Source: Natrinema sp. SYSU A 869
GTDB taxonomy: Archaea > Halobacteriota > Halobacteria > Halobacteriales > Natrialbaceae
Reading direction: 5' to 3'
DNA length: 64,000 nucleotides
NCBI RefSeq assembly: GCF_019879105.1
Contig: NZ_CP082249.1
Coordinates: forward strand, 1,860,001-1,924,000
The position numbers were made by a program, and so were the translations under genes. The first letter of the stretch is position 1. Each line of letters opens with the position of its first letter. Below the pieces are notes generated by a model. The model did no database searches. It was not told where the DNA came from and saw only the letters and a program-made list of their open reading frames with translations. Shown in pieces: positions 1-64,000 of this stretch.

Positions 1-1
1 C

Positions 2-1453
2 GCGCGGTTCGCCGGCGGGCTGGCCGATCTCGGCATCGAGCCCGGCGACGTTCTGCTCCAGTACCTGCCGAACTGTCCGCCGTACCTGATCGGTGCCCTC
101 GGGGCGTTCAAAGCGGGTGCGATCGTCTCGCCGGTCAACCCCCAGTACCGCAAGCGGGAGCTGACCTACCAGCTCGAGGACACCGAAGCGACGGCCGTCC
201 TCACCCACGAGGCGCTGGAACCTCACCTCGAGGAGGCACTCGCCGAGATCGAGTGGAATCCGATCATCATCTCGGTCGGTACTGATTCCGAGGACAACGA
301 CATCCACACCTTCGAGAACGTCCGCGGCGAGGAACGGTTCGTCGAGCGGGCCGACGACGACGTGGCGTTGCTGCCCTACACCTCGGGGACGACGGGGAAA
401 CCGAAGGGCGTCCAACTGACGCATCGAAACTTCCGCGCCCAGACGTTTGCCGTGCTCTCCCAGGACCACGCGCTCGACGACGAGGACGTCAAGAGCCTCG
501 TCTGGCTCCCGCTGTATCACATCACCGGCTTCACTCACACCGCCTGGCAGCCGCTCGTACGGGGCGGCAGCGTCTCCCTCCGCAGCGCCGCCAACTGGGA
601 CGGCGACGCCGCGATGGAACTGATCGAAGAAGAGGGGATCACCCACTACGTCGGCGTCACCGCGATGTACGTCGACATGATCAACAGCGAGGAGTTCGGC
701 GAGTACGACCTGACCAGCCTCGAGTCGGCCGGCGAGGGCGGCGCGAAGCTGTCCGTCGCGGTCCAGAAGGAGTTCGAGGAGACCGCGGGCGTCGAGATGG
801 CGGAGGGATATGGGCTGACCGAGACGAACGGCGCAACCCACTCCCAGAGCGGCTCGACGTTCGGCCTGCGTCACGGGACGATCGGCCAGCCGACCCGGAT
901 GACTGAGGCCAAAATCGTCGACTCGAGCGGCGAGACGGTCGTCGTCGGCGAGGAAGGCGAACTCCTCGTCCGCGGGCCGCAGGTGATGAAGGGGTATCAC
1001 AACATGCCCGAGGCCACCGAGCGGGCCTTTACGGAAGATAGCTGGTTTTACACCGGCGACATCGCCCGCCGGGACGCGGATAACTACTACGAGATCGTCG
1101 ACCGGAAGAAGCACATGATCAACTCCGCTGGCTACAACATCTACCCCAGCGAACTCGAGGAACTCTTGGCCGAACACGAGGCCGTCGCCGAGGGCGCAGT
1201 AGTGGGGATCCCCGACGAACGCCGCAACGAGGTCCCGAAGGCGTACGTCGTCACCGCACCAGGCGTCGAGCCTGAGGAGGACGTCACCGCCGAGGAAATC
1301 AGGGAGTTCTTCCTCGACAACGTCGCCTCCTACAAGCACCCCCGCGAGGTCGAGTTCATCGACGAACTCCCCCGCACCACCAGCGGCAAGATCCAGAAGT
1401 ACAAGCTTGAGGACCGGGAGGAAGACGAGGACCGGGAGGAGGGGGAGGCCTGA
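2..1453 (+). CDS. Acyl-CoA synthetase / AMP-dependent ligase (5' truncated by window edge)
   Basis: This ANL-superfamily ligase would activate a carboxylic acid (probably a fatty or aromatic acid) with ATP and CoA through an acyl-adenylate. The frame is open from base 2, so the N-terminus lies outside the window; 483 residues are visible. The AMP-binding P-loop YTSGTTGKPKG starts about residue 124 of the visible part, at base 371. The later motifs GYGLTETNG, TGDIARRD and the C-terminal catalytic lysine region SGKIQKYKL are all present, so the visible part looks intact. It ends in an acidic tail. The stop is 3 nt before the next gene, so the two are probably co-transcribed. The substrate cannot be read from the sequence. 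Confidence 0.93.
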   Translation, partial: ARFAGGLADLGIEPGDVLLQYLPNCPPYLIGALGAFKAGAIVSPVNPQYRKRELTYQLEDTEATAVLTHEALEPHLEEALAEIEWNPIIISVGTDSEDNDIHTFENVRGEERFVERADDDVALLPYTSGTTGKPKGVQLTHRNFRAQTFAVLSQDHALDDEDVKSLVWLPLYHITGFTHTAWQPLVRGGSVSLRSAANWDGDAAMELIEEEGITHYVGVTAMYVDMINSEEFGEYDLTSLESAGEGGAKLSVAVQKEFEETAGVEMAEGYGLTETNGATHSQSGSTFGLRHGTIGQPTRMTEAKIVDSSGETVVVGEEGELLVRGPQVMKGYHNMPEATERAFTEDSWFYTGDIARRDADNYYEIVDRKKHMINSAGYNIYPSELEELLAEHEAVAEGAVVGIPDERRNEVPKAYVVTAPGVEPEEDVTAEEIREFFLDNVASYKHPREVEFIDELPRTTSGKIQKYKLEDREEDEDREEGEA

Positions 1454-1456
1454 CTC

Positions 1457-2395
1457 GTGCGCGTCGTCGTCACGCCCCACGTCCTCGGAGGCGGCGGCCC
1501 GATCGTCGCTGACGAGATCCGCGAGCGGCGGCCCGACATCGACCTCGCACACGTCAAGGACGAGGACGACTTGCTCGAGACCGTCGGCGACGCAGATATC
1601 CTCGTTACTCACCGGCTTCCCGACGACGTCCTCGAGGCGGCCGAGGCCCTCGAGTGGGTGCAGGCACTGAGCGCGGGCACTGACGTATACGACGATGGCG
1701 CGCTGACCGATCACGACGTCGTCCTGACGAACGTCTCGGGCATCCACGCGAAGCCGATCGGGCAGCAGGTGCTGGGCTACCTACTGCACTTCGAGCGGGG
1801 CTTCGACCGCGCGGTCGCCCAACAGCACCGCCGGGAGTGGGATCGCTACACGGGTGGCGAACTCGGTGATCGAACCGTCGGCATCGTCGGCGTCGGCGCG
1901 ATCGGCTCGCAGGTTGCCGACTACTGCCGACCCTTCGATGCCCGCGTGATCGGCACCAAGCGCGATCCGACCGACGCGCCCGCGGCCATCGACGAGATCT
2001 ACGGGCCCGACGGGCTCGAGACGGTCCTCGCCGAGAGCGACTACCTCGTCGTCGCCTGCCCGCTGACCGACGAGACGCGAGGGCTGATCGACGCCGAGGC
2101 GCTGGCGACACTGAGCGACGAGGCGATCCTCGTCAACGTCGCCCGCGGCGAGATCGTCGACGAACCGGCGCTCATCGACGCGCTCGAGGCCGACGAACTC
2201 GGCGGTGCTGCACTCGACGTCTTTGAGGCGGAACCCCTTCCCGAGGAGTCGCCGCTGTGGGACCACGAGGACGTGCTCGTGACGCCGCACATGGCCGGGA
2301 GCACGCCTCACTACTGGGAGCGCTGTGCCGACGTCTTCGTGCGGAACTACGACCGATTTCTCGCGGGTGAAGCTCTCGAGAATCGCGTCGTCTGA
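1457..2395 (+). CDS. D-isomer-specific 2-hydroxyacid dehydrogenase, NAD-binding
   Basis: A 312-residue oxidoreductase of the D-2-hydroxyacid dehydrogenase family, which reversibly reduces 2-oxoacids with NAD(P)H. The nucleotide-binding glycine motif GIVGVGAIGS is near residue 141. The family catalytic set is visible: Arg in VNVARGEIVD, Glu in DVFEAEPLP and His in VTPHMAGS. The start is GTG, 3 nt after the upstream ligase stop, and the length is normal for the family (about 310-330). The tight spacing suggests an operon with the ligase. It could act on glyoxylate/hydroxypyruvate or a branched 2-oxoacid; this cannot be distinguished here. Confidence 0.92.
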   Translation: MRVVVTPHVLGGGGPIVADEIRERRPDIDLAHVKDEDDLLETVGDADILVTHRLPDDVLEAAEALEWVQALSAGTDVYDDGALTDHDVVLTNVSGIHAKPIGQQVLGYLLHFERGFDRAVAQQHRREWDRYTGGELGDRTVGIVGVGAIGSQVADYCRPFDARVIGTKRDPTDAPAAIDEIYGPDGLETVLAESDYLVVACPLTDETRGLIDAEALATLSDEAILVNVARGEIVDEPALIDALEADELGGAALDVFEAEPLPEESPLWDHEDVLVTPHMAGSTPHYWERCADVFVRNYDRFLAGEALENRVV

Positions 2396-2465
2396 GCGAC
2401 TGCGCAGCGCTCGAGTAGCCGCGATCCGTCCATAGATTGAAGGGACGACCCGTCGACCATCGGGT

Positions 2466-3454
2466 ATGTCAGATCTTCGCATCGACGCGATGGTACCGGG
2501 GCTGTCGAACGACGCCGGCGGAGCGGCCGCTCGCGCTGAGGAACTCGGTTCGACGGCGTCTGGACGCCCGAGATGGATAACGACGCCTTCCTTCCGCATC
2601 CCGTGATCGCGGACCGGACCGACGAGATCCAACAGGGGACGCGGATCGCACTCGCGTTCACCCGCAGTCCAATGGCGCTGGCCTACACCGCCTGGGACCT
2701 CGCCCAGTACACGGACGGCCGGTTCGTGCTCGGCATCGGCACGCAGGTCAAGGGCCACAACGAGCGCCGATTCAGCGTCGACTGGGAGTCGCCGGGCCCC
2801 CAACTTCGCGAAGTCGTGGAGTCGCTCCGGCATATTTTCGACGTGTTCCAAGGAAGGACCGATCTCGAGTACGAGGGCGACCACTACTCGTTCTCGCTCA
2901 TGACGGACAACTTCGATCCGGGACCGATCGATCACCCTGAGATCCCGATCTACATCGCGGGCGTCAACGAGTACAACCTCCGGCTCGCGGGGGAACTGTG
3001 CGACGGCCTGGCGATGCATCCGTTCAACACGCCCGAGTACACCGACGACATCATCGCGCCGACCGTCGCCGAGGGTGCCGATCGCGAGGATCGCTCACTC
3101 GAGGACGTCTCCCTCTCCGCGAGTCCGTTCGTCGTGACGGGCGAAACGGACGAAGAGCGCGAGCGTTCTCGTGCCGAGGTCCGGCAGCGAATCGCCTTCT
3201 ACGGCAGCACGCGCACCTACCACGACGTCCTCGCACACCACGGCTGGCGCGCCGTCGGCGAGGAGCTACACGACCTCTCGAAAGACGGGAAGTGGGAAGA
3301 GATGGCCGACCTCGTTACTGACGAGATGGTGGCGACGTTCGCGATCGAAGCACCGCCCGAGGAGTTGCTCTCTCAGGCCGAAGACGTCTACGGCGGAATC
3401 GCCGACCGCGTCGTCCTCCCGTTGGATCACGGCGAGGCCTTCTTGAACGAGTAG
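2466..3454 (+). pseudogene. LLM-class F420-dependent oxidoreductase, broken by a 1-bp frameshift
   Basis: Luciferase-like (bacterial-luciferase/F420 fold) oxidoreductase, about 329 residues if restored. The ATG at 2466 opens a frame reading MSDLRIDAMVPGLSNDAGGA, but around 2547-2549 the frame must move to reach ...FDGVWTPEMDNDAFLPHP and the rest of the domain. A single missing base after CTCGG restores a normal N-terminus. Downstream the frame is open to 3454 with typical family sequence (YTDGRFVLGIGTQV; IPIYIAGVN). Either the gene is inactivated or this is a sequencing error. A shorter product from the ATG at 2573 would lack the first beta strand and is unlikely to work. The 3' end overlaps the convergent gene at 3427 by 28 nt. 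Confidence 0.85.
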
Positions 3455-4422
3455 TAGCGGACGCCGTCGCGGTCCTCGTACTCGATTCTGCCCCGCTCCT
3501 CGAGCGTGCCGAGCGCGCCGAGCGTGTCGAGCAACTGGGCCGGATAGCGGACGTCGCCGGCGCGGTGGCGAGTGATCTCTATGGGCGTCGCCGGGCCGAC
3601 GGCCGTCACCGCCTCGAGCGTCTCCCCGGTGAGCGTCTCGAGCGCCGAGCGAGTGGTCTCGATTGCCCCCTCGTACTCGGTGAAGATCGGCCCGTGACCG
3701 GGGAAGACGCGATCGAACGCGCGCTCCTCGAGCCGATCCAGCGAGCGGTGAAAGTCGTCGACAGCGTCGTAGGCCCCGTAATCGATGCCGACGTTGATCG
3801 CGCCGGGCCGAAACGGCTCGATGAGTGCGTCGCCGCTGAACAGCACCCGTTCGCCGTTCAGATCGGTCGCCAGACTCGCGTGGTGAACCTGATGGCCGGG
3901 CGTGTGGATGGCCTCGAACTCGCGGCCCGCGACGGCAAACGGCTCGCCGAATTCGAAGGAGACGGCCGCCTCGGGTGCGAGCAGGCGTCGGTTGCGCCGC
4001 AGCGACGACTGGGCGCGCTCGATCTCGCGGTCGATCGCCTCGCCGTGGTAGCCCGCAGAGCGGCCGATCTCGCGAACGCCGTCCGCGAGGTCGTCCGCGT
4101 CGCGCTCGAGTTGCTCGAGCACGGGTTCGGGGGCATAGACCGTCGCGCCGGCCTCGCGCAGGAGCGGCACCTGTCCGATGTGATCGCTGTGGGGGTGCGT
4201 GACGACGACAGCCTCGACGTCATCGACCGCGTACCCCTTCGCCGTCAGCCCCTCGCGGATCGTCGCTTCGGCGCGGTCCTGTGGATCGCCAGTGTCGATC
4301 AGGATCGGTGCGGGCTCCTCGAGGAGGTACGCCGCGGCGTGTTTCGGCGGCCACTCGATGTCGAAGTCCAGTCTCGAGACCTGTGAGACGGCATCGACGC
4401 TCTGTCGCGTGGGGTCGTCCAT
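3427..4422 (-). CDS. MBL-fold metallo-hydrolase (glyoxalase II / LACTB2-like)
   Basis: A 331-residue metallo-beta-lactamase-fold hydrolase. The metal-binding motif THPHSDH is near residue 75, further ligands occur in the context TPGHQVHH and VFSGDALIEPF, and a late FPGHGP motif is present. The C-terminal 60 residues (HRAGDVRYPAQLLDTL onward) look like the winged-helix extension of LACTB2-type thioesterase/RNase relatives. It lies 7 nt downstream of the acyl-CoA dehydrogenase on the same strand, so a role in the same acyl-CoA pathway, such as thioester hydrolysis, is plausible but inferred. The gene is intact and overlaps convergently with the oxidoreductase gene on the other strand. Confidence 0.88.
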   Translation of the reverse strand: MDDPTRQSVDAVSQVSRLDFDIEWPPKHAAAYLLEEPAPILIDTGDPQDRAEATIREGLTAKGYAVDDVEAVVVTHPHSDHIGQVPLLREAGATVYAPEPVLEQLERDADDLADGVREIGRSAGYHGEAIDREIERAQSSLRRNRRLLAPEAAVSFEFGEPFAVAGREFEAIHTPGHQVHHASLATDLNGERVLFSGDALIEPFRPGAINVGIDYGAYDAVDDFHRSLDRLEERAFDRVFPGHGPIFTEYEGAIETTRSALETLTGETLEAVTAVGPATPIEITRHRAGDVRYPAQLLDTLGALGTLEERGRIEYEDRDGVRYYSFKKASP

Positions 4423-4429
4423 CGTCGAC

Positions 4430-5625
4430 TCAGATGAGTTCTCGAGCGATCGTCCGTTTCTGGATCTCGTCGGTTCCTTCGAAGATGCGGAAGACGCGCG
4501 CCGAGCGATAGTTACGCTCGATGGGAAGGTCCTTCATGAAGCCGGCACCGCCGTGGACCTGCATCGCGACGTCGGCCGCGTCGTTCGCGAGCTTCGCACC
4601 GCGGAGCTTCGCCATTGACTCCTCCGTGCGGGCCCGTTCGCCGTTGTCCATCTTCCAGGCGGCATAGCGGTAGAGCTGGCGGACCTGCTCGATGTCCGTC
4701 GCGAGTTCGGCCAACTGGAACGAGACCCCCTGCCGGTGGCCGATCGGCTTCCCGAACGTTTCCCGGTCGCGGGCGTACTCAACCGACATATCCAGCAGGA
4801 ACTGGGCTGTCCCGACAGCGCCGGCTGCGATGTTGATCCGGCCGCCACCGATCCAACTCATCGCGGCCTGGAACCCCTGTCCGACCTCGCCGAGTACCTG
4901 CTCGTCACCGACGCGGCAGTCGTTGAAGAAGAGTTCGGCGTGCGTGCCGGGGTCATCCCCATCGCGCGGTGGATCGTCCCCACTTCGAAGCCGGGGTTGT
5001 CGTCATCGACGAGGAAACACGTGATCCCCTCGAGGTCACCGTCTTCGCCGCTCGTTCGAGCGAAGACCATCGTGAAGTCCGCGTACGGCCCGTTCGTGAT
5101 GTACACCTTCTGGCCGTTGATGACCCACTCGTCGCCGTCCTTCTCTGCGCGGGTGTCCATGTGGTGGGCGTCGCTTCCGTGGCCCGGCTCGGTCAGCGCG
5201 AAGCAGGTCGTGATTTCGCCGTCCATCAGCGGCTCGAGGTACTCCTCGCGCTGCGCTTCGTCACAGGCCAGCAGGATTGGCGTTGGGCCGCCGGCACCGC
5301 CGAAGATGGCGCTGTGGAAGCCCGGTGGCCGGTTTGCCATGTGCTCGCCGACGATCGCGCGAGTGAGGATATCGACGTCACCACCGCCGACTTCCTCCGG
5401 CATCGTCATGCCGTAGAAGCCCGCCTCGACCGACTTCTGGCGGATCTGTTCGACGATGTTGCGGTACTCGGGGACCTGTCGGTGCTCGTCGTCGACGATG
5501 TGTTTCTCGTAGTCCGCACCGAGAAACTCGTCGTACTCGCTCTCGAGGGGCGCGACTTCCTGCTCGATGAAGTCGTCGAGGGCCTTCTTGATCTGCACAG
5601 CTTCGGACGGTTCGCTGAAGTCCAT
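4430..5625 (-). pseudogene. Acyl-CoA dehydrogenase, broken by a 1-bp frameshift
   Basis: FAD-dependent acyl-CoA dehydrogenase, which introduces a trans-2,3 double bond into acyl-CoA and passes electrons to ETF. The N-terminal part from the ATG at 5625 carries CFALTEPGHGSDAHHMDT and is normal up to ...HRAMGMTP. Near + strand 4947-4952 (CCGGGGT) one base is missing. The other frame then continues GTHAELFFND...GQGFQAAMSWIGGGR and runs through the C-terminal domain (QVHGGAGFMKDLPIERNYR, with IFEGTDEIQ) to 4430. The repaired length of about 398 residues is typical. The start is 4 nt from an 11-bp palindrome shared with the divergent IclR gene. It is either a recent pseudogene or a sequencing error. 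Confidence 0.88.
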
Positions 5626-5629
5626 AGAC

Positions 5630-5640
5630 TATGTCACATA
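5630..5640 (-). promoter_or_regulatory. Putative IclR operator at the acyl-CoA dehydrogenase start
   Basis: An 11-bp palindrome reads TATGTGACATA on the gene strand, 4 nt before the ATG. It matches the palindrome at 5812-5822 in 9 of 11 positions, and the two differences are symmetric, so palindromy is kept. A TATA-like CTTAAG lies about 27 nt upstream of the ATG (near 5650), which puts the palindrome over the expected transcription start. Binding by the neighbouring IclR protein is inferred. Confidence 0.5.
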
Positions 5641-5811
5641 ACATACCACTTAAGCGTTACCGTGATAGTAGTTTTCAACCACCATAGATCGAGTCCCAGG
5701 GCCCATATCGGCTGATTCGGACCGCGAGAACGACTGATCACGAGTTGAGCCGATTCTTTCGGGAGCAGTTGGCGTTCAGTAGAGCGGAACAGTTTTGGTT
5801 CGACATCGTAT

Positions 5812-5822
5812 TACGTGACGTA
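5812..5822 (+). promoter_or_regulatory. Putative IclR operator at the regulator's own start
   Basis: An 11-bp palindrome TACGTGACGTA whose last base is the A of the regulator's ATG. It is the partner of the palindrome at 5630-5640. Its position suggests autorepression at a leaderless or near-leaderless start. This is inference from position and matching symmetry. Confidence 0.5.
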
Positions 5823-6595
5823 TGGCAACACCGGACACAGGTGGGGGAAATCGGATCGATGCGGTGGTCAAAACATTAGACATCCTCGAGGCGCTGTGGC
5901 AGGCCGAAGGGGCTGGCGTCACGGCGCTCACCGAGCGAACGGGACTCGCGAAGAGTACGGTCCACGCCCACCTGACGACGCTGCGGTCGAAGGGATACGT
6001 GGTCCAGGAAGGCGACGAATACCGGCTGAGCCTCCGATTCCTTTCGTTCGGCGAGCACGTCAAACATGCCGAGCCGCTGTACGCGGCGTCCGACGCCCCT
6101 ATCGACGAGTTATCGGAGCGAGTGAGCGAACGAGTGCTCTGTTCCACACATCAGAACGGGCTCGGAACGGTCATCAACGTCAGCGAGGGCACTCGCTCGT
6201 TCACCAGCGACATCGACGTCGGGACGCACACCTACCTGCATAGTTCGGCGGGCGGGAAGGCCATGCTGGCACACTTCTCGGACGAGCGAGTCGACGAGAT
6301 CATCGACGAGTGGGGACTCCCGGTGTTCACTGACGAGACGATCACCGATCGAGACGCCCTCTTCAACGAACTCGCCGCGATTCGTGAGGAGGGCGTCGCG
6401 TACAACCGCGGGGAGTACCTCCAGGGAATCAACGCGATCGCCGCACCGATACTCAGTAACGACGGGACCGTCTACGGCGCGGTCACCGTCGCCGGACCGA
6501 GGCACCGACTCACGAACGAGTGGGAGGAAAACGACCTCCGCAACCAGTTGCTGTCGACGGCGAACACGATCGAAGTGAACATGATGTTCTCGTAG
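5822..6595 (+). CDS. IclR family transcriptional regulator
   Basis: A 257-residue IclR-type regulator. The N-terminal winged helix-turn-helix (about residues 10-75; VTALTERTGLAKSTVHAHL is the HTH) is followed by the IclR effector-binding domain, with typical HSSAGGKAMLAHFSDERVDEII, VAYNRGEYLQGINAIAAPI and GAVTVAGPRHRLT segments. IclR proteins bind a small metabolite and usually repress neighbouring catabolic genes. It is divergent from the acyl-CoA dehydrogenase gene, and both start codons carry matched palindromes, so it probably controls that gene and itself. The length is normal for the family. Confidence 0.93.
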   Translation: MATPDTGGGNRIDAVVKTLDILEALWQAEGAGVTALTERTGLAKSTVHAHLTTLRSKGYVVQEGDEYRLSLRFLSFGEHVKHAEPLYAASDAPIDELSERVSERVLCSTHQNGLGTVINVSEGTRSFTSDIDVGTHTYLHSSAGGKAMLAHFSDERVDEIIDEWGLPVFTDETITDRDALFNELAAIREEGVAYNRGEYLQGINAIAAPILSNDGTVYGAVTVAGPRHRLTNEWEENDLRNQLLSTANTIEVNMMFS

Positions 6596-7197
6596 CCGTT
6601 CAGTGAGACTGAACACGTCCCGTCGCGCTGCCTGTCGTCCGAGGCGTGAAACCGTGGTCCCGTGACCACCCGGATTCAGTTCGCCATCAGTGATCTACTT
6701 ACATTCATATGGTCGTAAATCAATCTGATCGGTTTCGTCCTGATGTAGATCGAACCACGCCTCGAGTGAACGAAGACGAAACGATCGAAATCGAGAACCA
6801 CTCGAGTCGGAGCCGATAGTACCATCTCTACAGAAGTATTTCTATTCCCTCAAGAGTCAAGACGACCGATAATCATCTGAACACCGCTATATCCGTTTCT
6901 AGTGGAAGGAACAGTGTGGGCTGGTAGCGATCGGTTCCGTTCGCTTCTGACCAGGTACTGCCTGAGTGTGGATTTACTCGAGTGCGCATTAAACTGGTGT
7001 ATGGGCCGTCAAAACGTCCTTTTAGACATCTACTACCCGTTCATTGGAGTTTTGAGAAACGAACTGCGGAGAATGTCGATATTGTGATTATATTTGGAAG
7101 ATGCCAATTCTATAGGATATAATTGTGACCCAGTCCGTCCCGCCGACTCACCACCTGATCGCGGTCGTGTCACGGTACGACGAGGGAAGCGAAGGAG
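6596..7197. other. Intergenic stretch without a convincing gene
   Basis: About 600 bp, richer in A/T than its surroundings. A 36-codon reading frame at 6709-6819 (+) has an acidic middle (NEDETIEIENH) and is the only coding-like piece, but it has no clear promoter. A 61-codon frame at 6902-7087 has atypical composition and no recognisable domain. I see no RNA gene or mobile element here. Confidence 0.5.
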
Positions 7198-8571
7198 CTA
7201 GTCAGCTTCGTCCGCCCGCTCGGCCATCATCGTCGTCGCTTTCTCCGCCCACTCTCCCCACTCGAACCCGATCGCGACGACGAACGCCCACCACGCGTAG
7301 CTGAGCACGATTCCGGCATACACCCCGGAGAGCCCGTAGCCGAGCGTAACCCCAGCGAGATAGGAGAAGCCGAGCAGGAATCCGACGGTCCCGGTGAGCC
7401 GGGCGTAGAAGGGCGTTCGGGTATCGCCCGCGCCGCGGAGGCTGCCCGACAGCGGAAAGAAGACGCCGAAAAAGAACATCGAGACGCCGAAGACGCGAGT
7501 GAAGGTCGCGGCGTACTCGAGCGTGGCCGGGTCACTCGTAAACAGCCGAGCGATGGGACCTGCACCGGCGATCAGGACGATCCCAGCGAGACCGAGCGTC
7601 AGGACGCTGAGCCCCGTGATCGCCAGTCCCGAAAACCGCGCGTCGTCGAGGTCGCCCTCGCCGAGGGTCTGTCCGACGACGATGCTTGCGGCGACGCTGT
7701 AAGAGCGGTACAGTGGGCCGCTGAACTGCTGGTAGCTGCGTCGCCCGATGTGGTAGGCAGCTGTCACTTCCGTTCCGAAGGTGAGCAAGAGTGCGTTGAA
7801 CGGGAAGTTCGCGAGCGACGTGCTCATTCCTTCGGCGAAGTTCGGCAGGCTCACCGTCACGAGCTGGCGCGTGATCGTCAGACTCCGCGGACGAGCGAAC
7901 GCCAACTCCGTCCGATCGATCGCGATTGCGGCCGTGATCGTGACCGCCTCAACCGTTCGGCTGATCGCCGTCGCCAGCCCGACGCCGACGATCCCTAACG
8001 CAGGGAGGACGCTGAGACCGAGTCCCAGGCCGACCGTCGCCCCGATATTGATCACGTTCGCGGTGCCGTTGACTACCATCGGTGTCCGCGTATCGCCGGT
8101 TCCCTGTAGCGACCGCGCGCCGACCAGCCCGACGATACGCATCGGCGCAGCAGCGAAGACCAACGCGAGATAGCGCCCGCCGGTTTCGACCACGCCGGGT
8201 TCGGCACCCAAGAGCGCGATCAGCGGATCGGCGAACGCCAGTCCGACGATCGTCAGCGGGACGCCCGCCAGAAATCCGATGAGAATGGCCTGCGTGATCG
8301 CACGATCACGGGTCGTCGTCGCACCGCGACCGGTGTCCTGACTCGAGAGGGCGATCGCACCGGTTCCAAGGCCGAGACCGATCCGTAACGGGATCTGCGC
8401 GTAGAGGTCCGCCAACCCGACCGCGGCGACGGCCGCCGGCGAGAACAGACCGGTAACGATGATATCGACTGTCCGCATCAACGTGTTGAACGTCTGCTGG
8501 ACCGCGATCGGCCACGAGAGGGAGACGGTCCGTCGCCACACGTCGGAGACGCGGCCCCTGAACTCGGCCAT
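7198..8571 (-). CDS. MATE family efflux transporter
   Basis: A 457-residue, 12-helix multidrug/toxin extrusion (MATE) carrier, which couples export of organic compounds to Na+ or H+ entry. The family signature appears in the first half (SWPIAVQQTFNTLMRTVDIIVTG) and again after the central loop (FNALLLTFGTEVTAAYHIG), matching the two six-helix bundles. RGAGDTRTP and LQGTGDTRTPM repeats lie in equivalent positions of the two halves, as expected for this fold. It stands alone between two long intergenic regions, and the substrate is unknown. Confidence 0.92.
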   Translation of the reverse strand: MAEFRGRVSDVWRRTVSLSWPIAVQQTFNTLMRTVDIIVTGLFSPAAVAAVGLADLYAQIPLRIGLGLGTGAIALSSQDTGRGATTTRDRAITQAILIGFLAGVPLTIVGLAFADPLIALLGAEPGVVETGGRYLALVFAAAPMRIVGLVGARSLQGTGDTRTPMVVNGTANVINIGATVGLGLGLSVLPALGIVGVGLATAISRTVEAVTITAAIAIDRTELAFARPRSLTITRQLVTVSLPNFAEGMSTSLANFPFNALLLTFGTEVTAAYHIGRRSYQQFSGPLYRSYSVAASIVVGQTLGEGDLDDARFSGLAITGLSVLTLGLAGIVLIAGAGPIARLFTSDPATLEYAATFTRVFGVSMFFFGVFFPLSGSLRGAGDTRTPFYARLTGTVGFLLGFSYLAGVTLGYGLSGVYAGIVLSYAWWAFVVAIGFEWGEWAEKATTMMAERADEAD

Positions 8572-9233
8572 ACATCGTTCGGCAACGGGAATCTGCCGGA
8601 TGAACGTGTTGGTCCCAGTGGACTCCGCTGGAAAATAGTGGCTGTATTATCTGATTTCCTAGTAACTACGGTACTAGATGTATTCGATTGTGGTGGGAGC
8701 AATTCACCGACGGGTTCACGTCCTCGCTACCGTGACCCGACGACATGACCGAGGCCAGAAATTGGGGAGCAATGCGTCCGACACCGTTCGAAAAGGATGA
8801 TCCGTTTGCAGCCGAACTTGCCTAAAGAGCCGCTGAGGCGAGCACACACTGCGCCACACAGCGATCGAACGATCTCGCGTGCACTGTCTTCAGTAGCACC
8901 GCTACTATCGACCGTGGAGTCGGTTTTCGGTTGGATCCGAGCCGAGGGGAAAACCAGACTAACCGATAGAATCGAATTGGTAGTAATATCATGAATTGGC
9001 CGACTAGTTCGTATCTGAATATGTGTCAGTGGAACGGCTCACTGATCGCCTGAGTCCGCTGATCCGAGACGATTCGATACCGTCTGTTCCAGTGCCACGA
9101 CAGGCGGGAACGGGTGACTCGAGCGGATCATCGTTTCCACTGTTCGCTTCTGACAGTGATTTCATAAACAACAGCCACCTTCAGAGAGTAAATGATGAAC
9201 GAATTTATGTAGTGTCCGCTCGATGCGGGACCT
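8572..9233. other. Intergenic stretch, mostly without genes
   Basis: About 660 bp. The MATE promoter should lie at its left end and the SDR promoter at its right end. A 26-codon frame at 8745-8825 (+) ending ...FEKDDPFAAELA looks coding-like and may be the tail of a decayed gene. A 65-codon frame at 8797-8994 does not look like protein. No RNA gene or insertion sequence was recognised. Confidence 0.4.
9203..9209 (+). promoter_or_regulatory. TATA-like box for leaderless SDR gene
   Basis: ATTTATG sits about 28 nt before the ATG at 9234, the spacing expected for a leaderless haloarchaeal transcript. It supports the chosen start. Confidence 0.5.
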
Positions 9234-9992
9234 ATGCGACTCGAAAACGAGACGGTAGTTATCACGGGTGCGGCGTCGGGTATCGGGCAGGCGACGGCCG
9301 AGCGCTGTGCCGAAGAAGGCGCACGCGTCATCGTCACTGACGTCGATACTGAGAGCGGGGAGGCGGTCGCACAGGCGATCGAAGAAGCCGGCGGGGATGC
9401 CGAGTTCCACGAACTCGACGTCACCGACAGCGACCAGTTCCACGCGGTCGTCGACGCGGTCGCCGACGAGTACGGCCTCGACGTGATGATCAACAACGCT
9501 GGGACCGGTCATCCGGCGGGAAGCCTCGAGGAACTCGGGAACGATATCCGGGACTTCGTCACCGATATCAACATCAACGGCGTCTGGAACGGCTGTCACG
9601 CGGCGCTTCCCCATCTGAAAGAACAGGGCCACGGTGCTATCGTCAACGTCGGCTCGCTGGCGAGTATCCTCGGGCTCCCGAAGCAGGCCGCCTACTCGAT
9701 GAGCAAGGGCGCGGTGCTGAACATGACGAAGGCGGTTGCCGCCGAGGCCGGCCCCTACGGTGTCCGCGCGAACACGGTCTGTCCCGGGTTCACCGAGACC
9801 TCCCTGCTCGACCAGTACCTCGAGGACCAGGAGGATCCCGAAACAGCTCGCGAGCAGATGATCGAGCAGTATCCGCTCAAGCGCCTCGCCGAACCCGAGG
9901 AGATCGCGGATGCAATTCTGTTCCTTGCAAGCGACGAGTCATCGTTCGTTAACGGCCACGGCCTGGTCGTCGACGGCGGCTTCTCGGCCTGA
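9234..9992 (+). CDS. Short-chain dehydrogenase/reductase (classical SDR)
   Basis: A 252-residue NAD(P)-dependent oxidoreductase. The cofactor motif TGAASGIG is at residues 11-18, NNAG near residue 85, the catalytic Ser in NVGSLAS, and the catalytic YxxxK as YSMSK near residue 155. The C-terminal DAILFLASDES and VNGHGLVVDGGFSA are typical of 3-oxoacyl-ACP reductase-like SDRs. Asp at the end of beta-2 (VTDVD) favours NAD over NADP. It has its own promoter. The next gene converges on it, and the substrate is unknown. Confidence 0.92.
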   Translation: MRLENETVVITGAASGIGQATAERCAEEGARVIVTDVDTESGEAVAQAIEEAGGDAEFHELDVTDSDQFHAVVDAVADEYGLDVMINNAGTGHPAGSLEELGNDIRDFVTDININGVWNGCHAALPHLKEQGHGAIVNVGSLASILGLPKQAAYSMSKGAVLNMTKAVAAEAGPYGVRANTVCPGFTETSLLDQYLEDQEDPETAREQMIEQYPLKRLAEPEEIADAILFLASDESSFVNGHGLVVDGGFSA

Positions 9993-10020
9993 GCCGTGCC
10001 GTCGAGCCACCGCCGTCGTC

Positions 10021-10991
10021 TCACTCTCCGCGGACCAGCGCCACGCTCGCGAGTTGGTCGCCCGCGGTCACCGTCGCCTCGTGAGTGAGCGCGTAGAGCA
10101 CGCCGTCTCGGTTCGCACGCGCCTCGTGGAGCGAGTCGTAGCGCGTCGGATGGTAGATCGTGCCGATCGGCGTCCCTTCTGCGATCGACTCACCCACCTC
10201 GAGCGAGGGGTTCGACCGAAAGAGCCCGGAGTCGTCGGCGGTGATTTGTCCGAGATGGTTCGGGCGACGACCTGGTCGCGCTCGGGGACGTCGCCGGGGA
10301 GCAGCCCGAGGTATCGGCAGACGTCGAGCAGGCCCTCGACGCCGTCCGCTACGACGTCCTCGAGGATCTGTTTATTGTGGGCGAGTTCGGGCGTGATCGA
10401 CGGGATGTTCTCCTCGGCGGCGGCGACGCGGAGCTTTCCGGCGAAGCCGCGACGATGCCACTCGTCAGGTGCGTCGTCGTCGGCCTGTTCGGACAGCAGG
10501 AGATCGGTTCCGAAGGCTTCGGCGAGGCTGCGAGAGCGTTCGTCGTTCTCGCGGTAGACGACGTGGGGGTGCATATCCGGGCTGCCTGTGTGGAGATCGA
10601 CGAGTGCGTCGGCCGTCGCGACGTACTCCCAGAGGCGCGCGGCCATGCGCTGGTGGATGCTCCCGTCGCTATCGCCAGGCCAGATCCGGTTCATGTTGGG
10701 GTTGACGCTGTCGAATTGCTCCGGTGTCGTATAGGAAACGCGATCGAACGTCAATGGGTTCGCGACGGGGACGGCGATCACCGTTCCGGACAACGACTCG
10801 AGGGGCAGCCGCTCGTGGAACCGCCGCAACACCTCAGTGCCGTTGATCTCGCGGCCGTGCTGGGCCGCCTGTACGTACAGCGTCGGCCCTGACTCGTCGC
10901 CGCGGTAGGTGTGGACCGTGGTCGTCAGTTCCACGCCCGATGGCAGCCGGGCGAGCGGTATTTGCTCGGCCGTGTGCGTGCCGTCGCTCAT
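10021..10991 (-). pseudogene. Succinylglutamate desuccinylase/aspartoacylase-type (M14-like) deacylase, frameshifted
   Basis: A zinc-dependent deacylase of the AstE/AspA/M14 carboxypeptidase-like fold. Zinc ligands are visible as QAAQHGREINGTE (HxxE) and LVDLHTG. From the ATG at 10991 the frame is good to ...DVPERDQVVAR, near 10262. There one base is missing in the + strand GGTTCGGG run. Restoring it gives NHLGQITADDSGLFRSNPSL and a normal lipoyl-like C-terminal domain ending ...ASVALVRGE with TGA at 10021-10023. The unrepaired frame instead runs to 10068 with Arg/Ser-rich sequence typical of wrong-frame haloarchaeal DNA. The physiological substrate is unknown. Confidence 0.85.
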
Positions 10992-11141
10992 GGACGGCCG
11001 TACCACGTCCGGCTGTATGTACCTGCGGCCGGCCGTCGGTGTTCGATATCGTCATCCCTCGCGAGGGATCGTCGGCTGCAGGTCGGTGGCTCGCGCCTCG
11101 AGACCACTAGCGTTTTCACTCGTCCCGTCGTCCCGGAACCT

Positions 11142-11660
11142 ATGGGAGACGTTACTGCCACGTTGCATACCAACAAGGGCGATATCGATGTCGAACTCTA
11201 CGACGAGCGCGCGCCGCGGACCGTCGACAACTTCGTCGGGCTCGCGACCGGTGGCAAGACTTGGGAAGACCCCGAGACGGGCGAGGAAGTCGACGGCGAG
11301 CCGCTGTACGATGACGTCGCGTTCCACCGCGTCATCGAGGACTTCATGATCCAGGGCGGCGACCCGACCGAGACCGGTCGCGGCGGCCCCGGCTACGAGT
11401 TCGACGATGAGTTCCACGAGGAACTGCGCCACGACGACGATGGCATCCTGAGCATGGCCAACTCCGGGCCGAACACCAACGGCTCGCAGTTCTTCATTAC
11501 ACTCGGTCCCCAGCCTCACCTCGACGACCGCCACTCGGTCTTCGGAAAAGTCACCGACGGTATGGACGTCGTTCACGAGATCGGCGACGTCAACACGAAC
11601 GCGAACGATCAGCCGAAAGAAGACGTCGTCCTCGAGTCCGTCTCCGTCGACTACGAGTAA
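11142..11660 (+). CDS. Cyclophilin-type peptidyl-prolyl cis-trans isomerase (cytosolic)
   Basis: A 172-residue cyclophilin that catalyses proline isomerisation during protein folding. Family signatures are [39 protein letters not shown] and [11 protein letters not shown], with the catalytic Arg in FHRV. The frame is open further upstream, but the ATG at 11142 gives the normal cyclophilin N-terminus ([19 protein letters not shown]). There is no signal peptide, so it should be cytoplasmic. A secreted-type paralogue follows immediately, suggesting a tandem duplication. Confidence 0.95.
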
Positions 11661-11694
11661 TAGTATATCGGCCGCACGGGACAGTTTCACGCCG

Positions 11695-11700
11695 TTTTTT
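11695..11700 (+). terminator. T-tract after cyclophilin gene
   Basis: A run of six T residues about 35 nt after the cyclophilin stop, in otherwise GC-rich DNA. Archaeal RNA polymerase terminates at such T-tracts. Confidence 0.45.
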
Positions 11701-11728
11701 CGCGATTCGCGCATGAACCTCGAACACG

Positions 11729-12444
11729 ATGGACCGTCGGTCACTGACGCGAATCCGGTATCCTTACTTCGACCCCGAACCCACGAGCGGTATCACTCAC
11801 CATCGACGAACGCTACTGGCCGGAACCGCCTCGAGTCTCGCGCTGCCCCTCGCCGGCTGTGCGAGCGATAGCTCGGACGACACGGAGGAATCGGACCCCG
11901 ATGTGAACAGTTCGACCGCGAATGCGGGCGCGAGCAAGGAGACGACGGCGACGATACACACGAGCGAGGGCGATATCGACGTCGAACTCTACGGCGAACG
12001 TGCGCCCCAGACCGTCGCGAATTTCGTCGGGCTCGCGACGGGTGAACGCGCGTGGGTCGATCCCGAAACGGGCGACAAAGTCGAGGACGAGCCGCTGTAC
12101 GACAACCTCCGCTTTCACCGCGTCAGCGAGGGCTTCATGATCCAGACCGGCGATCCGACCGGCACCGGTCGCGGCGGTCCCGGCTACACGTTCGACGACG
12201 AGTTCCACGAGGAGTTGCGCCACGACGAGGCGGGCGTTCTGCCAACTCCGGGAAAGACACCAATGGCTCGCAGTTCTTCATCACGCTCGCTCCCCAGCCC
12301 CACCTCGACGATCTCCACGCCGTCTTCGGCGCGGTCACTGCCGGCATGAACGTCGTCCGCGAGATCGGCAGCGTCGAGACCGACGACAACAACCGACCGA
12401 AAGAAGCAGTCGTCCTCAAGTCAGTCGCCGTCGATACCGAGTGA
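11729..12444 (+). pseudogene. Secreted (lipoprotein) cyclophilin, disrupted by a 7-bp deletion
   Basis: A paralogue of the preceding cyclophilin with an export signal. Twin arginines (HHRRTLLAG) precede a hydrophobic stretch and a lipobox LAGC, followed by a Ser/Asp-rich linker, so it would be a Tat-exported lipoprotein. The domain is normal through [19 protein letters not shown] and LRHDEAGVL. At 12240/12241 the neighbour's CTGAGCATGGCC equivalent is reduced to CTGCC, a net loss of 7 nt covering LSM and shifting the frame. The remaining [16 protein letters not shown]...VAVDTE continues in the other frame to 12444. A 7-nt loss is less easily a sequencing error than a 1-nt one. Confidence 0.85.
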
Positions 12445-12547
12445 GTCGTCGGCGTACCTTCGTGTCCGAGACGCTGTTTCGTCTCCTGTGAACGGTGTCA
12501 GTAGTCAGCAGGACACCAATATAGGCTAGCAGCACTACAGAGCAGAT

Positions 12548-13498
12548 ATGGGTTGGACAGCCGACAAGATCCCCGATCAGAGCGGACGCACAGTCGTCAT
12601 CACGGGCGCGAACAGCGGCATCGGCCGCGAAGCTACTCGAGAACTCGCGCGCAACGGTGCGACAGTGATCATGGCCACTCGGAGCACCGAGCGCGGCGAG
12701 GACGCAGCCAGCGATATCCGCGAGGACGTTCCCGACGCCGACCTCCGCGTCGAGGAGTGCGATCTGGGCGACCTTGAGTCCGTTCGCGCCTTCGCAGAGC
12801 GCCTCGAGGGTGAGACGATCGACGTCCTGATCAACAACGCGGGCGTGATGGCGATCCCCAAGTCCGAGACTGACAACGGCTTCGAGACTCAGTTCGGCGT
12901 CAACCACCTCGGTCACTTCGCGCTGACCGGGCTCCTCCTCGAGAATTTGGCGACCGACGAGGGCGACCCGGCACGGGTCGTCACCGTCTCGAGCGGGGTT
13001 CACGAGAGCGGCGAGATCGACTTCGACGACCTCCAAGGCGAGGACTCCTACGACAAGTGGGGCGCCTACGCCCAGTCGAAACTGGCGAATGTGCTATTCG
13101 CGTACGAACTCGAGCGGCGATTTCTCACTGCAGAGATGAACGCCGAAAGCATGGCGGTGCATCCGGGCTACGCGAACACACAGTTGCAGTTCCGCGGACC
13201 CGAACAGAGCGGCAGTCGGCTCCGAATGGCGGCGATGAAACTGATGAACACGGTGGTCGCGCAGTCGGCCGAAATGGGCGCGCTGCCGACGCTGTATGCT
13301 GCGACCGCGCCCGAGGCCGAGGGCGGCGCGTACTACGGCCCCGGCGGGTTCCAGAACATGCGCGGCGCGCCCGAACGGCAGGCCTCCTCGAATCGCTCCT
13401 ACGACGAGGAGACAGCTCGCCGGTTGTGGGAGGTCTCGGAAGAACTGACCGGCGTCAGCTACGACCTGCCGGAACCGAAGGCCGAGACCGCAGTGTAA
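12548..13498 (+). CDS. SDR family oxidoreductase, retinol dehydrogenase-like
   Basis: A 316-residue extended-length SDR of the retinol dehydrogenase/WW-oxidoreductase-like subgroup. The cofactor motif TGANSGIG is near residue 19. ATRS after beta-2 suggests NADP preference. NNAGVMAIP and FGVNHLGHFALT are characteristic of this subgroup, and the catalytic set is VSSGVH and YAQSK. A TATA-like AATATAGG lies about 25 nt upstream of the ATG at 12548. It is intact and apparently monocistronic. Its substrate cannot be assigned. Confidence 0.92.
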   Translation: MGWTADKIPDQSGRTVVITGANSGIGREATRELARNGATVIMATRSTERGEDAASDIREDVPDADLRVEECDLGDLESVRAFAERLEGETIDVLINNAGVMAIPKSETDNGFETQFGVNHLGHFALTGLLLENLATDEGDPARVVTVSSGVHESGEIDFDDLQGEDSYDKWGAYAQSKLANVLFAYELERRFLTAEMNAESMAVHPGYANTQLQFRGPEQSGSRLRMAAMKLMNTVVAQSAEMGALPTLYAATAPEAEGGAYYGPGGFQNMRGAPERQASSNRSYDEETARRLWEVSEELTGVSYDLPEPKAETAV

Positions 13499-13580
13499 CT
13501 GCTCCGCGAGGAGTGGACTCGAGCGAGACGCCGGTCGAATCGATCGGGTGAGCAGGGCAACGAATCGCTGACACGGCACG

Positions 13581-14402
13581 TCACTGACCCGATTGGAGGT
13601 CTTCATGGGAGAACCATCGGGCAATACCATCGGACTTCGCGACCCAGCGTGACCGGAAGGTCGACCACTCGACCGTGAGTTTGCCGGAAATCACGAGTGC
13701 GCAAATGGCGATTTCGGTGACTCGAACCGTATCGAACGCGGCATACAGCGGCCAGAGTAGCAGCGGGAACACGAGCTGTGCGAATATCGCCAGCAGGAAC
13801 CAGAAGACGATCACCCGTACCGGGATTTCAGCAATCATCGGCGCTGAGAGCCGTGTATACGTTTGCTGGCCGAAGAACTCTCGACGGATCGTCACGAGCT
13901 GTGAGACGAGCAGCACGATCACGTTTCCGAAAACAAGCGGAGAGAAGGCGGCCGCAACGACGGAAATCACGTCTCCGATGGGGACACCCTCCCCACTAGA
14001 CGATAGTTCGAGTGTCTCGTGCGATGGCAATACAATCATCATGAGGGCGAGACACCACCAGAAGACCATCCCCCAGACCAACAATCCGATAGCGTAGCGG
14101 ACGTTTCGAGGGTAGATCGGCGGCAGTCGATCAAACAGCTGTATCGGATCAGAACTAATGTCTAAGAACGGTATCGAAACGGTCGGCGGGGAAACATTCC
14201 GCTCATCCGGTCGTGGCTCCCGTTCTGCAAATAGCACTAATCCACTATAGAGGACGACAAAGAGACCGATTTCGATCCAGTAGACGAACAGCACTTGCGC
14301 TGGCTCCCACTCGAGAAACACGATTCCGGAAAGTGGAAGCAGATTACCGACGAGAACGGGTATGAACGCAGTTCGACCAGTTGACTGTGCATCCGTGGCC
14401 AT
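13581..14402 (-). CDS. Multispanning membrane protein, DUF6498-like
   Basis: About 273 residues with some six hydrophobic helices. Two segments resemble DUF6498 proteins from memory: an early VGNLLPLSGIVFLEW followed by LFVYWIEIGLFVVLYSG. No enzyme motif is visible, and the function is unknown. The frame is open to 14486, but an ATTTATA box on the gene strand at 14435-14429 is about 30 nt upstream of the ATG at 14402, supporting the internal start and a leaderless mRNA. Confidence 0.75.
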   Translation of the reverse strand: MATDAQSTGRTAFIPVLVGNLLPLSGIVFLEWEPAQVLFVYWIEIGLFVVLYSGLVLFAEREPRPDERNVSPPTVSIPFLDISSDPIQLFDRLPPIYPRNVRYAIGLLVWGMVFWWCLALMMIVLPSHETLELSSSGEGVPIGDVISVVAAAFSPLVFGNVIVLLVSQLVTIRREFFGQQTYTRLSAPMIAEIPVRVIVFWFLLAIFAQLVFPLLLWPLYAAFDTVRVTEIAICALVISGKLTVEWSTFRSRWVAKSDGIARWFSHEDLQSGQ

Positions 14403-14428
14403 CACTGCAGCGAACTTTCTTGAGAGAG

Positions 14429-14435
14429 TATAAAT
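14429..14435 (-). promoter_or_regulatory. TATA box deciding the start of the DUF6498-like gene
   Basis: ATTTATA on the minus strand, 27-33 nt upstream of the ATG at 14402. It argues against the longer 14486 start. Confidence 0.55.
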
Positions 14436-14557
14436 TACACATGTCTTGAAGTGGTTCGAATGGGCGTCGTAATCATCGGTCGACAATCTGGCGACAATGG
14501 TCGTCGTCGTTCGTCCCGACCGTAACGCGAAAGACCACGCAGCCGAACAAATACATA

Positions 14558-14896
14558 ATGAGCGATGACGGCATTCAGCAAGCCAGCGACGTCGGTTCGG
14601 CCGACGCGCCGCCGATCGAGGAGAAGCCCTACAAGATAATCTTCGAGGCCAACAAGTGCTTCGGCGCGGGCAAGTGCGCCGAAGTAAGCGACAACTGGGA
14701 GATGTCCATCGCGTCGGGCATGGCCCAGCCGAACGAGTACTTCATTGACGAGGACGACCTCGAGCACAATGTCCGCGCCGCGGAGATCTGTCCGGCGAAG
14801 AAAGACGACGGCTGCATCCACGTCGTCGACCGCCGGACCGATGAGGAGATCGCACCCGATCCACACGGCGATGGCACGCTGAGCGTCGACTGGTAG
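14558..14896 (+). CDS. Ferredoxin-like iron-sulfur protein
   Basis: A 112-residue small ferredoxin. Cysteines C34 and C40 form CFGAGKC and C78 begins CPAKKDDGC (C86). The CxGxGxC...CP spacing resembles the single-cluster ferredoxins that serve P450s and monooxygenases, which often bind [3Fe-4S] or [4Fe-4S], rather than the plant-type [2Fe-2S] halophilic ferredoxin. An acidic N-terminal extension of about 23 residues precedes the domain. No obvious redox partner is adjacent. The cluster type is inferred from spacing only. Confidence 0.8.
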   Translation: MSDDGIQQASDVGSADAPPIEEKPYKIIFEANKCFGAGKCAEVSDNWEMSIASGMAQPNEYFIDEDDLEHNVRAAEICPAKKDDGCIHVVDRRTDEEIAPDPHGDGTLSVDW

Positions 14897-14976
14897 GTAG
14901 CAGGACGTCCCACCGATGCGAACACACACCGAAACGCACATCCCCGCCCCGGGACAACGCTTGAGTGCACTTCTGT

Positions 14977-15060
14977 GCGAGGGTAGCCAAGCAGGCCAAC
15001 GGCGGTGGGCTTAAGACCCGCTCCCGTAGGGGTCCTTGGGTTCAAATCCCAACCCTCGCA
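14977..15060 (+). tRNA. tRNA-Leu (anticodon UAA)
   Basis: An 84-nt type II tRNA. The acceptor stem GCGAGGG (14977-14983) pairs with CCCTCGC (15053-15059), with discriminator A at 15060. The anticodon loop CTTAAGA gives UAA, the T-loop is GGTTCAAATCC, and a long variable arm (CTCCCGTAGGGGT) is as expected for leucine. No intron and no encoded CCA. Confidence 0.96.
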
Positions 15061-15178
15061 TACCGACTCAAACGACAGTGAGAGTCGTGTATGCGAGACG
15101 CGGGATTTGAATCAGACCGAGGTTCTGTGAGCGAAGCGAGCAGGTTCTCGGGCGTGGTTCAAATCCCAACCCTCGCAT
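15039..15178 (+). repeat. Duplicated tRNA-Leu 3' end (att-like direct repeats) with an inverted partial copy
   Basis: The last 22 nt of tRNA-Leu plus one base (15039-15061) recur exactly at 15156-15178, a 23-bp direct repeat at an offset of 117 bp. Between them, 15091-15111 is an imperfect inverted copy (its reverse complement shares TTCAAATCCC and CTCGCAT). Tyrosine integrases use tRNA 3' ends as attachment sites and leave such duplications. No integrase gene lies in this window, so this looks like the scar of a lost or decayed element. Confidence 0.7.
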
Positions 15179-15343
15179 GTTGCCGCGAACAAATCGTGAG
15201 CGGCGGCTGCGATACTTGGGATTTGACATTGAACCACGTAGACAATAGATTCAGCAATCGAACTAAAGTTGACCGTCTGTCAGCAGTCGATACTGTAACG
15301 CAAGTGCTATCGCTATTGGTTATAAATAAATGGATCGTGGCAA

Positions 15344-15541
15344 ATGAGCCGGAATTTAGTTCGTTCCGATTACAACGAATCAGAAATTTCGTGGTTGGAC
15401 TGGATCGTAGCAGTGAGTTTCTTACTGATCGGGCTCTGGGAACTGCTGATTGCAAACAACTTGCTACTTGGAGCGTTGCTCTTAGCTGCTGGACTTGGTT
15501 TTGGCTTCTTCATTACCGTTGGTGAGCTAGGACAACTATAA
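15344..15541 (+). CDS. Small two-helix membrane protein (hypothetical)
   Basis: A 65-residue frame with a polar N-terminus (SRNLVRSDYNESEISW) and two hydrophobic segments (about residues 20-36 and 40-58). It lies in an AT-richer stretch just downstream of the att-like repeats, so it could be leftover cargo of an integrated element. No family recognised. It could be a chance frame, but the clean hydrophobic pattern and polar N-terminus favour a real gene. Confidence 0.5.
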   Translation: MSRNLVRSDYNESEISWLDWIVAVSFLLIGLWELLIANNLLLGALLLAAGLGFGFFITVGELGQL

Positions 15542-15657
15542 TCCGCATATCGATTATATCCAATACACTGGTAACTGGTTTCTCTCTATAATTCCACTGT
15601 CGTACCGGTTTCCGATATTCATCTCGCAAACCAGTCTCCGAGTCGCTCTCCACTCAT

Positions 15658-15742
15658 CTATAGTAGCCACTGAAACGATTTACATACTGATCGCAACGCA
15701 GTCTGCGATCAGATGTGCAATGACTTTCAGTGGCTACTATAG
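15658..15742. repeat. Structured palindromic repeat, copy 1
   Basis: Perfect 18-bp terminal inverted repeats (15658-15675 and 15725-15742) enclose CGATTTAC (15676-15683), an inner hairpin (stem CTGATCGCA/TGCGATCAG, 15687-15695 with 15704-15712) and GCAATGAC (15717-15724). The copy at 33277-33353 has the same plan with different stem sequences but identical CGATTTAC and GCAATGAC. No coding capacity. It could be a MITE, a REP-like element or a recombination site; I do not recognise a named family. Confidence 0.7.
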
Positions 15743-15946
15743 TCAGCATTCGACCTGCCTCAACAATCTCCTACGGAAGAGCGTCAATCAATAATTACTA
15801 TTCCAGACATAACCGGTCCCCCTAAATTATTCGTGAATTTCCTCACTGAACGTATTTACTTCGTTCAGCGTCGGCAACATCTCCGTTCAACCGGAGTGTA
15901 CAGGGGTAATCGTTTCACTCGTTCAATCAGTAGTGGTAAGCGAGCG

Positions 15947-16213
15947 ATGGGCGACCGAAATACGGCGGATCGGGACAGCAAGGGGTCACGGATCGCGACC
16001 AACCGAGCCGCGGTCGCTATCGCCGTCAGTTCACTGCTAATTGCAGCCGTAATCACGCTCCTGTCACAGTGGGGACTGCTCGATCCACTGATCGAGTTTC
16101 TCGTTGCTCGCGGGGTCGCCGTGGACGCGTTGCCGATGTACCTCCTGTTCGCGCTTCTCCTGTGCTGGCTCGTCGTCTGGAGCTGGAGGCGGATGGTGTC
16201 GCTCTTCCGGTGA
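15947..16213 (+). CDS. Small membrane protein (hypothetical)
   Basis: 88 residues from the ATG at 15947: a charged 20-residue head, a first hydrophobic helix (about AVAIAVSSLLIAAVITLL), a short loop, a second helix (MYLLFALLLCWLVVWSW) and an Arg-containing tail. The frame stays open upstream to 15833, but that part lacks haloarchaeal coding character. No family recognised. It lies between the structured repeat and the aldehyde dehydrogenase, which converges on it. Confidence 0.6.
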   Translation: MGDRNTADRDSKGSRIATNRAAVAIAVSSLLIAAVITLLSQWGLLDPLIEFLVARGVAVDALPMYLLFALLLCWLVVWSWRRMVSLFR

Positions 16214-16245
16214 CGGATGGGTATACGGAGCCGTGAGTCCCTTCC

Positions 16246-17718
16246 TCAGAACGGATACTCACGGGGCTCGTGCTGGACCGAGACCAGTTTCGTCGTCGTC
16301 ACTTCCTCAAGGATCTGCTCGCCGTTGTACCGGCCCATGCCGGACTGTTTCATCCCGCCGAAGGGGACGTGGGGTTCGTCGTTGATCGGCTGGTCGTTGA
16401 TGTGGATCATCCCCGTGTCGATCCCGTCCGCGATCCGACGGGCCTGCGCTATGTCCTCGCTGTGGACCGAGCCCGAGAGGCCGTGGATCGTATCGTTTGC
16501 CAGTTCGATCGCGGCCGCGTCGCTCGAGTAGGGGATGACAGGTGCGATGGGCCCAAAGTGCTCGTTTTCCGCTGCGGCCATGCCGTTGTCGGCGTCCGAG
16601 AGCACGGTCGGTTCGACGACGAGGCCGTCCGACTCGCCGCCGGTCTCGAGGGTCGCGCCCTCGTCGATCGATGCCTCGATGTAGTCGACGATCTGGTCGC
16701 GCTGGCCCTCGTCGATGATCGGGCCGATGATCGTGTCGTCGGCCGTCGGATCGCCGGTCGGCAGCGAGGCGGCCCGATCGGTGAGCGCGTCCACGTAGTC
16801 GTCGTACAGCGACTCGTGGACGAGATGGCGATTGATCGAAATGCAGGCCTGACCCTGGTGGAGAAACGAGCCAAAGACGCCGCTATCGACGGCGCGATCC
16901 AGATCCGCGTTCTCCGTGACGACATGGACGTTGTTCCCGCCGAGCTCGAGAGCAGGCAGCGTGCAGGTACTGGCGGCTTTCTCGGCGACACGCTGACCGA
17001 TTTCGGTCGAGCCGGTAAAGGCCAGCACCCGCGGAATCTCGTGGCCGGCAACCGCATCGCCGATCTCGGAGCCGCGGCCGGGAACGACGTTGAGGACGCC
17101 GTCCGGGATGCCGGCTTCTTCGAAGATCCGCGCGAGAAGCAGACCGCCTGTGATTGGCGTGTTCGAGGCGGGCTTGAGCACGACCGAATTCCCGGCCGCG
17201 ATGGCCGGCGCGACCGCCCGCATCGAGAGGTGCAGCGGGAAGTTCCACGGGGAGATGACGCCGACGACGCCGACCGGCACTTGCTCAGCGATGTTCTCCT
17301 TGCCCGGCGTGATCGAGTCCATGTGCTGGCCGTCCATCCGGAAGGGATAGCTCGACGCCTGCTGCATCATCCCTCGCGCGGTCCCCAACTCGGCCTCGCA
17401 CTTGACCTGCGTACTGCCGGACTCGCGAGCCAGTAGGTCGGCGATCTCCTCACGGTGGTCGCCGACGAACTCGATTGCGGCGTTGATCGGGCCCGCCCGC
17501 GCCTGCGGCGGCTGCCGAGCCCAGCTTTCCTGTGCATCGGCCGCGGCCTCGTAGGCCCGATCGACATCGTCCTCGGTGGCCGCCGGAACGGTCGCGAGCA
17601 CCTCGCGTGTGTAGGGGTTCTCGACGGCGATCGTGTCCCGATCACCGGTGGCGACCCAGTCGCCTGCGAGGTACAGCGACTCCCAGCCGCTCTCGGGTGC
17701 CAGAGGGAGATCAATCAT
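16246..17718 (-). CDS. NAD(P)-dependent aldehyde dehydrogenase
   Basis: A 490-residue aldehyde dehydrogenase, oxidising aldehydes to carboxylic acids. Cofactor-pocket motif ISPWNFPLHL, general base Glu258 in LELGGNN, catalytic Cys292 in HQGQACISINRH, and the C-terminal PFGGMKQSGMGR region are all present. The C-terminus ends EYPF. It resembles the benzaldehyde/vanillin dehydrogenase-like group, but the substrate is not certain. A close paralogue lies at 53595-55106 with the same layout and an EYPY end. Confidence 0.94.
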   Translation of the reverse strand: MIDLPLAPESGWESLYLAGDWVATGDRDTIAVENPYTREVLATVPAATEDDVDRAYEAAADAQESWARQPPQARAGPINAAIEFVGDHREEIADLLARESGSTQVKCEAELGTARGMMQQASSYPFRMDGQHMDSITPGKENIAEQVPVGVVGVISPWNFPLHLSMRAVAPAIAAGNSVVLKPASNTPITGGLLLARIFEEAGIPDGVLNVVPGRGSEIGDAVAGHEIPRVLAFTGSTEIGQRVAEKAASTCTLPALELGGNNVHVVTENADLDRAVDSGVFGSFLHQGQACISINRHLVHESLYDDYVDALTDRAASLPTGDPTADDTIIGPIIDEGQRDQIVDYIEASIDEGATLETGGESDGLVVEPTVLSDADNGMAAAENEHFGPIAPVIPYSSDAAAIELANDTIHGLSGSVHSEDIAQARRIADGIDTGMIHINDQPINDEPHVPFGGMKQSGMGRYNGEQILEEVTTTKLVSVQHEPREYPF

Positions 17719-17811
17719 ACAGATGACTATCCCTCGAGCAGAGAAAGGAGCGGACGCGCAAGCGCAACGGGGCGAATCGACGGCTCGAGCGATTGTCCGC
17801 CGCCGTCGTCG

Positions 17812-18243
17812 TTACGAGAACTGTTGTGGAAGCAACACTGCGAGCGAGACGTAGATCACTGCCGTGATGACGGGGATAACGAGAACGCTGAGGAGACTCG
17901 CCCCGGGGACGAGCCGCCACGAGAAGAGCAGGACGCCGGCCGGTGGGAGCGCGAGCCCGGCGGCCGTCCGGTGGAACTGACGGAGTCGATCGCCGATTGC
18001 TACTGGTGTGGCCGTCGCATCGCTTTGCTCCTCGTCGTCAGCCATGAACGCCGGGGCAGAAAGGAATATTCCGAGGCCGATCACGAGTCCGACAAACGCG
18101 CCGAACGCCGGGTCACCGAACAACTCGAGGCCGAGGTACGCGAACACCGGAACGGTGAGGACACCGACGGCGACTCCGATCAGTTCGGGCGACAGTCGCC
18201 CGTCTTCAGTCGACTCTGGCTCCGTACTGCGTGACCCGCTCAT
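17812..18243 (-). CDS. Four-helix membrane protein (hypothetical)
   Basis: 143 residues. An acidic, Ser/Glu-rich N-terminus is followed by two hydrophobic helices (about 22-42 and 45-65), a charged cytoplasmic loop (ADDEEQSDATATPVAIGDRL) and two more helices (about 95-112 and 115-135). No conserved motif is visible to me. It stands between the aldehyde dehydrogenase and the DUF5806-like gene, all on one strand but with gaps too long to imply an operon. Confidence 0.65.
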   Translation of the reverse strand: MSGSRSTEPESTEDGRLSPELIGVAVGVLTVPVFAYLGLELFGDPAFGAFVGLVIGLGIFLSAPAFMADDEEQSDATATPVAIGDRLRQFHRTAAGLALPPAGVLLFSWRLVPGASLLSVLVIPVITAVIYVSLAVLLPQQFS

Positions 18244-18482
18244 ACGTATGTCGACCGACTCACTGCAGCCATATTACGGTGCTGTCACGCGGTCGGTCCC
18301 CGCGCTTCGGTGAGCAGCGTCTCGTCGCTCCGTCGTCACTCCTCGAGGGCCGAGAGGTACGCTGGCGGGACGGTATCGGTTATGTCGTCTCCCGGCCCTA
18401 TTTCGTGATCCGGTGGCCGTCGGCGAGCATCGCCGCGGCGTCGACGACGAGTAACTCGCTCGGCAGCAGAGGTGGTGCGGCG

Positions 18483-19202
18483 CTAGTCCTCGCTCTCGGC
18501 GATGTCCTCCGCGCGGAGCTCCTCGCTGGCCTCGCGGACCTCCCGCATGACGCTCGAGATGCGTTCCTCGGCCTCGAGTTCGTCCTCGACGGAGAGGTCG
18601 ACACCCTCAACCTCGAGCAGGAACTTGGCGACCTCCGTCGATTCGTACATCACGTCGTCGAGTTCCTCGGCGGTGAAGAAGTCACACATCGCGCCGTAGA
18701 GGAAGGTCGCGCCGGCCGTCCGGACCTTGTCCTCAAAGGAGGATCGGGCCTGATTGACCGCCTGCGGCGAATAGGTGTCGGTCATGAAGGGGACGAGTTC
18801 GGGCAGGTTCTCACCGATTTTCGTCATCTCGACGCCGGTCTCAGTCCGAAAGTCCGAACAGAGGCGGGCGATGGCCCACTCGCGGGCGGTGATGTAGGTC
18901 CGATCGCGGAGGAACTCGTTAACCCGGTCGTACTGCGCGCCGTCCATCTTTGTGAAGCGGGCGTACTTCTGAACGTCATCCGGGATATCGTTTTCCTGGG
19001 GATCGGGGTCCGGCACGCCCGGCATCGACGCGTCGCCGTCGATCGGGGCCTCGTCGCCGTCACTCGAGACCCCGGCTCCGTTCGTTGCGGGGTTCACGTC
19101 CGTCGCGTCGTCCACGTCGTCGCTCGAGTCGTCGTCCGTGCCAGCTGGCCCATCGGATCGCTCCGGGCCGTCGGAACGATCAGCCGTCTCGTTGCCGTCC
19201 AT
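18483..19202 (-). CDS. DUF5806-like haloarchaeal protein
   Basis: 239 residues. The first 75 are a disordered, Asp/Gly/Ser-rich region, followed by a mostly helical domain (DVQKYARFTKMDGAQYDRVNEF; AREWAIARLCSDF; VNQARSSFEDKVRTAGATFLYGAMCDFFTAEELDDVMYE) and an acidic helical tail. It resembles, from memory, the conserved haloarchaeal DUF5806 family. No catalytic motif or membrane segment is visible, and the function is unknown. Confidence 0.7.
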   Translation of the reverse strand: MDGNETADRSDGPERSDGPAGTDDDSSDDVDDATDVNPATNGAGVSSDGDEAPIDGDASMPGVPDPDPQENDIPDDVQKYARFTKMDGAQYDRVNEFLRDRTYITAREWAIARLCSDFRTETGVEMTKIGENLPELVPFMTDTYSPQAVNQARSSFEDKVRTAGATFLYGAMCDFFTAEELDDVMYESTEVAKFLLEVEGVDLSVEDELEAEERISSVMREVREASEELRAEDIAESED

Positions 19203-19294
19203 GGCGTGGCATTACAAAACGGCGGGCAAAAGGATTCCCCTCCCCCTTCGGCGGATCGGTCGATGATCGAGGCGTAATCGAAATCGATCCAGAG

Positions 19295-21250
19295 CTACAG
19301 GTCGAGTCGGGTCTCTTCCTCCCAGGTCGTCTCGTCGAGGACGACCGCTTCGCCCTCGCCGAAGACGTAGAGGTGGTCGCCGATGTACATCGCACGGGTG
19401 CCGCGACCGCCGAGGTCGACGCGAGCGACCTCCTCGAGGTCGCCGCCCTCATAGTCGAACACGTAGCTTCCCTCGCTACCCGGCATGAAGAACACGCCGT
19501 GGGCCTCGTCTTGCAGGAAGGCAGTGTGCGTTCGACTGACGTCGCTGTAGCGCTCCTCGGAGAGAATCTCCGAGTCCAGTTCGACGGGGTCCTCGGGATC
19601 GCTCACGTCGAACAGCGTCGCCTTGGGCTGGCGGTCTTCCTGCCCGATACCGAGGACGAGATCGTCCTCGAGCGGATGCAGGTACTCCGAGAAGCCCGGC
19701 AGTTTGAGTTCGCCGTCGACGGTCGGATCTGTCGGCTCGGAAAGATCGAGCGTGTAGAACGGATCGATCTCGCGGTAGGTGACGACGTAGCCCTCGTCGC
19801 CCTCGAAGCGGACCGAATAGATGCGCTCGTCGACGCCCAGGCCCGTCACAGAGCCGACCGTCTCGAGGTCCGAGTCGAGGACGTAAACGTCGTTCACCGA
19901 GTCGACGCCGTGCGTTCGAGGAATCGTCGTCGCAATGCGGAGGTGGTCCTCGTGTTCGTCCATCGAGAACTGGTTGAGCGGCGTACCGGGAATTTCGCCG
20001 CTGGCCTCGGCAGAGAGTTCGCCGTCGATGTCGACCCTGACGATCCCGGTCGTCGTCAGCTCGCGCTGGTGAGCCTCGGCGTAGTCGCGAAGGCCCTCCT
20101 CGAACGCACGACGGACCTCCCGGCGCTCGCCCTCGTCCATCCGGTCGTACCAGTCTGCGAGGATCTCGCGCAGTTCGACGGCCTTGGCGCTCTGAGAGAT
20201 GTCGATGTCGTCCAGCGTTGCCACGCGCTCGCGGGCTTCAGCATCGAGCAGTGCAGACCCGTTCTCACTGCCGAGGTACGCGCGGCGCAGGTCGTACTCG
20301 TCGGTCGAGCGGGTATAGGAGAGGTAGATTCCGTTCTCCGAGACGTAGGTCGCTGACAGCGAGCGCGAGCCGACGACGCTCGCCTCGCTCTCGAGGGAGC
20401 CTGTCTCGGGGTCGACGCGGGCGGCGGTGTAGACGGCATCAGCATCGGCGTCCGCATTCGGGCGAACGACGTCGGTACACTCGATCATCCGATCACCGTA
20501 CGGTTCGATCGGACACGGATCGTCCCCCGGCCGGTCGACGAGGACAAGGTAGAGATTGCCGTCGTACAGGCGGGCCGTCTCGATCCGTGCCTCGAGGTCT
20601 TTGCGCCACTGCTCGTCGGGGTTTTCGGGATCGGTCACATCGTAGCCGGCGGCTTCCTCGTCGCCGAGGACGACGAGGGTATCACCCGCGAGCAGCAGGT
20701 CGCCGGAGCGGGGAACCGATCCGACGGCCTCGGGGGTTTCGGGATCGCTCACGTCGACGATCGACGTCTCGTCCCATCCGGACGTATAGCGATGATCGGC
20801 GTAGTAGACCGATTCGCCGTCCGTTTTCAGCACGTCGGGTTCGTCGAGGGCCGCCTCCTGGACGTTCGTCTCGGAGTGGCGCGGTTCGCTGTCACCGCCC
20901 GATGCGGGTGCCGACCTCGACGCGGAAGTCCCTGCCTCGGACGCGCCGTCCTCGGCCGATGCGGCGTCATCCTCCTCGACCATGTCGGCACCCCCCGTAC
21001 GGGCCGTCACGGGCTGTCTACTGAAAGCGGCGGTCCGCGACCGGTCGTCGAAGTACTCGACGAATGCCTTCTCTGACGCGAACGTCGTCAGTTCGGGTTC
21101 GCTCGCACCGGCGAGCGCGCTATCCTCCCCTTCGAGGTCGGTACTCGCGGTACGCTCCGTCTCGAACACGCCCGCAAGGCCGGCACCGACGACCGAGCCC
21201 ACGAGCAGTGCCGCGAAGGCGACCGCGATCAGTTTCGTTCGACCGTTCAT
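19295..21250 (-). CDS. Secreted/anchored beta-propeller protein (COG4880-like)
   Basis: 651 residues. The N-terminus (MNGRTKLIAVAFAALLVGSVVGAG) is a signal or single membrane anchor, followed by an acidic Ser/Glu-rich linker to about residue 130. A C-terminal beta-propeller domain distantly related to WD-40 then follows, with recurring SVYYADHRYTSGWDETSIVDVSDPETPEAVG-type blades (VSDPE, VTDPEN, SEPTDP). COG4880 proteins are exported and of unknown function. It lies alone, convergent with nothing and divergent from the thiolase. The long acidic linker is typical of haloarchaeal surface proteins. Confidence 0.85.
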   Translation of the reverse strand: MNGRTKLIAVAFAALLVGSVVGAGLAGVFETERTASTDLEGEDSALAGASEPELTTFASEKAFVEYFDDRSRTAAFSRQPVTARTGGADMVEEDDAASAEDGASEAGTSASRSAPASGGDSEPRHSETNVQEAALDEPDVLKTDGESVYYADHRYTSGWDETSIVDVSDPETPEAVGSVPRSGDLLLAGDTLVVLGDEEAAGYDVTDPENPDEQWRKDLEARIETARLYDGNLYLVLVDRPGDDPCPIEPYGDRMIECTDVVRPNADADADAVYTAARVDPETGSLESEASVVGSRSLSATYVSENGIYLSYTRSTDEYDLRRAYLGSENGSALLDAEARERVATLDDIDISQSAKAVELREILADWYDRMDEGERREVRRAFEEGLRDYAEAHQRELTTTGIVRVDIDGELSAEASGEIPGTPLNQFSMDEHEDHLRIATTIPRTHGVDSVNDVYVLDSDLETVGSVTGLGVDERIYSVRFEGDEGYVVTYREIDPFYTLDLSEPTDPTVDGELKLPGFSEYLHPLEDDLVLGIGQEDRQPKATLFDVSDPEDPVELDSEILSEERYSDVSRTHTAFLQDEAHGVFFMPGSEGSYVFDYEGGDLEEVARVDLGGRGTRAMYIGDHLYVFGEGEAVVLDETTWEEETRLDL

Positions 21251-21413
21251 ATTCCCGTAATCCGGGCCTCGTAATAAGGCATCTCGGCTAGGTGAAGCGC
21301 CATTTTCACCCAGGATGTCACGCCGACACGAACCCCACTGACCGTCGAAAACCCGCTATTCGCCGCCGTCCGCGTCGCGTAAACGATTTGCCCGTCCTCG
21401 AGAGTTCGACCGG

Positions 21414-21420
21414 ATTTAAG
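21414..21420 (+). promoter_or_regulatory. TATA-like box of thiolase gene
   Basis: ATTTAAG lies about 28 nt before the ATG at 21445, consistent with a leaderless transcript. Confidence 0.5.
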
Positions 21421-21444
21421 GCCGTGAGAGGCATTCGGTAGTAT

Positions 21445-22581
21445 ATGTCACAGACACCAGTCGTGGTGAAGGCAGTACGGACGCCACAAGGGAAAGAAGA
21501 CGGCGTGTACGCCGATGTACGCAGCGAGGATCTCTCAATACCGCTGATCAACGAGATTCTGGCCGAGACCGGGCTCTCCGGCGACGAGGTCGACGACCTG
21601 ATGTGGGGCTGTGCCCAGCAGCGCGGCGAGCAGGACAACAACCTCGCTCGCGTCATCGCCGTGCTCTCGGAACTCGGCGAGAACGTCCCGGCGACGACGA
21701 TCAACCGCTGGTGTGCCTCCTCGATGCAGTCGGTCATCTCCGCCTCCGACGCCATCGCGGCCGGCAACCGGGACGCCATCATCGCCGGCGGTGTCGAGAG
21801 CATGAGCCGCGTCCCGATGGGCGAAGGCTTCTCCGAGATCCACCCGCGGCTGGCCGAACTGTACGACCTCGGCGATCTCCAGATGGGGATGACCGCCGAG
21901 AAGGTCGCCGAGGAGTACGGCGTCAGCCGCGAGGAACAGGACGAGTATGCCGCCCACAGCCAGCAAAACGCCACCGAAGCGACCGAGTCGGGCCGCTTCG
22001 ACGACGAGATCGTCCCGATCGAGACCGAGGACGGCACCGTCGAGGAAGACGAGGGCATCCGCCCGGGCACGACCGCGGAGAAGCTCGCCGAGTTGCCGAC
22101 CGTCTTCAAGGAAGACGGCACCGTCACGCCCGGCAACGCCTCCCAGATCTCCGACGGTGCCTCCGCCCTGCTCGTCACGAGCGAGGCGTTCGCCGAGGAG
22201 CACGACCTCGAGATCATGGCCGAGGTCGGCCAGAACAACGTCGCCGGCGTCGATCCGACCGTCATGGGGATCGGCCCGGTCCCGGCGACGAAGGGACTGC
22301 TCGAGCGCAACGGCCGAGACATCGACGAGTACGACCTCGTGGAACTCAACGAGGCCTTCGCAAGTCAGTCGCTGTACTCCCGCGACGAACTCGGCATCGA
22401 CCCCGAGATCTTCAACGTCAACGGCGGTGCAATCGCGCTCGGTCACCCGCTGGGTGCCTCGGGCGCTCGTCTGCCGGTGACACTGATTAACGAACTCCAG
22501 AAGCGTGGCGGCGGCCTGGGGCTGGCGACGCTGTGTGTCGGCTTTGGACAGGGTGCGGCGATCGAGTTCGACGTCAACTGA
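21445..22581 (+). CDS. Acetyl-CoA C-acyltransferase (thiolase family)
   Basis: A 378-residue thiolase that cleaves 3-ketoacyl-CoA with CoA, or condenses two acyl-CoAs. The nucleophile Cys90 is in NRWCASSMQSV, the active-site His in NGGAIALGHPLGASGAR, and the second catalytic Cys in LATLCVGFGQGAA. FxxQ/NEAFASQS is in the usual place. The length is near the family's usual 380-400 residues. It could serve fatty-acid beta-oxidation together with acyl-CoA ligase and dehydrogenase genes elsewhere in the window, although it stands alone here. A T-tract follows. Confidence 0.95.
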   Translation: MSQTPVVVKAVRTPQGKEDGVYADVRSEDLSIPLINEILAETGLSGDEVDDLMWGCAQQRGEQDNNLARVIAVLSELGENVPATTINRWCASSMQSVISASDAIAAGNRDAIIAGGVESMSRVPMGEGFSEIHPRLAELYDLGDLQMGMTAEKVAEEYGVSREEQDEYAAHSQQNATEATESGRFDDEIVPIETEDGTVEEDEGIRPGTTAEKLAELPTVFKEDGTVTPGNASQISDGASALLVTSEAFAEEHDLEIMAEVGQNNVAGVDPTVMGIGPVPATKGLLERNGRDIDEYDLVELNEAFASQSLYSRDELGIDPEIFNVNGGAIALGHPLGASGARLPVTLINELQKRGGGLGLATLCVGFGQGAAIEFDVN

Positions 22582-22600
22582 GTCGGTCGGTCCGAGGTTC

Positions 22601-22606
22601 TTTTTT
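22601..22606 (+). terminator. T-tract terminator after thiolase
   Basis: Six consecutive T residues, 20 nt after the thiolase stop, in GC-rich context. Confidence 0.5.
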
Positions 22607-22759
22607 CATCCAGCGGCTGCGAGTGAGAACCGCGTTTCCACGACGGAACCGAGACGAGAAGTCGAGCAGGTCGTCGGTCCGGACGAGCGAGACGACTGAC
22701 AGGGCCGGACTGTGTCTCGAGCCCAAAGGGGCCGGAAAACGGAGTCGCGAACGGGCGGC

Positions 22760-23149
22760 CTAGAGCAGCCCGCCGACTACCCACTCCGGAACGTCAGCGA
22801 ACGGATCGTCCGGGACCTCTACGGGTTCTTCAGGCGTCTCTGGCGACTCTCCCGGCTCCGCTGGCGGTTCGACTGGTTCTTCGGGCGATTCGATGGGTAT
22901 GTCCTCAGGCAGTTCGATCTGGGGGTCGTCCATGGCGCCCTGCTCCGCGACCTCGATCGATTCCTGTTCGACCTCGTTGATCGATTCGTTCTGAGCGGCC
23001 TGTGTGACGTTTTCAGTGACCGTCTGTTCTTCGACGGTCGACTGCGCTTGGACGGCCGTAACCGCGCCTGCCCCGACGACAGTTGCGAGCAGGCCGACCG
23101 CGATTGCGACGACGAGTATCGTTCCGAACCGATTTCTCCTCCGAGTCAT
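22760..23149 (-). CDS. Secreted Pro/Glu-rich protein (hypothetical)
   Basis: 129 residues. An Arg-rich start (TRRRNRFG) and a hydrophobic helix ending ...GAVTAVQAQ look like a signal peptide. The rest is acidic and low-complexity: a Gln/Glu/Asn stretch and then a run of Pro-Glu repeats (EEPVEPPAEPGESPETPEEP), ending in EWVVGGLL, a possible short C-terminal hydrophobic anchor. No domain recognised. The composition suggests an extracellular linker-like or surface-attached protein. Confidence 0.6.
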   Translation of the reverse strand: MTRRRNRFGTILVVAIAVGLLATVVGAGAVTAVQAQSTVEEQTVTENVTQAAQNESINEVEQESIEVAEQGAMDDPQIELPEDIPIESPEEPVEPPAEPGESPETPEEPVEVPDDPFADVPEWVVGGLL

Positions 23150-23607
23150 TGTTATACTGCCCGTCGTGGGCAGACCGAGCGGAGGACACTAGTGGCAATA
23201 AATGGACAGCGCTGTTCGCCGCTCGAACATCAGATTTCGCTGATGAAATCGCGTTCAGGACACCGTACACGGAGTCGGCACGAGTGGGGGAGCCACGGTA
23301 AGCCCAGCGGCGGCACCGAATACGGCGGCGACTCGAGACGAATAGCCCGAGACTAACGGCAGCAGCGGAGCGAACACCGGCGGCTGTATGCTGGGCAATA
23401 CCCTCGAAGTCGCACTCGAAAATTCGGCCTCCCAGATCCAGTGGTCGGGCCCGAAGGACCGTCTGCAGAGGGAGCAGAGGGCACCATGAGGAGTTAGTTA
23501 CCGTCTCGGTCTCGTCGAAGCTCCGCCAGGACCCGTCTCGCTCGACGAGGAGACCGCCTTGCACAGGTTGGCCGGCCGTTTTATAGCCACGAATACTACG
23601 CCTACGT
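23150..23607. other. Intergenic stretch without a convincing gene
   Basis: About 460 bp between two divergent small genes. Every reading frame here has the Arg/Ser-rich look of wrong-frame haloarchaeal DNA. It should hold the promoter of the Pro/Glu-rich gene on the left and the TTTTATA box of the next gene at 23579-23585. Confidence 0.5.
23579..23585 (+). promoter_or_regulatory. TATA box for the 105-residue membrane protein
   Basis: TTTTATA about 26 nt upstream of the ATG at 23608, matching a leaderless haloarchaeal promoter. Confidence 0.55.
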
Positions 23608-23925
23608 ATGAGCACGGGCCTCCTCGTGATACTCATCGGGATCCCGCTCGCTTGGCATCTCGGGTTGACTGCAGTCGCCTACTACGACGCCGGGCGGGTA
23701 GGTCTCGAGCCGCCGAAGAAATGGGCGGCGATCACCTTCTGTCTCCCGCTGATCGGCTTCTTCATCTATCTGTTTGAGCGCAGCGAGCTGTCGTACGATC
23801 CGGAGAGCGACCCCTATCGGGGACACAACGTCAACATCCATCCCTCGCGGGCCGACGATAGCCCGCTGCCGTCACGCGGTGACGACCGGCTGTCGCCGGA
23901 AGATAGCCGAGACGACGATCAGTGA
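23608..23925 (+). CDS. Small membrane protein (PLDc_N-like layout)
   Basis: 105 residues. Two hydrophobic helices (about residues 3-25 and 41-58) flank a short loop YDAGRVGLEPPKKWA. A long acidic, disordered tail rich in Ser/Asp/Arg follows. The two-helix layout with a conserved Pro and aromatic at the second helix resembles phospholipase D-nuclease N-terminal type membrane modules, but the similarity is weak. Its own TATA box supports the start. Function unknown. Confidence 0.65.
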   Translation: MSTGLLVILIGIPLAWHLGLTAVAYYDAGRVGLEPPKKWAAITFCLPLIGFFIYLFERSELSYDPESDPYRGHNVNIHPSRADDSPLPSRGDDRLSPEDSRDDDQ

Positions 23926-24105
23926 CCCGACTCGGTCGCAGCGACCGGGCCGCGAACCGCCGGAAGTCGATCACCGGTAAAATGAATTATCTATTATTTA
24001 TTTCTGGCCGGCTGCGAGCGGCAGACGGCAGCGTCAAATGGAGATGCTGCGGATGAGCGTTACCGGAACACTGATAGTTTTTGTGGAGCCCCACGGAACT
24101 CGGTC

Positions 24106-25281
24106 ATGGACCGGGCTCGCAAGTGGACAGCGGCGATTTTGTTGTTCGTGTTCGGCGACGCAGTGGCGATGCAGGCGCGAGGACCGATCCTCTCGGAACT
24201 CGAGGCGGGATTCGGTGTCTCCGAGGGCGCGCTGGGACTGATCGCGCCAGCCGGGACCGCCGGCTTCGTGGTCGCCGTGGTCGCGACGGGGCTGCTCGCG
24301 GGACGGCTCCCCATGCGACGGACGCTGCTCGCGGGGGTCGTCGGCGTCATCTGTGCGCTCGTCGCGATGGCGGCTGCGCCCCTATACGTCGTCTTCCTGT
24401 TCGCATTGCTGGCTCAGGGGGCCGCTGCCGGTGCGTTCCGCGGGGTCGATCGCGTCGTCCTGAGTCACCTCCACGCCGCCCGGCGCGGTCGGGTGTACAC
24501 CGTCTACGCGCTCGTCTGGGCCGTCGGCGCAGTCGTCGGCCCCCAGCTTGTCAGCGCCGTGCTGTCGGTCACCGATTGGCGGGCAGTCTTCGTCGTCATC
24601 GCGCTCTGTTTCGTCCCGACAGCGGTCATCGCCGGTCGCGTCGACGCACCCTCGACATCCGCCGAGCGGTCGATCTCGCGGGACGCGTTCGCGGCTCTCC
24701 TTCGTCGACCGCCGGTCGTCGGTGCGTGCGTCGGCATGTTGCTGGTCGGCAGCGTCGAGGGGATCATGTTCACCTGGCTCGCGTACTACGCGGGCGAATT
24801 CTATGCCACGACGACGGCAAACCTGTTGCTCTCGACGTATCTACTCGCGTATATCCCCGCCCGGTTCGGGTACACGCTCGCCGTCGACCGGGTCCCGTAT
24901 CTCGCACTGTTGCTCGTTGCCGTCCTACCCGCGGTTCCGGCGCTGGCGATCGCGTTCTCCGGACAAACCGGTCCCCTTCTGTTTCTCGCCGTCTTCGTCG
25001 CCGGTGCCGGTCTCTCGAGCGGGTTCCCGATACTGGCCGCCTACGCTGTCGAGGCCGCACCAGGATACACTGGGCCGCTCAATGCGGTGACGACCGGAGC
25101 GACCTACGCAGGGATCGCGATCGCACCGGCCGCCGTCGGTGTCCTCGCGGAGCTGTACGGTATCAGACACGCGCTGTGGCTTGCTGTCGCCATCGCGGGC
25201 GGACTCTTCGTCACCGTCGCGGTGACGTGGCTGTGGACCGGAACGGCGACCGCGCCGACGGTCGCGACGGAGTCGGACTGA
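24106..25281 (+). CDS. MFS transporter
   Basis: A 391-residue, 12-helix major facilitator. The substrate-selective loop between helices 2 and 3 shows LLAGRLPMRRTLLAG, a variant of the family's GxLaDrxGrr motif. The N-half has DAVAMQARGPILSELEAGFGVSEGALGLI, typical of the MFS_1 group that includes drug/nitrate carriers. The middle cytoplasmic loop (APSTSAERSISRDAFAALLRRPP) separates the two six-helix halves. AGTTTTTG starting near 24074 gives a T-rich promoter element about 28 nt upstream. Substrate unknown. Confidence 0.9.
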   Translation: MDRARKWTAAILLFVFGDAVAMQARGPILSELEAGFGVSEGALGLIAPAGTAGFVVAVVATGLLAGRLPMRRTLLAGVVGVICALVAMAAAPLYVVFLFALLAQGAAAGAFRGVDRVVLSHLHAARRGRVYTVYALVWAVGAVVGPQLVSAVLSVTDWRAVFVVIALCFVPTAVIAGRVDAPSTSAERSISRDAFAALLRRPPVVGACVGMLLVGSVEGIMFTWLAYYAGEFYATTTANLLLSTYLLAYIPARFGYTLAVDRVPYLALLLVAVLPAVPALAIAFSGQTGPLLFLAVFVAGAGLSSGFPILAAYAVEAAPGYTGPLNAVTTGATYAGIAIAPAAVGVLAELYGIRHALWLAVAIAGGLFVTVAVTWLWTGTATAPTVATESD

Positions 25282-25357
25282 GCGCTGACCCATCGCGATC
25301 GGCGTCGAAAAATGAGCGTCCGTGAGCTCACCCGGGAGACTCCGTCGTGGTTAGTTG

Positions 25358-27043
25358 TCAGTCGTCAGCCGGTGCGCCGTGATTGCTCTGGAACGCCGCG
25401 TCCGGGACCGTGCCGTCGTCGTTCCAGCCGCGTTCGGCGTAGTACTCGTCGAGCCCCTGATCGAAGTCCGGGATCTCGTAGGGCAGGGTGTCGTCGCCCC
25501 GGTCGAAGCCACGCTGATTGTTGAAGTGTCGTTCCATCGTGACGACCTCACCGCCGAGTGCCAGTAGCTCCTCGTACTCAGCGTCGAGCAGCGTCTCGAT
25601 GCGCTCCTCGGTCACGAAGTCCCGCGAGAACTTACAGAGGACGCCGCTGTCCTTGATCGCGTTGATGTTCTCGAGTTCGACGACCTTGGGCGGTTTGCCG
25701 TCCAGACCATCCTTGTCGAAGGCGTCGTCGGCGTCAACCAGCGGGTACTCGTAGGGATAGAACTCGGCGTACATGTGGTCAGCACCGCGGTTCGAGGTTG
25801 CGAAGGCGAGTCCCTGGCCGTTTAACGTGCGGCCGTCGTGGGCGGCGAACTCCATGCCCTTAACCGACCAGTTCTCGACACCGAGGTCGTCGTGGACGCG
25901 GTCGATTCCCTCCGCGAGCGTGTCGCCGACGCCCTCGCGGTAGGCGATCTTCTCGACGAGGTCGTGAATGAGGTCGGCGTTGCCGAACTCGTCCTCGCTC
26001 GCGAGGTAGGCCGCGACGGTGTCGCCACAAGAGATGGTGTCCAGTCCATACTCGTCACACAGCTTGTTCGACTTCATCAGATCGACGATGTCGTCGATAC
26101 CTGAGTTCGATCCGAAGGCCATCAGCGTCTCGTACTCGGGCCCCTCGGTCTCGAGGCCGGATTCCTCGTCTCGAGTCGGCAGTTTGCAGGCGAAGGCGCA
26201 CGATGAGCAGGTGCCTTTCTTGTACTTTTTCTCCTCGACGCGGTCGCCGCTGATCCCGTCGATGCCCTCGAATGACAGTTCCGAGAAGTAGTAGGTCGGC
26301 AGCGCCTCGACCATGTTCGCGTACTCCGCGACGGAGGTCGTCCCCTGATCTCGCATCGGACTGTCGGACTGAGCGGCCTCGCCGTGGATCTCCATCTGGA
26401 GCGCTGGGATCTCGACCTCGTTGGTCGAGTCGCCGTCGAAGGTGATCGCCTTGACGTTCTTCGCGCCGAGGACGGCACCGAGTCCGCCGCGGCCGAAGGC
26501 CCGCTCCTCGGAGGTCATGATTGAGGCGAACCGAACCTGATTCTCACCGGCCGGGCCGATGACCGTGGTGTGCTCCGAGCCGAGACCGTGTTCGTCCTCG
26601 ATATACTCGCAGGTCTCGGGGACGGTCGCCTCGGCGAGTTCGGGGACTTCCTCGAACTCGACTCCGTCGTCTGTGACGTGGAGGATCACGAGTTCGTCGC
26701 TCGCGCCGGTGATCTCGACGGCGCTGTACCCCGTCCCGGTGAAGTTCCGCGAGAGGAAGCCGCCGGCGTTCGAGGACAGCAGGCCGTCGGTCAGCGGCGA
26801 GACGCCAGTTGCCGACATCCGGCCGGTAAAGCTCATCGTCGAGTGCTGGAGCGGCCCCGTCGCGAAGTACAGCCGGTTGTCAGCTCCCAATGGGTCGGCG
26901 TCGAACGGGATCCGTTCGTGGGCGAGTTTCGTCCCGAGCGCACGCCCCCCGATGGACGACTCGAGGAGATCATCGATGTCCTCGGTCTCGGCCGTTCGCT
27001 CCCCGACGTCGATCGAACACAGCGGTCCCCGTACGTGTTTCAT
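25358..27043 (-). CDS. Aldehyde ferredoxin oxidoreductase (tungsten, AOR family)
   Basis: A 561-residue tungstopterin enzyme that oxidises aldehydes to acids with ferredoxin as acceptor. The [4Fe-4S] ligands are Cys279, Cys282 and Cys286 (GTCSSCAFAC), with a fourth cysteine near the C-terminus in SGVLCKFSRDF. Pterin-binding segments AFGRGGLGAVLGAKNVKAI and EYETLMAFGSNSGIDD are present. The frame is open 64 codons further upstream, but that part is Arg/His-rich and uncharacteristic; the ATG at 27043 gives the normal family N-terminus (MKHVRGPLCSIDVGERT). It is slightly shorter than the usual 600 residues but complete. Confidence 0.93.
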   Translation of the reverse strand: MKHVRGPLCSIDVGERTAETEDIDDLLESSIGGRALGTKLAHERIPFDADPLGADNRLYFATGPLQHSTMSFTGRMSATGVSPLTDGLLSSNAGGFLSRNFTGTGYSAVEITGASDELVILHVTDDGVEFEEVPELAEATVPETCEYIEDEHGLGSEHTTVIGPAGENQVRFASIMTSEERAFGRGGLGAVLGAKNVKAITFDGDSTNEVEIPALQMEIHGEAAQSDSPMRDQGTTSVAEYANMVEALPTYYFSELSFEGIDGISGDRVEEKKYKKGTCSSCAFACKLPTRDEESGLETEGPEYETLMAFGSNSGIDDIVDLMKSNKLCDEYGLDTISCGDTVAAYLASEDEFGNADLIHDLVEKIAYREGVGDTLAEGIDRVHDDLGVENWSVKGMEFAAHDGRTLNGQGLAFATSNRGADHMYAEFYPYEYPLVDADDAFDKDGLDGKPPKVVELENINAIKDSGVLCKFSRDFVTEERIETLLDAEYEELLALGGEVVTMERHFNNQRGFDRGDDTLPYEIPDFDQGLDEYYAERGWNDDGTVPDAAFQSNHGAPADD

Positions 27044-27168
27044 AGTACCACAGTGATGGATACGGCCGCAAAACGGTATCGGTTTTTCAGGCATGTTCGC
27101 CCGACGCAATAGGCGATTGACAGTCCGCGACCGGCGAGTTACCCACGGTATCGGTAGTAGGTGGCCGT

Positions 27169-27175
27169 CTTTATC
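27169..27175 (+). promoter_or_regulatory. TATA-like box for the DUF2391-like gene
   Basis: CTTTATC about 25 nt upstream of the ATG at 27198, which favours that start over the longer frame from 27093. Confidence 0.45.
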
Positions 27176-27197
27176 TCCGTGGTGTCTGGGTCCGTGC

Positions 27198-27791
27198 ATG
27201 TCGCGGCCAGAGGACCCACACGAAGAGACGACCATCGACGATATTTATGAGCAACTCGAGGCGCTCGAGGAGACAGTCGATACGTCGGACGAGCGGACGG
27301 AGGTACGCCGGACGATGCGGCTGGTCAGTCGATTCTCGCACAACGCGACGGTTGGGAAGGTGATCACCGGGTTCACCCGCAAGGACAAGGCGGAGGCGTT
27401 CGTGGGCAGCGTCGTTATCGGCCTCCCGATGTTGGTCGAAGACGGCGTGTTCAGTATCGGGTCGTTTCTGGCTGCCCACCCCGTCTTGTTGCTGGTGAAC
27501 CTCGTATGTACAGTCGGACTGGTCGTCGGGATCCTCTACGTCGCCGATTTCCGCGAAGTGCAGATTCACAACCCCTACTTCGGCCTGGTTCCGCGCCGCC
27601 CCGTCTGGGTGTTGCTGATCGCGTTCGCGACCGCCGCGGGATTGATGACGCTGTGGGGTCGGATCTCGTGGAACGAGCCGTGGGTTAATCTCTGTCAAGT
27701 CTTAGTGGTCTTTACCGCGATGGCGCTCGGCGGCTCGCTGGGCGACATTCTGCCCGGCGAAGCCGAGCATCGGCCCCTCGGCGACCACTAA
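27198..27791 (+). CDS. DUF2391-like integral membrane protein
   Basis: 197 residues. An acidic coiled N-terminus (TIDDIYEQLEALEETVDTSDERTEVRRTMRLV) precedes four hydrophobic helices starting with KAEAFVGSVVIGLPMLVEDGVFSIG. The signature near the end, VVFTAMALGGSLGDIL, matches the DUF2391/TIGR02587-type haloarchaeal membrane proteins as I remember them. No enzymatic motif is visible, and the function is unknown. The start at 27198 is backed by the TATA box. Confidence 0.78.
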   Translation: MSRPEDPHEETTIDDIYEQLEALEETVDTSDERTEVRRTMRLVSRFSHNATVGKVITGFTRKDKAEAFVGSVVIGLPMLVEDGVFSIGSFLAAHPVLLLVNLVCTVGLVVGILYVADFREVQIHNPYFGLVPRRPVWVLLIAFATAAGLMTLWGRISWNEPWVNLCQVLVVFTAMALGGSLGDILPGEAEHRPLGDH

Positions 27792-27849
27792 TCGTCGCGA
27801 CGACGGTCGCACGGACGTGTAACAGACGGACAGTCTGCATGAACGGAAC

Positions 27850-27856
27850 GTTTATC
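27850..27856 (+). promoter_or_regulatory. TATA-like box for EamA gene
   Basis: GTTTATC about 27 nt before the ATG at 27880. Confidence 0.45.
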
Positions 27857-27879
27857 CGACCGACGGCGAAGCCGGCCCC

Positions 27880-28293
27880 ATGGTCAGTACGGGAATCCTG
27901 TTCGCACTCGGCGCGTTGATTCTGTACGGCGGCTGGGCGGTGACCGGCGGCGTCGCGATGCGATCTCTCTCGCCCGTGAACGCGGTCTTTCTCTCCTACG
28001 TCGCCAGTCTCATGATCGTCGGCGGCTACGTGCTCTCCTTGCGCCGTCCCATCGTCGGTACTCGCGTTGACGTCGCGTTCGCGCTCGTCTCCGGCGCGTT
28101 CCTCGCGGCCGCCTCAATCAGCTTCTACGCTGGCCTCGCCCGCGGGAACATGGCGATTGTCTCCGCAATCGCCGCCCTCTACTTCGTCATCCCAGCGGTC
28201 GTCGGCGTCTTCTACTTCGACGCACAACTCTCTGCGACGAACGTCGCCGGACTCGCGCTCGCGGTGATCGCCGTCGGCCTCGTCGCGACCTGA
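27880..28293 (+). CDS. Single EamA-domain membrane protein (half-size DMT transporter)
   Basis: 137 residues with about five hydrophobic helices making one EamA (drug/metabolite transporter) domain. The typical ending FYAGLARGNMAIVSAIAALYFVIPAVVGVFYFDAQLSATNVAGLALAVIAVGLVA is a classic EamA helix 3-5 pattern. Full-length DMT carriers have two such domains (about 300 residues), so this protein would act as a homodimer if functional. No second half is nearby. It is free-standing with its own promoter. Confidence 0.82.
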   Translation: MVSTGILFALGALILYGGWAVTGGVAMRSLSPVNAVFLSYVASLMIVGGYVLSLRRPIVGTRVDVAFALVSGAFLAAASISFYAGLARGNMAIVSAIAALYFVIPAVVGVFYFDAQLSATNVAGLALAVIAVGLVAT

Positions 28294-28562
28294 GTTCCAG
28301 CGTTCTTCGGCCGTAGCTGGTATCGCGACTTCCTATAACGGAATTGACTGTAGAGCTCACGCTCAGTATAGATAAATGACGTATCACACCAGAGTGAGCG
28401 AATCGGTTGGGGAGGGCGTGGCGATCCCCTGTTGCCACGCTAGCAGGACATTTCCCTCGCTTATTCCCATCAAAACCCACTGCCCAATTCACGGACATAC
28501 TTCGCAATCGAGTGATTCACTTTCAGATATTGTAAATACGCATACATAGCCCATCAACCGAA

Positions 28563-29768
28563 CTACGGTGAGAGCGACTCACCCTCATCACCTCCGATCT
28601 CACGCAGATGGTCGATGCCGACCGGCGGCCCCCGAACGAGCAGCGTCTCACCGGCCGCACACACGCGGTCGGCAGGGGGATCGAACGTCCAGCCGTCACC
28701 GCCGTGGATCGCGAGAACGATCACACCCGCCCCTTCCTCGAGTTCGAGGTCGGCGACGGTCGCCCCATCTAAGCCGCTGCCCGAACCAACGGCGACGACA
28801 CCGATACCTTCCTCGCTGTCTTCGAGGGCCGCGCCGAAGACCGGCGGCAATTTGACCTCGCGTAGGACGACCTCAGCGATGTCGACCGCGGCGTCACAGA
28901 TTTCCGCAGAGGCTGCCGCGAGGTGGAGCAGGCCGCGGAGTTGAGCGGCGCTTCCGACCTCGTCGTCGGCCTCGATGACCCACGTCTCGAGGCGCGTCTT
29001 GTGGTCGTTGGATTCGTCCTCGAGCGCGAGCACTTCCCGGGCGAGGTCGTCGCTGTCGAGTCGGGCGGCCCCGTAGGCCAGCCCAACCGTGAGTTCGGCC
29101 ATGTCCTTGAGGTCGACAACGGTTTCGGCGGCTCGCGCGATCGCCTCGCTCTCGGCCCGGTCCGACGGCGGCGCAGGAGCCGGAACGGGCTCACCGGTCG
29201 CTCGCCGGTGGACGACCTCGATTCCCTCGCGCGGACCGCGGCCGACGATCACGTCTCCGGCCGTCAGTCGGTCGTCGCCCTTGGGCGCGAATGACCACTC
29301 TCCCTCGCGGCGGATCGCGATGAGCCGCACGCCCGTCTCGAGGTCGAGTTCGAGGTCTCGCAAGCGGGCTCCCGCGAGGTCGGAGTCGGCCGCGATGGTC
29401 GCCCGAACGAGTCGCTCGTCGGCGTCGGGGAAGGCGTACTCGACGGCATCGGGGACGCCGCCGTCGTCGCGGACGATCCTCGCGATGTCGGCCGCAGCCT
29501 CGGTGATTCGGACGGCGCTCGCGGTGACCTGGAAGAGCCCAACCAATTGCTTGGCTTCCTCGGCCCGCTTGGCTGCGAGCATCAGCGCGATCCGAACGTG
29601 GTACTGCAGATAGTTGGCACGGGACTCGAGTTCGAGCACCTCATCAGCAAGGGACGCATCATCGCCGCGGACGGCGGAGTAGGCGAGATCGACCGCGAGC
29701 TCCGAGGAGTCCTTGAGTTCGACGAGACTGTCTCGGACGTTCCGGGGCTCGTAGGTGATTTCGCGCAT
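28563..29768 (-). CDS. PhoU / TrkA-C tandem regulatory protein (copy 1)
   Basis: 401 residues built as two repeats of a PhoU-like helical domain followed by a TrkA_C (RCK_C) ligand-binding domain. PhoU-like helices recur as SLVELKDSSELAVDLAYSAV and VVDLKDMAELTVGLAYGAA. TrkA_C recurs as DSDLAGARLRDLELDLETGVRLIAIRR and GSGLDGATVADLELEEGAGVIVLAIHG. RCK_C domains bind nucleotides such as c-di-AMP or cations and regulate ion transport. The gene is divergent from the split Mg2+ transporter at 29865, with a paralogue beside the second copy, so it probably regulates that transporter. The ATG at 29768 is preferred to the GTG two codons earlier. Confidence 0.85.
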   Translation of the reverse strand: MREITYEPRNVRDSLVELKDSSELAVDLAYSAVRGDDASLADEVLELESRANYLQYHVRIALMLAAKRAEEAKQLVGLFQVTASAVRITEAAADIARIVRDDGGVPDAVEYAFPDADERLVRATIAADSDLAGARLRDLELDLETGVRLIAIRREGEWSFAPKGDDRLTAGDVIVGRGPREGIEVVHRRATGEPVPAPAPPSDRAESEAIARAAETVVDLKDMAELTVGLAYGAARLDSDDLAREVLALEDESNDHKTRLETWVIEADDEVGSAAQLRGLLHLAAASAEICDAAVDIAEVVLREVKLPPVFGAALEDSEEGIGVVAVGSGSGLDGATVADLELEEGAGVIVLAIHGGDGWTFDPPADRVCAAGETLLVRGPPVGIDHLREIGGDEGESLSP

Positions 29769-29864
29769 ATCCACCCGTCAGCTGGTGAACTAATCAAGAT
29801 TGGGACCGCGGGCAGGGTGTAACGAAACCAATTCTTAATGAGACAGCGACTCACGTTTGGATAG

Positions 29865-30437
29865 ATGTTTGGCCACGACTCCGCCCTCGACGTGTATCGG
29901 CAGGCGCTGCCGGTCATCCTCATCAGCCTCGTCGCGGGCTTGTTCGCCGGCACGCTGCTCGGCACCGAGACGATGCGCGAGGGAATCGAAAGCGTCCCCG
30001 GAATCCTCCTCCTCTTGCCCGCGTTTCTGGCCACCCGCGGCGGCGTCTATGGGTCGCTGGGCGCGCGGCTCTCGAGTGGCCTCCACCAGGGCGTGATCGA
30101 GCCCCGCTTCGAATGGTCCGGCCGGCTCCGGAGCGCGATCATCGCCTCCTTCCTGAACGGGCTGATCGTCTCCATCTTCATCGCCGTCCTCGCCTGGAGC
30201 GTGTTGCTCGCGCTCGGCCGCCCGGCGAGCCTGCTCGAGTTACTCATCGTCCTGTTCGTCGCCGCCATGTTAAGCGCGTTCGCGATGCTGGGCGTATTGC
30301 TCACAGTGATTTTTAAGGGCTACCGGCGGGGGCTGGACCCCGACAATGTCATCGGGCCGGTCGTGACCACCGTTGGCGATGTCTTCGGCGTCGTCTTCCT
30401 GCTGACCGGTATCGCCGTCGCGGGGGCGGTCCTGTGA
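29865..30437 (+). CDS. SLC41/MgtE-type Mg2+ transporter, first half (copy 1)
   Basis: A 190-residue, five-helix membrane domain of the MgtE/SLC41A superfamily. Signature segments are LLPAFLATRGGVYGSLGARLSSGLHQG and the ion-pathway motif RGLDPDNVIGPVVTTVGDVFG. There is no N-domain or CBS domain, so it is only the pore unit. It overlaps the next gene, which encodes the matching second half, by 4 nt. The two should form a heterodimeric channel. A TATA-like TCTTAAT at 29833-29839 lies about 28 nt upstream. Confidence 0.88.
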   Translation: MFGHDSALDVYRQALPVILISLVAGLFAGTLLGTETMREGIESVPGILLLLPAFLATRGGVYGSLGARLSSGLHQGVIEPRFEWSGRLRSAIIASFLNGLIVSIFIAVLAWSVLLALGRPASLLELLIVLFVAAMLSAFAMLGVLLTVIFKGYRRGLDPDNVIGPVVTTVGDVFGVVFLLTGIAVAGAVL

Positions 30438-31036
30438 GTGTCGGCGGCGACCTCCTGGCCGGCGAGGACCTCGAGGACGACCTGCTCGGTGACTGGGCTG
30501 TCCGGCACATCGTCACGACGCTCGTGCCGCTGCTGGCCGTCCTCTCGGTCCTGCAGATGATCTCGGGGACCGTCCTCGAGAGCTTCGAAGAACAGTTACT
30601 CACGAATCCGTCGCTGCTCGTCCTCGTGCCGGTGATGATCGGGACCGCGGGCAACCTCGGGTCGATCATGTGTGCCCGCCTGTCGACGCAGTTGCATCTG
30701 GGCACGCTCGAGTTCTCGCCGTCTAATCCGAACGTCCGGGCCAACGTCGGTGCCGTCATGGGACTGGCGGCGACGGTGTTCGTCCTGCTGGGAGTCGCCT
30801 CGTGGGCGATCGGTCGCGCGCTCGGCGGCACACTCGGACTCGGGCGACTCATGGTGATCACAGTCGTCAGCGGCATGCTGCTGGCGGTCTGGGTCGTCGT
30901 CGTCAGCTCCGTCGCCGTCTACGCCTCCTACCGGCTCGGGTACGATCCGGACGATACGACGATCCCGGTCGTCACGAACATCTGTGACATCACCGGCGTG
31001 CTTATCCTCTTCACCGTCGTCAGGATCGTGCTCTGA
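30434..31036 (+). CDS. SLC41/MgtE-type Mg2+ transporter, second half (copy 1)
   Basis: 200 residues. Signature segments VPVMIGTAGNLGSIMCARLSTQLHLG and GYDPDDTTIPVVTNICDITG are the equivalents of the first half's motifs, with the conserved Asp residues of the ion pathway. It starts with GTG in a GTGA overlap with the first half, implying translational coupling and 1:1 production. SLC41 proteins carry both halves in one chain; here they are separate genes. Confidence 0.88.
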   Translation: MSVGGDLLAGEDLEDDLLGDWAVRHIVTTLVPLLAVLSVLQMISGTVLESFEEQLLTNPSLLVLVPVMIGTAGNLGSIMCARLSTQLHLGTLEFSPSNPNVRANVGAVMGLAATVFVLLGVASWAIGRALGGTLGLGRLMVITVVSGMLLAVWVVVVSSVAVYASYRLGYDPDDTTIPVVTNICDITGVLILFTVVRIVL

Positions 31037-31229
31037 GCGTCCCCGGCACTCGGTTCCGTCTGTGCGCTGGCCCTCCGCGCCACTGAATTCCGTCCGTACT
31101 CGAGCACAAAGTCGAGCGGTTGCTTGAGACCGACGCTCGCGATACCGACGGTGAACGATGAGCGCGTCAGTGACGAACTGGACCGCGAACTCGAGTACGA
31201 GTGATCCTCCGGGAGAAATAGATGGCCGC

Positions 31230-33119
31230 CTATACTGGCGTCCCACACTGGTCGATGGCCTCGCGAACCGCCTCGGTTCGGCCGATGAGCGTGATGTGGT
31301 CGCCACGCTGGAGTTCGACGTCGGGGGTCGGCACTTCGCTCGTCCCGTTGCGGCTCACGAGCGCGATGAGGACACCGTTCGGGAGTTCGCTACCGAGATC
31401 GACGATCTGCTTTCCGGCGAGGTTCTCGTTGGTGATCTCGATCTCCTGTACGTCGCCGGACCGGCCGAGTTCGGACATCCAGTTCGAGAGCGCGGGCCGT
31501 TCGATCTGGTTGTCGATCGCCCACGCGGTCGACTCGGCCGCCGAGATGGTCTGGACGCCGAGGTCCTCGAACGCCGACGCATTCGACGGGTTGTTCGCCC
31601 GGGCGATCACGTTCTCGACATCGAAGTTCGACTTCGCAAGCTGTGCTACGAGCAGGTTCGCGTCGTCGTCACCGGTCGCCGCGACGACTGTCTTGGCGTT
31701 CTCCGCGCCCGCCTCGCGTAACACCTCGATGTCGGTTCCGTCGCCTTGACGGGCGGTAAAGCCGTCGTTGCGAAGCTGCTCGAGGACTGGAAGATCCTCC
31801 TCGATCAGCACCACGTTTTCACCGCGCGCTTCAAGCCGTTCTGCCAGCGAGCGACCGACGCGGCCGCCGCCGATGATGAGTACACGCATTGGAATCACGT
31901 CGAGTTTCTCCGCGATTTGCCGGGCCAGGCCGCCCTCGAGGACGACCGACACGAGGATAACGAGGAAGACCGTTCCGACGAGCAGATCCGCGCCGGCCGG
32001 GTTCGTCGGTGCGGGACCAGTCTGCAGTCGGATCGCAAACAGGGTCGCGACCGACGCCGGAATGATCCCCCGCGGCCCGACGAAGCTCATGAACAGCGTC
32101 TCTCGGACCGTAAACCGGTCACCCCGGGTCGTCAGAAAGACCAAGAGCGGTCGCAAGACGAACATCACGACCACGACAACGGCCACGCCACCGAGCCCGA
32201 GCATGAACAACTGATCGAACTCGAGCAGTGCCGCAAGCGTGATGAAGACGAAGGAGAGGACGATCAGCGTAATGTCGCCTTTGAACGCCTCGATGTCCTC
32301 CTCGTAGGGGAGACCGGCGTTCCCGAGGATCAGTCCGGCTGTGGCCGCGGCCGCCACGCCCGCCTCCGTGAAGACGTAATCGGCCGCACCAAAGGCGATG
32401 ATCGCTCCCGCGAGCGTGAGCAACCGAGCATTTTGCGGTGCGTTGTCCGGCGAGAGATCAACGTACTGGAGCACCGACCAGACGACCGCAGCGACGACGA
32501 CGCCGACGAGGAGCCCCGTCCCGAGCCGTTCCGCGAACAACTGGAGATAGAGTTCAGTATTCAGCGTCTCCTCCCCGACGGTCATCGCCTTGAACAGCAC
32601 GACCGCGAGGATCGCCGCTGTCACGTCATTGACGATCCCCTCCGTCTCGAGGGTCGCCGCAACCCGGTCGCGGACGGGAACGACCTTCAGGATCGGCGTG
32701 ACGACCGTCGGTCCCGTTGCGATCAGGAGCGCGCCGATCAACAGCGCGATGTCCCAGTTAGCCCCGAGGAAGAAGTGGACCGCACCGGCGGTCCCGAAAA
32801 ACGCGATCGCTGCACCGATCGTGGTCAATCGCAACACAGCCGTTGGCGCTTCCTTGATCTTGGAGATCTTGAGGTGGAATGCCCCCTCGAAGACGATGAT
32901 GGCGACCGAGAGCCCGACGATCGTCGAGAGGCCGCTCTCACCGAAGGAGTTGATGGTCAACACGCCGAGCCCTTCCGGTCCGATCGCGACGCCGGCGAGA
33001 ATGAGAAAGAGGACGCTCGGAACGCGGAACCGGGCCGAGAGGAGCTGTGAGAGGACGCCGAGGCCGACAATCGAGGCGACTAGGAGGAGCAATTCGCCGC
33101 CGCCTTCTGCCCCGGTCAT
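31230..33119 (-). CDS. CPA-type cation/H+ antiporter with RCK (TrkA-N/TrkA-C) domains
   Basis: 629 residues. Residues 1-400 are a 12-13 helix Na+(K+)/H+ exchanger domain (LLSARFRVPSVLFLILAGVAIGPEG; LIATGPTVVTPIL; FVGPRGIIPASVATLFA). From about residue 408 a TrkA_N Rossmann domain (MRVLIIGGGRVGRSLAERL; GDGTDIEVLREAG) is followed by TrkA_C (ENLAGKQIVDLGSELPNGVLIALV). The soluble part would gate exchange in response to nucleotides. The protein belongs to the group of NhaP/KefB-like haloarchaeal antiporters that maintain K+/Na+ balance in salt-in cytoplasm. Confidence 0.92.
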   Translation of the reverse strand: MTGAEGGGELLLLVASIVGLGVLSQLLSARFRVPSVLFLILAGVAIGPEGLGVLTINSFGESGLSTIVGLSVAIIVFEGAFHLKISKIKEAPTAVLRLTTIGAAIAFFGTAGAVHFFLGANWDIALLIGALLIATGPTVVTPILKVVPVRDRVAATLETEGIVNDVTAAILAVVLFKAMTVGEETLNTELYLQLFAERLGTGLLVGVVVAAVVWSVLQYVDLSPDNAPQNARLLTLAGAIIAFGAADYVFTEAGVAAAATAGLILGNAGLPYEEDIEAFKGDITLIVLSFVFITLAALLEFDQLFMLGLGGVAVVVVVMFVLRPLLVFLTTRGDRFTVRETLFMSFVGPRGIIPASVATLFAIRLQTGPAPTNPAGADLLVGTVFLVILVSVVLEGGLARQIAEKLDVIPMRVLIIGGGRVGRSLAERLEARGENVVLIEEDLPVLEQLRNDGFTARQGDGTDIEVLREAGAENAKTVVAATGDDDANLLVAQLAKSNFDVENVIARANNPSNASAFEDLGVQTISAAESTAWAIDNQIERPALSNWMSELGRSGDVQEIEITNENLAGKQIVDLGSELPNGVLIALVSRNGTSEVPTPDVELQRGDHITLIGRTEAVREAIDQCGTPV

Positions 33120-33276
33120 AGTCGCCGCTGACGTCCCGTGATCGGTCGGCGTACCGCCGCTGCTAGTCCGTCCATTCGTCTCGACAGACTCAGTCCAACC
33201 GGTTAACTCCTGTGAGAAACGGCCGTGATATGGTCGAAACGAATCCCCGGTCGTCGACCCCGAACGGACCCGTGAT

Positions 33277-33353
33277 ACGGATTACTGTAACGATTTACCA
33301 GCGCAACCCCGTCCGCTCTGGGGTTGCGCCGGCAATGACTTACAGTAGGCCGT
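33277..33353. repeat. Structured palindromic repeat, copy 2
   Basis: Outer arms 33277-33290 and 33340-33353 (14 bp with two mismatches) enclose CGATTTAC (33291-33298), a perfect 10-bp hairpin stem GCGCAACCCC/GGGGTTGCGC (33301-33310 with 33320-33329, loop 9 nt) and GCAATGAC (33332-33339). The plan and both 8-mers match the copy at 15658-15742, while both stems differ in sequence. It lies in the gap between the antiporter and acyl-CoA ligase genes. Confidence 0.7.
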
Positions 33354-33390
33354 ATGAGGGGACGACCGGCCGTCATCGTGCCGAGGATGA

Positions 33391-35409
33391 TCAGTCGTCT
33401 TCGTAGATCCGATCGACGCGGTCCTCGAACTGCTCGAGGATGACGCGGCGCTTCTTCTTCATCGTCGGGGTCAGCATATCGTTCTCCTCAGTGAACTCCT
33501 GGGGAACGAGTTCGAACCGCTTGATCGTCTCGTGTTTCTCGAAGTTCTCGTTAACCCGGTCGACCTCCTGCTGGATGTGTTTGCGGACGCGGTCGTTGTC
33601 ACACATTGCCTCGGGGTCGTCGGGCAGGTCGATCCCCTCCGCTTCGGCCCACTCGCGGACGTGGTCCGTGTTCGGGACGAGTAGGGCACCAATGAACTTC
33701 GCGCCGTCGCCGACGACCATCGCCTGCTCGACGACCTCGCTCGCGGCGAAGGCGTCCTCGATCGGCCCGGGCGCGACGTTCTTCCCCGTCGAGAGAACGA
33801 TGATCTGCTTGACGCGATCGCGGAACTCGAGGTAGCCGTCGGGCCGCAAATGAATGATGTCACCGGTACGGAACCACCGTCCGGCGGACGAGTCCGCCGA
33901 CTCTCCGCTCGAACGGTCCGCGGAACTCTGTTCCGCGCTACTCCCGGGGACGGCTTCCGTAAACGCGCCCTCGGTCGCGCCGGGTTTGTTCCAGTAGCCC
34001 TGCGTGACGTTTGGCCCCTTGACGAGGAGTTCGCCGACCTCGCCGGGGTCGTCGGCGAAGGCCTCCTGGTCGGCGACGGTCTCGTCGACCGTCACCTCAA
34101 CGTTGAACAGCGGCGGGCCGATCGTGCCGATCTTCGCGGCCTCGGGCGGATTCGTCGAGACAATGGGAGCGGTCTCGGTCAGCCCGTATCCCTCGAAGAT
34201 GGGAAGCCCCATCGCGTGATAGAGCTGACAGAGTTCCGGCGAGAGACTGCCACCGCCGCTGATCAGTATTTCGATATTCCCGCCCAGCGCCTCCCGGACC
34301 GTCGAGAAGACGAGTTTGTCCGCGAGTGCCTGTTTGGCCGACAGGATCGGGCCCGGCGAGTCAGCCTGCTGGTATGCAACGCCGACGTCCGTGGCCCACT
34401 CGAAGATCCGCTGCTTGGTCGACGACTGGCTCGCTTCCTCCCGGATACCGTCGTAGATCTTCTCGTAGACCCGGGGGACGCTCGTGGCCGTTGTCGGCTC
34501 GACGAGACTGAAATCCTCTTGGAGCGTGTCCGGACTCTCCGCGTAGGCGATGCAGGCACCGCTTGCAAACAGCACGAAGTGTCCCGCCGTTCGCTCGAAA
34601 ACGTGGGCAAGGGGAAGGTACGACATCGCCACCGACTCCTCGTCTAACACCGGCACATCGTCGTCCTTGTCCGGCCGCGGGCCGAAGCGTTTCCGAGACG
34701 CGTTGACGTTCGACCGGAAATTCCCGTGGGTCAGCTGAACCCCCTTTGGCCGACCGGTCGTCCCACTCGTGTAGATCAGACTCGCCAGATCGTCCGGATC
34801 CGTCTCCTCGATTCGGGCCTCATAGGCCTCGAGGTCGAAGGTGTCCTCGCCGCGGGCATAGACCTCGCCGAGGGTCAGAATATCGTCGCGGTCGTCGTAC
34901 CCCTCAATTTCGTCGATCGAGACGATAAACTCGAGATCGAGGGCGTCCTCGACAGCGAGAACGTTCTCGAGTAGCGCTTCGTTCTCGACGACGACGCCGT
35001 CGGCGTCGGGGTCGTCGAGCAGGTACTCGACCTGATTTGGGGACGAACTCGTGTAGACGGTCGTGACGACTGCGCCGGCTCCGAGCAGAGCGAAGTCACA
35101 CTGGGCCCACTCCATCCGGGTATTGGAGAAGAGACCGATCCGATCCGCCGTCTCGACCCCCAGATCGCGGAAGCCGGCCGAGAGGGTGCGAACGATATCG
35201 CGCATTTCGGCGTAGGAAATCGTCCGAAACTCACCGGGCGTTGCGGCGGGAATAACCGAATCGGTCAGCGATCGCTCGTAGACCCCACCCTTGTACTGCT
35301 GTGCCGGCCGATTCGAATTGCGCTCGGCCGAATCCTCGAACAGCCGTGCGAGGGTCGTCTCCCCGGTGACATCGTCCTCGTACTCTCGTTCGGCGTCCCG
35401 CCAATTCAT
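33391..35409 (-). CDS. Long-chain fatty-acid-CoA ligase (FAA1-type)
   Basis: A 672-residue AMP-forming ligase of the long-chain fatty acyl-CoA synthetase type. The P-loop is YTSGTTGRPKGVQLTHGN near residue 215, followed by MSYLPLAHVFERTAGHF, GYGLTETAPIVS, WFRTGDIIHLRPDGYLEFRDRVKQIIVLSTGKNV and a C-terminal domain. A Ser/Ala-rich insertion (about residues 510-530, SSAEQSSADRSSGESADSS) interrupts the region before the TGD motif and is unusual; it could be a surface linker. It probably activates long-chain acids for lipid turnover or oxidation. Confidence 0.93.
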   Translation of the reverse strand: MNWRDAEREYEDDVTGETTLARLFEDSAERNSNRPAQQYKGGVYERSLTDSVIPAATPGEFRTISYAEMRDIVRTLSAGFRDLGVETADRIGLFSNTRMEWAQCDFALLGAGAVVTTVYTSSSPNQVEYLLDDPDADGVVVENEALLENVLAVEDALDLEFIVSIDEIEGYDDRDDILTLGEVYARGEDTFDLEAYEARIEETDPDDLASLIYTSGTTGRPKGVQLTHGNFRSNVNASRKRFGPRPDKDDDVPVLDEESVAMSYLPLAHVFERTAGHFVLFASGACIAYAESPDTLQEDFSLVEPTTATSVPRVYEKIYDGIREEASQSSTKQRIFEWATDVGVAYQQADSPGPILSAKQALADKLVFSTVREALGGNIEILISGGGSLSPELCQLYHAMGLPIFEGYGLTETAPIVSTNPPEAAKIGTIGPPLFNVEVTVDETVADQEAFADDPGEVGELLVKGPNVTQGYWNKPGATEGAFTEAVPGSSAEQSSADRSSGESADSSAGRWFRTGDIIHLRPDGYLEFRDRVKQIIVLSTGKNVAPGPIEDAFAASEVVEQAMVVGDGAKFIGALLVPNTDHVREWAEAEGIDLPDDPEAMCDNDRVRKHIQQEVDRVNENFEKHETIKRFELVPQEFTEENDMLTPTMKKKRRVILEQFEDRVDRIYEDD

Positions 35410-35617
35410 ATACCTATGCGAGTACCTCCCGTGCGATAAAACGTGCTGAAACGACTGTCATCCGTGACTGGGTTTATCATCCGTTCGGGAACCGTCGAAA
35501 AACGCTCGAGGGGTGCCGGGCGTTCAACGGAACAGACTCGGACGGTGATCGTCGTCGTGGCCGTTCTTGGACGGGTCGCGGCTCGATCAGTCCGCCCAAT
35601 ACTGGCTCACGGTTCAG

Positions 35618-36535
35618 TCACTCTCGATGGTCGAGATAGCCCAGCACGCCCCGCGTATTCAACTTCGCCTCCTCGCTCGCTTTCTCGTCACCCCAGACGC
35701 CAGTCATCTCGGACGTGTCCGCGAAGTGCTCGATCACCGCGTCGTCCTCGAGGTCGCGGCGTTTCGCCGCGACCGCGTCAACCCACTCCTCGAGGACCGT
35801 CGCGTACTCCTCGAGGGCGGCTTCGACATCGTCGCCGACATAGCGGGGCCCGAAGTGGGGATAGCAGAACACGTCTGGATCGATCTCTTTCAGCGTCTCG
35901 AGGTCTTCGAGGCACTGCTCGAGGTCGAAGTTCGACGGCGGTGAGGTCTCTCTGATCGCTTCGATCTCAGGCACCCAGATCCCGGCGGCGTCGGCGACGA
36001 AGACCACATCGTTCGCGGGGTCTTCGAAGACCACCTGATGGGGGGCATGGCCCGGTGCCCCGTGGACTCGCAGTTCGTGTGTACCGAGGTCGATGACGTC
36101 GCCGTCTTCGATCTCGACGATCCGCTCTTCAGGGATCGGCTCCGGCTCCACGTAATGTTCCCACTGGTCGCCGACAGCCTGCTTCGTTCCCGCGACCAGA
36201 CGCGAGGGATCGACCAAGTGATCGGCCCCGATACTGGGGACGTAGACGTCGGCGTTCGGGTAGTCGGCGGCGAGAAAGCCCGCACCACCGGCGTGATCGA
36301 GGTGAACGTGGGTCACCGCGACGACCTCGAGGTCGTCCTCGTCGATGCCGACCTCGGCGAGAGCCTCACGGAGCAGGTCGTAGTTAGTACCGATACCGGT
36401 GTCGACGACGGCGGGCCGGTCGTCGTCGAGGATGTAGACGGCACCGTACTCGTTCGTGTCGTACATTCCCGTGTCGAGATAGTAGAGGTCCGAACAGTCG
36501 CCGGTAGCCACTTTGCGGACGTCTCCGACTTCCAT
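35618..36535 (-). CDS. MBL-fold metallo-hydrolase
   Basis: A 305-residue metallo-beta-lactamase-fold protein. The main metal motif THVHLDHAGG is near residue 79, HGAPGHAPHQVVF is the second His, VFVADAAGIW carries the bridging Asp and FCYPHFGPRY the last His. It differs from the 3427-4422 hydrolase in lacking the winged-helix tail. The overall order resembles glyoxalase II-like haloarchaeal hydrolases, but the substrate is unknown. It is separated from the ligase by about 210 nt, so it is probably independent. Confidence 0.88.
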   Translation of the reverse strand: MEVGDVRKVATGDCSDLYYLDTGMYDTNEYGAVYILDDDRPAVVDTGIGTNYDLLREALAEVGIDEDDLEVVAVTHVHLDHAGGAGFLAADYPNADVYVPSIGADHLVDPSRLVAGTKQAVGDQWEHYVEPEPIPEERIVEIEDGDVIDLGTHELRVHGAPGHAPHQVVFEDPANDVVFVADAAGIWVPEIEAIRETSPPSNFDLEQCLEDLETLKEIDPDVFCYPHFGPRYVGDDVEAALEEYATVLEEWVDAVAAKRRDLEDDAVIEHFADTSEMTGVWGDEKASEEAKLNTRGVLGYLDHRE

Positions 36536-36683
36536 ATCGGAAGCCCGTCAGCAGGCGGGATAAAAGCTCGCGTCGCGGCGACCCGCCCGGAGGTGAGGGC
36601 CGTTACAGACTTTACACCCCATCCTCTTGCACACGATAGATGACTCGAATCGTCTTCGAACCACACCCTTCTCTCGAGCCGAC

Positions 36684-37838
36684 ATGAGCCACGACACGCC
36701 GGACAGCGCTCGCCCCGAGCTACCGCAACTGTGGCTCCAACAGGAGTATGTGCCCCGGATCGTCAGCGGGTTCGGCGGACTCTCGGCTCTCGCTCTCGTC
36801 GTCTGGACGGTCACATTTGCCGCGATGATCGACGTCCCAGGCCTTCTGCTCAGCGCGGCTTTCACTGGCGGGCCGGCCCTCGGGCTGATCTGGGGCGGCT
36901 ACCGACTCGAACGAAGCGGCATCGAGACGAGCCGGTACGTTCGGATTCTCCAGTGGTGTGTCGGTGGGACAGTCGGATTTCTGACTGTCAACCTCTTGAT
37001 AATGGTCTTCTTTCCCTGGTATAGTCTGGCGGGAAACATCTCCTGGGCGCACTTCTCCGTCAATGCGGGTGCGATCGGCGGCTTCGCCATCGGCTACGTC
37101 GAAGCGCGGGCGATCCAACGCGAGGTCGAGGCGACGGCCGCCACCGTCCGCGCCGAACAACTCGCGGACGAGCGCGAGTTGCTCATGTACCTGAATGATC
37201 TCCTCCGACACGAGGTGTTGAACTCCTCGCAGATCATCGGCGGCCACGCATCGCTACTGCACGCGGAGTGTGATGACGATCGGGTTCACAACCGCCTCGA
37301 GACGATCGAACGCGAGAGCGAGGAGCTCGTCGACGTCATCGAAGACATTCGAGCGATGCTGGACGCGAATCGGGAGCCGGACACGCGCTCAGTCGTCGCC
37401 CTCACCGCGTTACTGGAAGAACAAGTGGCCGAATGCCGCACCCGCTTCGACGAGGCCGTCATCGACACCGACCTCCCTGAGGCGACGCGGGTCAGCGGCA
37501 ACGAGGGGCTCAAATGGATCTTCTCGAACCTCCTCGAGAACGCGATCGAACACAACGATAGCGAGATGCCGCACGTCCGTGTGACCGTCGACGAGCGACC
37601 CGAGACCGTCACTGTCACCGTCGCCGACAACGGTCCTGGCATCTCCGCGGAAGACAGAGAGTCACTGTTCGAGCGCAAGTCGACCAACCACGGCCTCGGC
37701 CTCTACCTCTCTCGCATCCTCGCGAACAGGTACGGCGGCACCGTCGACCTCGCCGACACCGGATCCGACGGGAGCGTCTTCGTCGTCGCGCTGCCCCACG
37801 CGTCGACCACCGCGGACGACGAATCGACAGACGACTAA
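36684..37838 (+). CDS. Membrane sensor histidine kinase
   Basis: 384 residues. The N-terminal third has about five hydrophobic helices of a membrane sensor without a recognised ligand domain. A coiled linker then leads to the phospho-acceptor LRHEVLNSSQIIGGHAS (His in HEVLN, typical of haloarchaeal kinases), the N-box NLLENAIEHND, G1 VADNGPGI and G2 GLGLYLSRILANRYGG. No response regulator is adjacent. The frame is open upstream to about 36627, but the ATG at 36684 gives a normal start. The stop overlaps the convergent CDF gene by 4 nt. Confidence 0.9.
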   Translation: MSHDTPDSARPELPQLWLQQEYVPRIVSGFGGLSALALVVWTVTFAAMIDVPGLLLSAAFTGGPALGLIWGGYRLERSGIETSRYVRILQWCVGGTVGFLTVNLLIMVFFPWYSLAGNISWAHFSVNAGAIGGFAIGYVEARAIQREVEATAATVRAEQLADERELLMYLNDLLRHEVLNSSQIIGGHASLLHAECDDDRVHNRLETIERESEELVDVIEDIRAMLDANREPDTRSVVALTALLEEQVAECRTRFDEAVIDTDLPEATRVSGNEGLKWIFSNLLENAIEHNDSEMPHVRVTVDERPETVTVTVADNGPGISAEDRESLFERKSTNHGLGLYLSRILANRYGGTVDLADTGSDGSVFVVALPHASTTADDESTDD

Positions 37839-38758
37839 CGACTCTCGAACTCGTCGGACGACTCCTTCCACTCGCCGATTCCCGAGGGGTCGAGATGGAC
37901 ATGTGCGTCACCGACGTCCTCGAGACCACGCAGGCGATCGACCAGTTCCGATTCGATATCGTGGGCCTCCCGGAACGGCATGTCGCCGTCGACCTCGACG
38001 TGAACTTCGACCTCGAGGACGGTGCCGTCGTAGAAGACGGTCAGATCGTGGACGCCCGCGACGGCCGGATGACCCCGAAGGGCGGTCGTGATCTCCCGCC
38101 GCTTCTCGGGGCCGGGTGCGGCACCGATGAGGTAATCGACGTTCTCCTTGCCGATCTCGATGCCCTGGTAGACGACCAGTAGGCTGACGAGGCCGCCGGC
38201 GACGGGATCGAGTATCGGATAGCCGACGAAGACGCCGAGGACGCCAACGATGGCGGCGACCGAGGTGTAGATATCGTTCAGACAGTCCTTTGCAAGCGCC
38301 GCGAGCGCGGTCGACTGCAGGTACTCGTTGATCTCCACGGTGTAGCGATAGACCAGATACATGTCGACGATCGAGAATCCGAGCGCCGCGAGGAGCAACA
38401 CGCTGAACTCGATATCGGTTCCGTACACGAGCCCTTCGGCGGATCGGTAGAGCAAATTGAGTCCCAGAAGCGCGATGACGGCCCCGACGAACAGCGCCGT
38501 CAGGGGCTCAATCCGGTCGTGACCGTGGGGATGCGTGTCGTCGGGTTCGTCGAATGCGCTCCGCCCCCAGACGAGAACGACGACGCTGGCGACGAGATCG
38601 GCCAGCGAGTGGGCCGCGTCAGCGAGCAAGGCAACGCTGCCGAACGCGAGCCCCGCACTGCCCTCGGCGACGATCTTGGCGACGTTGCCGAGAACGTTCG
38701 CCCACGACGCCCGCGCGAACCCGCGCCGGCCGCCGTCCGCGCCACCCTCTTCGGACAT
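37835..38758 (-). CDS. Cation diffusion facilitator (CDF) metal exporter
   Basis: 307 residues. Six helices with the CDF helix 2 metal motif ALLADAAHSLADLV and helix 5 equivalent AKDCLNDIYTSVAAI, then a C-terminal cytoplasmic ferredoxin-like domain (HPAVAGVHDLTVFYDGTVLEVEVHVEVDG, ending HVHLDPSG). The family exports Zn2+, Fe2+ or Mn2+ in exchange for protons. The second site has Asn-Asp where zinc carriers often have His-Asp, so specificity may differ. It is convergent with the histidine kinase. Confidence 0.9.
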   Translation of the reverse strand: MSEEGGADGGRRGFARASWANVLGNVAKIVAEGSAGLAFGSVALLADAAHSLADLVASVVVLVWGRSAFDEPDDTHPHGHDRIEPLTALFVGAVIALLGLNLLYRSAEGLVYGTDIEFSVLLLAALGFSIVDMYLVYRYTVEINEYLQSTALAALAKDCLNDIYTSVAAIVGVLGVFVGYPILDPVAGGLVSLLVVYQGIEIGKENVDYLIGAAPGPEKRREITTALRGHPAVAGVHDLTVFYDGTVLEVEVHVEVDGDMPFREAHDIESELVDRLRGLEDVGDAHVHLDPSGIGEWKESSDEFESR

Positions 38759-38875
38759 GGCTCGGTTTAGAGGCAGTCTAACCTTGGCTCTTTTCCTTCC
38801 TGCTCGAGGCGCGTGCCGTCATCGGGACACCGATCACAACCCTCATTGGGGGCCCATGAGAGGGAGGAGACGACT

Positions 38876-38974
38876 GGGCGATGGGGCCCACCTGACCCAA
38901 CCGCCGGGCGAGACATCGACAACGTCTGGATCGAGCACAGACACGCCGAGCGTCGTCCGGCTGACGGTCCCTGC
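38876..38974 (+). promoter_or_regulatory. Candidate fluoride riboswitch upstream of the crcB/fluC pair
   Basis: The sequence starts GGGCGATGGGGCCCACC and ends GGCTGACGGTCCCTGC, matching the start and end of the crcB-motif RNA. The expected pseudoknot is GGGGCC (38883-38888) with GGTCCC (38966-38971), six pairs including one G-U. A 9-bp stem forms between 38903-38911 and 38953-38961 (GCCGGGCGA/TCGTCCGGC). The apical part is longer than in known small examples. The first stem (GGCG/CACC) has one C-A mismatch. It ends 13 nt before the first fluoride-channel ATG. Confidence 0.68.
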
Positions 38975-38987
38975 ATGACTCCCAGCC

Positions 38988-39401
38988 ATGGCAGACACAC
39001 ATCCGCCCGTTCGCCTCGAGACGCTCGCGCTGATCGCCGTCGGCGGCTTTGCCGGGTCGAATCTCCGATTCTTCGCGATGGGACTGCTTCCTGACGTGTC
39101 GTCGATCGTTCTGGTCAACGCCGTCGGGAGCGCGGTCCTCGCCTTCCTGGTCTACGAAGCCGAATACGCGGGCCACCTGACCTCGCGGACCCGGCTCGTC
39201 TTCACGACGGGGTTTCTCTCCTCGCTGACGACCTACAGCACGTTCGCGCTCCAGACCGCGCTCGCAGCGAGTCCGCTCGCACTGGGCGGCATCGTCGCCG
39301 CAAACTACGGACTCGGACTCATCAGCGTGCTCGCAGGACGGGCGCTCGCGCGTCGGATCGGCGCTCCGCGGGATGAGCCTTCCGGTGGTGAGACCGCGTG
39401 A
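38988..39401 (+). CDS. crcB: Fluoride channel subunit FluC/CrcB (first)
   Basis: A 137-residue, four-helix membrane protein. Family signatures GFAGSNLRFFAMG, NAVGSAVLAFLV and FLSSLTTYSTFALQT are present. FluC channels export fluoride as dual-topology dimers. Here two divergent copies are arranged in tandem, so they probably form an obligate heterodimer with fixed opposite orientation. The stop overlaps the next start by 4 nt. A fluoride riboswitch candidate lies directly upstream, which supports the function. Confidence 0.93.
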   Translation: MADTHPPVRLETLALIAVGGFAGSNLRFFAMGLLPDVSSIVLVNAVGSAVLAFLVYEAEYAGHLTSRTRLVFTTGFLSSLTTYSTFALQTALAASPLALGGIVAANYGLGLISVLAGRALARRIGAPRDEPSGGETA

Positions 39402-39835
39402 GTACACCGCTCCTTCTCGAGAGCATCAGCATCGGCCGACTGCTCGCTCGAGCGGCCGTCACCGTCGACCCCGAACCGGCCCACGTCGTCGGCACCGGCG
39501 GAGCGATCGGTGCGATCCTCCGATACTGGGTCTCCCAGCGGGTTTCCAGCGGGGCCTCGAGCGAGAGATTCCCGCTGGCAACGTTCGTGGTCAACGTCGT
39601 CGGCAGTTTCGTCTTCGGTCTCGCGGTCTTCGCGGGCGCGGGCGAATCAGCCATCCGACTCGTTGGGACCGGTATCTGTGGCTCGTTCACGACGTTTTCC
39701 TCGTTTTCGGTCGAGACGCTCTGGCTGTACGAGCGCGGCGATCGGGCGCTCGCGGTCGGCAACGCTGCAGCCAATCTCGCGTGCTCGCTCGCGGCGATCG
39801 GTCTCGCATGGGGGCTCGTCGCTGTCGCTCTCTGA
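39398..39835 (+). CDS. crcB: Fluoride channel subunit FluC/CrcB (second)
   Basis: 145 residues. Signatures GTGGAIGAILRYWVSQR, FPLATFVVNVVGSFVFGLAV and GICGSFTTFSSFSVETLWL are closer to the canonical FluC sequence than in the first subunit. The N-terminus has about 25 extra residues before the first helix. The GTG start lies inside the stop of the first subunit (GTGA), implying translational coupling. Confidence 0.93.
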   Translation: MSTPLLLESISIGRLLARAAVTVDPEPAHVVGTGGAIGAILRYWVSQRVSSGASSERFPLATFVVNVVGSFVFGLAVFAGAGESAIRLVGTGICGSFTTFSSFSVETLWLYERGDRALAVGNAAANLACSLAAIGLAWGLVAVAL

Positions 39836-39942
39836 AACTGGTCTCGCCATCGGACCCGGATCGAGACCCATTAGCAGCCCGTCACTAGTGGTACCAATCA
39901 CCACAGCCTCAAGCGATCAGCTCGCGTTCGACCCGCGGTAGG

Positions 39943-39948
39943 TTTATG
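39943..39948 (+). promoter_or_regulatory. TATA-like box for second Mg2+ transporter pair
   Basis: TTTATG about 26 nt upstream of the ATG at 39972, fitting a leaderless transcript. Confidence 0.5.
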
Positions 39949-39971
39949 TTCGGATTCCGTGAGACGACAGT

Positions 39972-40547
39972 ATGGAGGCTCGCCAAGACGCGTGGCGAAT
40001 CTACCGCGAGTCACTACCGATCCTCGTGGTCAGCCTCGCCGGCGGGATTTTCGCCGGATCGGTCCTCGGATCGGAGGGGATGACCGAAGGATTCGAGCGA
40101 TTTCCCGGGCTGTTACTGTTACTCCCCGCTTTTCTCGCGACACGAGGGAACGTCTACGGCGCAATGGGGGCGCGCATCTCGAGTGGACTCCACCAGGGGA
40201 TGATCGACCCCGAGTTCTCGTGGGACCGGCGGCTGGTCAACGCCGTCGCCGCCTCGTTTATCAATGGCATCGGGATTTCGGTCGTCATCGCGGTCCTCTC
40301 GTGGGGGATTCTGCACGGTCTCGGTCGCGAATCGGCCAGACTCATCGAACTCGTCGGGATCATGCTGGTCTCCGGCGTTCTGACCTCGTTTACCCTCATA
40401 TTCGGACTGTTAGCGCTGGTGTTCGCGAGCTACGAGTACGGGCTCGATCCCGACAACCTGATCGGCCCGATCGTCACCACACTCGGCGACATCTTCGGCG
40501 TCGTCTTCCTCTTCGTCGCGATCACCGTCGTCGGAGGGATCTTCTGA
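39972..40547 (+). CDS. SLC41/MgtE-type Mg2+ transporter, first half (copy 2)
   Basis: A 191-residue paralogue of the 29865 gene, with LLPAFLATRGNVYGAMGARISSGLHQGMI and YGLDPDNLIGPIVTTLGDIFGVVFLF in the same places. Five hydrophobic helices, no CBS or N-domain. The stop and the next start share one base (TGATG), so the two halves are translationally coupled. It is clearly related to the first pair, but the sequences have diverged enough that a recent duplication is unlikely. Confidence 0.88.
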   Translation: MEARQDAWRIYRESLPILVVSLAGGIFAGSVLGSEGMTEGFERFPGLLLLLPAFLATRGNVYGAMGARISSGLHQGMIDPEFSWDRRLVNAVAASFINGIGISVVIAVLSWGILHGLGRESARLIELVGIMLVSGVLTSFTLIFGLLALVFASYEYGLDPDNLIGPIVTTLGDIFGVVFLFVAITVVGGIF

Positions 40548-41128
40548 TGGCAGCGACGGAGCCCGACGACTCGCTCGACACCTGGTCGATCCACAACATC
40601 GTCGCCACGATGTTTCCGATCCTGCTCGTCCTCTCGATGCTCGAGATGGGGTCGGGCTACGTCCTCGAGTTCCTCGAGGAGACCTACCTCTCCAATCCGA
40701 CGCTGCTGGTGCTCGTCCCCGTGATGATCGGAATGGGCGGCAACCTCGGTGCGATCCTCTCCTCGCGGCTCTCGACGCGGCTCCACCTAGGCCTGCTCGA
40801 GTTCGATCCTCGAGACGAGGTGCTATGGACGAACATACTGGCGATCATGGGATTGGCAGCGACGATATTCTCGTCGCTAGGCGTCGCCGCCTGGGTCGTC
40901 GGGCAGGTTATCGCCGAACCGATGGCACTGGTCGATCTCATGCTCATCTCGGTCGTCAGCGGTATGCTTCTGGCCGTGATCGCGATCGTTCTCAGTATCG
41001 GTGCGACCTACATTTCCTACACGCAGGGACTGGACCCGGACGACACGACGATCCCGGTGGTCACGAACGTCTGTGACATCCTCGGCGTGATCGTCCTCTC
41101 GGGAGTCGCGATCGTCGTCCTGAACTAA
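40547..41128 (+). CDS. SLC41/MgtE-type Mg2+ transporter, second half (copy 2)
   Basis: 193 residues. VPVMIGMGGNLGAILSSRLSTRLHLGLLEFDP and QGLDPDDTTIPVVTNVCDILG match the second-half signatures of the copy-1 gene at 30434. The longer open frame from 39959 overlaps the first half and is not used; the ATG at 40547 gives the N-terminus expected from the paralogue. Its partner regulator follows on the opposite strand. Confidence 0.88.
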   Translation: MAATEPDDSLDTWSIHNIVATMFPILLVLSMLEMGSGYVLEFLEETYLSNPTLLVLVPVMIGMGGNLGAILSSRLSTRLHLGLLEFDPRDEVLWTNILAIMGLAATIFSSLGVAAWVVGQVIAEPMALVDLMLISVVSGMLLAVIAIVLSIGATYISYTQGLDPDDTTIPVVTNVCDILGVIVLSGVAIVVLN

Positions 41129-41192
41129 CGGGCGCTTCAAAACGCAGAGACGTACGTCTCGGCGGTACTAGTTGGCTCGGGACAGAACCGTT

Positions 41193-41364
41193 CTCCCGTC
41201 GTATCTTCACCTTGTGACCAGAAGCACTTAAAGGATGATCGGCCGGGTCGGGGAGGAGGCCCATCGCGAACTGGGACGACTATCGATGGGACTGCTGGAT
41301 ATGAGAATTCGAGAACGGACGACCTCCCGTCATATCTCCACCTTATGACCAGAATCACTTAAAG
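41193..41364. repeat. Imperfect 41-bp direct repeat in a convergent intergenic gap
   Basis: 41193-41233 and 41324-41364 are alike over about 41 bp with a handful of mismatches. Each starts CTCCCGTC/CTCCCGTCA and ends GACCAGAA-CACTTAAAG. The offset is 131 bp. Each copy carries a TTAAA element. The repeat lies between the 3' ends of the second Mg2+ transporter pair and its regulator, so promoter, terminator or small-RNA roles are all possible. Nothing recognised. Confidence 0.6.
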
Positions 41365-41407
41365 AGCGAACGGATCGAGGCGAGTCACGGCGACGAACCG
41401 CGTTGCA

Positions 41408-42616
41408 CTATGCGGACGCGAGGTCCTGAAACGCTGCCGCAGCCGTCCGGGTCCCCTTTGAGATGAGCGCGTCGCCGCCGCGCAGTTCCGCGTCAGCATC
41501 CGCGACCAGCAGCCACCCCTCGTCGGGCCGGCGGATGGCGATCACGGACATCGTCGAATCGGCATCGGGAACGCCGGCGGTCACCGCGGTGCCGTCGAGG
41601 TCGCTCCCCTCGTCGACTTCGACGCGGGTGATAATCTCGTCGCTCTCTTGGACGGCCACCTGCACGACCGGGTGGACGTCGATGTCCCGGAGGACGCCCT
41701 CACTGATCTCGATCGCGGCGTCACTGATTCGCTCCGTGCAGCTCCCCAACTGGATCAACCCGCGCAGGACGACCGGATCTGGCGCATCCGCGGCCGCCCG
41801 GAGCGTCCACGCCTCGAAGCGCGATTGCATCGCGTCGACCTCAACCTCGAGGTTGCGGACCTCCTCGGCGAGTTCCTCGCTGTCGAACAGCACGCTGCTG
41901 TAGGCCAGATCGACCGCCAGTTCGGAGAAGTCCTTCATGTGGATGATCGTGTCCACGGCGCGCTCTAAGTCGTCGATATCCGGCGTTTCCGCCGTGGGAG
42001 CCTCGTAGACCTCTCCGGTCAGTTCCTCGCAGACGTCGCCGATCGCCGACTCGGGGCCCCGGAGGAGCGCGACGTCGTCGGCCTCGACCCGGGTCGTCGG
42101 CCCCGGATTGAGCAGCCAGTCGCTGCCCCGCCGGAGTGCGATCACGCGCACACCCGTCTCCGACTCGAGGTCGATATCCTGGAGCGTCCGGCCGGCGTAA
42201 GACGAGTCCGCCGTGACGACGCCCCGGAGGAGCGCCTCCGCGGCGTCGGGCAGCGCTGCCCGCATCGCCTCGGGGAGGCCCATGTCTTCGAGGACGATCT
42301 TCGCGATGTCACCGGCGGCGTCGCTGATCCCGTCTGCGGCCCCGACGATCCCCAGAACGGGTGCGAGCTGTTCCGCGTCGGCCGGCTTCCGGGCGGACAT
42401 CAGGAGGCTCATTCGCGCTCGCATCTCGAGGATGTCCATCCGCTCTTCCAGACGAAGGACCTCCGTCGCGAGCTGCTCGCTCTGGTGAAGCACGGCCGAG
42501 TACGAGAGGTCGATCAACAGCTCGGCGGTGTCTTTCATCTCCACCAGTACGTCCTTGACGCTGACGGGCTCGTACTCGATCGGAGCCGACGATGTCTCGC
42601 CCTCGAGCGGGTCCAT
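41408..42616 (-). CDS. PhoU / TrkA-C tandem regulatory protein (copy 2)
   Basis: 402 residues with the same PhoU-TrkA_C-PhoU-TrkA_C layout as copy 1. The recurring helices are DVLVEMKDTAELLIDLSYSAV and TIIHMKDFSELAVDLAYSSV. The TrkA_C parts are DSSYAGRTLQDIDLESETGVRVIALRR and EGSDLDGTAVTAGVPDADSTMSVIAIRR. It is convergent with the second split Mg2+ transporter, whereas copy 1 is divergent from its transporter. Conservation of the pairing despite different orientation supports a functional link. Confidence 0.85.
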   Translation of the reverse strand: MDPLEGETSSAPIEYEPVSVKDVLVEMKDTAELLIDLSYSAVLHQSEQLATEVLRLEERMDILEMRARMSLLMSARKPADAEQLAPVLGIVGAADGISDAAGDIAKIVLEDMGLPEAMRAALPDAAEALLRGVVTADSSYAGRTLQDIDLESETGVRVIALRRGSDWLLNPGPTTRVEADDVALLRGPESAIGDVCEELTGEVYEAPTAETPDIDDLERAVDTIIHMKDFSELAVDLAYSSVLFDSEELAEEVRNLEVEVDAMQSRFEAWTLRAAADAPDPVVLRGLIQLGSCTERISDAAIEISEGVLRDIDVHPVVQVAVQESDEIITRVEVDEGSDLDGTAVTAGVPDADSTMSVIAIRRPDEGWLLVADADAELRGGDALISKGTRTAAAAFQDLASA

Positions 42617-42742
42617 ACCTCGAGAGTAGGTTCCCCGCGGAAAAAGCGTTTCCCGCTGGAGGGCGGCCTCGATCGAGTGGTCGGACGACGCGGCCTTCCG
42701 ACACGGTTTTGCCCGGGCGCAAAGAACGGACGATCAATACCA

Positions 42743-44122
42743 ATGCTCGACCGGACCTATCTGCGCGAGAATCCCGACGAGGTACGCGACGCCCTCGACA
42801 ACCGGGGAGCCGACGTCGATCTCGACAAGCTACTCGAACTCGACGAACGCTGGCGGGAACTGAAAGCCCGCGGCGACGACCTGCGCCACGACCGCAATCA
42901 GGTCTCCAAGAAGATCGGGGAGCTCGTCGCCGAGGGGAAAGACGAGAAACGCGAGGAAGCGCTCGAGCGGTCGCGAGAGCTCAAATCCGAGATCGAGGAG
43001 GTCGAAGAGGAGGGAGTGGCCCTTGAGGAAGAGCTCCGAGAACGAATGCTCGAGATCCCACAGCTCCCCCACGAGAGCGTCCCGCTCGGCGTCGACGAAC
43101 GTCACAACGTCGAGGACCGACGCTGGGGATTCGACGACGCCCACGAGCTGCCCGACGCGGTCACGCCCCACTACGAACTCGGTGAGGAGCTGGACATCAT
43201 CGACGAGGAACGCGCCGCCAAGACGACCGGCTCTGGCTTTTACTTCCTCAAAGGCGAGGGCGCACAGCTCGAACACGCCCTGATCCAGTTCATGATGGAC
43301 ATCCACCGCGAGCAGGGGTACGTCGACCTGTTCCCGCCAGTCCCGGTCAAGAGCGCCTCGATGCGCGGCACCGGCCAGCTCCCGAAGTTTGCCGACGACG
43401 CCTATCGACTGGGCGGCAGCAACGAAGAGGACTACGAGGACGACGACCTCTGGCTCTGTCCCACCGCGGAGGTGCCGGTCACCAACATGTACGCAAACGA
43501 GATCCTCCTGAAGGACGATCTCCCGCTCAAACACCAGGCCTATACGCCGAACTTCCGGCGCGAGGCCGGCGAACACGGCACCGAAACGCGGGGCATCGTC
43601 CGCGTCCACCAGTTCAACAAGGTCGAACTCGTCAACTTCGTCGAACCCGAGGAGAGTTACGACCGCCTCGAGAACCTCCTTACGGAAGCCGAGGACGTCC
43701 TCAAACGGCTCGGACTCCCCTACCGCATCCTCGAACTCTGTACCGGCGACCTGACCTTCGCCAGCGCCAAGACCTACGACATCGAGGTCTGGGCCCCCGG
43801 CGACGACATGGACGAGGGCCCCGAGGAAGGCGGCCGCTGGCTCGAGGTCTCGAGCGCATCGAATTTCGAGGACTTCCAAGCGCGACGCGCCGGCCTGCGC
43901 TACCGGCCCGAGCGCCACGAGTCAGCCGACTACCTTCACACGCTCAACGCCTCCGGGCTCGCGATTCCCCGGGTCATGGTGGCGATCCTCGAGTACTACC
44001 AGAACGAGGACGGCACGGTGACGATTCCCGAACCGCTGCAGTCGTACATGGGCGGGAAAGAAGTCATCAAGGGCCACGAGAAGGTCGGCGAGAGCGCGCT
44101 CGGAGCCGGCGATCGGGAGTAG
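42743..44122 (+). CDS. serS: Seryl-tRNA synthetase
   Basis: A 459-residue class II synthetase charging tRNA-Ser (and tRNA-Sec where present). The N-terminal long coiled coil (about residues 30-105, rich in Glu/Lys/Arg) binds the long variable arm of tRNA-Ser. Catalytic motif 2 is FRREAGEHGTETRGIVRVHQFNKVE and motif 3 GLAIPRVMVAILE. This is the common bacterial/eukaryal-type SerRS rather than the methanogen-type. The frame is open upstream to 42485, but the ATG at 42743 gives the conserved MLDRTYLRENP start. Confidence 0.97.
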   Translation: MLDRTYLRENPDEVRDALDNRGADVDLDKLLELDERWRELKARGDDLRHDRNQVSKKIGELVAEGKDEKREEALERSRELKSEIEEVEEEGVALEEELRERMLEIPQLPHESVPLGVDERHNVEDRRWGFDDAHELPDAVTPHYELGEELDIIDEERAAKTTGSGFYFLKGEGAQLEHALIQFMMDIHREQGYVDLFPPVPVKSASMRGTGQLPKFADDAYRLGGSNEEDYEDDDLWLCPTAEVPVTNMYANEILLKDDLPLKHQAYTPNFRREAGEHGTETRGIVRVHQFNKVELVNFVEPEESYDRLENLLTEAEDVLKRLGLPYRILELCTGDLTFASAKTYDIEVWAPGDDMDEGPEEGGRWLEVSSASNFEDFQARRAGLRYRPERHESADYLHTLNASGLAIPRVMVAILEYYQNEDGTVTIPEPLQSYMGGKEVIKGHEKVGESALGAGDRE

Positions 44123-44231
44123 CGCACGCTCGTCATTCGCCGATTCATCGGCGGTTCGGTAACGATGGGCTGCTCCGACAGTAGAGTCGAGTCGGCTACT
44201 TGAGTCGTGTTCACCCACTGTCAACGAAACT

Positions 44232-44238
44232 ACTATCT
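44232..44238 (+). promoter_or_regulatory. TATA-like box for 48-residue membrane protein
   Basis: ACTATCT about 26 nt before the ATG at 44261; supports that start. Confidence 0.35.
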
Positions 44239-44260
44239 CTCAGAGACAGAGTTGACACGT

Positions 44261-44407
44261 ATGTACATCGATCTCCGACAAAAAGTGATCGCATCGATCA
44301 TCGGGGTGCTGTTCGTCGTCGGCGCACTAGTCCTGTTTCCGTGGTGGGTCGCGTTGTTCGTCTTCCTCGTGATCGTCCCCTTCTATATGAAGGTCCTGAC
44401 GGCGTGA
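44261..44407 (+). CDS. Small two-helix membrane protein
   Basis: 48 residues from the ATG at 44261 (MYIDLRQKVIASIIGV). A short amphipathic start is followed by two hydrophobic segments joined at FPWW, ending FYMKVLTA. No family name is recalled. Its size, promoter position and hydrophobic pattern suggest a genuine small protein. The frame extends 18 codons upstream, but with poor coding character. Confidence 0.6.
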   Translation: MYIDLRQKVIASIIGVLFVVGALVLFPWWVALFVFLVIVPFYMKVLTA

Positions 44408-44785
44408 CGGCCGGTAGACCCACTATCTCGAGTCAAACAGCATCGACAGGAACAAGAAGGCACACGGTTCGCAAACGGAATCTGAACGGTCGTCAGTAAC
44501 TCACGCTTCGAACGCGTTTCGCGCCCGTTGTTCCCATTCTCATCGTGCCCACTGACCCGGTCGGCCGCATTTCGTGCGTCTTTGATAGTCCCGACGACAG
44601 TATACCTGTGAGTTTGTCCGGTTTTGGGTCTCGAGCCACCGCTGAACAATACATTGGCGCTTCAGGATGAAATATCCGGCAACGAGGCAGTTCGCGACAC
44701 GCACGAACGCTGTGCGTTTGCGATTTCGGTTCAGTCAGTGACGAGAGAATACTGTTCTCTCGAGCGACGGCAGACGGCGCGCCGC
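44408..44785. other. Convergent intergenic gap, nothing recognised
   Basis: About 380 bp between the 3' ends of the small membrane protein and EF-2 genes. No convincing frame, RNA gene or repeat. Short T-runs near the EF-2 stop could serve termination. Confidence 0.45.
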
Positions 44786-46972
44786 TTAGATGTAGTCGAT
44801 ACTTGGCGGCAGCTCGAGCTTCATACCCTTGCGCTCGCGGATCTCCATGATCTTGTCACGCTGAAGCGAGTTGGACATGACCTCGAAACCGGCGTTCTCG
44901 GTGTTCCAGGAGGCACGACCCTCGGTCGCGGAGCGGATGTCGCTCGCGAAGCCGATCATCTCGCCGACGGGTGCGATGCCCTCGACGACCATGAGGTCGC
45001 CTTCTTGGTACATGTCGTCGACGCGGCCACGACGACCCTGAATCTCGCCGGATGCAGCGCCCATGTGGTCGTTGGGCACGTCGATACGAACGTCCTGCAT
45101 CGGCTCGAGCATCTTGATCTTGCCGTCGATTAGCGACTTGTGGAGCGCGTTCCGGGTCGCGGGGATGACCTGTGCCGGACCGCGGTGGATGGTGTCCTCG
45201 TGGAGTCGCGCGTCGTGGAGACGGATGAGCGTCCCCTGCACCGGCTCGTTTGCCAGTGGACCGTTGTCGAGGGCGTCCTCGAGGCCTTCGATGACGAGTT
45301 CCATCGTCTCGTTCAGGTGCTGGATACCCTTCGTGTCGTCGATGAGGATGTTCGTCCCGTGCATGTGCTCGACGTTCTGGGACGTATCCTTGTCCATACC
45401 GGCCTCCTGCAGGGCTTCACGGCGATCCTGCTCGGGCATGTCCATCGAGGCCTCGCCGCGCTGAATCGTCTCGACGAGGTCGTCCGTCATCGGTTCGATG
45501 GAGATGTAGAAGCGGTTGTGACGGTTCGGCGAGATGCCCTCGACCTGGTCGCTGGGCTCCTGGGGCTGCTCGCGGTAGACGACGATCGGCTCACCGGTGT
45601 TGACCGGAATGCCCTGATTCTTCTCGATACGCTGGGTGATGACCTCGAGGTGGAGTTCACCCTGTCCAGAGATCAGGTGTTCGCCCGTCTCCTCGTTGAT
45701 CTCGATCTGGATCGTCGGGTCCTCCTTGGAGACCTGTCGGAGCGTCTCGATCAGCTTCGGCAGGTCGTCCATGTTCTTTGCCTCGACGGACTTCGTAATG
45801 ACCGGCTCGGAGATGTGCTCGATCGTCTCGAACGGCGTCATCTCGGTACTGGAGACGGTCGAACCGGCGATTGCGTCCTTGAGACCGGTGACGGCGGCGA
45901 TGTTCCCTGCAGGAACTTCGTCCACCTCCTCGCGCTCACCGCCCATGTAGACGCCGACGGACTGGATGCGGTTCTTGCCCGCAGTCCCGGAGACGTAGAG
46001 CTCCTGTCCCTTCTCGAGGGTCCCGGAGAAGACGCGGCCGGATGCGACTTCACCGGCGTGGGGGTCCATCGCGATGTCGGTAACCATCAGGACGACCTCG
46101 CCGTCCTCGTTGACGAGGCGCATCGAATCAGCCAGTTCCGACTCGGCGTCGCCACGCCAGATGCGCGGAATACGACGGGGCTGTGCATTGATCGGATTTG
46201 GGAAGTGCTCACAGACCATGTCGAGCACGACGTCCGACAGCGGCGTTCGCTCGTGGAGCTCCTGGCGCTTGTCGGCGCGCTCGAGTTCCATGATTTCGGC
46301 GAAGTCCATGCCGGTACGCTGCATCGACGGCATGGAGACGCCCCACTTGTACAGTGCGGACCCAAAGCCGACGGTTCCCCCTTCGACTGAAACGGTCCAG
46401 TCGTCGATATCGTCCATGTCCTCGGTCATCCCGCGGATGAGTTCGTTGACGTCGCGGATGACGGAGAGGAGTCGCTCCTGCATCTCCTCGGGCCCCTCCT
46501 GGAGCTCGGAGATGAGGCGGTCGACCTTGTTGATGAACAGGGTCGGCTTGACGCCCTCGCGGAGTGCCTGGCGTAGCACCGTCTCGGTCTGGGGCATCGC
46601 CCCTTCGACGGCGTCGACGACGACGAGCGCACCGTCGACGGCGCGCATCGCTCGCGTCACGTCGCCACCGAAGTCGACGTGGCCCGGCGTGTCGATGAGG
46701 TTGATGAGGTGGTTCTGATCCTCGTACTCGTGAGTCATCGAAACGTTCGCCGCGTCGATGGTAATCCCGCGTTCCTGCTCGTCTTCTTCGGTGTCCATCG
46801 CGAGCTGCTCACCGGCAGTCTCGTCGGAGATCATGCCGGCACCAGCCAGCAGATTGTCTGTAAGGGTTGTTTTCCCGTGGTCAACGTGAGCGGCGATGGC
46901 GATGTTCCGGATGTTCTCCGGGTCGTCCATCAGCCGTTCACACTCTTGGACGATCTTCTTGCGTCGGCCCAT
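44786..46972 (-). CDS. fusA: Translation elongation factor EF-2
   Basis: A 728-residue GTPase that drives ribosomal translocation. G1 [10 protein letters not shown], switch [12 protein letters not shown] and NKVDRL are present. The diphthamide site is the His in DTIHRGPAQ near residue 600. All five EF-G-type domains are accounted for, and the length is typical for archaeal EF-2. In many haloarchaea this gene lies near rps7 and rps12; here about 4.5 kb of other genes separates it from S7. Confidence 0.98.
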
Positions 46973-47235
46973 ATATCCCCCAATACCGCCAGCGGGGTCA
47001 AAAGGGTAGTGTTTCGTCGCCGCCGGAATTCGTCGTCTTTCCCCGTCCGAACGCTGGAATATCCAATTTGAGTGAGTGAACGAGTCTCATAATTGGGCGG
47101 GATGACGGGCACGAGGCCTACGTCCGGGCTCACGACCGTTGCCGAGCGATCAATCCGATGTCTCAAACTCGCGGTTCATCCGCGTGCAACCGCACAAAAG
47201 AGTCAAATCCCGTCGGCCTCTTGCTAGGGCCACAC

Positions 47236-47991
47236 ATGGATATCCGCATGCAGGGACCGGGCCCGACCTCTCCATTCCTCAGTGCCCGCGACCTTTTCGA
47301 AACCGAACAGGATCTCTCGCTGCCGGTCCACGTCACCCTCCAGGACGATCCCGACGAACGGACCTGGGCCGCCCACTACGACGATCATCACGTCCTGAAC
47401 ATCTCGAGACAGGCCGCCTCGTCAGCCATGGCCCGCGAACTCGCGCTCCACGAGTTCGCCCACATGGCCCGCCACGAACAGCAACACCCCTCCCACATCC
47501 AGTCCACCGAAGAAGTCCTCTACCTCGCGCTGGCCGGCAAGAGCGTCGAACGGCGCAAGCTTTCCCACTGCTATCAGATTGCAAACCACATGAAGGACAT
47601 CTACGCCGACGATATCACGCTCTCGGTCGGGCCCGGCGAGAAGTTGCTCTCGTTTCTCGAGTCCAGCCTCGCGGCGGCCGTCGCCGATCGGCCCGAGACG
47701 CCGTCCCGCCCCGGGTTCGAGCGACTATCTGCGAGCGCCGATCCCGAGATCACGGCGGTAAACGCGGCCTTCGCGTTGGCGCTCGCAGAGCGACACGACC
47801 TCGTCGATGAGGACCATCGATTGTATGACCTCGCACACGCGGCCGCGATGGACGCCCCCGAAATCGACTTCGAGGGGTTCAAATGCCGATTCCGAGAACT
47901 CGCACGGGAACCCGACACGAGCACCTATCGACAGGTGCTCGTCGACGCGACGCGCTCGTACGTTGGCAGAGGGAGTCGCGCCGCAGACTAA
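47236..47991 (+). CDS. DUF5781-like protein with a zincin-type HExxH motif
   Basis: 251 residues. The central segment MARELALHEFAHMARHEQQHPSH contains HEFAH, a zinc-metalloprotease-like HExxH motif with extra histidines nearby. The rest is helical and acidic. It resembles, from memory, the haloarchaeal DUF5781 family found near EF-2. No signal peptide, so it should be cytoplasmic. The frame is open upstream to 47158, but that part is atypical; the ATG at 47236 (MDIRMQGPGP) is chosen. Proteolytic activity is unproven. Confidence 0.72.
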   Translation: MDIRMQGPGPTSPFLSARDLFETEQDLSLPVHVTLQDDPDERTWAAHYDDHHVLNISRQAASSAMARELALHEFAHMARHEQQHPSHIQSTEEVLYLALAGKSVERRKLSHCYQIANHMKDIYADDITLSVGPGEKLLSFLESSLAAAVADRPETPSRPGFERLSASADPEITAVNAAFALALAERHDLVDEDHRLYDLAHAAAMDAPEIDFEGFKCRFRELAREPDTSTYRQVLVDATRSYVGRGSRAAD

Positions 47992-48143
47992 ATCGACAAC
48001 CACCGAATCGGTATCCCCGGCGGACAGTTCGGCGAGACGGGAGTCGCAAATGCCAAACCCGACCGAGAATCGAAGGTCCCGAAATAGGGCTACTCGAGTC
48101 CGTAGACAGTACAGTTCAACCCGAACTCTTATTGGTTGAGGGC

Positions 48144-48863
48144 ATGAACCCGTGGAACATACTAGCGATGCACTCGGGAACGGACTGCGCGGGGACGAAA
48201 GAGGACGGGTTCTCCGAGGAACTCTCACAGTTGAAACGACAGGGGGCAGGCGTTCTCGTCGTCGGTTCCGTTCGACCAAGCCAGCGACGGAACGCCTGTC
48301 ACCGACTGATGGGCTGTGAGACCGAGCGAGTGCGGCGGCGCATCCTCGTCTCGACGACCGGCGGCCCACACCGCGTCTCGCGGTTCGACGATCAGCGGTC
48401 CGAGACGCTCTCGGTCATCAGCTACGATGCTCAGGCTCGGAGCGTCGCTGCAAGCAGTATCGGAGCCGATCCGTCGATCGAGCCCGAAACGATTGAGGTC
48501 GACACACTTATCGACCTCGGAATGGCCATCTCGAGCGCGATCGAGTCCTTCGAAACTGAGACCAACGGGCTCGAACCGGCCGAACTCAGAGTGGGGATCG
48601 ACTCGTTGCTCCCGCTGCTCGAAGAGTACGGCAGACAACGCGTCTTCAAATTCCTGCATTTAATCAACGGACGAACGAAGCACATCGGCGGGATGTCACA
48701 CTATCAGCTCCCGGTTGAACGGGACGCCAGGATCGTCCCAACGCTGTCACCGCTGTTCGACATCGTTGTCGAGCTTCGGGAACGGAACGGCGATTCTCAG
48801 GAGCGGTGGCTCATCGGCGACAGGACCCACAGCTCCGGCTGGCTCTCGGCGGACCAGAATTAG
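48144..48863 (+). CDS. DUF7504-like haloarchaeal protein (RecA/KaiC-fold remnant)
   Basis: 239 residues from the ATG at 48144. The pattern (GAGVLVVGSVRPSQRR near the start, RRILVSTTG, TLSVISYD, DLGMAISSAIESFE, RVGIDSLLPLLEEYGRQRVFKFLHLINGR, PLFDIVVELRE) follows a RecA/KaiC or MEDS-like alternating fold. The Walker A glycine-lysine pattern is not intact (VGSVRPSQRR), so nucleotide hydrolysis is doubtful. From memory it fits DUF7504, a family common in haloarchaea. It ends 72 nt before the CHAT-type gene on the same strand, suggesting co-transcription. The function is unknown; a signalling role is inferred. Confidence 0.65.
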   Translation: MNPWNILAMHSGTDCAGTKEDGFSEELSQLKRQGAGVLVVGSVRPSQRRNACHRLMGCETERVRRRILVSTTGGPHRVSRFDDQRSETLSVISYDAQARSVAASSIGADPSIEPETIEVDTLIDLGMAISSAIESFETETNGLEPAELRVGIDSLLPLLEEYGRQRVFKFLHLINGRTKHIGGMSHYQLPVERDARIVPTLSPLFDIVVELRERNGDSQERWLIGDRTHSSGWLSADQN

Positions 48864-48935
48864 GACAGTCTCCGTTTCAGCCCAACGAACACCACGAGCG
48901 GTTCCACGCGCCGTCAGACCGGCGTATTTGTCTCC

Positions 48936-51014
48936 ATGAAACCGATATTTAAGTCGACACAAGGGGGAATCGAAATTATCGATCCGATCGAACGCCATCG
49001 ATATCGGCTGACGATAAACGGGCCAGTTTCACTCGAGTCAGCGTCTGCTGATCAGGTTGGATTTCCAACTGAATCGATAGTACAGTTTACAACCAATTCG
49101 ATCAAACTGCCGTCAACTGAAGGTGTTTTCGTCCGCGACTCGGACGGAATGATGCTCGCAGATGTGAGCCCAGCCGAACGAGCAGAGTTCCGACCCGACG
49201 AGTACACGCTGGATCTATCCGGTCCCTTGAAAGTCTATGCTTGTATCGATAGTCCGGTACAGATTTGGTCCGATAGCAAGCAGACGTACGTCGATTTCGG
49301 AGAGCGTACGAACGTGATTCTCGGCGCACGATCGTTCCACGAGCGGCCAGCAACGACGATCACGACGACAGCAGAGCCCACAGATGTCATGGCGGCAGTG
49401 TCTGCCTTTGGGTCGGCACTGAAGACGACAGCACCTGAACGGTCCTATTCGACACTCCGAGGCCATCCACCGCGTCTCGAGCTTGGCGATGAATTACACG
49501 TTCCAGCTGATTTCGACAAGACGGAACAGAACATTCAGATCGAAGTCCCCGCGACACTCCGTCATGTGTTCGTCGCTACACCACTCGCTTATTACCTCGG
49601 TGCAGACGTAACGCGGGGTTCAAGCCCGCAAATAGTCACCGACCAAGAGTACGCCTATTCACTCGATGATTCAGACGGCTTTGAATCGTCGGTACGGCGA
49701 GTACTGAAACAGGTGTTCTTTCTCGATTGTATAGTTCGGACGGAGGGGAAGACACCTCTCCCGTTACATGAACGGCAAGTGGCAGAACCAGCACTCGACT
49801 TCGACGTTACCGAGGCATATGGCCAATCCCTCGCTGAACGAATTGAAACCTATCTCAACGTATCGTATGCGACGGTGAAACCGTATCTCCCATACTGGCG
49901 GTTCGAAACCCGATGTGAGCCGACACCGGATCACATCGAATTCCTCCCGTTCATTGCCAACGATCTCGCAATCGTCAGCGTTGAGGAAGATAATACGGAA
50001 CCGACACTACCAGATCCAGTCGTAGAGCAGGCGATCGAGGATTTTACTCGATCCGATTTTGACCGAAGTACACAGTCGCGTTCTATCCGCGGGAACACGA
50101 CTGTAGCCAGATCCGCAAACTCTCCACAGCTACCCACAATCCAGCAATCATGGATGGGTATTGGGGACGCCGAAATTACGAGTACTACCCCACTGGCAGC
50201 ATACCAGAATACGATCGGCCGTACGCCGAAAGACGGGCCAATCGAGATCGAGGTCATCTGCAACGACCCAGATATGCGCGAAGAACTCGAAAGTGTTAAC
50301 GGTACGTACGGAACTCGAGAAGAACTTCCATTCGATACCACAGTCCACTATGATCTCTCGATGGACAGTCTCGAGGCTGTTCTCGCTAGTAAGAGTGACT
50401 TCCTTCACTATATCGGACACATAGATGCGGACGGGTTCCAGTGTTCGGACGGGAAACTGGACGCTGCAACGGTTGACACCGTCGGAGCAAAAGCATTCCT
50501 CTTAAACGCATGCCAGTCGCACGATCAGGGATTACGCCTCGTTGAGACCGGAAGTATTGGTGGTATCGTGACTCTCGGTAATGTTGTCAATAGCGGTGCA
50601 GTCAGTGTCGGAATTCAAATCGCCCGGTTATTGAATCTCGGCTTCCCACTCTATGGGGCGCTAGATGTTGTCCGACAAGAGAATATCGTTGGGCAACAGT
50701 ACCATATGGTCGGTAGTGGGAGGACGACAATCGCACAATCCGAAACGAGAATGCCGAATTCATGTGTACTATCACATGAGGAAGGAGACATTGATATGGA
50801 TATGAATCTGTACACGTCAGCAAATGTGAAACGAGGAAGTGTGTTTTCTCCACACATTGATTCAGTGGGATCATATTATGTGCTTCCGAGGAAGACAGGA
50901 CAGATTTCAGTGACTGACTCAGAACTCACTGAATTCCTTGACGAGGCGCTATTCCCCGTTATACAGGACGGAAAAATTGAATGGAGTAAGGACCTCCTCG
51001 ATGAGGGAATCTGA
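48936..51014 (+). CDS. CHAT-type caspase-like protein (putative cysteine protease effector)
   Basis: 692 residues. The C-terminal part (about 430-600) has the hallmark of a CHAT/caspase-fold domain: a His in FLHYIGHIDADGF (His495) and a Cys in KAFLLNACQSHD (Cys526), followed by GSIGGIVTLGNVVNSGAV. The N-terminal 400 residues are a separate mixed alpha/beta region starting STQGGIEIIDPIERHRYRL, with no recognised repeats. CHAT proteases act in bacterial abortive-infection and gasdermin systems. Base composition is lower in GC than the flanking genes (two sampled 60-base lines: 47% and 52%), suggesting transfer. Proteolysis is inferred from the His/Cys pair only. Confidence 0.75.
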   Translation: MKPIFKSTQGGIEIIDPIERHRYRLTINGPVSLESASADQVGFPTESIVQFTTNSIKLPSTEGVFVRDSDGMMLADVSPAERAEFRPDEYTLDLSGPLKVYACIDSPVQIWSDSKQTYVDFGERTNVILGARSFHERPATTITTTAEPTDVMAAVSAFGSALKTTAPERSYSTLRGHPPRLELGDELHVPADFDKTEQNIQIEVPATLRHVFVATPLAYYLGADVTRGSSPQIVTDQEYAYSLDDSDGFESSVRRVLKQVFFLDCIVRTEGKTPLPLHERQVAEPALDFDVTEAYGQSLAERIETYLNVSYATVKPYLPYWRFETRCEPTPDHIEFLPFIANDLAIVSVEEDNTEPTLPDPVVEQAIEDFTRSDFDRSTQSRSIRGNTTVARSANSPQLPTIQQSWMGIGDAEITSTTPLAAYQNTIGRTPKDGPIEIEVICNDPDMREELESVNGTYGTREELPFDTTVHYDLSMDSLEAVLASKSDFLHYIGHIDADGFQCSDGKLDAATVDTVGAKAFLLNACQSHDQGLRLVETGSIGGIVTLGNVVNSGAVSVGIQIARLLNLGFPLYGALDVVRQENIVGQQYHMVGSGRTTIAQSETRMPNSCVLSHEEGDIDMDMNLYTSANVKRGSVFSPHIDSVGSYYVLPRKTGQISVTDSELTEFLDEALFPVIQDGKIEWSKDLLDEGI

Positions 51015-51017
51015 TTG

Positions 51018-51146
51018 TTACGGTCCAGCAAATAAAGTGCCGTTCGTTGCTGCGACCGTTCCAGCCTGTGCCAGTAACAACAGGCTCGTGAACAGGACGC
51101 CGACCATTCGCGGGTGACTCTTCAAGTATTCTGTAATAGCCGTCAT
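51018..51146 (-). CDS. 42-residue membrane peptide, DUF7503-like
   Basis: A short gene convergent with the CHAT-type gene: the two stops are about 4 nt apart. The peptide starts MTAITEYLKSHPRMVGVLFT, continues as a hydrophobic helix (SLLLLAQAGTVAAT) and ends NGTLFAGP. It resembles haloarchaeal DUF7503 peptides as I remember them (amphipathic head, HPR motif, hydrophobic helix, Gly/Pro end). It could be a membrane toxin, a signal, or a substrate of the neighbouring putative protease. A TATA-like element on the minus strand lies about 28 nt upstream. Confidence 0.72.
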   Translation of the reverse strand: MTAITEYLKSHPRMVGVLFTSLLLLAQAGTVAATNGTLFAGP

Positions 51147-51168
51147 GGTACACACAGCATATCTGTTG

Positions 51169-51180
51169 ATATACTAATAA
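51169..51180 (-). promoter_or_regulatory. TATA-like element for the 42-residue peptide gene
   Basis: TTATTAGTATAT on the minus strand, centred about 28 nt upstream of the ATG at 51146. The surrounding AT-rich stretch has several similar tracts, so other boxes are possible. Confidence 0.45.
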
Positions 51181-51455
51181 GAGTATTCTAATATATCTTA
51201 TAGAGAATTCATGGTAAATTATTGTTCATCGTTTATTAAGTTCAGGTCAAAGAGTCAAGAGCAGTACCGAACCGAGTATTTCTATCTATATCCCTAGTCA
51301 TGGTAGTCTGAACTACCGTGAGTCGCCCGAGCGGACCCAATACCTATTCAGGAGGATGAATAGAGATGTGCGAAAGTCGATCATAGTCCGAGAAACATAG
51401 TAAAACGTACTAGTACGCGCGAGAAAACAGCCGAAAAACGAATCAGCGAATCGCG
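51181..51455. other. AT-rich gap between the peptide gene and S7
   Basis: About 275 bp of AT-rich DNA, clearly poorer in GC than S7. No gene, tRNA or known repeat seen. It probably marks one edge of inserted DNA. Confidence 0.5.
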
Positions 51456-52064
51456 TTAGCGAGCTGCTGCCGCGACGCGCTCTTTCTCCTCTTTCTGGCT
51501 GACCGCGTAAGTCTGGACATCGTAGTTGGCCCCACCAATAAGCTGGTTGGCGATGGCCTCCTCAACGTCCGTAGTGGTCTTGAACGAGGCGTTGTAGACG
51601 CCTTCCGCGAGGAACTTCAGCGACTGGTCGACGCGGCGCTGCGGGGCGACGTCGACGGCCTTCGGCACCGAGATGCCACCGTACTTCAGGCGGACGGTCT
51701 CCTCTCGCGGGGCCGCGTTCTCGACGGCCGTGACGAGCACCTGAATCGGGTTGTCCTCGGTCCGCTCGTGGATGATTTCGAAGGCATCACGAACGTAATT
51801 GAGCGTCTTCTGCTTCTTACCCGTGTTCTCCTCGGTCTGCATCAGCCGATTGATGAACCGCTCGACGATAGAGATCTGGGACTTCTTGAACTGCTTGCCG
51901 GCGTGGCGACCCGCGGTGTGAGCGACGGGGGTCACCGTGATGTAGCGCTCGGTCGAGGGGTCGGCGTACTCGAGTTCGCCGAGTTCCCACGTGCCGAAGA
52001 GCTTCGCCGAAACGTCTGCGCCACCGGCCGGGGCGTCCGGGTCCGGTTGATCTTCTGCCGCCAT
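51456..52064 (-). CDS. rps7: Small ribosomal subunit protein uS7
   Basis: 202 residues. The conserved core is visible as FINRLMQTEENTGKKQKTLNYVRDAFEIIHERTEDNPIQVLVTAVENAAPREET and VPKAVDVAPQRRVDQSLKFLAEGV. uS7 initiates assembly of the 30S head. An acidic N-terminal extension of about 20 residues is typical of haloarchaea. Its start is 2 nt after the S12 stop on the same strand. Confidence 0.97.
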   Translation of the reverse strand: MAAEDQPDPDAPAGGADVSAKLFGTWELGELEYADPSTERYITVTPVAHTAGRHAGKQFKKSQISIVERFINRLMQTEENTGKKQKTLNYVRDAFEIIHERTEDNPIQVLVTAVENAAPREETVRLKYGGISVPKAVDVAPQRRVDQSLKFLAEGVYNASFKTTTDVEEAIANQLIGGANYDVQTYAVSQKEEKERVAAAAR

Positions 52065-52066
52065 GA

Positions 52067-52495
52067 TTATCGCACCGGTTTTTCTGCGTTTCCGCGAACG
52101 AGTTCCTTCAGGGCGACGCCGTTGACCTTGTCGACCTTGTAGTTGACACCGGAGAGGTCACCCATCGCACGACCCTTGGCCCCACCGATCCCGGCGATGG
52201 TGACTTCGTCGTGTTCGTCGATGAACGAGATTGCGCCGTCACCGGGACAGAACGCGGTGACCTGCTTGCCGTTCTTGATCAGCTGCACTCGGACACACTT
52301 CCGAATTGCCGAGTTAGGCTGTTTGGCTTCGATGCCGACCTTTTCGAGTACGATACCGCGAGCTTGGGGTGCACCCTCGAGGGGGTCAGACTTCTCGCGA
52401 AGTCCGCGGGCGCGGCGCGCGTAGTCCGAGTCGGACCACCGCTGATTCTGGCGGTCCTTCTTGAGCTTGCGCGCGGCGTATTTGCCGTTTGCCAT
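52067..52495 (-). CDS. rps12: Small ribosomal subunit protein uS12
   Basis: 142 residues. The universal decoding-site segment is [20 protein letters not shown]; the C-terminal [23 protein letters not shown] is archaeal. The frame is open upstream to 52657, but the ATG at 52495 gives the normal [16 protein letters not shown] start. It precedes S7 in the same operon. In many archaea this pair follows nusA directly; here a sensor and an aldehyde dehydrogenase gene lie in between. Confidence 0.97.
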
Positions 52496-52872
52496 GGGCG
52501 TCGCTATCCGACGAAGGCACTTAAGCGACCCGTTTCGAGTCGGCGTTACGGCTCGAGAGCACTCGATGAGGGCCGACGAAGGAATCTGAGCGGGTTTCAT
52601 AACCAAGTAACAGCTCTCGGGCTGTCGCGCCGATCCACCACGATAGCTACCAAACATGAGTTTTTATATGTGAGTGATCCGCTCGATGGCGAATTGCAAC
52701 TGGTCATGCTTACGGATTTAATGAATTGGCGGGCAGTTATCGCAAGGGGCGGTCGACATACTCCCGTCTCTCGCTGAACGTTCTGCCCCGAGAACGATGA
52801 TTCGACTCCTGCTATCAGATCGCATACGTAACTAGAAGTTATTAAATAGGAGAGTTACATTCTGTATTCGTT
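52496..52872. other. Divergent promoter region of S12 and the V4R-like gene
   Basis: About 380 bp. It should hold the S12 promoter on the left (an ACTTAAG tract near 52518-52524) and the TTAAATA box (52842-52848) about 27 nt upstream of the gene at 52873. No other gene seen. Confidence 0.5.
52842..52848 (+). promoter_or_regulatory. TATA box of the V4R-like gene
   Basis: TTAAATA, about 27 nt before the ATG at 52873; one of the clearest leaderless promoters in the window. Confidence 0.55.
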
Positions 52873-53526
52873 ATGGCTACAATCGATACAGTGTTTGTTA
52901 CTACATCCTGGTTCAAGCGACTCATCGGGGGTTCTGGCGAGAAGTCTCAGTCCAGCGAACAGTTGCCGACAGTAGACGATCGCATCGGGTTCGATGGATC
53001 GCTCGAGGACGCGGAAGTAATCGGTCGGAGTCCCCTTTCGTACATTGCTGCAGGCGAATCAGTCTCGTCGTTCGTAGGGAAACAGATCACCAGTAAACTC
53101 GCCGAACACGGGCTCGAGGACATCGAGTCTGACGAGTGGTACCCGCTCGAAATCCCGCTTGCCATGCTGTACGATATGCGTGATGAGTATGGTTCCGTCA
53201 GAATGCAAAATATGGGGCAAAACGTCCCTCAACACGTCGAATTTCCGCCGGAGCTTTCCGAGGTCGATAACGCGTTACGGGCGATCGATACGGCGTATCA
53301 CCAGAACCACCGCGGCAGCGAAATCGGATCCTACGAGTTCCAGAAAGAGGGACCGAACGAGGGAGTGATGGTCTGTGAGAATCCCTATCCGTGTGAATTC
53401 GATAAGGGACTCATCAGGGGCGTCGCGAAGAAGTTCGCTAACAACCCCGTCGAGGTCGAGGAAGTCGGCGACCAGTGTCGGTCGGACGGCGATCAGCGCT
53501 GTGAGTACCGCATTAAGTGGATCTGA
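52873..53526 (+). CDS. V4R/heme-NO-binding-like sensory protein (hypothetical)
   Basis: 217 residues. The C-terminal half (EFQKEGPNEGVMVCENPYPCEFDKGLIRG ... VEVEEVGDQCRSDGDQRCEYRIKW) has the Cys pattern (VCENPYPC and CRSDGDQRC) of V4R/4-vinyl-reductase-like ligand-binding domains, which may bind a metal or small molecule. The N-terminal part is less clear. A sensory role is plausible but inferred. It stands between S12 and an aldehyde dehydrogenase that converges on it. Confidence 0.65.
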   Translation: MATIDTVFVTTSWFKRLIGGSGEKSQSSEQLPTVDDRIGFDGSLEDAEVIGRSPLSYIAAGESVSSFVGKQITSKLAEHGLEDIESDEWYPLEIPLAMLYDMRDEYGSVRMQNMGQNVPQHVEFPPELSEVDNALRAIDTAYHQNHRGSEIGSYEFQKEGPNEGVMVCENPYPCEFDKGLIRGVAKKFANNPVEVEEVGDQCRSDGDQRCEYRIKWI

Positions 53527-53594
53527 TCGCAGTCACACCGTGACCGGTGTCAGAGACGTTCGAAACGATTCCGGAGCTCGAGGGCAACGCCCGG

Positions 53595-55106
53595 TCAGTA
53601 CGGATACTCACGGGGTTCGCGCTGGATCGAGATCCACTTCAACGTCGTCAAGGTGTCCATGATCCACTCGTCGTTGTACCGGCCCATGCCCGACGCACCG
53701 ACACCGCCGAATGCGACGTGCGGCTCGTCGTTCAACGGCTGGTCGTTGATGTGGACCATGCCCGTCTCCATCGCGTCGGCCACGTCACGTGCCCGCCCCA
53801 CGTCCGTCGAATGAACCGATCCAGACAGGCCGTACTCGGTGTCGTTGACGATCCGGATCGCCTCCTCGTCGGTCTCGAAGGGGATGACCGGCGCAACCGG
53901 CCCGAAGTGCTCGTTACAGGCGACCGGCATATCACCGGTGACGTCCGATAACACCGTGGGTTCGATGAACAGGCCATCGTGGTTGCCACCAGTCTCGACC
54001 GTCGCGCCGTGCTCTATCGACTCCTCGACGAACCCGACGATCTTGTCACGCTGGCTCTCGTTGATGACCGGTCCGACCAGCGTCCCCTCCTCGAGCGGAT
54101 TACCGATGGGGAGTTGCTCGGCGCGGTCGGCCAGCCCCGCTACGTACTCGTCGTACAGCGATTCGTGAACCAGGTGGCGGTTGATTGAGATGCACTCCTG
54201 TCCCTGGTGGGTGAACGATCCGAACGCGCCGGCGTCGATCGCACGCTCTAGGTCGGCGTCCGACAGCACGACGTGAGCGTTGTTCCCGCCCAGTTCGAGC
54301 GCGGGTTCCGTGTACGCTCCGACGGCACGCTGGCCGACGCCTCGGCCCACTTCCGAGGAACCGGTAAACGACATCACCGACGGAACCGAATGTCCCGAGA
54401 AGTGGTCGCCGATCTCGTGGCCGTAGCCAGGGACGACGTTCAGGACGCCGTCCGGGAGGCCGGCCTCCTCGAAGACCTTCGCGAGCACGAGCCCGCCCGT
54501 TATCGGAGTGTGCTCGTCCGGCTTTACTACCACGCTATTGCCCAGTGCGATGGCGGGCGCGACGACTCGGCTGGTGAGGTACAGCGGGAAGTTCCACGGC
54601 GTGATGACGCCGACGACGCCGGCCGGTTCGCGTACAAGCAGGTTCTCCTTGCCGGGCGTGACCGAGTCCTTGCGGCGGCCGCCGTCGCGCATCGCCAGTC
54701 CAGCGCCAACCTCCATCGTGCCTTGTGCGAGCTGGGTCTCGAAATCGGCTTTTAGCTGGACCCCGCCGCACTCAACCGCGAACAGCGTCGCGAGATCGTC
54801 GGCGTACTTGCCCAGTAACTCACAGGCTTCGGAGACGATCGCAGCACGCTCCTGCGGGGGTCGCTCCCCCCACTCCTCTTGGGCCTCCTCCGCAGTCGTA
54901 TATGCCTCGTCGACGTCGTCCTCGGTCCCCGAGGGAACCGTCGTCAGCGTCGTCCGTGTCGCGGGATTTTCGACATCGATTCGGTCCCGATCGCCAGCTG
55001 GAATCCACTCTCCGTCGAGATACAGCGCGTTCCACCCGGTTTCCGGCGTGATATCGAGTTCGTCCACGTCTCTCTCTTCGGCAGATAACTTGCTTCCATC
55101 CGTCAT
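53595..55106 (-). CDS. NAD(P)-dependent aldehyde dehydrogenase (second copy)
   Basis: 503 residues, a paralogue of the gene at 16246-17718. Catalytic Glu271 is in LELGGNNAHVV and Cys305 in HQGQECISINRH; ITPWNFPLYL and AFGGVGASGMGR are as in the family. A GAGGAGG-type Shine-Dalgarno lies about 8 nt before the ATG at 55106, so this mRNA has a leader, unlike most genes here. Two inverted repeats upstream (55145-55168 and 55242-55263) are possible operators. The substrate is unknown. Confidence 0.94.
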   Translation of the reverse strand: MTDGSKLSAEERDVDELDITPETGWNALYLDGEWIPAGDRDRIDVENPATRTTLTTVPSGTEDDVDEAYTTAEEAQEEWGERPPQERAAIVSEACELLGKYADDLATLFAVECGGVQLKADFETQLAQGTMEVGAGLAMRDGGRRKDSVTPGKENLLVREPAGVVGVITPWNFPLYLTSRVVAPAIALGNSVVVKPDEHTPITGGLVLAKVFEEAGLPDGVLNVVPGYGHEIGDHFSGHSVPSVMSFTGSSEVGRGVGQRAVGAYTEPALELGGNNAHVVLSDADLERAIDAGAFGSFTHQGQECISINRHLVHESLYDEYVAGLADRAEQLPIGNPLEEGTLVGPVINESQRDKIVGFVEESIEHGATVETGGNHDGLFIEPTVLSDVTGDMPVACNEHFGPVAPVIPFETDEEAIRIVNDTEYGLSGSVHSTDVGRARDVADAMETGMVHINDQPLNDEPHVAFGGVGASGMGRYNDEWIMDTLTTLKWISIQREPREYPY

Positions 55107-55144
55107 ACGGATCCTCCTCTTGGTGGAATCTGCTTATTGGTTTG

Positions 55145-55168
55145 GTTATTACATTCACGAGTAATAAC
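55145..55168 (-). promoter_or_regulatory. Inverted repeat upstream of the aldehyde dehydrogenase
   Basis: Arms GTTATTAC (55145-55152) and GTAATAAC (55161-55168) with an 8-nt spacer, about 40 nt upstream of the ATG. It is likely an operator or leader hairpin. Confidence 0.45.
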
Positions 55169-55241
55169 AACTAACCGCTATCCCCACAGTCCGCAGAAGG
55201 TACGAGTGTGCTACTTTCCGCCCTTTAAACCCCCACTATAT

Positions 55242-55263
55242 ATAGATATTATATAATATCTAT
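55242..55263. promoter_or_regulatory. Perfect 22-bp AT-rich palindrome
   Basis: A palindrome of 22 bp (11 bp per arm, ATAGATATTAT and its complement) in the gap between the aldehyde dehydrogenase and the NusA-like gene. It is AT-only except for one G-C pair per arm. It could be a regulator site, a hairpin or an insertion footprint. Confidence 0.5.
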
Positions 55264-55437
55264 GCGATGATTCCAAATTTGCCGACGCAGACCAGAGACA
55301 AAGATATCTGCTGTTCCCACTGGGGAATGCGTAGTAATTTCCGTCATCGAGAGTTCGCGATCGTTCCGATTACTGGACGCGAACTGTTCGACTGACAGCA
55401 AGTTCGATGGGGATGTCGGTACGGAATGAGATCGCAG

Positions 55438-55863
55438 TCAGATGAGTTGCATGTCGTCGATTCCGAAATGACGATCTACAAGCCGTCGAGCGGCGTCGAT
55501 CGTCCGCCCGTCCGTACCGATCGCGATACCGTGGTCGTCTTCGGCGACTTCCACGTAGGCGACGATATCGTTGTTCTCGCTGATCGTGACGTTGTACACT
55601 GCCGCCGGCGCGAGCACGTTCGCGACGAACGCCTCCGGATCGTCCGCGTCTTCGACGAGTCGAACCTGAGCGTCGACCCGTTCTTCGAACCGCTTTACCG
55701 TCCGGCCGCCAGGACCGATCGCTTCGCCCATCCCGCCACTGGCGACGACGATCAGGAGACGGTCACCGCCCTCGGTGACGAGACAATCTCGGCCGTCAAC
55801 GCCTGTCACGTCCTCGAACACGGCGAGATACTTCCGGGCGTCGTCATCGAGGGTAACGCCCAT
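55438..55863 (-). CDS. nusA: NusA-like KH-domain transcription protein
   Basis: 141 residues with two KH-type domains, without the bacterial N-terminal and S1 domains. The KH loops show IVASGGMGEAIGPGGRTVKRFEERV (GPGG) and the weaker GIAIGTDGRTI. Archaeal NusA-like proteins of this length sit after rpoA2 in the RNA polymerase cluster. Its gene starts 3 nt after the RpoA2 stop, so it is in that operon. Confidence 0.93.
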   Translation of the reverse strand: MGVTLDDDARKYLAVFEDVTGVDGRDCLVTEGGDRLLIVVASGGMGEAIGPGGRTVKRFEERVDAQVRLVEDADDPEAFVANVLAPAAVYNVTISENNDIVAYVEVAEDDHGIAIGTDGRTIDAARRLVDRHFGIDDMQLI

Positions 55864-55866
55864 CGA

Positions 55867-57063
55867 TTAGTCTGCCTGACCGCTGCCGGAGGTCGTCGAT
55901 CCCATCCTGAGATCGACGTCACCGGTCCCGAGCTTGATCGGCTTGCCGACGATGACGTTCTCCGTCACACCGTCGAGATCGTCGACCTCGCCATGGATCG
56001 CGGCGTTGAGCAGGTGGTTGACCGTCACCTCGAACGCCGCACGAGCCAATACCGATTCCTTCGATCCCGAAATCCCGTGACGACCGATCGACTCAATCTC
56101 GCCGCGGTTCGTCATCATGTCCGCGACGAGCATCAGGTGCCGGACGTTCACGTCATCCAGTCCCTGCTCGGCGAGCGTGTTGTTCGTCTCCTCGATGATC
56201 GCTTCGCGGGCCGCCTCGATGCCGAGGTTGCGGTGAATCTCGTGGATATTGTTACACGTCGTTCGCGAGGCATCGACGCCCTCGATCTCTAAGGCGTCGC
56301 CGAAGGCCGATCCCTCGGTGTAGAGGACGAACTCCTCGTTGCCGTTGTCGAGTTCTTCCCGACGGATGACGACCCGCGAGACCTCCTCGATTCCCTTGAA
56401 CGTGATGTCGCGGAGCTCCTCGACAAGCTGGAGGAGATCGCGGTAGGATGGCTCCTCGGGGCCGAATTCGATCTGGGCCCCCTGCTGAACCGTCTTCACA
56501 CCAAGCGAGTCCTCAATGATTCCGGCGACTTCCTCGGCCGTGATCATCCGTTCCTGGAGCGTGTCCTCGTTGAGCGAGATCTGGACGCGCATGTCCGCGA
56601 CGTTCGTCGAGACGTCGCCCAGTGCGAGGATCTGGGTCGCCTCGATGTTCCAGACGACCTCGTGGGCCTTCTCGCGTTCGGTCGCGTACTCGTCCTCGAG
56701 GTAGATGGTCATCATCGGCGTGTCCGGCGTCTTTCGAGCGTCGACCAGCTCGATCAGCCGGGGCAGCCCCTGGGTCACGTCGATCTCGGCGACGCCGGCG
56801 TAGTGGAACGTGTTCATCGTCAGCTGCGTCCCGGGTTCGCCGATCGACTGCGCCGAGACCGTCCCGACGGGGTCGAGCGGATCGACACGGGTATCGAGAT
56901 AGCGGGTCTCGACAGCCTTCGCGAGTTCGTCGGCTTCCTCGGTGGTTGCGCCCTCGCGGGCCTCGAGCGTCTCGTAGACCTCGTCTTTGAGCCGCCGGGG
57001 GAGGTCGGTGTCCTCGACGACTGCGATCGTATCGTCGTCGACGTTGTACTCGACGTTAGTCAT
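55867..57063 (-). CDS. rpoA2: RNA polymerase subunit A'' (Rpo1C)
   Basis: 398 residues, the C-terminal part of the largest subunit. The bridge-helix/trigger-loop region is [43 protein letters not shown], as in other archaeal A'' subunits, followed by the jaw and conserved [49 protein letters not shown]. It overlaps the RpoA1 gene by 8 nt, so translation is coupled. Confidence 0.98.
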
Positions 57064-59983
57064 CGGAGGTCACCTCCGTACCCTCGGTCAGTCGATCGTC
57101 GGCGTGTTCGGAGAGGTTCGTCGGCCGCGGCTTGGAACCGAGGAACTCCTCGCGGTCCTCCACGGAGTCGAACTCGGAGTCGAGCACGCGGCTAGCGATG
57201 TGCTCGACGTCGATGTCGTTATCCTCGTCGGAGGAGACCTTGACTGGCGAGGTCCCGTCCTCGCCGAACTCGAACTGAACGATCGTGTCCGAGGTATCCC
57301 GGACCGTGCCGTCGTACTGCGTCTCGAGTTCGGAGAGGGCGTTGATCAGCCGACGCTGCAGGTAGCCGGACTTGGAGGTCCGGACTGCCGTGTCGACCAG
57401 GCCCTCGCGGCCACCCATCGCGTGGAAGAAGAATTCCCGCGGGGTCAGGCCGCTCGTGTAGGAGTTTTCGACGAAGCCGTGTGCCTCCGCCGAGAGGTCG
57501 TTCGGCTCGTAGTGGCTGAGCGTTCGGTCCTCGTAGCCGCGGTTGATCCGTTCACCGCGAACCGCCTGCTGGCCGACCGCACCGGCCATCTGGGTCAGGT
57601 TGAGCATCGACCCACGGGCACCGGAGTTGGCCATGACGACGGCAGGGTTGTCGTCCTGGAAGTGCTCGTCGGCGATGTTACCCGCGTTGTCACGCGCACG
57701 TGAGAGCGTCTGCATGATCTTCATCTCGAGGGTCTCGTCGATGGTTCGGCCGGGGAGGCTCTCGAGTTCGTCGCGGTCGTAGGCCTCGATGAGCTCTTCG
57801 ACGCGGTCGTTGGCGTCGTCGATCGTCTCATCGATGCGGGCCTGCGCTTCCTCGGGGATGGTCTCGTCGTCGATCCCGATCGAGAACCCGAAGTGCATGA
57901 TGGCACGCATTGCCAGCGTCGAGACCTCGTTGACGAAGATCCGGGCGCGAGTGTTGCCGTAGACCTTCGTGATCGTGTCGACAATCTCGCCGCCGAATTC
58001 ACCGACCTCGTCCTCGGCGATGGTTCCCTGAAGCAGTTGGCCCTCCTCGACGATGACCTCGTCGCCGATGGTCCCCGTGAACTCAAGGTTGAGGTCGTCG
58101 GGAAGCAGTTCGGAGAAGACGTCGTACCCGGTCCAGAACGGCGTGCCCTCGTCGTCGATGCCGCTCGGTTCGGGGAGTTCGTCGATCCGGGTGGCACGGA
58201 GCAGGTCGAGTGCCTGCGTCTCGTTGAATCGGGGGTTGTCGTGGGTGAGGAGGTACATCCCGGAGATGTGGTCCTGAATCGCCCCGATGATGTTCTCACC
58301 GAACCGCGGGGAGAGCATCTGTTCTTGCACACGCATGAGGACGCGCGCTTCGGCGCGGGCCTCCTCGTTTTGCAGTGCGTGCATGTTCATCTCGTCGCCG
58401 TCGAAGTCAGCGTTGTACGGGGGACAGACGACGGTGTTCAGCCGGAACGTCTTGTACGGCATGACCACGACCTCGTGGGCCATGATCGACATCCGGTGGA
58501 GCGACGGCTGGCGATTGAAGATGACGATGTCGCCGTCGATGAGGTGGCGATTAACCTCCCAGCCGGCCTCGACCTTCTCGGCGAGCTGTTCGCAGTTCTT
58601 CTCGGTCACCTTCAGCCGGCGACCGTCCGGACGCCGGACGTAGTTCGCGCCGGGATGGCCCTCAGGGCCGTTCGAAACGAATCGGCGGGCGTCCTGGAGG
58701 TTGCGCTCGGTGACGTTCATCGTCTGGGTCATCTCCTTGGCAACGCGATCCGGCACGCCGACCTCGTTCAGCGAGAGGGTCGGGTCCGGCGAGATGACGG
58801 TACGGGCGGAGAAGTTTACACGTTTCCCGGACAGCGAGCCACGGAAGCGGCCCTCCTTGCCCTTGAGACGCTGGGAAAGCGTCTTGAGTGGCCGACCGGA
58901 GCGGTGTCGAGCCGGCGGCGTCCCTGAGATTTCGTTGTCCATGAACGTCGTGACGTGGTACTGGAGCAGTTCCCAGAGGTCCTCAATGATCAGCTGGGGT
59001 GCACCGGCCTCACGGTTCTCCATGAACCGCTGGTTGATTCGGATGATGTCGACCAGCTTGTGCGTGAGGTCGTCCTCGGAGCGCTGGCCGTTGTCCAGCG
59101 TGATCGACGGTCGCGCGGTGACCGGTGGCACGGGGAGGACGGTGAGGATCATCCACTCGGGACGGGAGCGCTCGGGGTTGATTCCGAGTACCTCGATGTC
59201 CTTGTCCGGGATGTTCTCGAACCAGTCCCGGATGTCGCTTGGCATCAGCTTGTTCGTGTCCTCCTCGGTCAGATCGATGTCCAGAGCCTTCTCGATCGCC
59301 TTCCGCTGACTCTCCCGCGGGCGGAAGGAGCCGGAGAGGATCTCGTTGACTCGAGTGAGTTCGATATCCGTTTTCTCGGCGAGTTCGTCCGGCGTCGTCC
59401 GCTCGACGCCTTCCTCCTCGTCGCCCTGCATCGCGCCGGCGATGCGCTGGGAGTACTCGCTGGTCAGAACTTGCTGGACCTCGTAGTAGGTCGTCGGCTT
59501 CTCGTGGTCAATGTCGTACTGGATTTCGCCACAGAACGGACACTGATCCTTCTTCCGGGCCTGCCGAATCGCGGCCTTGGTCACGTCGTTGAGATCCCGG
59601 CTCAGCTTCCGAGACTCGTCGAGTTGGCCGTGGAACTCGTCACGTTCGTCCTCGGTAAGGAGGAGTCTCGAACACTCCCGACAGGTCCCTCGCAGGAGCC
59701 GCCGGATGAGTTTCGTGAACCCGACGTGAATTACGGGCGCAGCCAGTTCGATGTGGCCGAAATGGCCGTTACAGGAGCCGGAGTGTTTGCCGCAGGTCTT
59801 GCACTCGAGGCCGGGGTCGATCACGCCGAGACGCGGGTCCATCAGACCCATATCGATGGGGAACCCGTCGTCGTCGTAGGTGTCGGCAGTGATGATCTTC
59901 GTCGCGCTCATCTCCCGGTACTCCTCGGGCTCCATGAGCCCGAAGGAGAGCGAACCGATGTCTTTGGGTGTCGTATCTTGCAT
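57056..59983 (-). CDS. rpoA1: RNA polymerase subunit A' (Rpo1N)
   Basis: 975 residues, the N-terminal part of the largest subunit. The catalytic loop is [12 protein letters not shown] with its three Mg2+-binding Asp residues. An early zinc site is [20 protein letters not shown]. The clamp and the funnel-forming region are complete. The length is typical of haloarchaea. Confidence 0.98.
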
Positions 59984-59986
59984 GGG

Positions 59987-61816
59987 TTATACGGCGTCCT
60001 CCAGTTCGAGTCGCGGTGCGATACCCAGCGCCTTCATCTCGTCGAGGAGGAGCTTGAACGCGTAGCTCATCTCGATCTCGTGGATATCGGTCTCCTCGTC
60101 GCAGTTCGGACAGTAGACACGCCGTTGTTCGACGTTTTCGACCGCGCTCATCCCACAGTTCGCACAGATGTGGATAAACTCGCGGTCAGACTCGTCGAGC
60201 AGTCGTTCCTTCAGCGTCATGGCCGCCCCGTGGCCGATGAACACGTCGCGTTCCATCTCCCCGATACGGAGGCCACCCTCACGGGCACGTCCCTCCGTCG
60301 GCTGACGGGTCAGCACCTGCACCGGCCCGCGAGAGCGGGCGTGCAGCTTGTTCGAGACCATGTGGTAGAGCTTCTGGTAGAAGATGACCCCCACGAAGAT
60401 CTCAGCCTCGATCTTCTCGCCGGAGATTCCGGAGTACATGGTCTCCTTGCCGGCCGAATCGAAGCCGGCGTCCTCAAGTCCCTGTCGGAGTTCGTCCTCG
60501 TCCTCGCCGAGGAACGGCGTCCCGTCGACGCGACGTCCCTCCATCGAACCGAGTTTGCCGCCGATCATCTCGAGGATGTGGCCGACAGTCATCCGCGAGG
60601 GCAGTGCGTGCGGGTTCAGCACGAGGTCGGGGACGACGCCCTCCTCGGTGAAGGGCATGTCCTCCTGTGGCGCAAGGTGGCCGATGACACCCTTCTGGCC
60701 GTGTCGTGACGCGAACTTGTCCCCGAGTTCGGGGATTCGCTCGTCGCGCACGGAAACCTTTGAGAGCTTCGAGCCGTCCTCGCCCTCCATGAGGGTGACG
60801 GTGTCAACGATCCCCGATTCGCCCGAACGCATGGTAACAGAGGTTTCACGTCGCTTCTGGGGCGAGAGACCACCCATGTCGTCGGGTTCCTCGAGGAATC
60901 GCGGCGGACTCGTCTTCCCGAGTAGGACGGAGTTCTCGTCGACCGTCGTCTCGGGGTTGACGAGGCCGTCCTCGTCGAGATGAGTGTACGCTTCCTCGCC
61001 GCGGGCACCGCGGACGTCCTGGCTCGGAATTTCGAAGCGGTCCTCCTGACCGCCGGGATAGCGCCGTTCCTCGCCCTCGTAGGTCCGGAAGAAGTGCGAG
61101 CGCGCGAGCGCGCGTTCGACGCTGGCCTTGTTCATGACCAGCGCGTCCTCGATGTTGAATCCCTCGTAGCTCATCACGGCGACGACGAAGTTCTGCGCTG
61201 CGGGGCGCTCGTCGTAGCCGATCTGCTCGGTCGTCTGGGTCTTGACCATCGAGAGCTGCGGGTAGTGCAGCAGGTGCTGGCGCGTGTCCGGCCGGATCCG
61301 GTAGTTCGCGCTCGGCAGCCCCAGCGACTGCTTGATCATCCCTGCCCCCATCGTAATGCGGGGCGAGGCGTTATGCTCGGGATAGGGAATCATCCCTGCA
61401 CCGATCGAGAAGATCAGTGACGGGTCGATTTCGAGGTGGGTATGGTTCTCGGTCAGATCGTCTTCGTCGACGCCGACGAGGATGTCCTCTTCCTCCTCGG
61501 CGTCGATGAACTCGATGTAGCCGTGATCGACGAGATCCTCGAATTCGAGGTCATCCTCCTGAAGCGCCTCGATTTCTTGCTGGGAGATGCGAGGTTCGCC
61601 GTCCTCGACGACCAGCAGGGGTCGTCGGGCACGACCCGCGTCGGCGTTGACGATTACTTCGCGAGTTCGGTCTTTGACCGAGACGTTGACCATCTCGCTC
61701 ACGTCGCCGATGCGTCGCGCTTCGCGGATCTGTTCTGCGAGTTCGTGCGGATCGGGATGGGTCCCCACCAGCGATCCGTTCACGTAGACTTTCGCCTCTC
61801 GTTGTTGGCTGCTCAT
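59987..61816 (-). CDS. rpoB1: RNA polymerase subunit B' (Rpo2C)
   Basis: 609 residues, the C-terminal half of the second-largest subunit. Conserved segments are [19 protein letters not shown] near the active centre, [19 protein letters not shown], and a zinc site [22 protein letters not shown] near the C-terminus. It is 3 nt from the RpoA' start and 3 nt from the RpoB'' stop. Confidence 0.98.
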
Positions 61817-61819
61817 GAT

Positions 61820-63400
61820 TTAGTCGTCCCCTGACGCTGCCGTTCGTTCGATCCCTTCGAGGCCGGGAATGCCCTCGACCCCCATGGATGCCAGTTCGCG
61901 TTTGAGTTCCTGTTCGTCCTCGACGTTCTGGGAGAGCTCCATCGACTGCGCGAAGTTCTTCACCAGCCCACAGTTCGGACCCTCCGGCGTCTCGGAGGGA
62001 CCGATGCGACCCCACTGGGTCGCGTGCAGGTCCCGCGCTTCGAAGTGGGGCTGCGAGCGTGAGAGCGGGCTGCGAAGGCGACGCAGGTGTGACAGGACGC
62101 CCATGAAGTCAGTTCGGTCGACCAGCTGGCTCACGCCGGAGCGGCCGCCGACCCAGTTGCCCGTCGCGATTGGGTGCTCGAGTCGCTCGGTCAGGACGTC
62201 CGATCGGACGACCGTGTTCACCGAGAGCTGCCGGTTGCGCATGTTGGCACGCTCGAGCTGGTACTTCACGTCCCGGGCCAGCTTGTTCAGCGCGGTCCGG
62301 AACAGGTCTTTCATCAGGTCGCCGCTGACCTTCAGTCGCTTGTTCGCGTAGTGGTCCTTGTCGTCGGACTCGCGTCGACCGAGTGCGAGTTCGAAACAGG
62401 CCTCGGCCATCCGACAGAGGTAGTGGGCCTTGTTGATCCGGACGTCCTCCTCCTCGACACCGTCCTCATGGAGGTGGGGAAGCAGGTAGCGATCGATAAC
62501 GTAGTTGGCCCGCTTGAGCTGGTAGTTCTTGCCCTGCCCAGAGGCGACGCGTTTGCCCAGTTCCTCGATGGCCTCCTCCTCGGTCTGGACCTCTGCTTCC
62601 TCCAGGTTCTCGAGCATGTACTTGACGACCTCAGGGTCGTTCGAGACCTTGTGGACGATCTCTTCGTCCGATTCGAGGCCTAGCGCACGCACGAGAGTGA
62701 CGAAGTTGATCGAGCCCGATACCGAGGGGAAGGAAACCTCGAGGAGACCCTCACGGTTCCGTTCGCACAACACGAGAGCACGGTAGCCACGGCGTTGCGA
62801 GAAGGTCTTCGCGACCTGAATCTCGTCGCCGTACTTGGTGTCGTACTCTGCGAGGATCTTATTCGGTGCGAGGTCCTCGCTGGTCATCAGCACCCGCTCG
62901 GAGCCATTGACGATGAAGTAGCCGCCGGGGTCTGCAGGGTCCTCTCCGATCTCGATCAGTTCCTCGTCGGAGAAGCCGGCGATGTTACACTTGTCGGAGC
63001 CGACCATGATTGGCATCCGACCGATCTTCGTCTCGGTCGAGTCGACGACCCGCTCGTCGCCTTCCTCGCCCTTGACGATGGACATCTCCATGAAGACCGG
63101 TGCGGAGTAGGTGATGTTTCGAAGCCGGGCCTCCTGCGGGTAGAGGAGTTCTTCGGAGCCGTCCGCCTCACGGACACGCGGCGTGACGACACGGACGTCG
63201 CCCAGTTTGACGTGGACCGGCTCCTCGCCTTCCTTGTCGCCGATGTCCGTATCGATCGTCTCCTTCTCGTCGACGACCCGCTGCATTCCCCGGTTGAGGA
63301 AGGCATTGAACGAACGGTAGTGGTGTTCGGCGATCCGTTCCTTCGAGAAATATTCGCGTGAAATCTCTCGTCGTTTGTCGCGGTTGAGTTCAATTGCCAT
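61820..63400 (-). CDS. rpoB2: RNA polymerase subunit B'' (Rpo2N)
   Basis: 526 residues, the N-terminal half of the second-largest subunit. Typical segments: VNGSERVLMTSEDLAPNKILAE, REISREYFSKERIAEHHYRSFNAFLNRGMQ at the start, and FEARDLHATQWGRIGPSETPEGPNCGLVKNFA near the end. Splitting of subunit B into B' and B'' is usual in haloarchaea and some methanogens. Confidence 0.98.
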   Translation of the reverse strand: MAIELNRDKRREISREYFSKERIAEHHYRSFNAFLNRGMQRVVDEKETIDTDIGDKEGEEPVHVKLGDVRVVTPRVREADGSEELLYPQEARLRNITYSAPVFMEMSIVKGEEGDERVVDSTETKIGRMPIMVGSDKCNIAGFSDEELIEIGEDPADPGGYFIVNGSERVLMTSEDLAPNKILAEYDTKYGDEIQVAKTFSQRRGYRALVLCERNREGLLEVSFPSVSGSINFVTLVRALGLESDEEIVHKVSNDPEVVKYMLENLEEAEVQTEEEAIEELGKRVASGQGKNYQLKRANYVIDRYLLPHLHEDGVEEEDVRINKAHYLCRMAEACFELALGRRESDDKDHYANKRLKVSGDLMKDLFRTALNKLARDVKYQLERANMRNRQLSVNTVVRSDVLTERLEHPIATGNWVGGRSGVSQLVDRTDFMGVLSHLRRLRSPLSRSQPHFEARDLHATQWGRIGPSETPEGPNCGLVKNFAQSMELSQNVEDEQELKRELASMGVEGIPGLEGIERTAASGDD

Positions 63401-63628
63401 TTATTCTACCACGAGTCGGTATATGATCGACTGATCGGTTGTCCGCGAGTCGCGAACGATCTTGATGACGTTACCCGGCTCCGCCTCGTCCGGCAGAGCG
63501 GGATCGTTACGCTCGATCTTCGGTAAATCTGTACGGTCGATGTTGTATTCCTCGAGCACGTCCTCGAGAGCCTCCTCCTCGAGAACGGTGTGCTCCGGAA
63601 CGAGTTCGTGTTGGCTTACGTCTACCAT
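63401..63628 (-). CDS. rpoH: RNA polymerase subunit H (Rpo5)
   Basis: 75 residues, the archaeal H subunit, equivalent to the C-terminal domain of eukaryotic RPB5. [27 protein letters not shown] and [27 protein letters not shown] are characteristic. It is first in the RNA polymerase operon and directly abuts RpoB''. The ATG at 63628 gives the normal start. Confidence 0.97.
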
Positions 63629-63955
63629 GTATTGGGTTGGGTGTGCGTGTCGGCTATCGGGAGAGAAGCGGCTGTCACGAGATACTACAGGCAGATAGCG
63701 GCGGGAGGCATTTAACGGTTACTAACTCGACGCACAAGCAGGGCTACCCGGCCGGGCGAACCTGACCGGAACCGTCGATCACACTCGAGAGTACCCGGTT
63801 ATCAGTTATATTCCTTGTGGGTCGTGTGATTTAGTGCCACGATCCGGCGCGTATTCCGGGTTCGAGAGTGGAAATCGTGGCGCGAACGACCATACCATAC
63901 GGCGTCTAATTGAAAAGCCTTAATGCTATCACCGGGAAATGAAGAGTTGCAGGTG
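63629..63955. other. Promoter region of the RNA polymerase operon and tRNA-Asp
   Basis: About 330 bp without a gene. A TTAAAT element on the minus strand near 63709-63715 could drive rpoH, leaving a leader of some 55 nt. A CTTAAT-type element near 63918-63924 precedes the tRNA by about 30 nt. No other features recognised. Confidence 0.4.
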
Positions 63956-64000
63956 GCCCGGGTGGTGTAGTGGCCCATCATACAACCCTGTCACGGTTGT
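63956..64000 (+). tRNA. tRNA-Asp (anticodon GUC), cut by the window end
   Basis: GCCCGGGTGGTGTAGTGG is a normal acceptor/D-arm start. The anticodon stem is CAACC/GGTTG with loop CTGTCAC, giving GUC (aspartate). The 3' half lies outside the window. Confidence 0.93.

Follow-up and report, generated by a model that had tools for sequence, protein, structure and literature searches.

As of 2021, the fluoride-responsive riboswitch of Thermococcus kodakarensis was the only natural archaeal riboswitch determined by experiment (PMC8241225). Control of translation is presumed for it, as it is for the fluoride riboswitches of P. syringae and B. pseudomallei (PMC13273304), which share the aptamer class considered here. 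The bacterial translational platform usually masks the Shine-Dalgarno (SD) sequence. Initiation at 5′-UTRs does not make use of SD motifs in Haloferax (PMC3986360), and a map of transcription start sites in Haloferax led to the conclusion that haloarchaea do not typically control translation through structured leaders (PMC4983044). In the open-licence literature no report was found of a natural haloarchaeal fluoride riboswitch, nor of any natural riboswitch shown in haloarchaea. Rfam full alignments probably already include some haloarchaeal copies from outside the Natrialbaceae, since several pass the cut-off.

The window analysed here, 64,000 nucleotides from Natrinema sp. SYSU A 869, holds an element that is, on its sequence, a divergent member of the crcB/RF01734 class of fluoride riboswitches, placed before two fluoride-exporter genes. 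We put at about three in four the probability that this leader of a crcB1-crcB2 operon works as such a riboswitch, with fluoride locking the aptamer and freeing the AUG for SD-independent translation. The computed evidence consists of aptamer homology and covariation, a fixed spacing of aptamer and AUG, a specific complementarity of the spacer to helix P3, and a family-wide predicted gain in accessibility of the start. The element has the P1, P3, six-pair pseudoknot and pocket residues of RF01734 and its position upstream of crcB/fluC, and differs in having C at position 41 in Natrialbaceae, a P3 insert of 3–177 nt and, in the window copy, a C-A mismatch in P1 and a score below gathering. It is regarded as a variant within a known riboswitch class; a new class is not claimed. 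The T. kodakarensis switch, from a different archaeal class, is likewise archaeal, fluoride-responsive and presumed to be translational; unlike it, the haloarchaeal leader shows no SD sequence and has a spacer complementary to a P3 strand of the aptamer. Where the bacterial platform masks the SD sequence, the haloarchaeal one is predicted to mask the pre-start segment itself.

The aptamer extends from G1 to the linchpin U48 (38876–38972; this and all other features lie on the plus strand). A cmscan search of 601 bases around the element gave a full-length match to RF01734 at 38868–38980 (model positions 1–64, 22.7 bits, E 5.8e-4), which is below the gathering score of 34 because of two visible features, the 48 nt inserted into the P3 loop and the mismatched P1 pair. 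A scan of the whole window at Rfam gathering thresholds returned tRNA only, with RF01734 unlisted, and a profile search of the organism’s own genome with RF01734 at E 0.001 found no match because the long P3 insert impairs its sensitivity. A haloarchaeal model, R1, was built from 30 sequences, the window copy and 29 relatives. Its single match in the 5.67-Mb genome was the window copy (68.7 bits, E 2.4e-18); as this copy belongs to the 30 sequences, independent support comes from the RF01734 match and the relatives.

A preliminary description had pointed to a crcB-motif start, GGGCGATG (38876–38883), a motif end, GGCTGACGG..CTGC (38959–38974), and a pseudoknot of six pairs maintained by compensatory changes. 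All three are present. The 5′ strand of the pseudoknot, GGGGCC (38883–38888), pairs with GGTCCC (38966–38971) through six pairs, one of them G-U. The strands of P1 lie at 38876–38880 and 38889–38893, as indicated by the RF01734 alignment and covariation, and those of P3 at 38903–38911 and 38953–38961, as indicated by folding and covariation. The same description had named as contrary outcomes the lack of a covariance-model match and an unconserved pseudoknot in related leaders; a match and a conserved pseudoknot were clearly found.

Covariation was assessed in 85 distinct cores, drawn from Natrialbaceae, from the remaining Halobacteria and from further classes of the phylum; obviously broken copies were excluded. 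The three helices were 95.6% paired, compared to 85.1% in shuffled and 33–54% in slid controls; 11 of 16 pairs were altered on both sides, and 0/500 shuffles equalled the real set on any measure. The pseudoknot was 99.4% paired, with double changes in four of its six pairs, and P1 was 97.2% paired, with double changes in three. Among relatives, C-G has been exchanged for U-A and G-C for A-U in P1. Natrialbaceae have GGGGCC/GGUCCC as their pseudoknot strands; outside the family these strands are GGAGUC/GACUCC, GGGGCU/GGCUCC or GGCGUC/GACGCC. The structure is therefore under selection, which goes beyond what the Rfam match conveys. A further pairing, of linker GACC with GGUC, was dropped, as it is not kept across relatives.

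Matches to RF01734 were obtained in 43 of 125 Natrialbaceae genomes. The Rfam cut-off misses most copies in this family, with 8/125 genomes above it compared to 70 with a significant R1 match; orthologs at the same locus bearing C41 (L002–L008) scored 34.7–38.6 bits against RF01734. R1 matched in 101 of 391 Halobacteria genomes, representing 38 of 86 genera and eight families. CrcB itself is encoded in 120/125 Natrialbaceae genomes. Tandem aptamers in Natronococcus and Natrialba proved to be apparent only, each being a single aptamer whose P3 insert is very long. Two genomes (L162 in G345, L163 in G392) each carry a pair of distinct fluoride aptamers separated by about 415 nt; a predicted membrane ORF of 68 aa without a Pfam match follows the first, and crcB follows the second.

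The long stem-loop in the middle of the element, earlier suspected to be lineage-specific, is an extended P3. In the window it is closed by nine base pairs, of which the proximal 3–5 are conserved and covary (MFE −27.3, z −2.7). The apical insert has a median of 49 nt (range 3–177) in Natrialbaceae; the median is 9 nt for Halobacteria outside this family and 5 nt for the remaining members of the phylum. Conservation of the distal structure of the insert within Natrinema is not clear. In three Natrialba leaders (L082, L089, L094) a GGTCGGCT-like repeat recurs in runs within the insert, which reaches up to 177 nt.

At position 41 (38965) the highly conserved U of RF01734 is replaced by C in the window copy, as in 92/94 Natrialbaceae copies, whereas 59/60 copies from the rest of the phylum have T. 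The pocket residues A6, U7, G8, U38, A40 and G42 are intact in the window copy. So is U48 (38972), the reverse Hoogsteen partner of A40 (38964) in the linchpin pair (PMC8752731), which is T in 82 of the 85 sequences of alignment A2. The change U41A renders the B. cereus fluoride switch unresponsive (PMC11077080); no assay of U41C was found in the literature. The C41 form is predicted to bind fluoride, and the window RNA would bind it with Mg2+. The C41 clade is a natural test of U41, a pocket residue thought to be essential. Two Natrialbaceae copies (L001, L010), with which L172 was grouped, have a U41-type aptamer as in other families and were possibly acquired horizontally; the ORF that follows L001 seems to be disrupted.

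The first gene, crcB/fluC 1 (38988–39401, 137 aa; PF02537, E 3.8e-13), overlaps by 4 nt the second, which has a GTG start (39398–39835, 145 aa; PF02537, E 1.5e-23). The two fluC/crcB genes reported earlier are thus borne out, and crcB directly follows the aptamer in the leaders examined. Upstream, a promoter is predicted at 38835–38862 by position-specific conservation in 106 leaders aligned on the first G of the aptamer, which share CGCAA at −41 to −37, TCAT at −33 to −30 and GAGAA at −18 to −14. The predicted counterparts in the window are a BRE-like CACAA (38835–38839), a TATA-like TCAT (38843–38846) and a WW-like −10 element, GAGAG (38858–38862). This spacing resembles that of haloarchaeal BRE, TATA and −10 WW elements (PMC4983044). 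Transcription would start about 5 nt before the aptamer, near 38871, and the aptamer is best explained as nearly the whole 5′ leader of the operon. An upstream GGGGGCCCA, considered as a competitor pairing with the pseudoknot loop, was set aside as lying upstream of the predicted transcript start. An out-of-frame ATG in the window spacer (38975–38977) opens a 39-aa ORF overlapping crcB1; GTG occupies the matching position in three relatives (L012, L029, L034).

The AUG lies 10–20 nt after U48 in 101/101 leaders analysed. In the window, the closeness of aptamer and ATG noted in the preliminary description holds, and the distance of 13 nt given there becomes 15, counted from U48 at 38972. No SD-like run at an initiating distance was seen in the spacers inspected. 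The spacer is complementary to GGCUG(A)(C), that is, the 3′ strand of P3 and the bases that follow. The complement in the window, CAGCC (38983–38987), abuts the ATG and its partner lies within GGCTGA (38959–38964). CAGYY abuts the ATG in 62/101 leaders compared to 2/161 background starts drawn from 400 kb of five genomes, a contrast that is partly one of leadered vs. leaderless genes, as haloarchaeal starts are mostly leaderless.

The shuffle and segment controls are free of that fault. The duplex of spacer and 3′ arm averaged −11.1 kcal/mol, compared to −6.7 for shuffled spacers (0/200) and −10.6 when spacers were permuted between leaders (0/200). When complementarity was computed by segment, the P3 3′ strand with UGA alone was favoured (z −19.1 against shuffles), the values for the pseudoknot strand, P1 and the linker being −1.3, +1.8 and +1.4. 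Spacer helices reach 7–10 bp in many leaders (L002, L009, L055, L126, L174) and only 3–4 bp in about a third. In L008, in which the ATG is displaced (GUCAGCCGACUC directly before AUG), the complement stays with the spacer. The pairing in L166 (GAUGAC/GUCAUC) and L173 (GACGAC/GUCGUC) has shifted register by one or changed along with the aptamer; in L173 a U-to-C change at position 41 is accompanied by A-to-G in the spacer.

Opening the region from −8 to +3 costs 5.9 kcal/mol in the free leader and 3.5 with the aptamer formed, a gain of 2.4 that drops to 0.7 when spacers are shuffled; these are secondary-structure energies, which take no account of folding during transcription, of molar salt or of the pseudoknot. 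The difference was positive in 31/33 genera (Wilcoxon p 1e-7), which are not fully independent of one another. The free fold of the whole leader was no better than that of shuffles (z −0.6), a measure that says nothing on the pseudoknot. At the family level, an aptamer strand is mutually exclusive with pairing at the start, and the control of translation initiation surmised earlier gains support.

In the mechanism that we propose, the transcript would begin about 5 nt ahead of the aptamer. In the absence of fluoride, the pre-AUG spacer, CAGCC here and up to (G)UCAGCC in relatives, would pair with GGCUGA, opening P3 and the pseudoknot and tying up the mRNA just before the start codon. Binding of fluoride and Mg would lock P3, the pseudoknot and the A40-U48 pair and release the spacer, so that a ribosome could start without an SD sequence and exporter would be produced when fluoride is high. 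The switch is thus predicted to be ON with fluoride. It is on balance probable that the relatives form a large haloarchaeal clade of natural SD-independent translational riboswitches, in which the strictly conserved GGCUGA acts as start-region antisense, the 10–20-nt spacer is the platform, and C41 of the Natrialbaceae changed together with the pairing. Such a clade bears on how a riboswitch acts where leaders initiate without SD sequences, and its dozens of natural variants, clean-loss strains included, are available for the study of that action.

Most fluoride riboswitches that have been studied act on transcription, through a terminator that overlaps the pseudoknot (PMC2864571, PMC11077080). 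Termination or anti-termination is improbable here, since the spacer between U48 and the ATG is too short for a terminator hairpin and a T-run, and no T-run was seen in the inspected spacers of Natrialbaceae, which are typically GCC-rich; pausing at a short U-tract is conceivable in some other families with TTTT in the spacer (e.g., L177). Somewhat less improbable, though still doubtful, is the proposal that CAGCC is a mere favoured start context of leadered haloarchaeal genes lacking an SD sequence, with the aptamer hindering or helping ribosomes sterically. Two pyrimidines precede the AUG in 94% of aptamer leaders, and CAGCC is retained in four Natrinema leaders with a damaged or lost aptamer (L090, L096 as CAGCT, L101, L116). 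A start context leaves unexplained, however, why complementarity in many leaders extends over 7–10 bp to take in C41 and part of the pseudoknot, persists at a displaced AUG and is limited to a single segment of the aptamer. That the C41 clade has an altered ligand or affinity is very unlikely. The change is clade-wide and adjoins the ligand site, where substitution by A abolishes the B. cereus response, but all other pocket residues are kept, fluoride channel genes directly follow every leader examined, and pairing with the G of a GUCAGCC spacer, seen in 15/26 in-register cases, is another possible explanation of C41.

For this Natrinema strain, the aptamer might instead be a decaying remnant of a former riboswitch, with crcB constitutive, which we consider unlikely but the most serious of the alternatives. 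Position 38890 is A in the window copy and G in nearly all relatives, which breaks one P1 pair (C38879-A38890). The anti-P3 element forms 5 bp and, across an internal loop, 4 bp; the resulting alternative hairpin, GGCUG..GGUC/GACU..CAGCC, with GACT at 38977–38980, has −12.3 kcal/mol in isolation, but free folding of the full-length leader does not favour it. No switching is predicted (opening cost 3.6 free vs. 4.6 bound, no accessibility gain), because the free fold is dominated by the long, strong P3 and by a local hairpin at the AUG, CUGCAU/AUGGCAG. Within 29 Natrinema genomes, the leaders were read as comprising 17 with an intact core, the window copy with one mismatch, and 11 with the aptamer damaged or lost (G053, G055, G056, G060, G061, G063, G069, G070, G071, G073, G078) yet crcB kept; the strain also has a second crcB pair without an aptamer. 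Against decay, the other four P1 pairs, all P3 pairs and the six pseudoknot pairs are formed, the residues A6, U7, G8, U38, A40 and U48 are intact, and one other family member, L185, shares the mismatch. Because of the sub-gathering score, the mismatch and the lack of predicted switching, function is less certain for the window copy than for its relatives; we infer that it still works as a riboswitch despite the C-A mismatch.

The second crcB pair lies on another replicon (L057, contig C2:199420-200083), with TTTATTTTAA just upstream of the start, and is probably leaderless. In other Natrialbaceae, TTTA or TTTT lies about 30 nt before the ATG of several crcB1 genes without an aptamer, as in leaderless genes. 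In two crcB leaders, L083 (G071) and L081 (G073), a palindromic element of about 80 bp lies within the 3′ arm of the aptamer, with what looks like a flanking TGA repeat. Across the genus, related copies number up to about 40 per genome, with three in the strain’s own genome, and are MITE-like. The pseudoknot in G073 nevertheless has a compensatory change, from C12-G43 to G12-C43.
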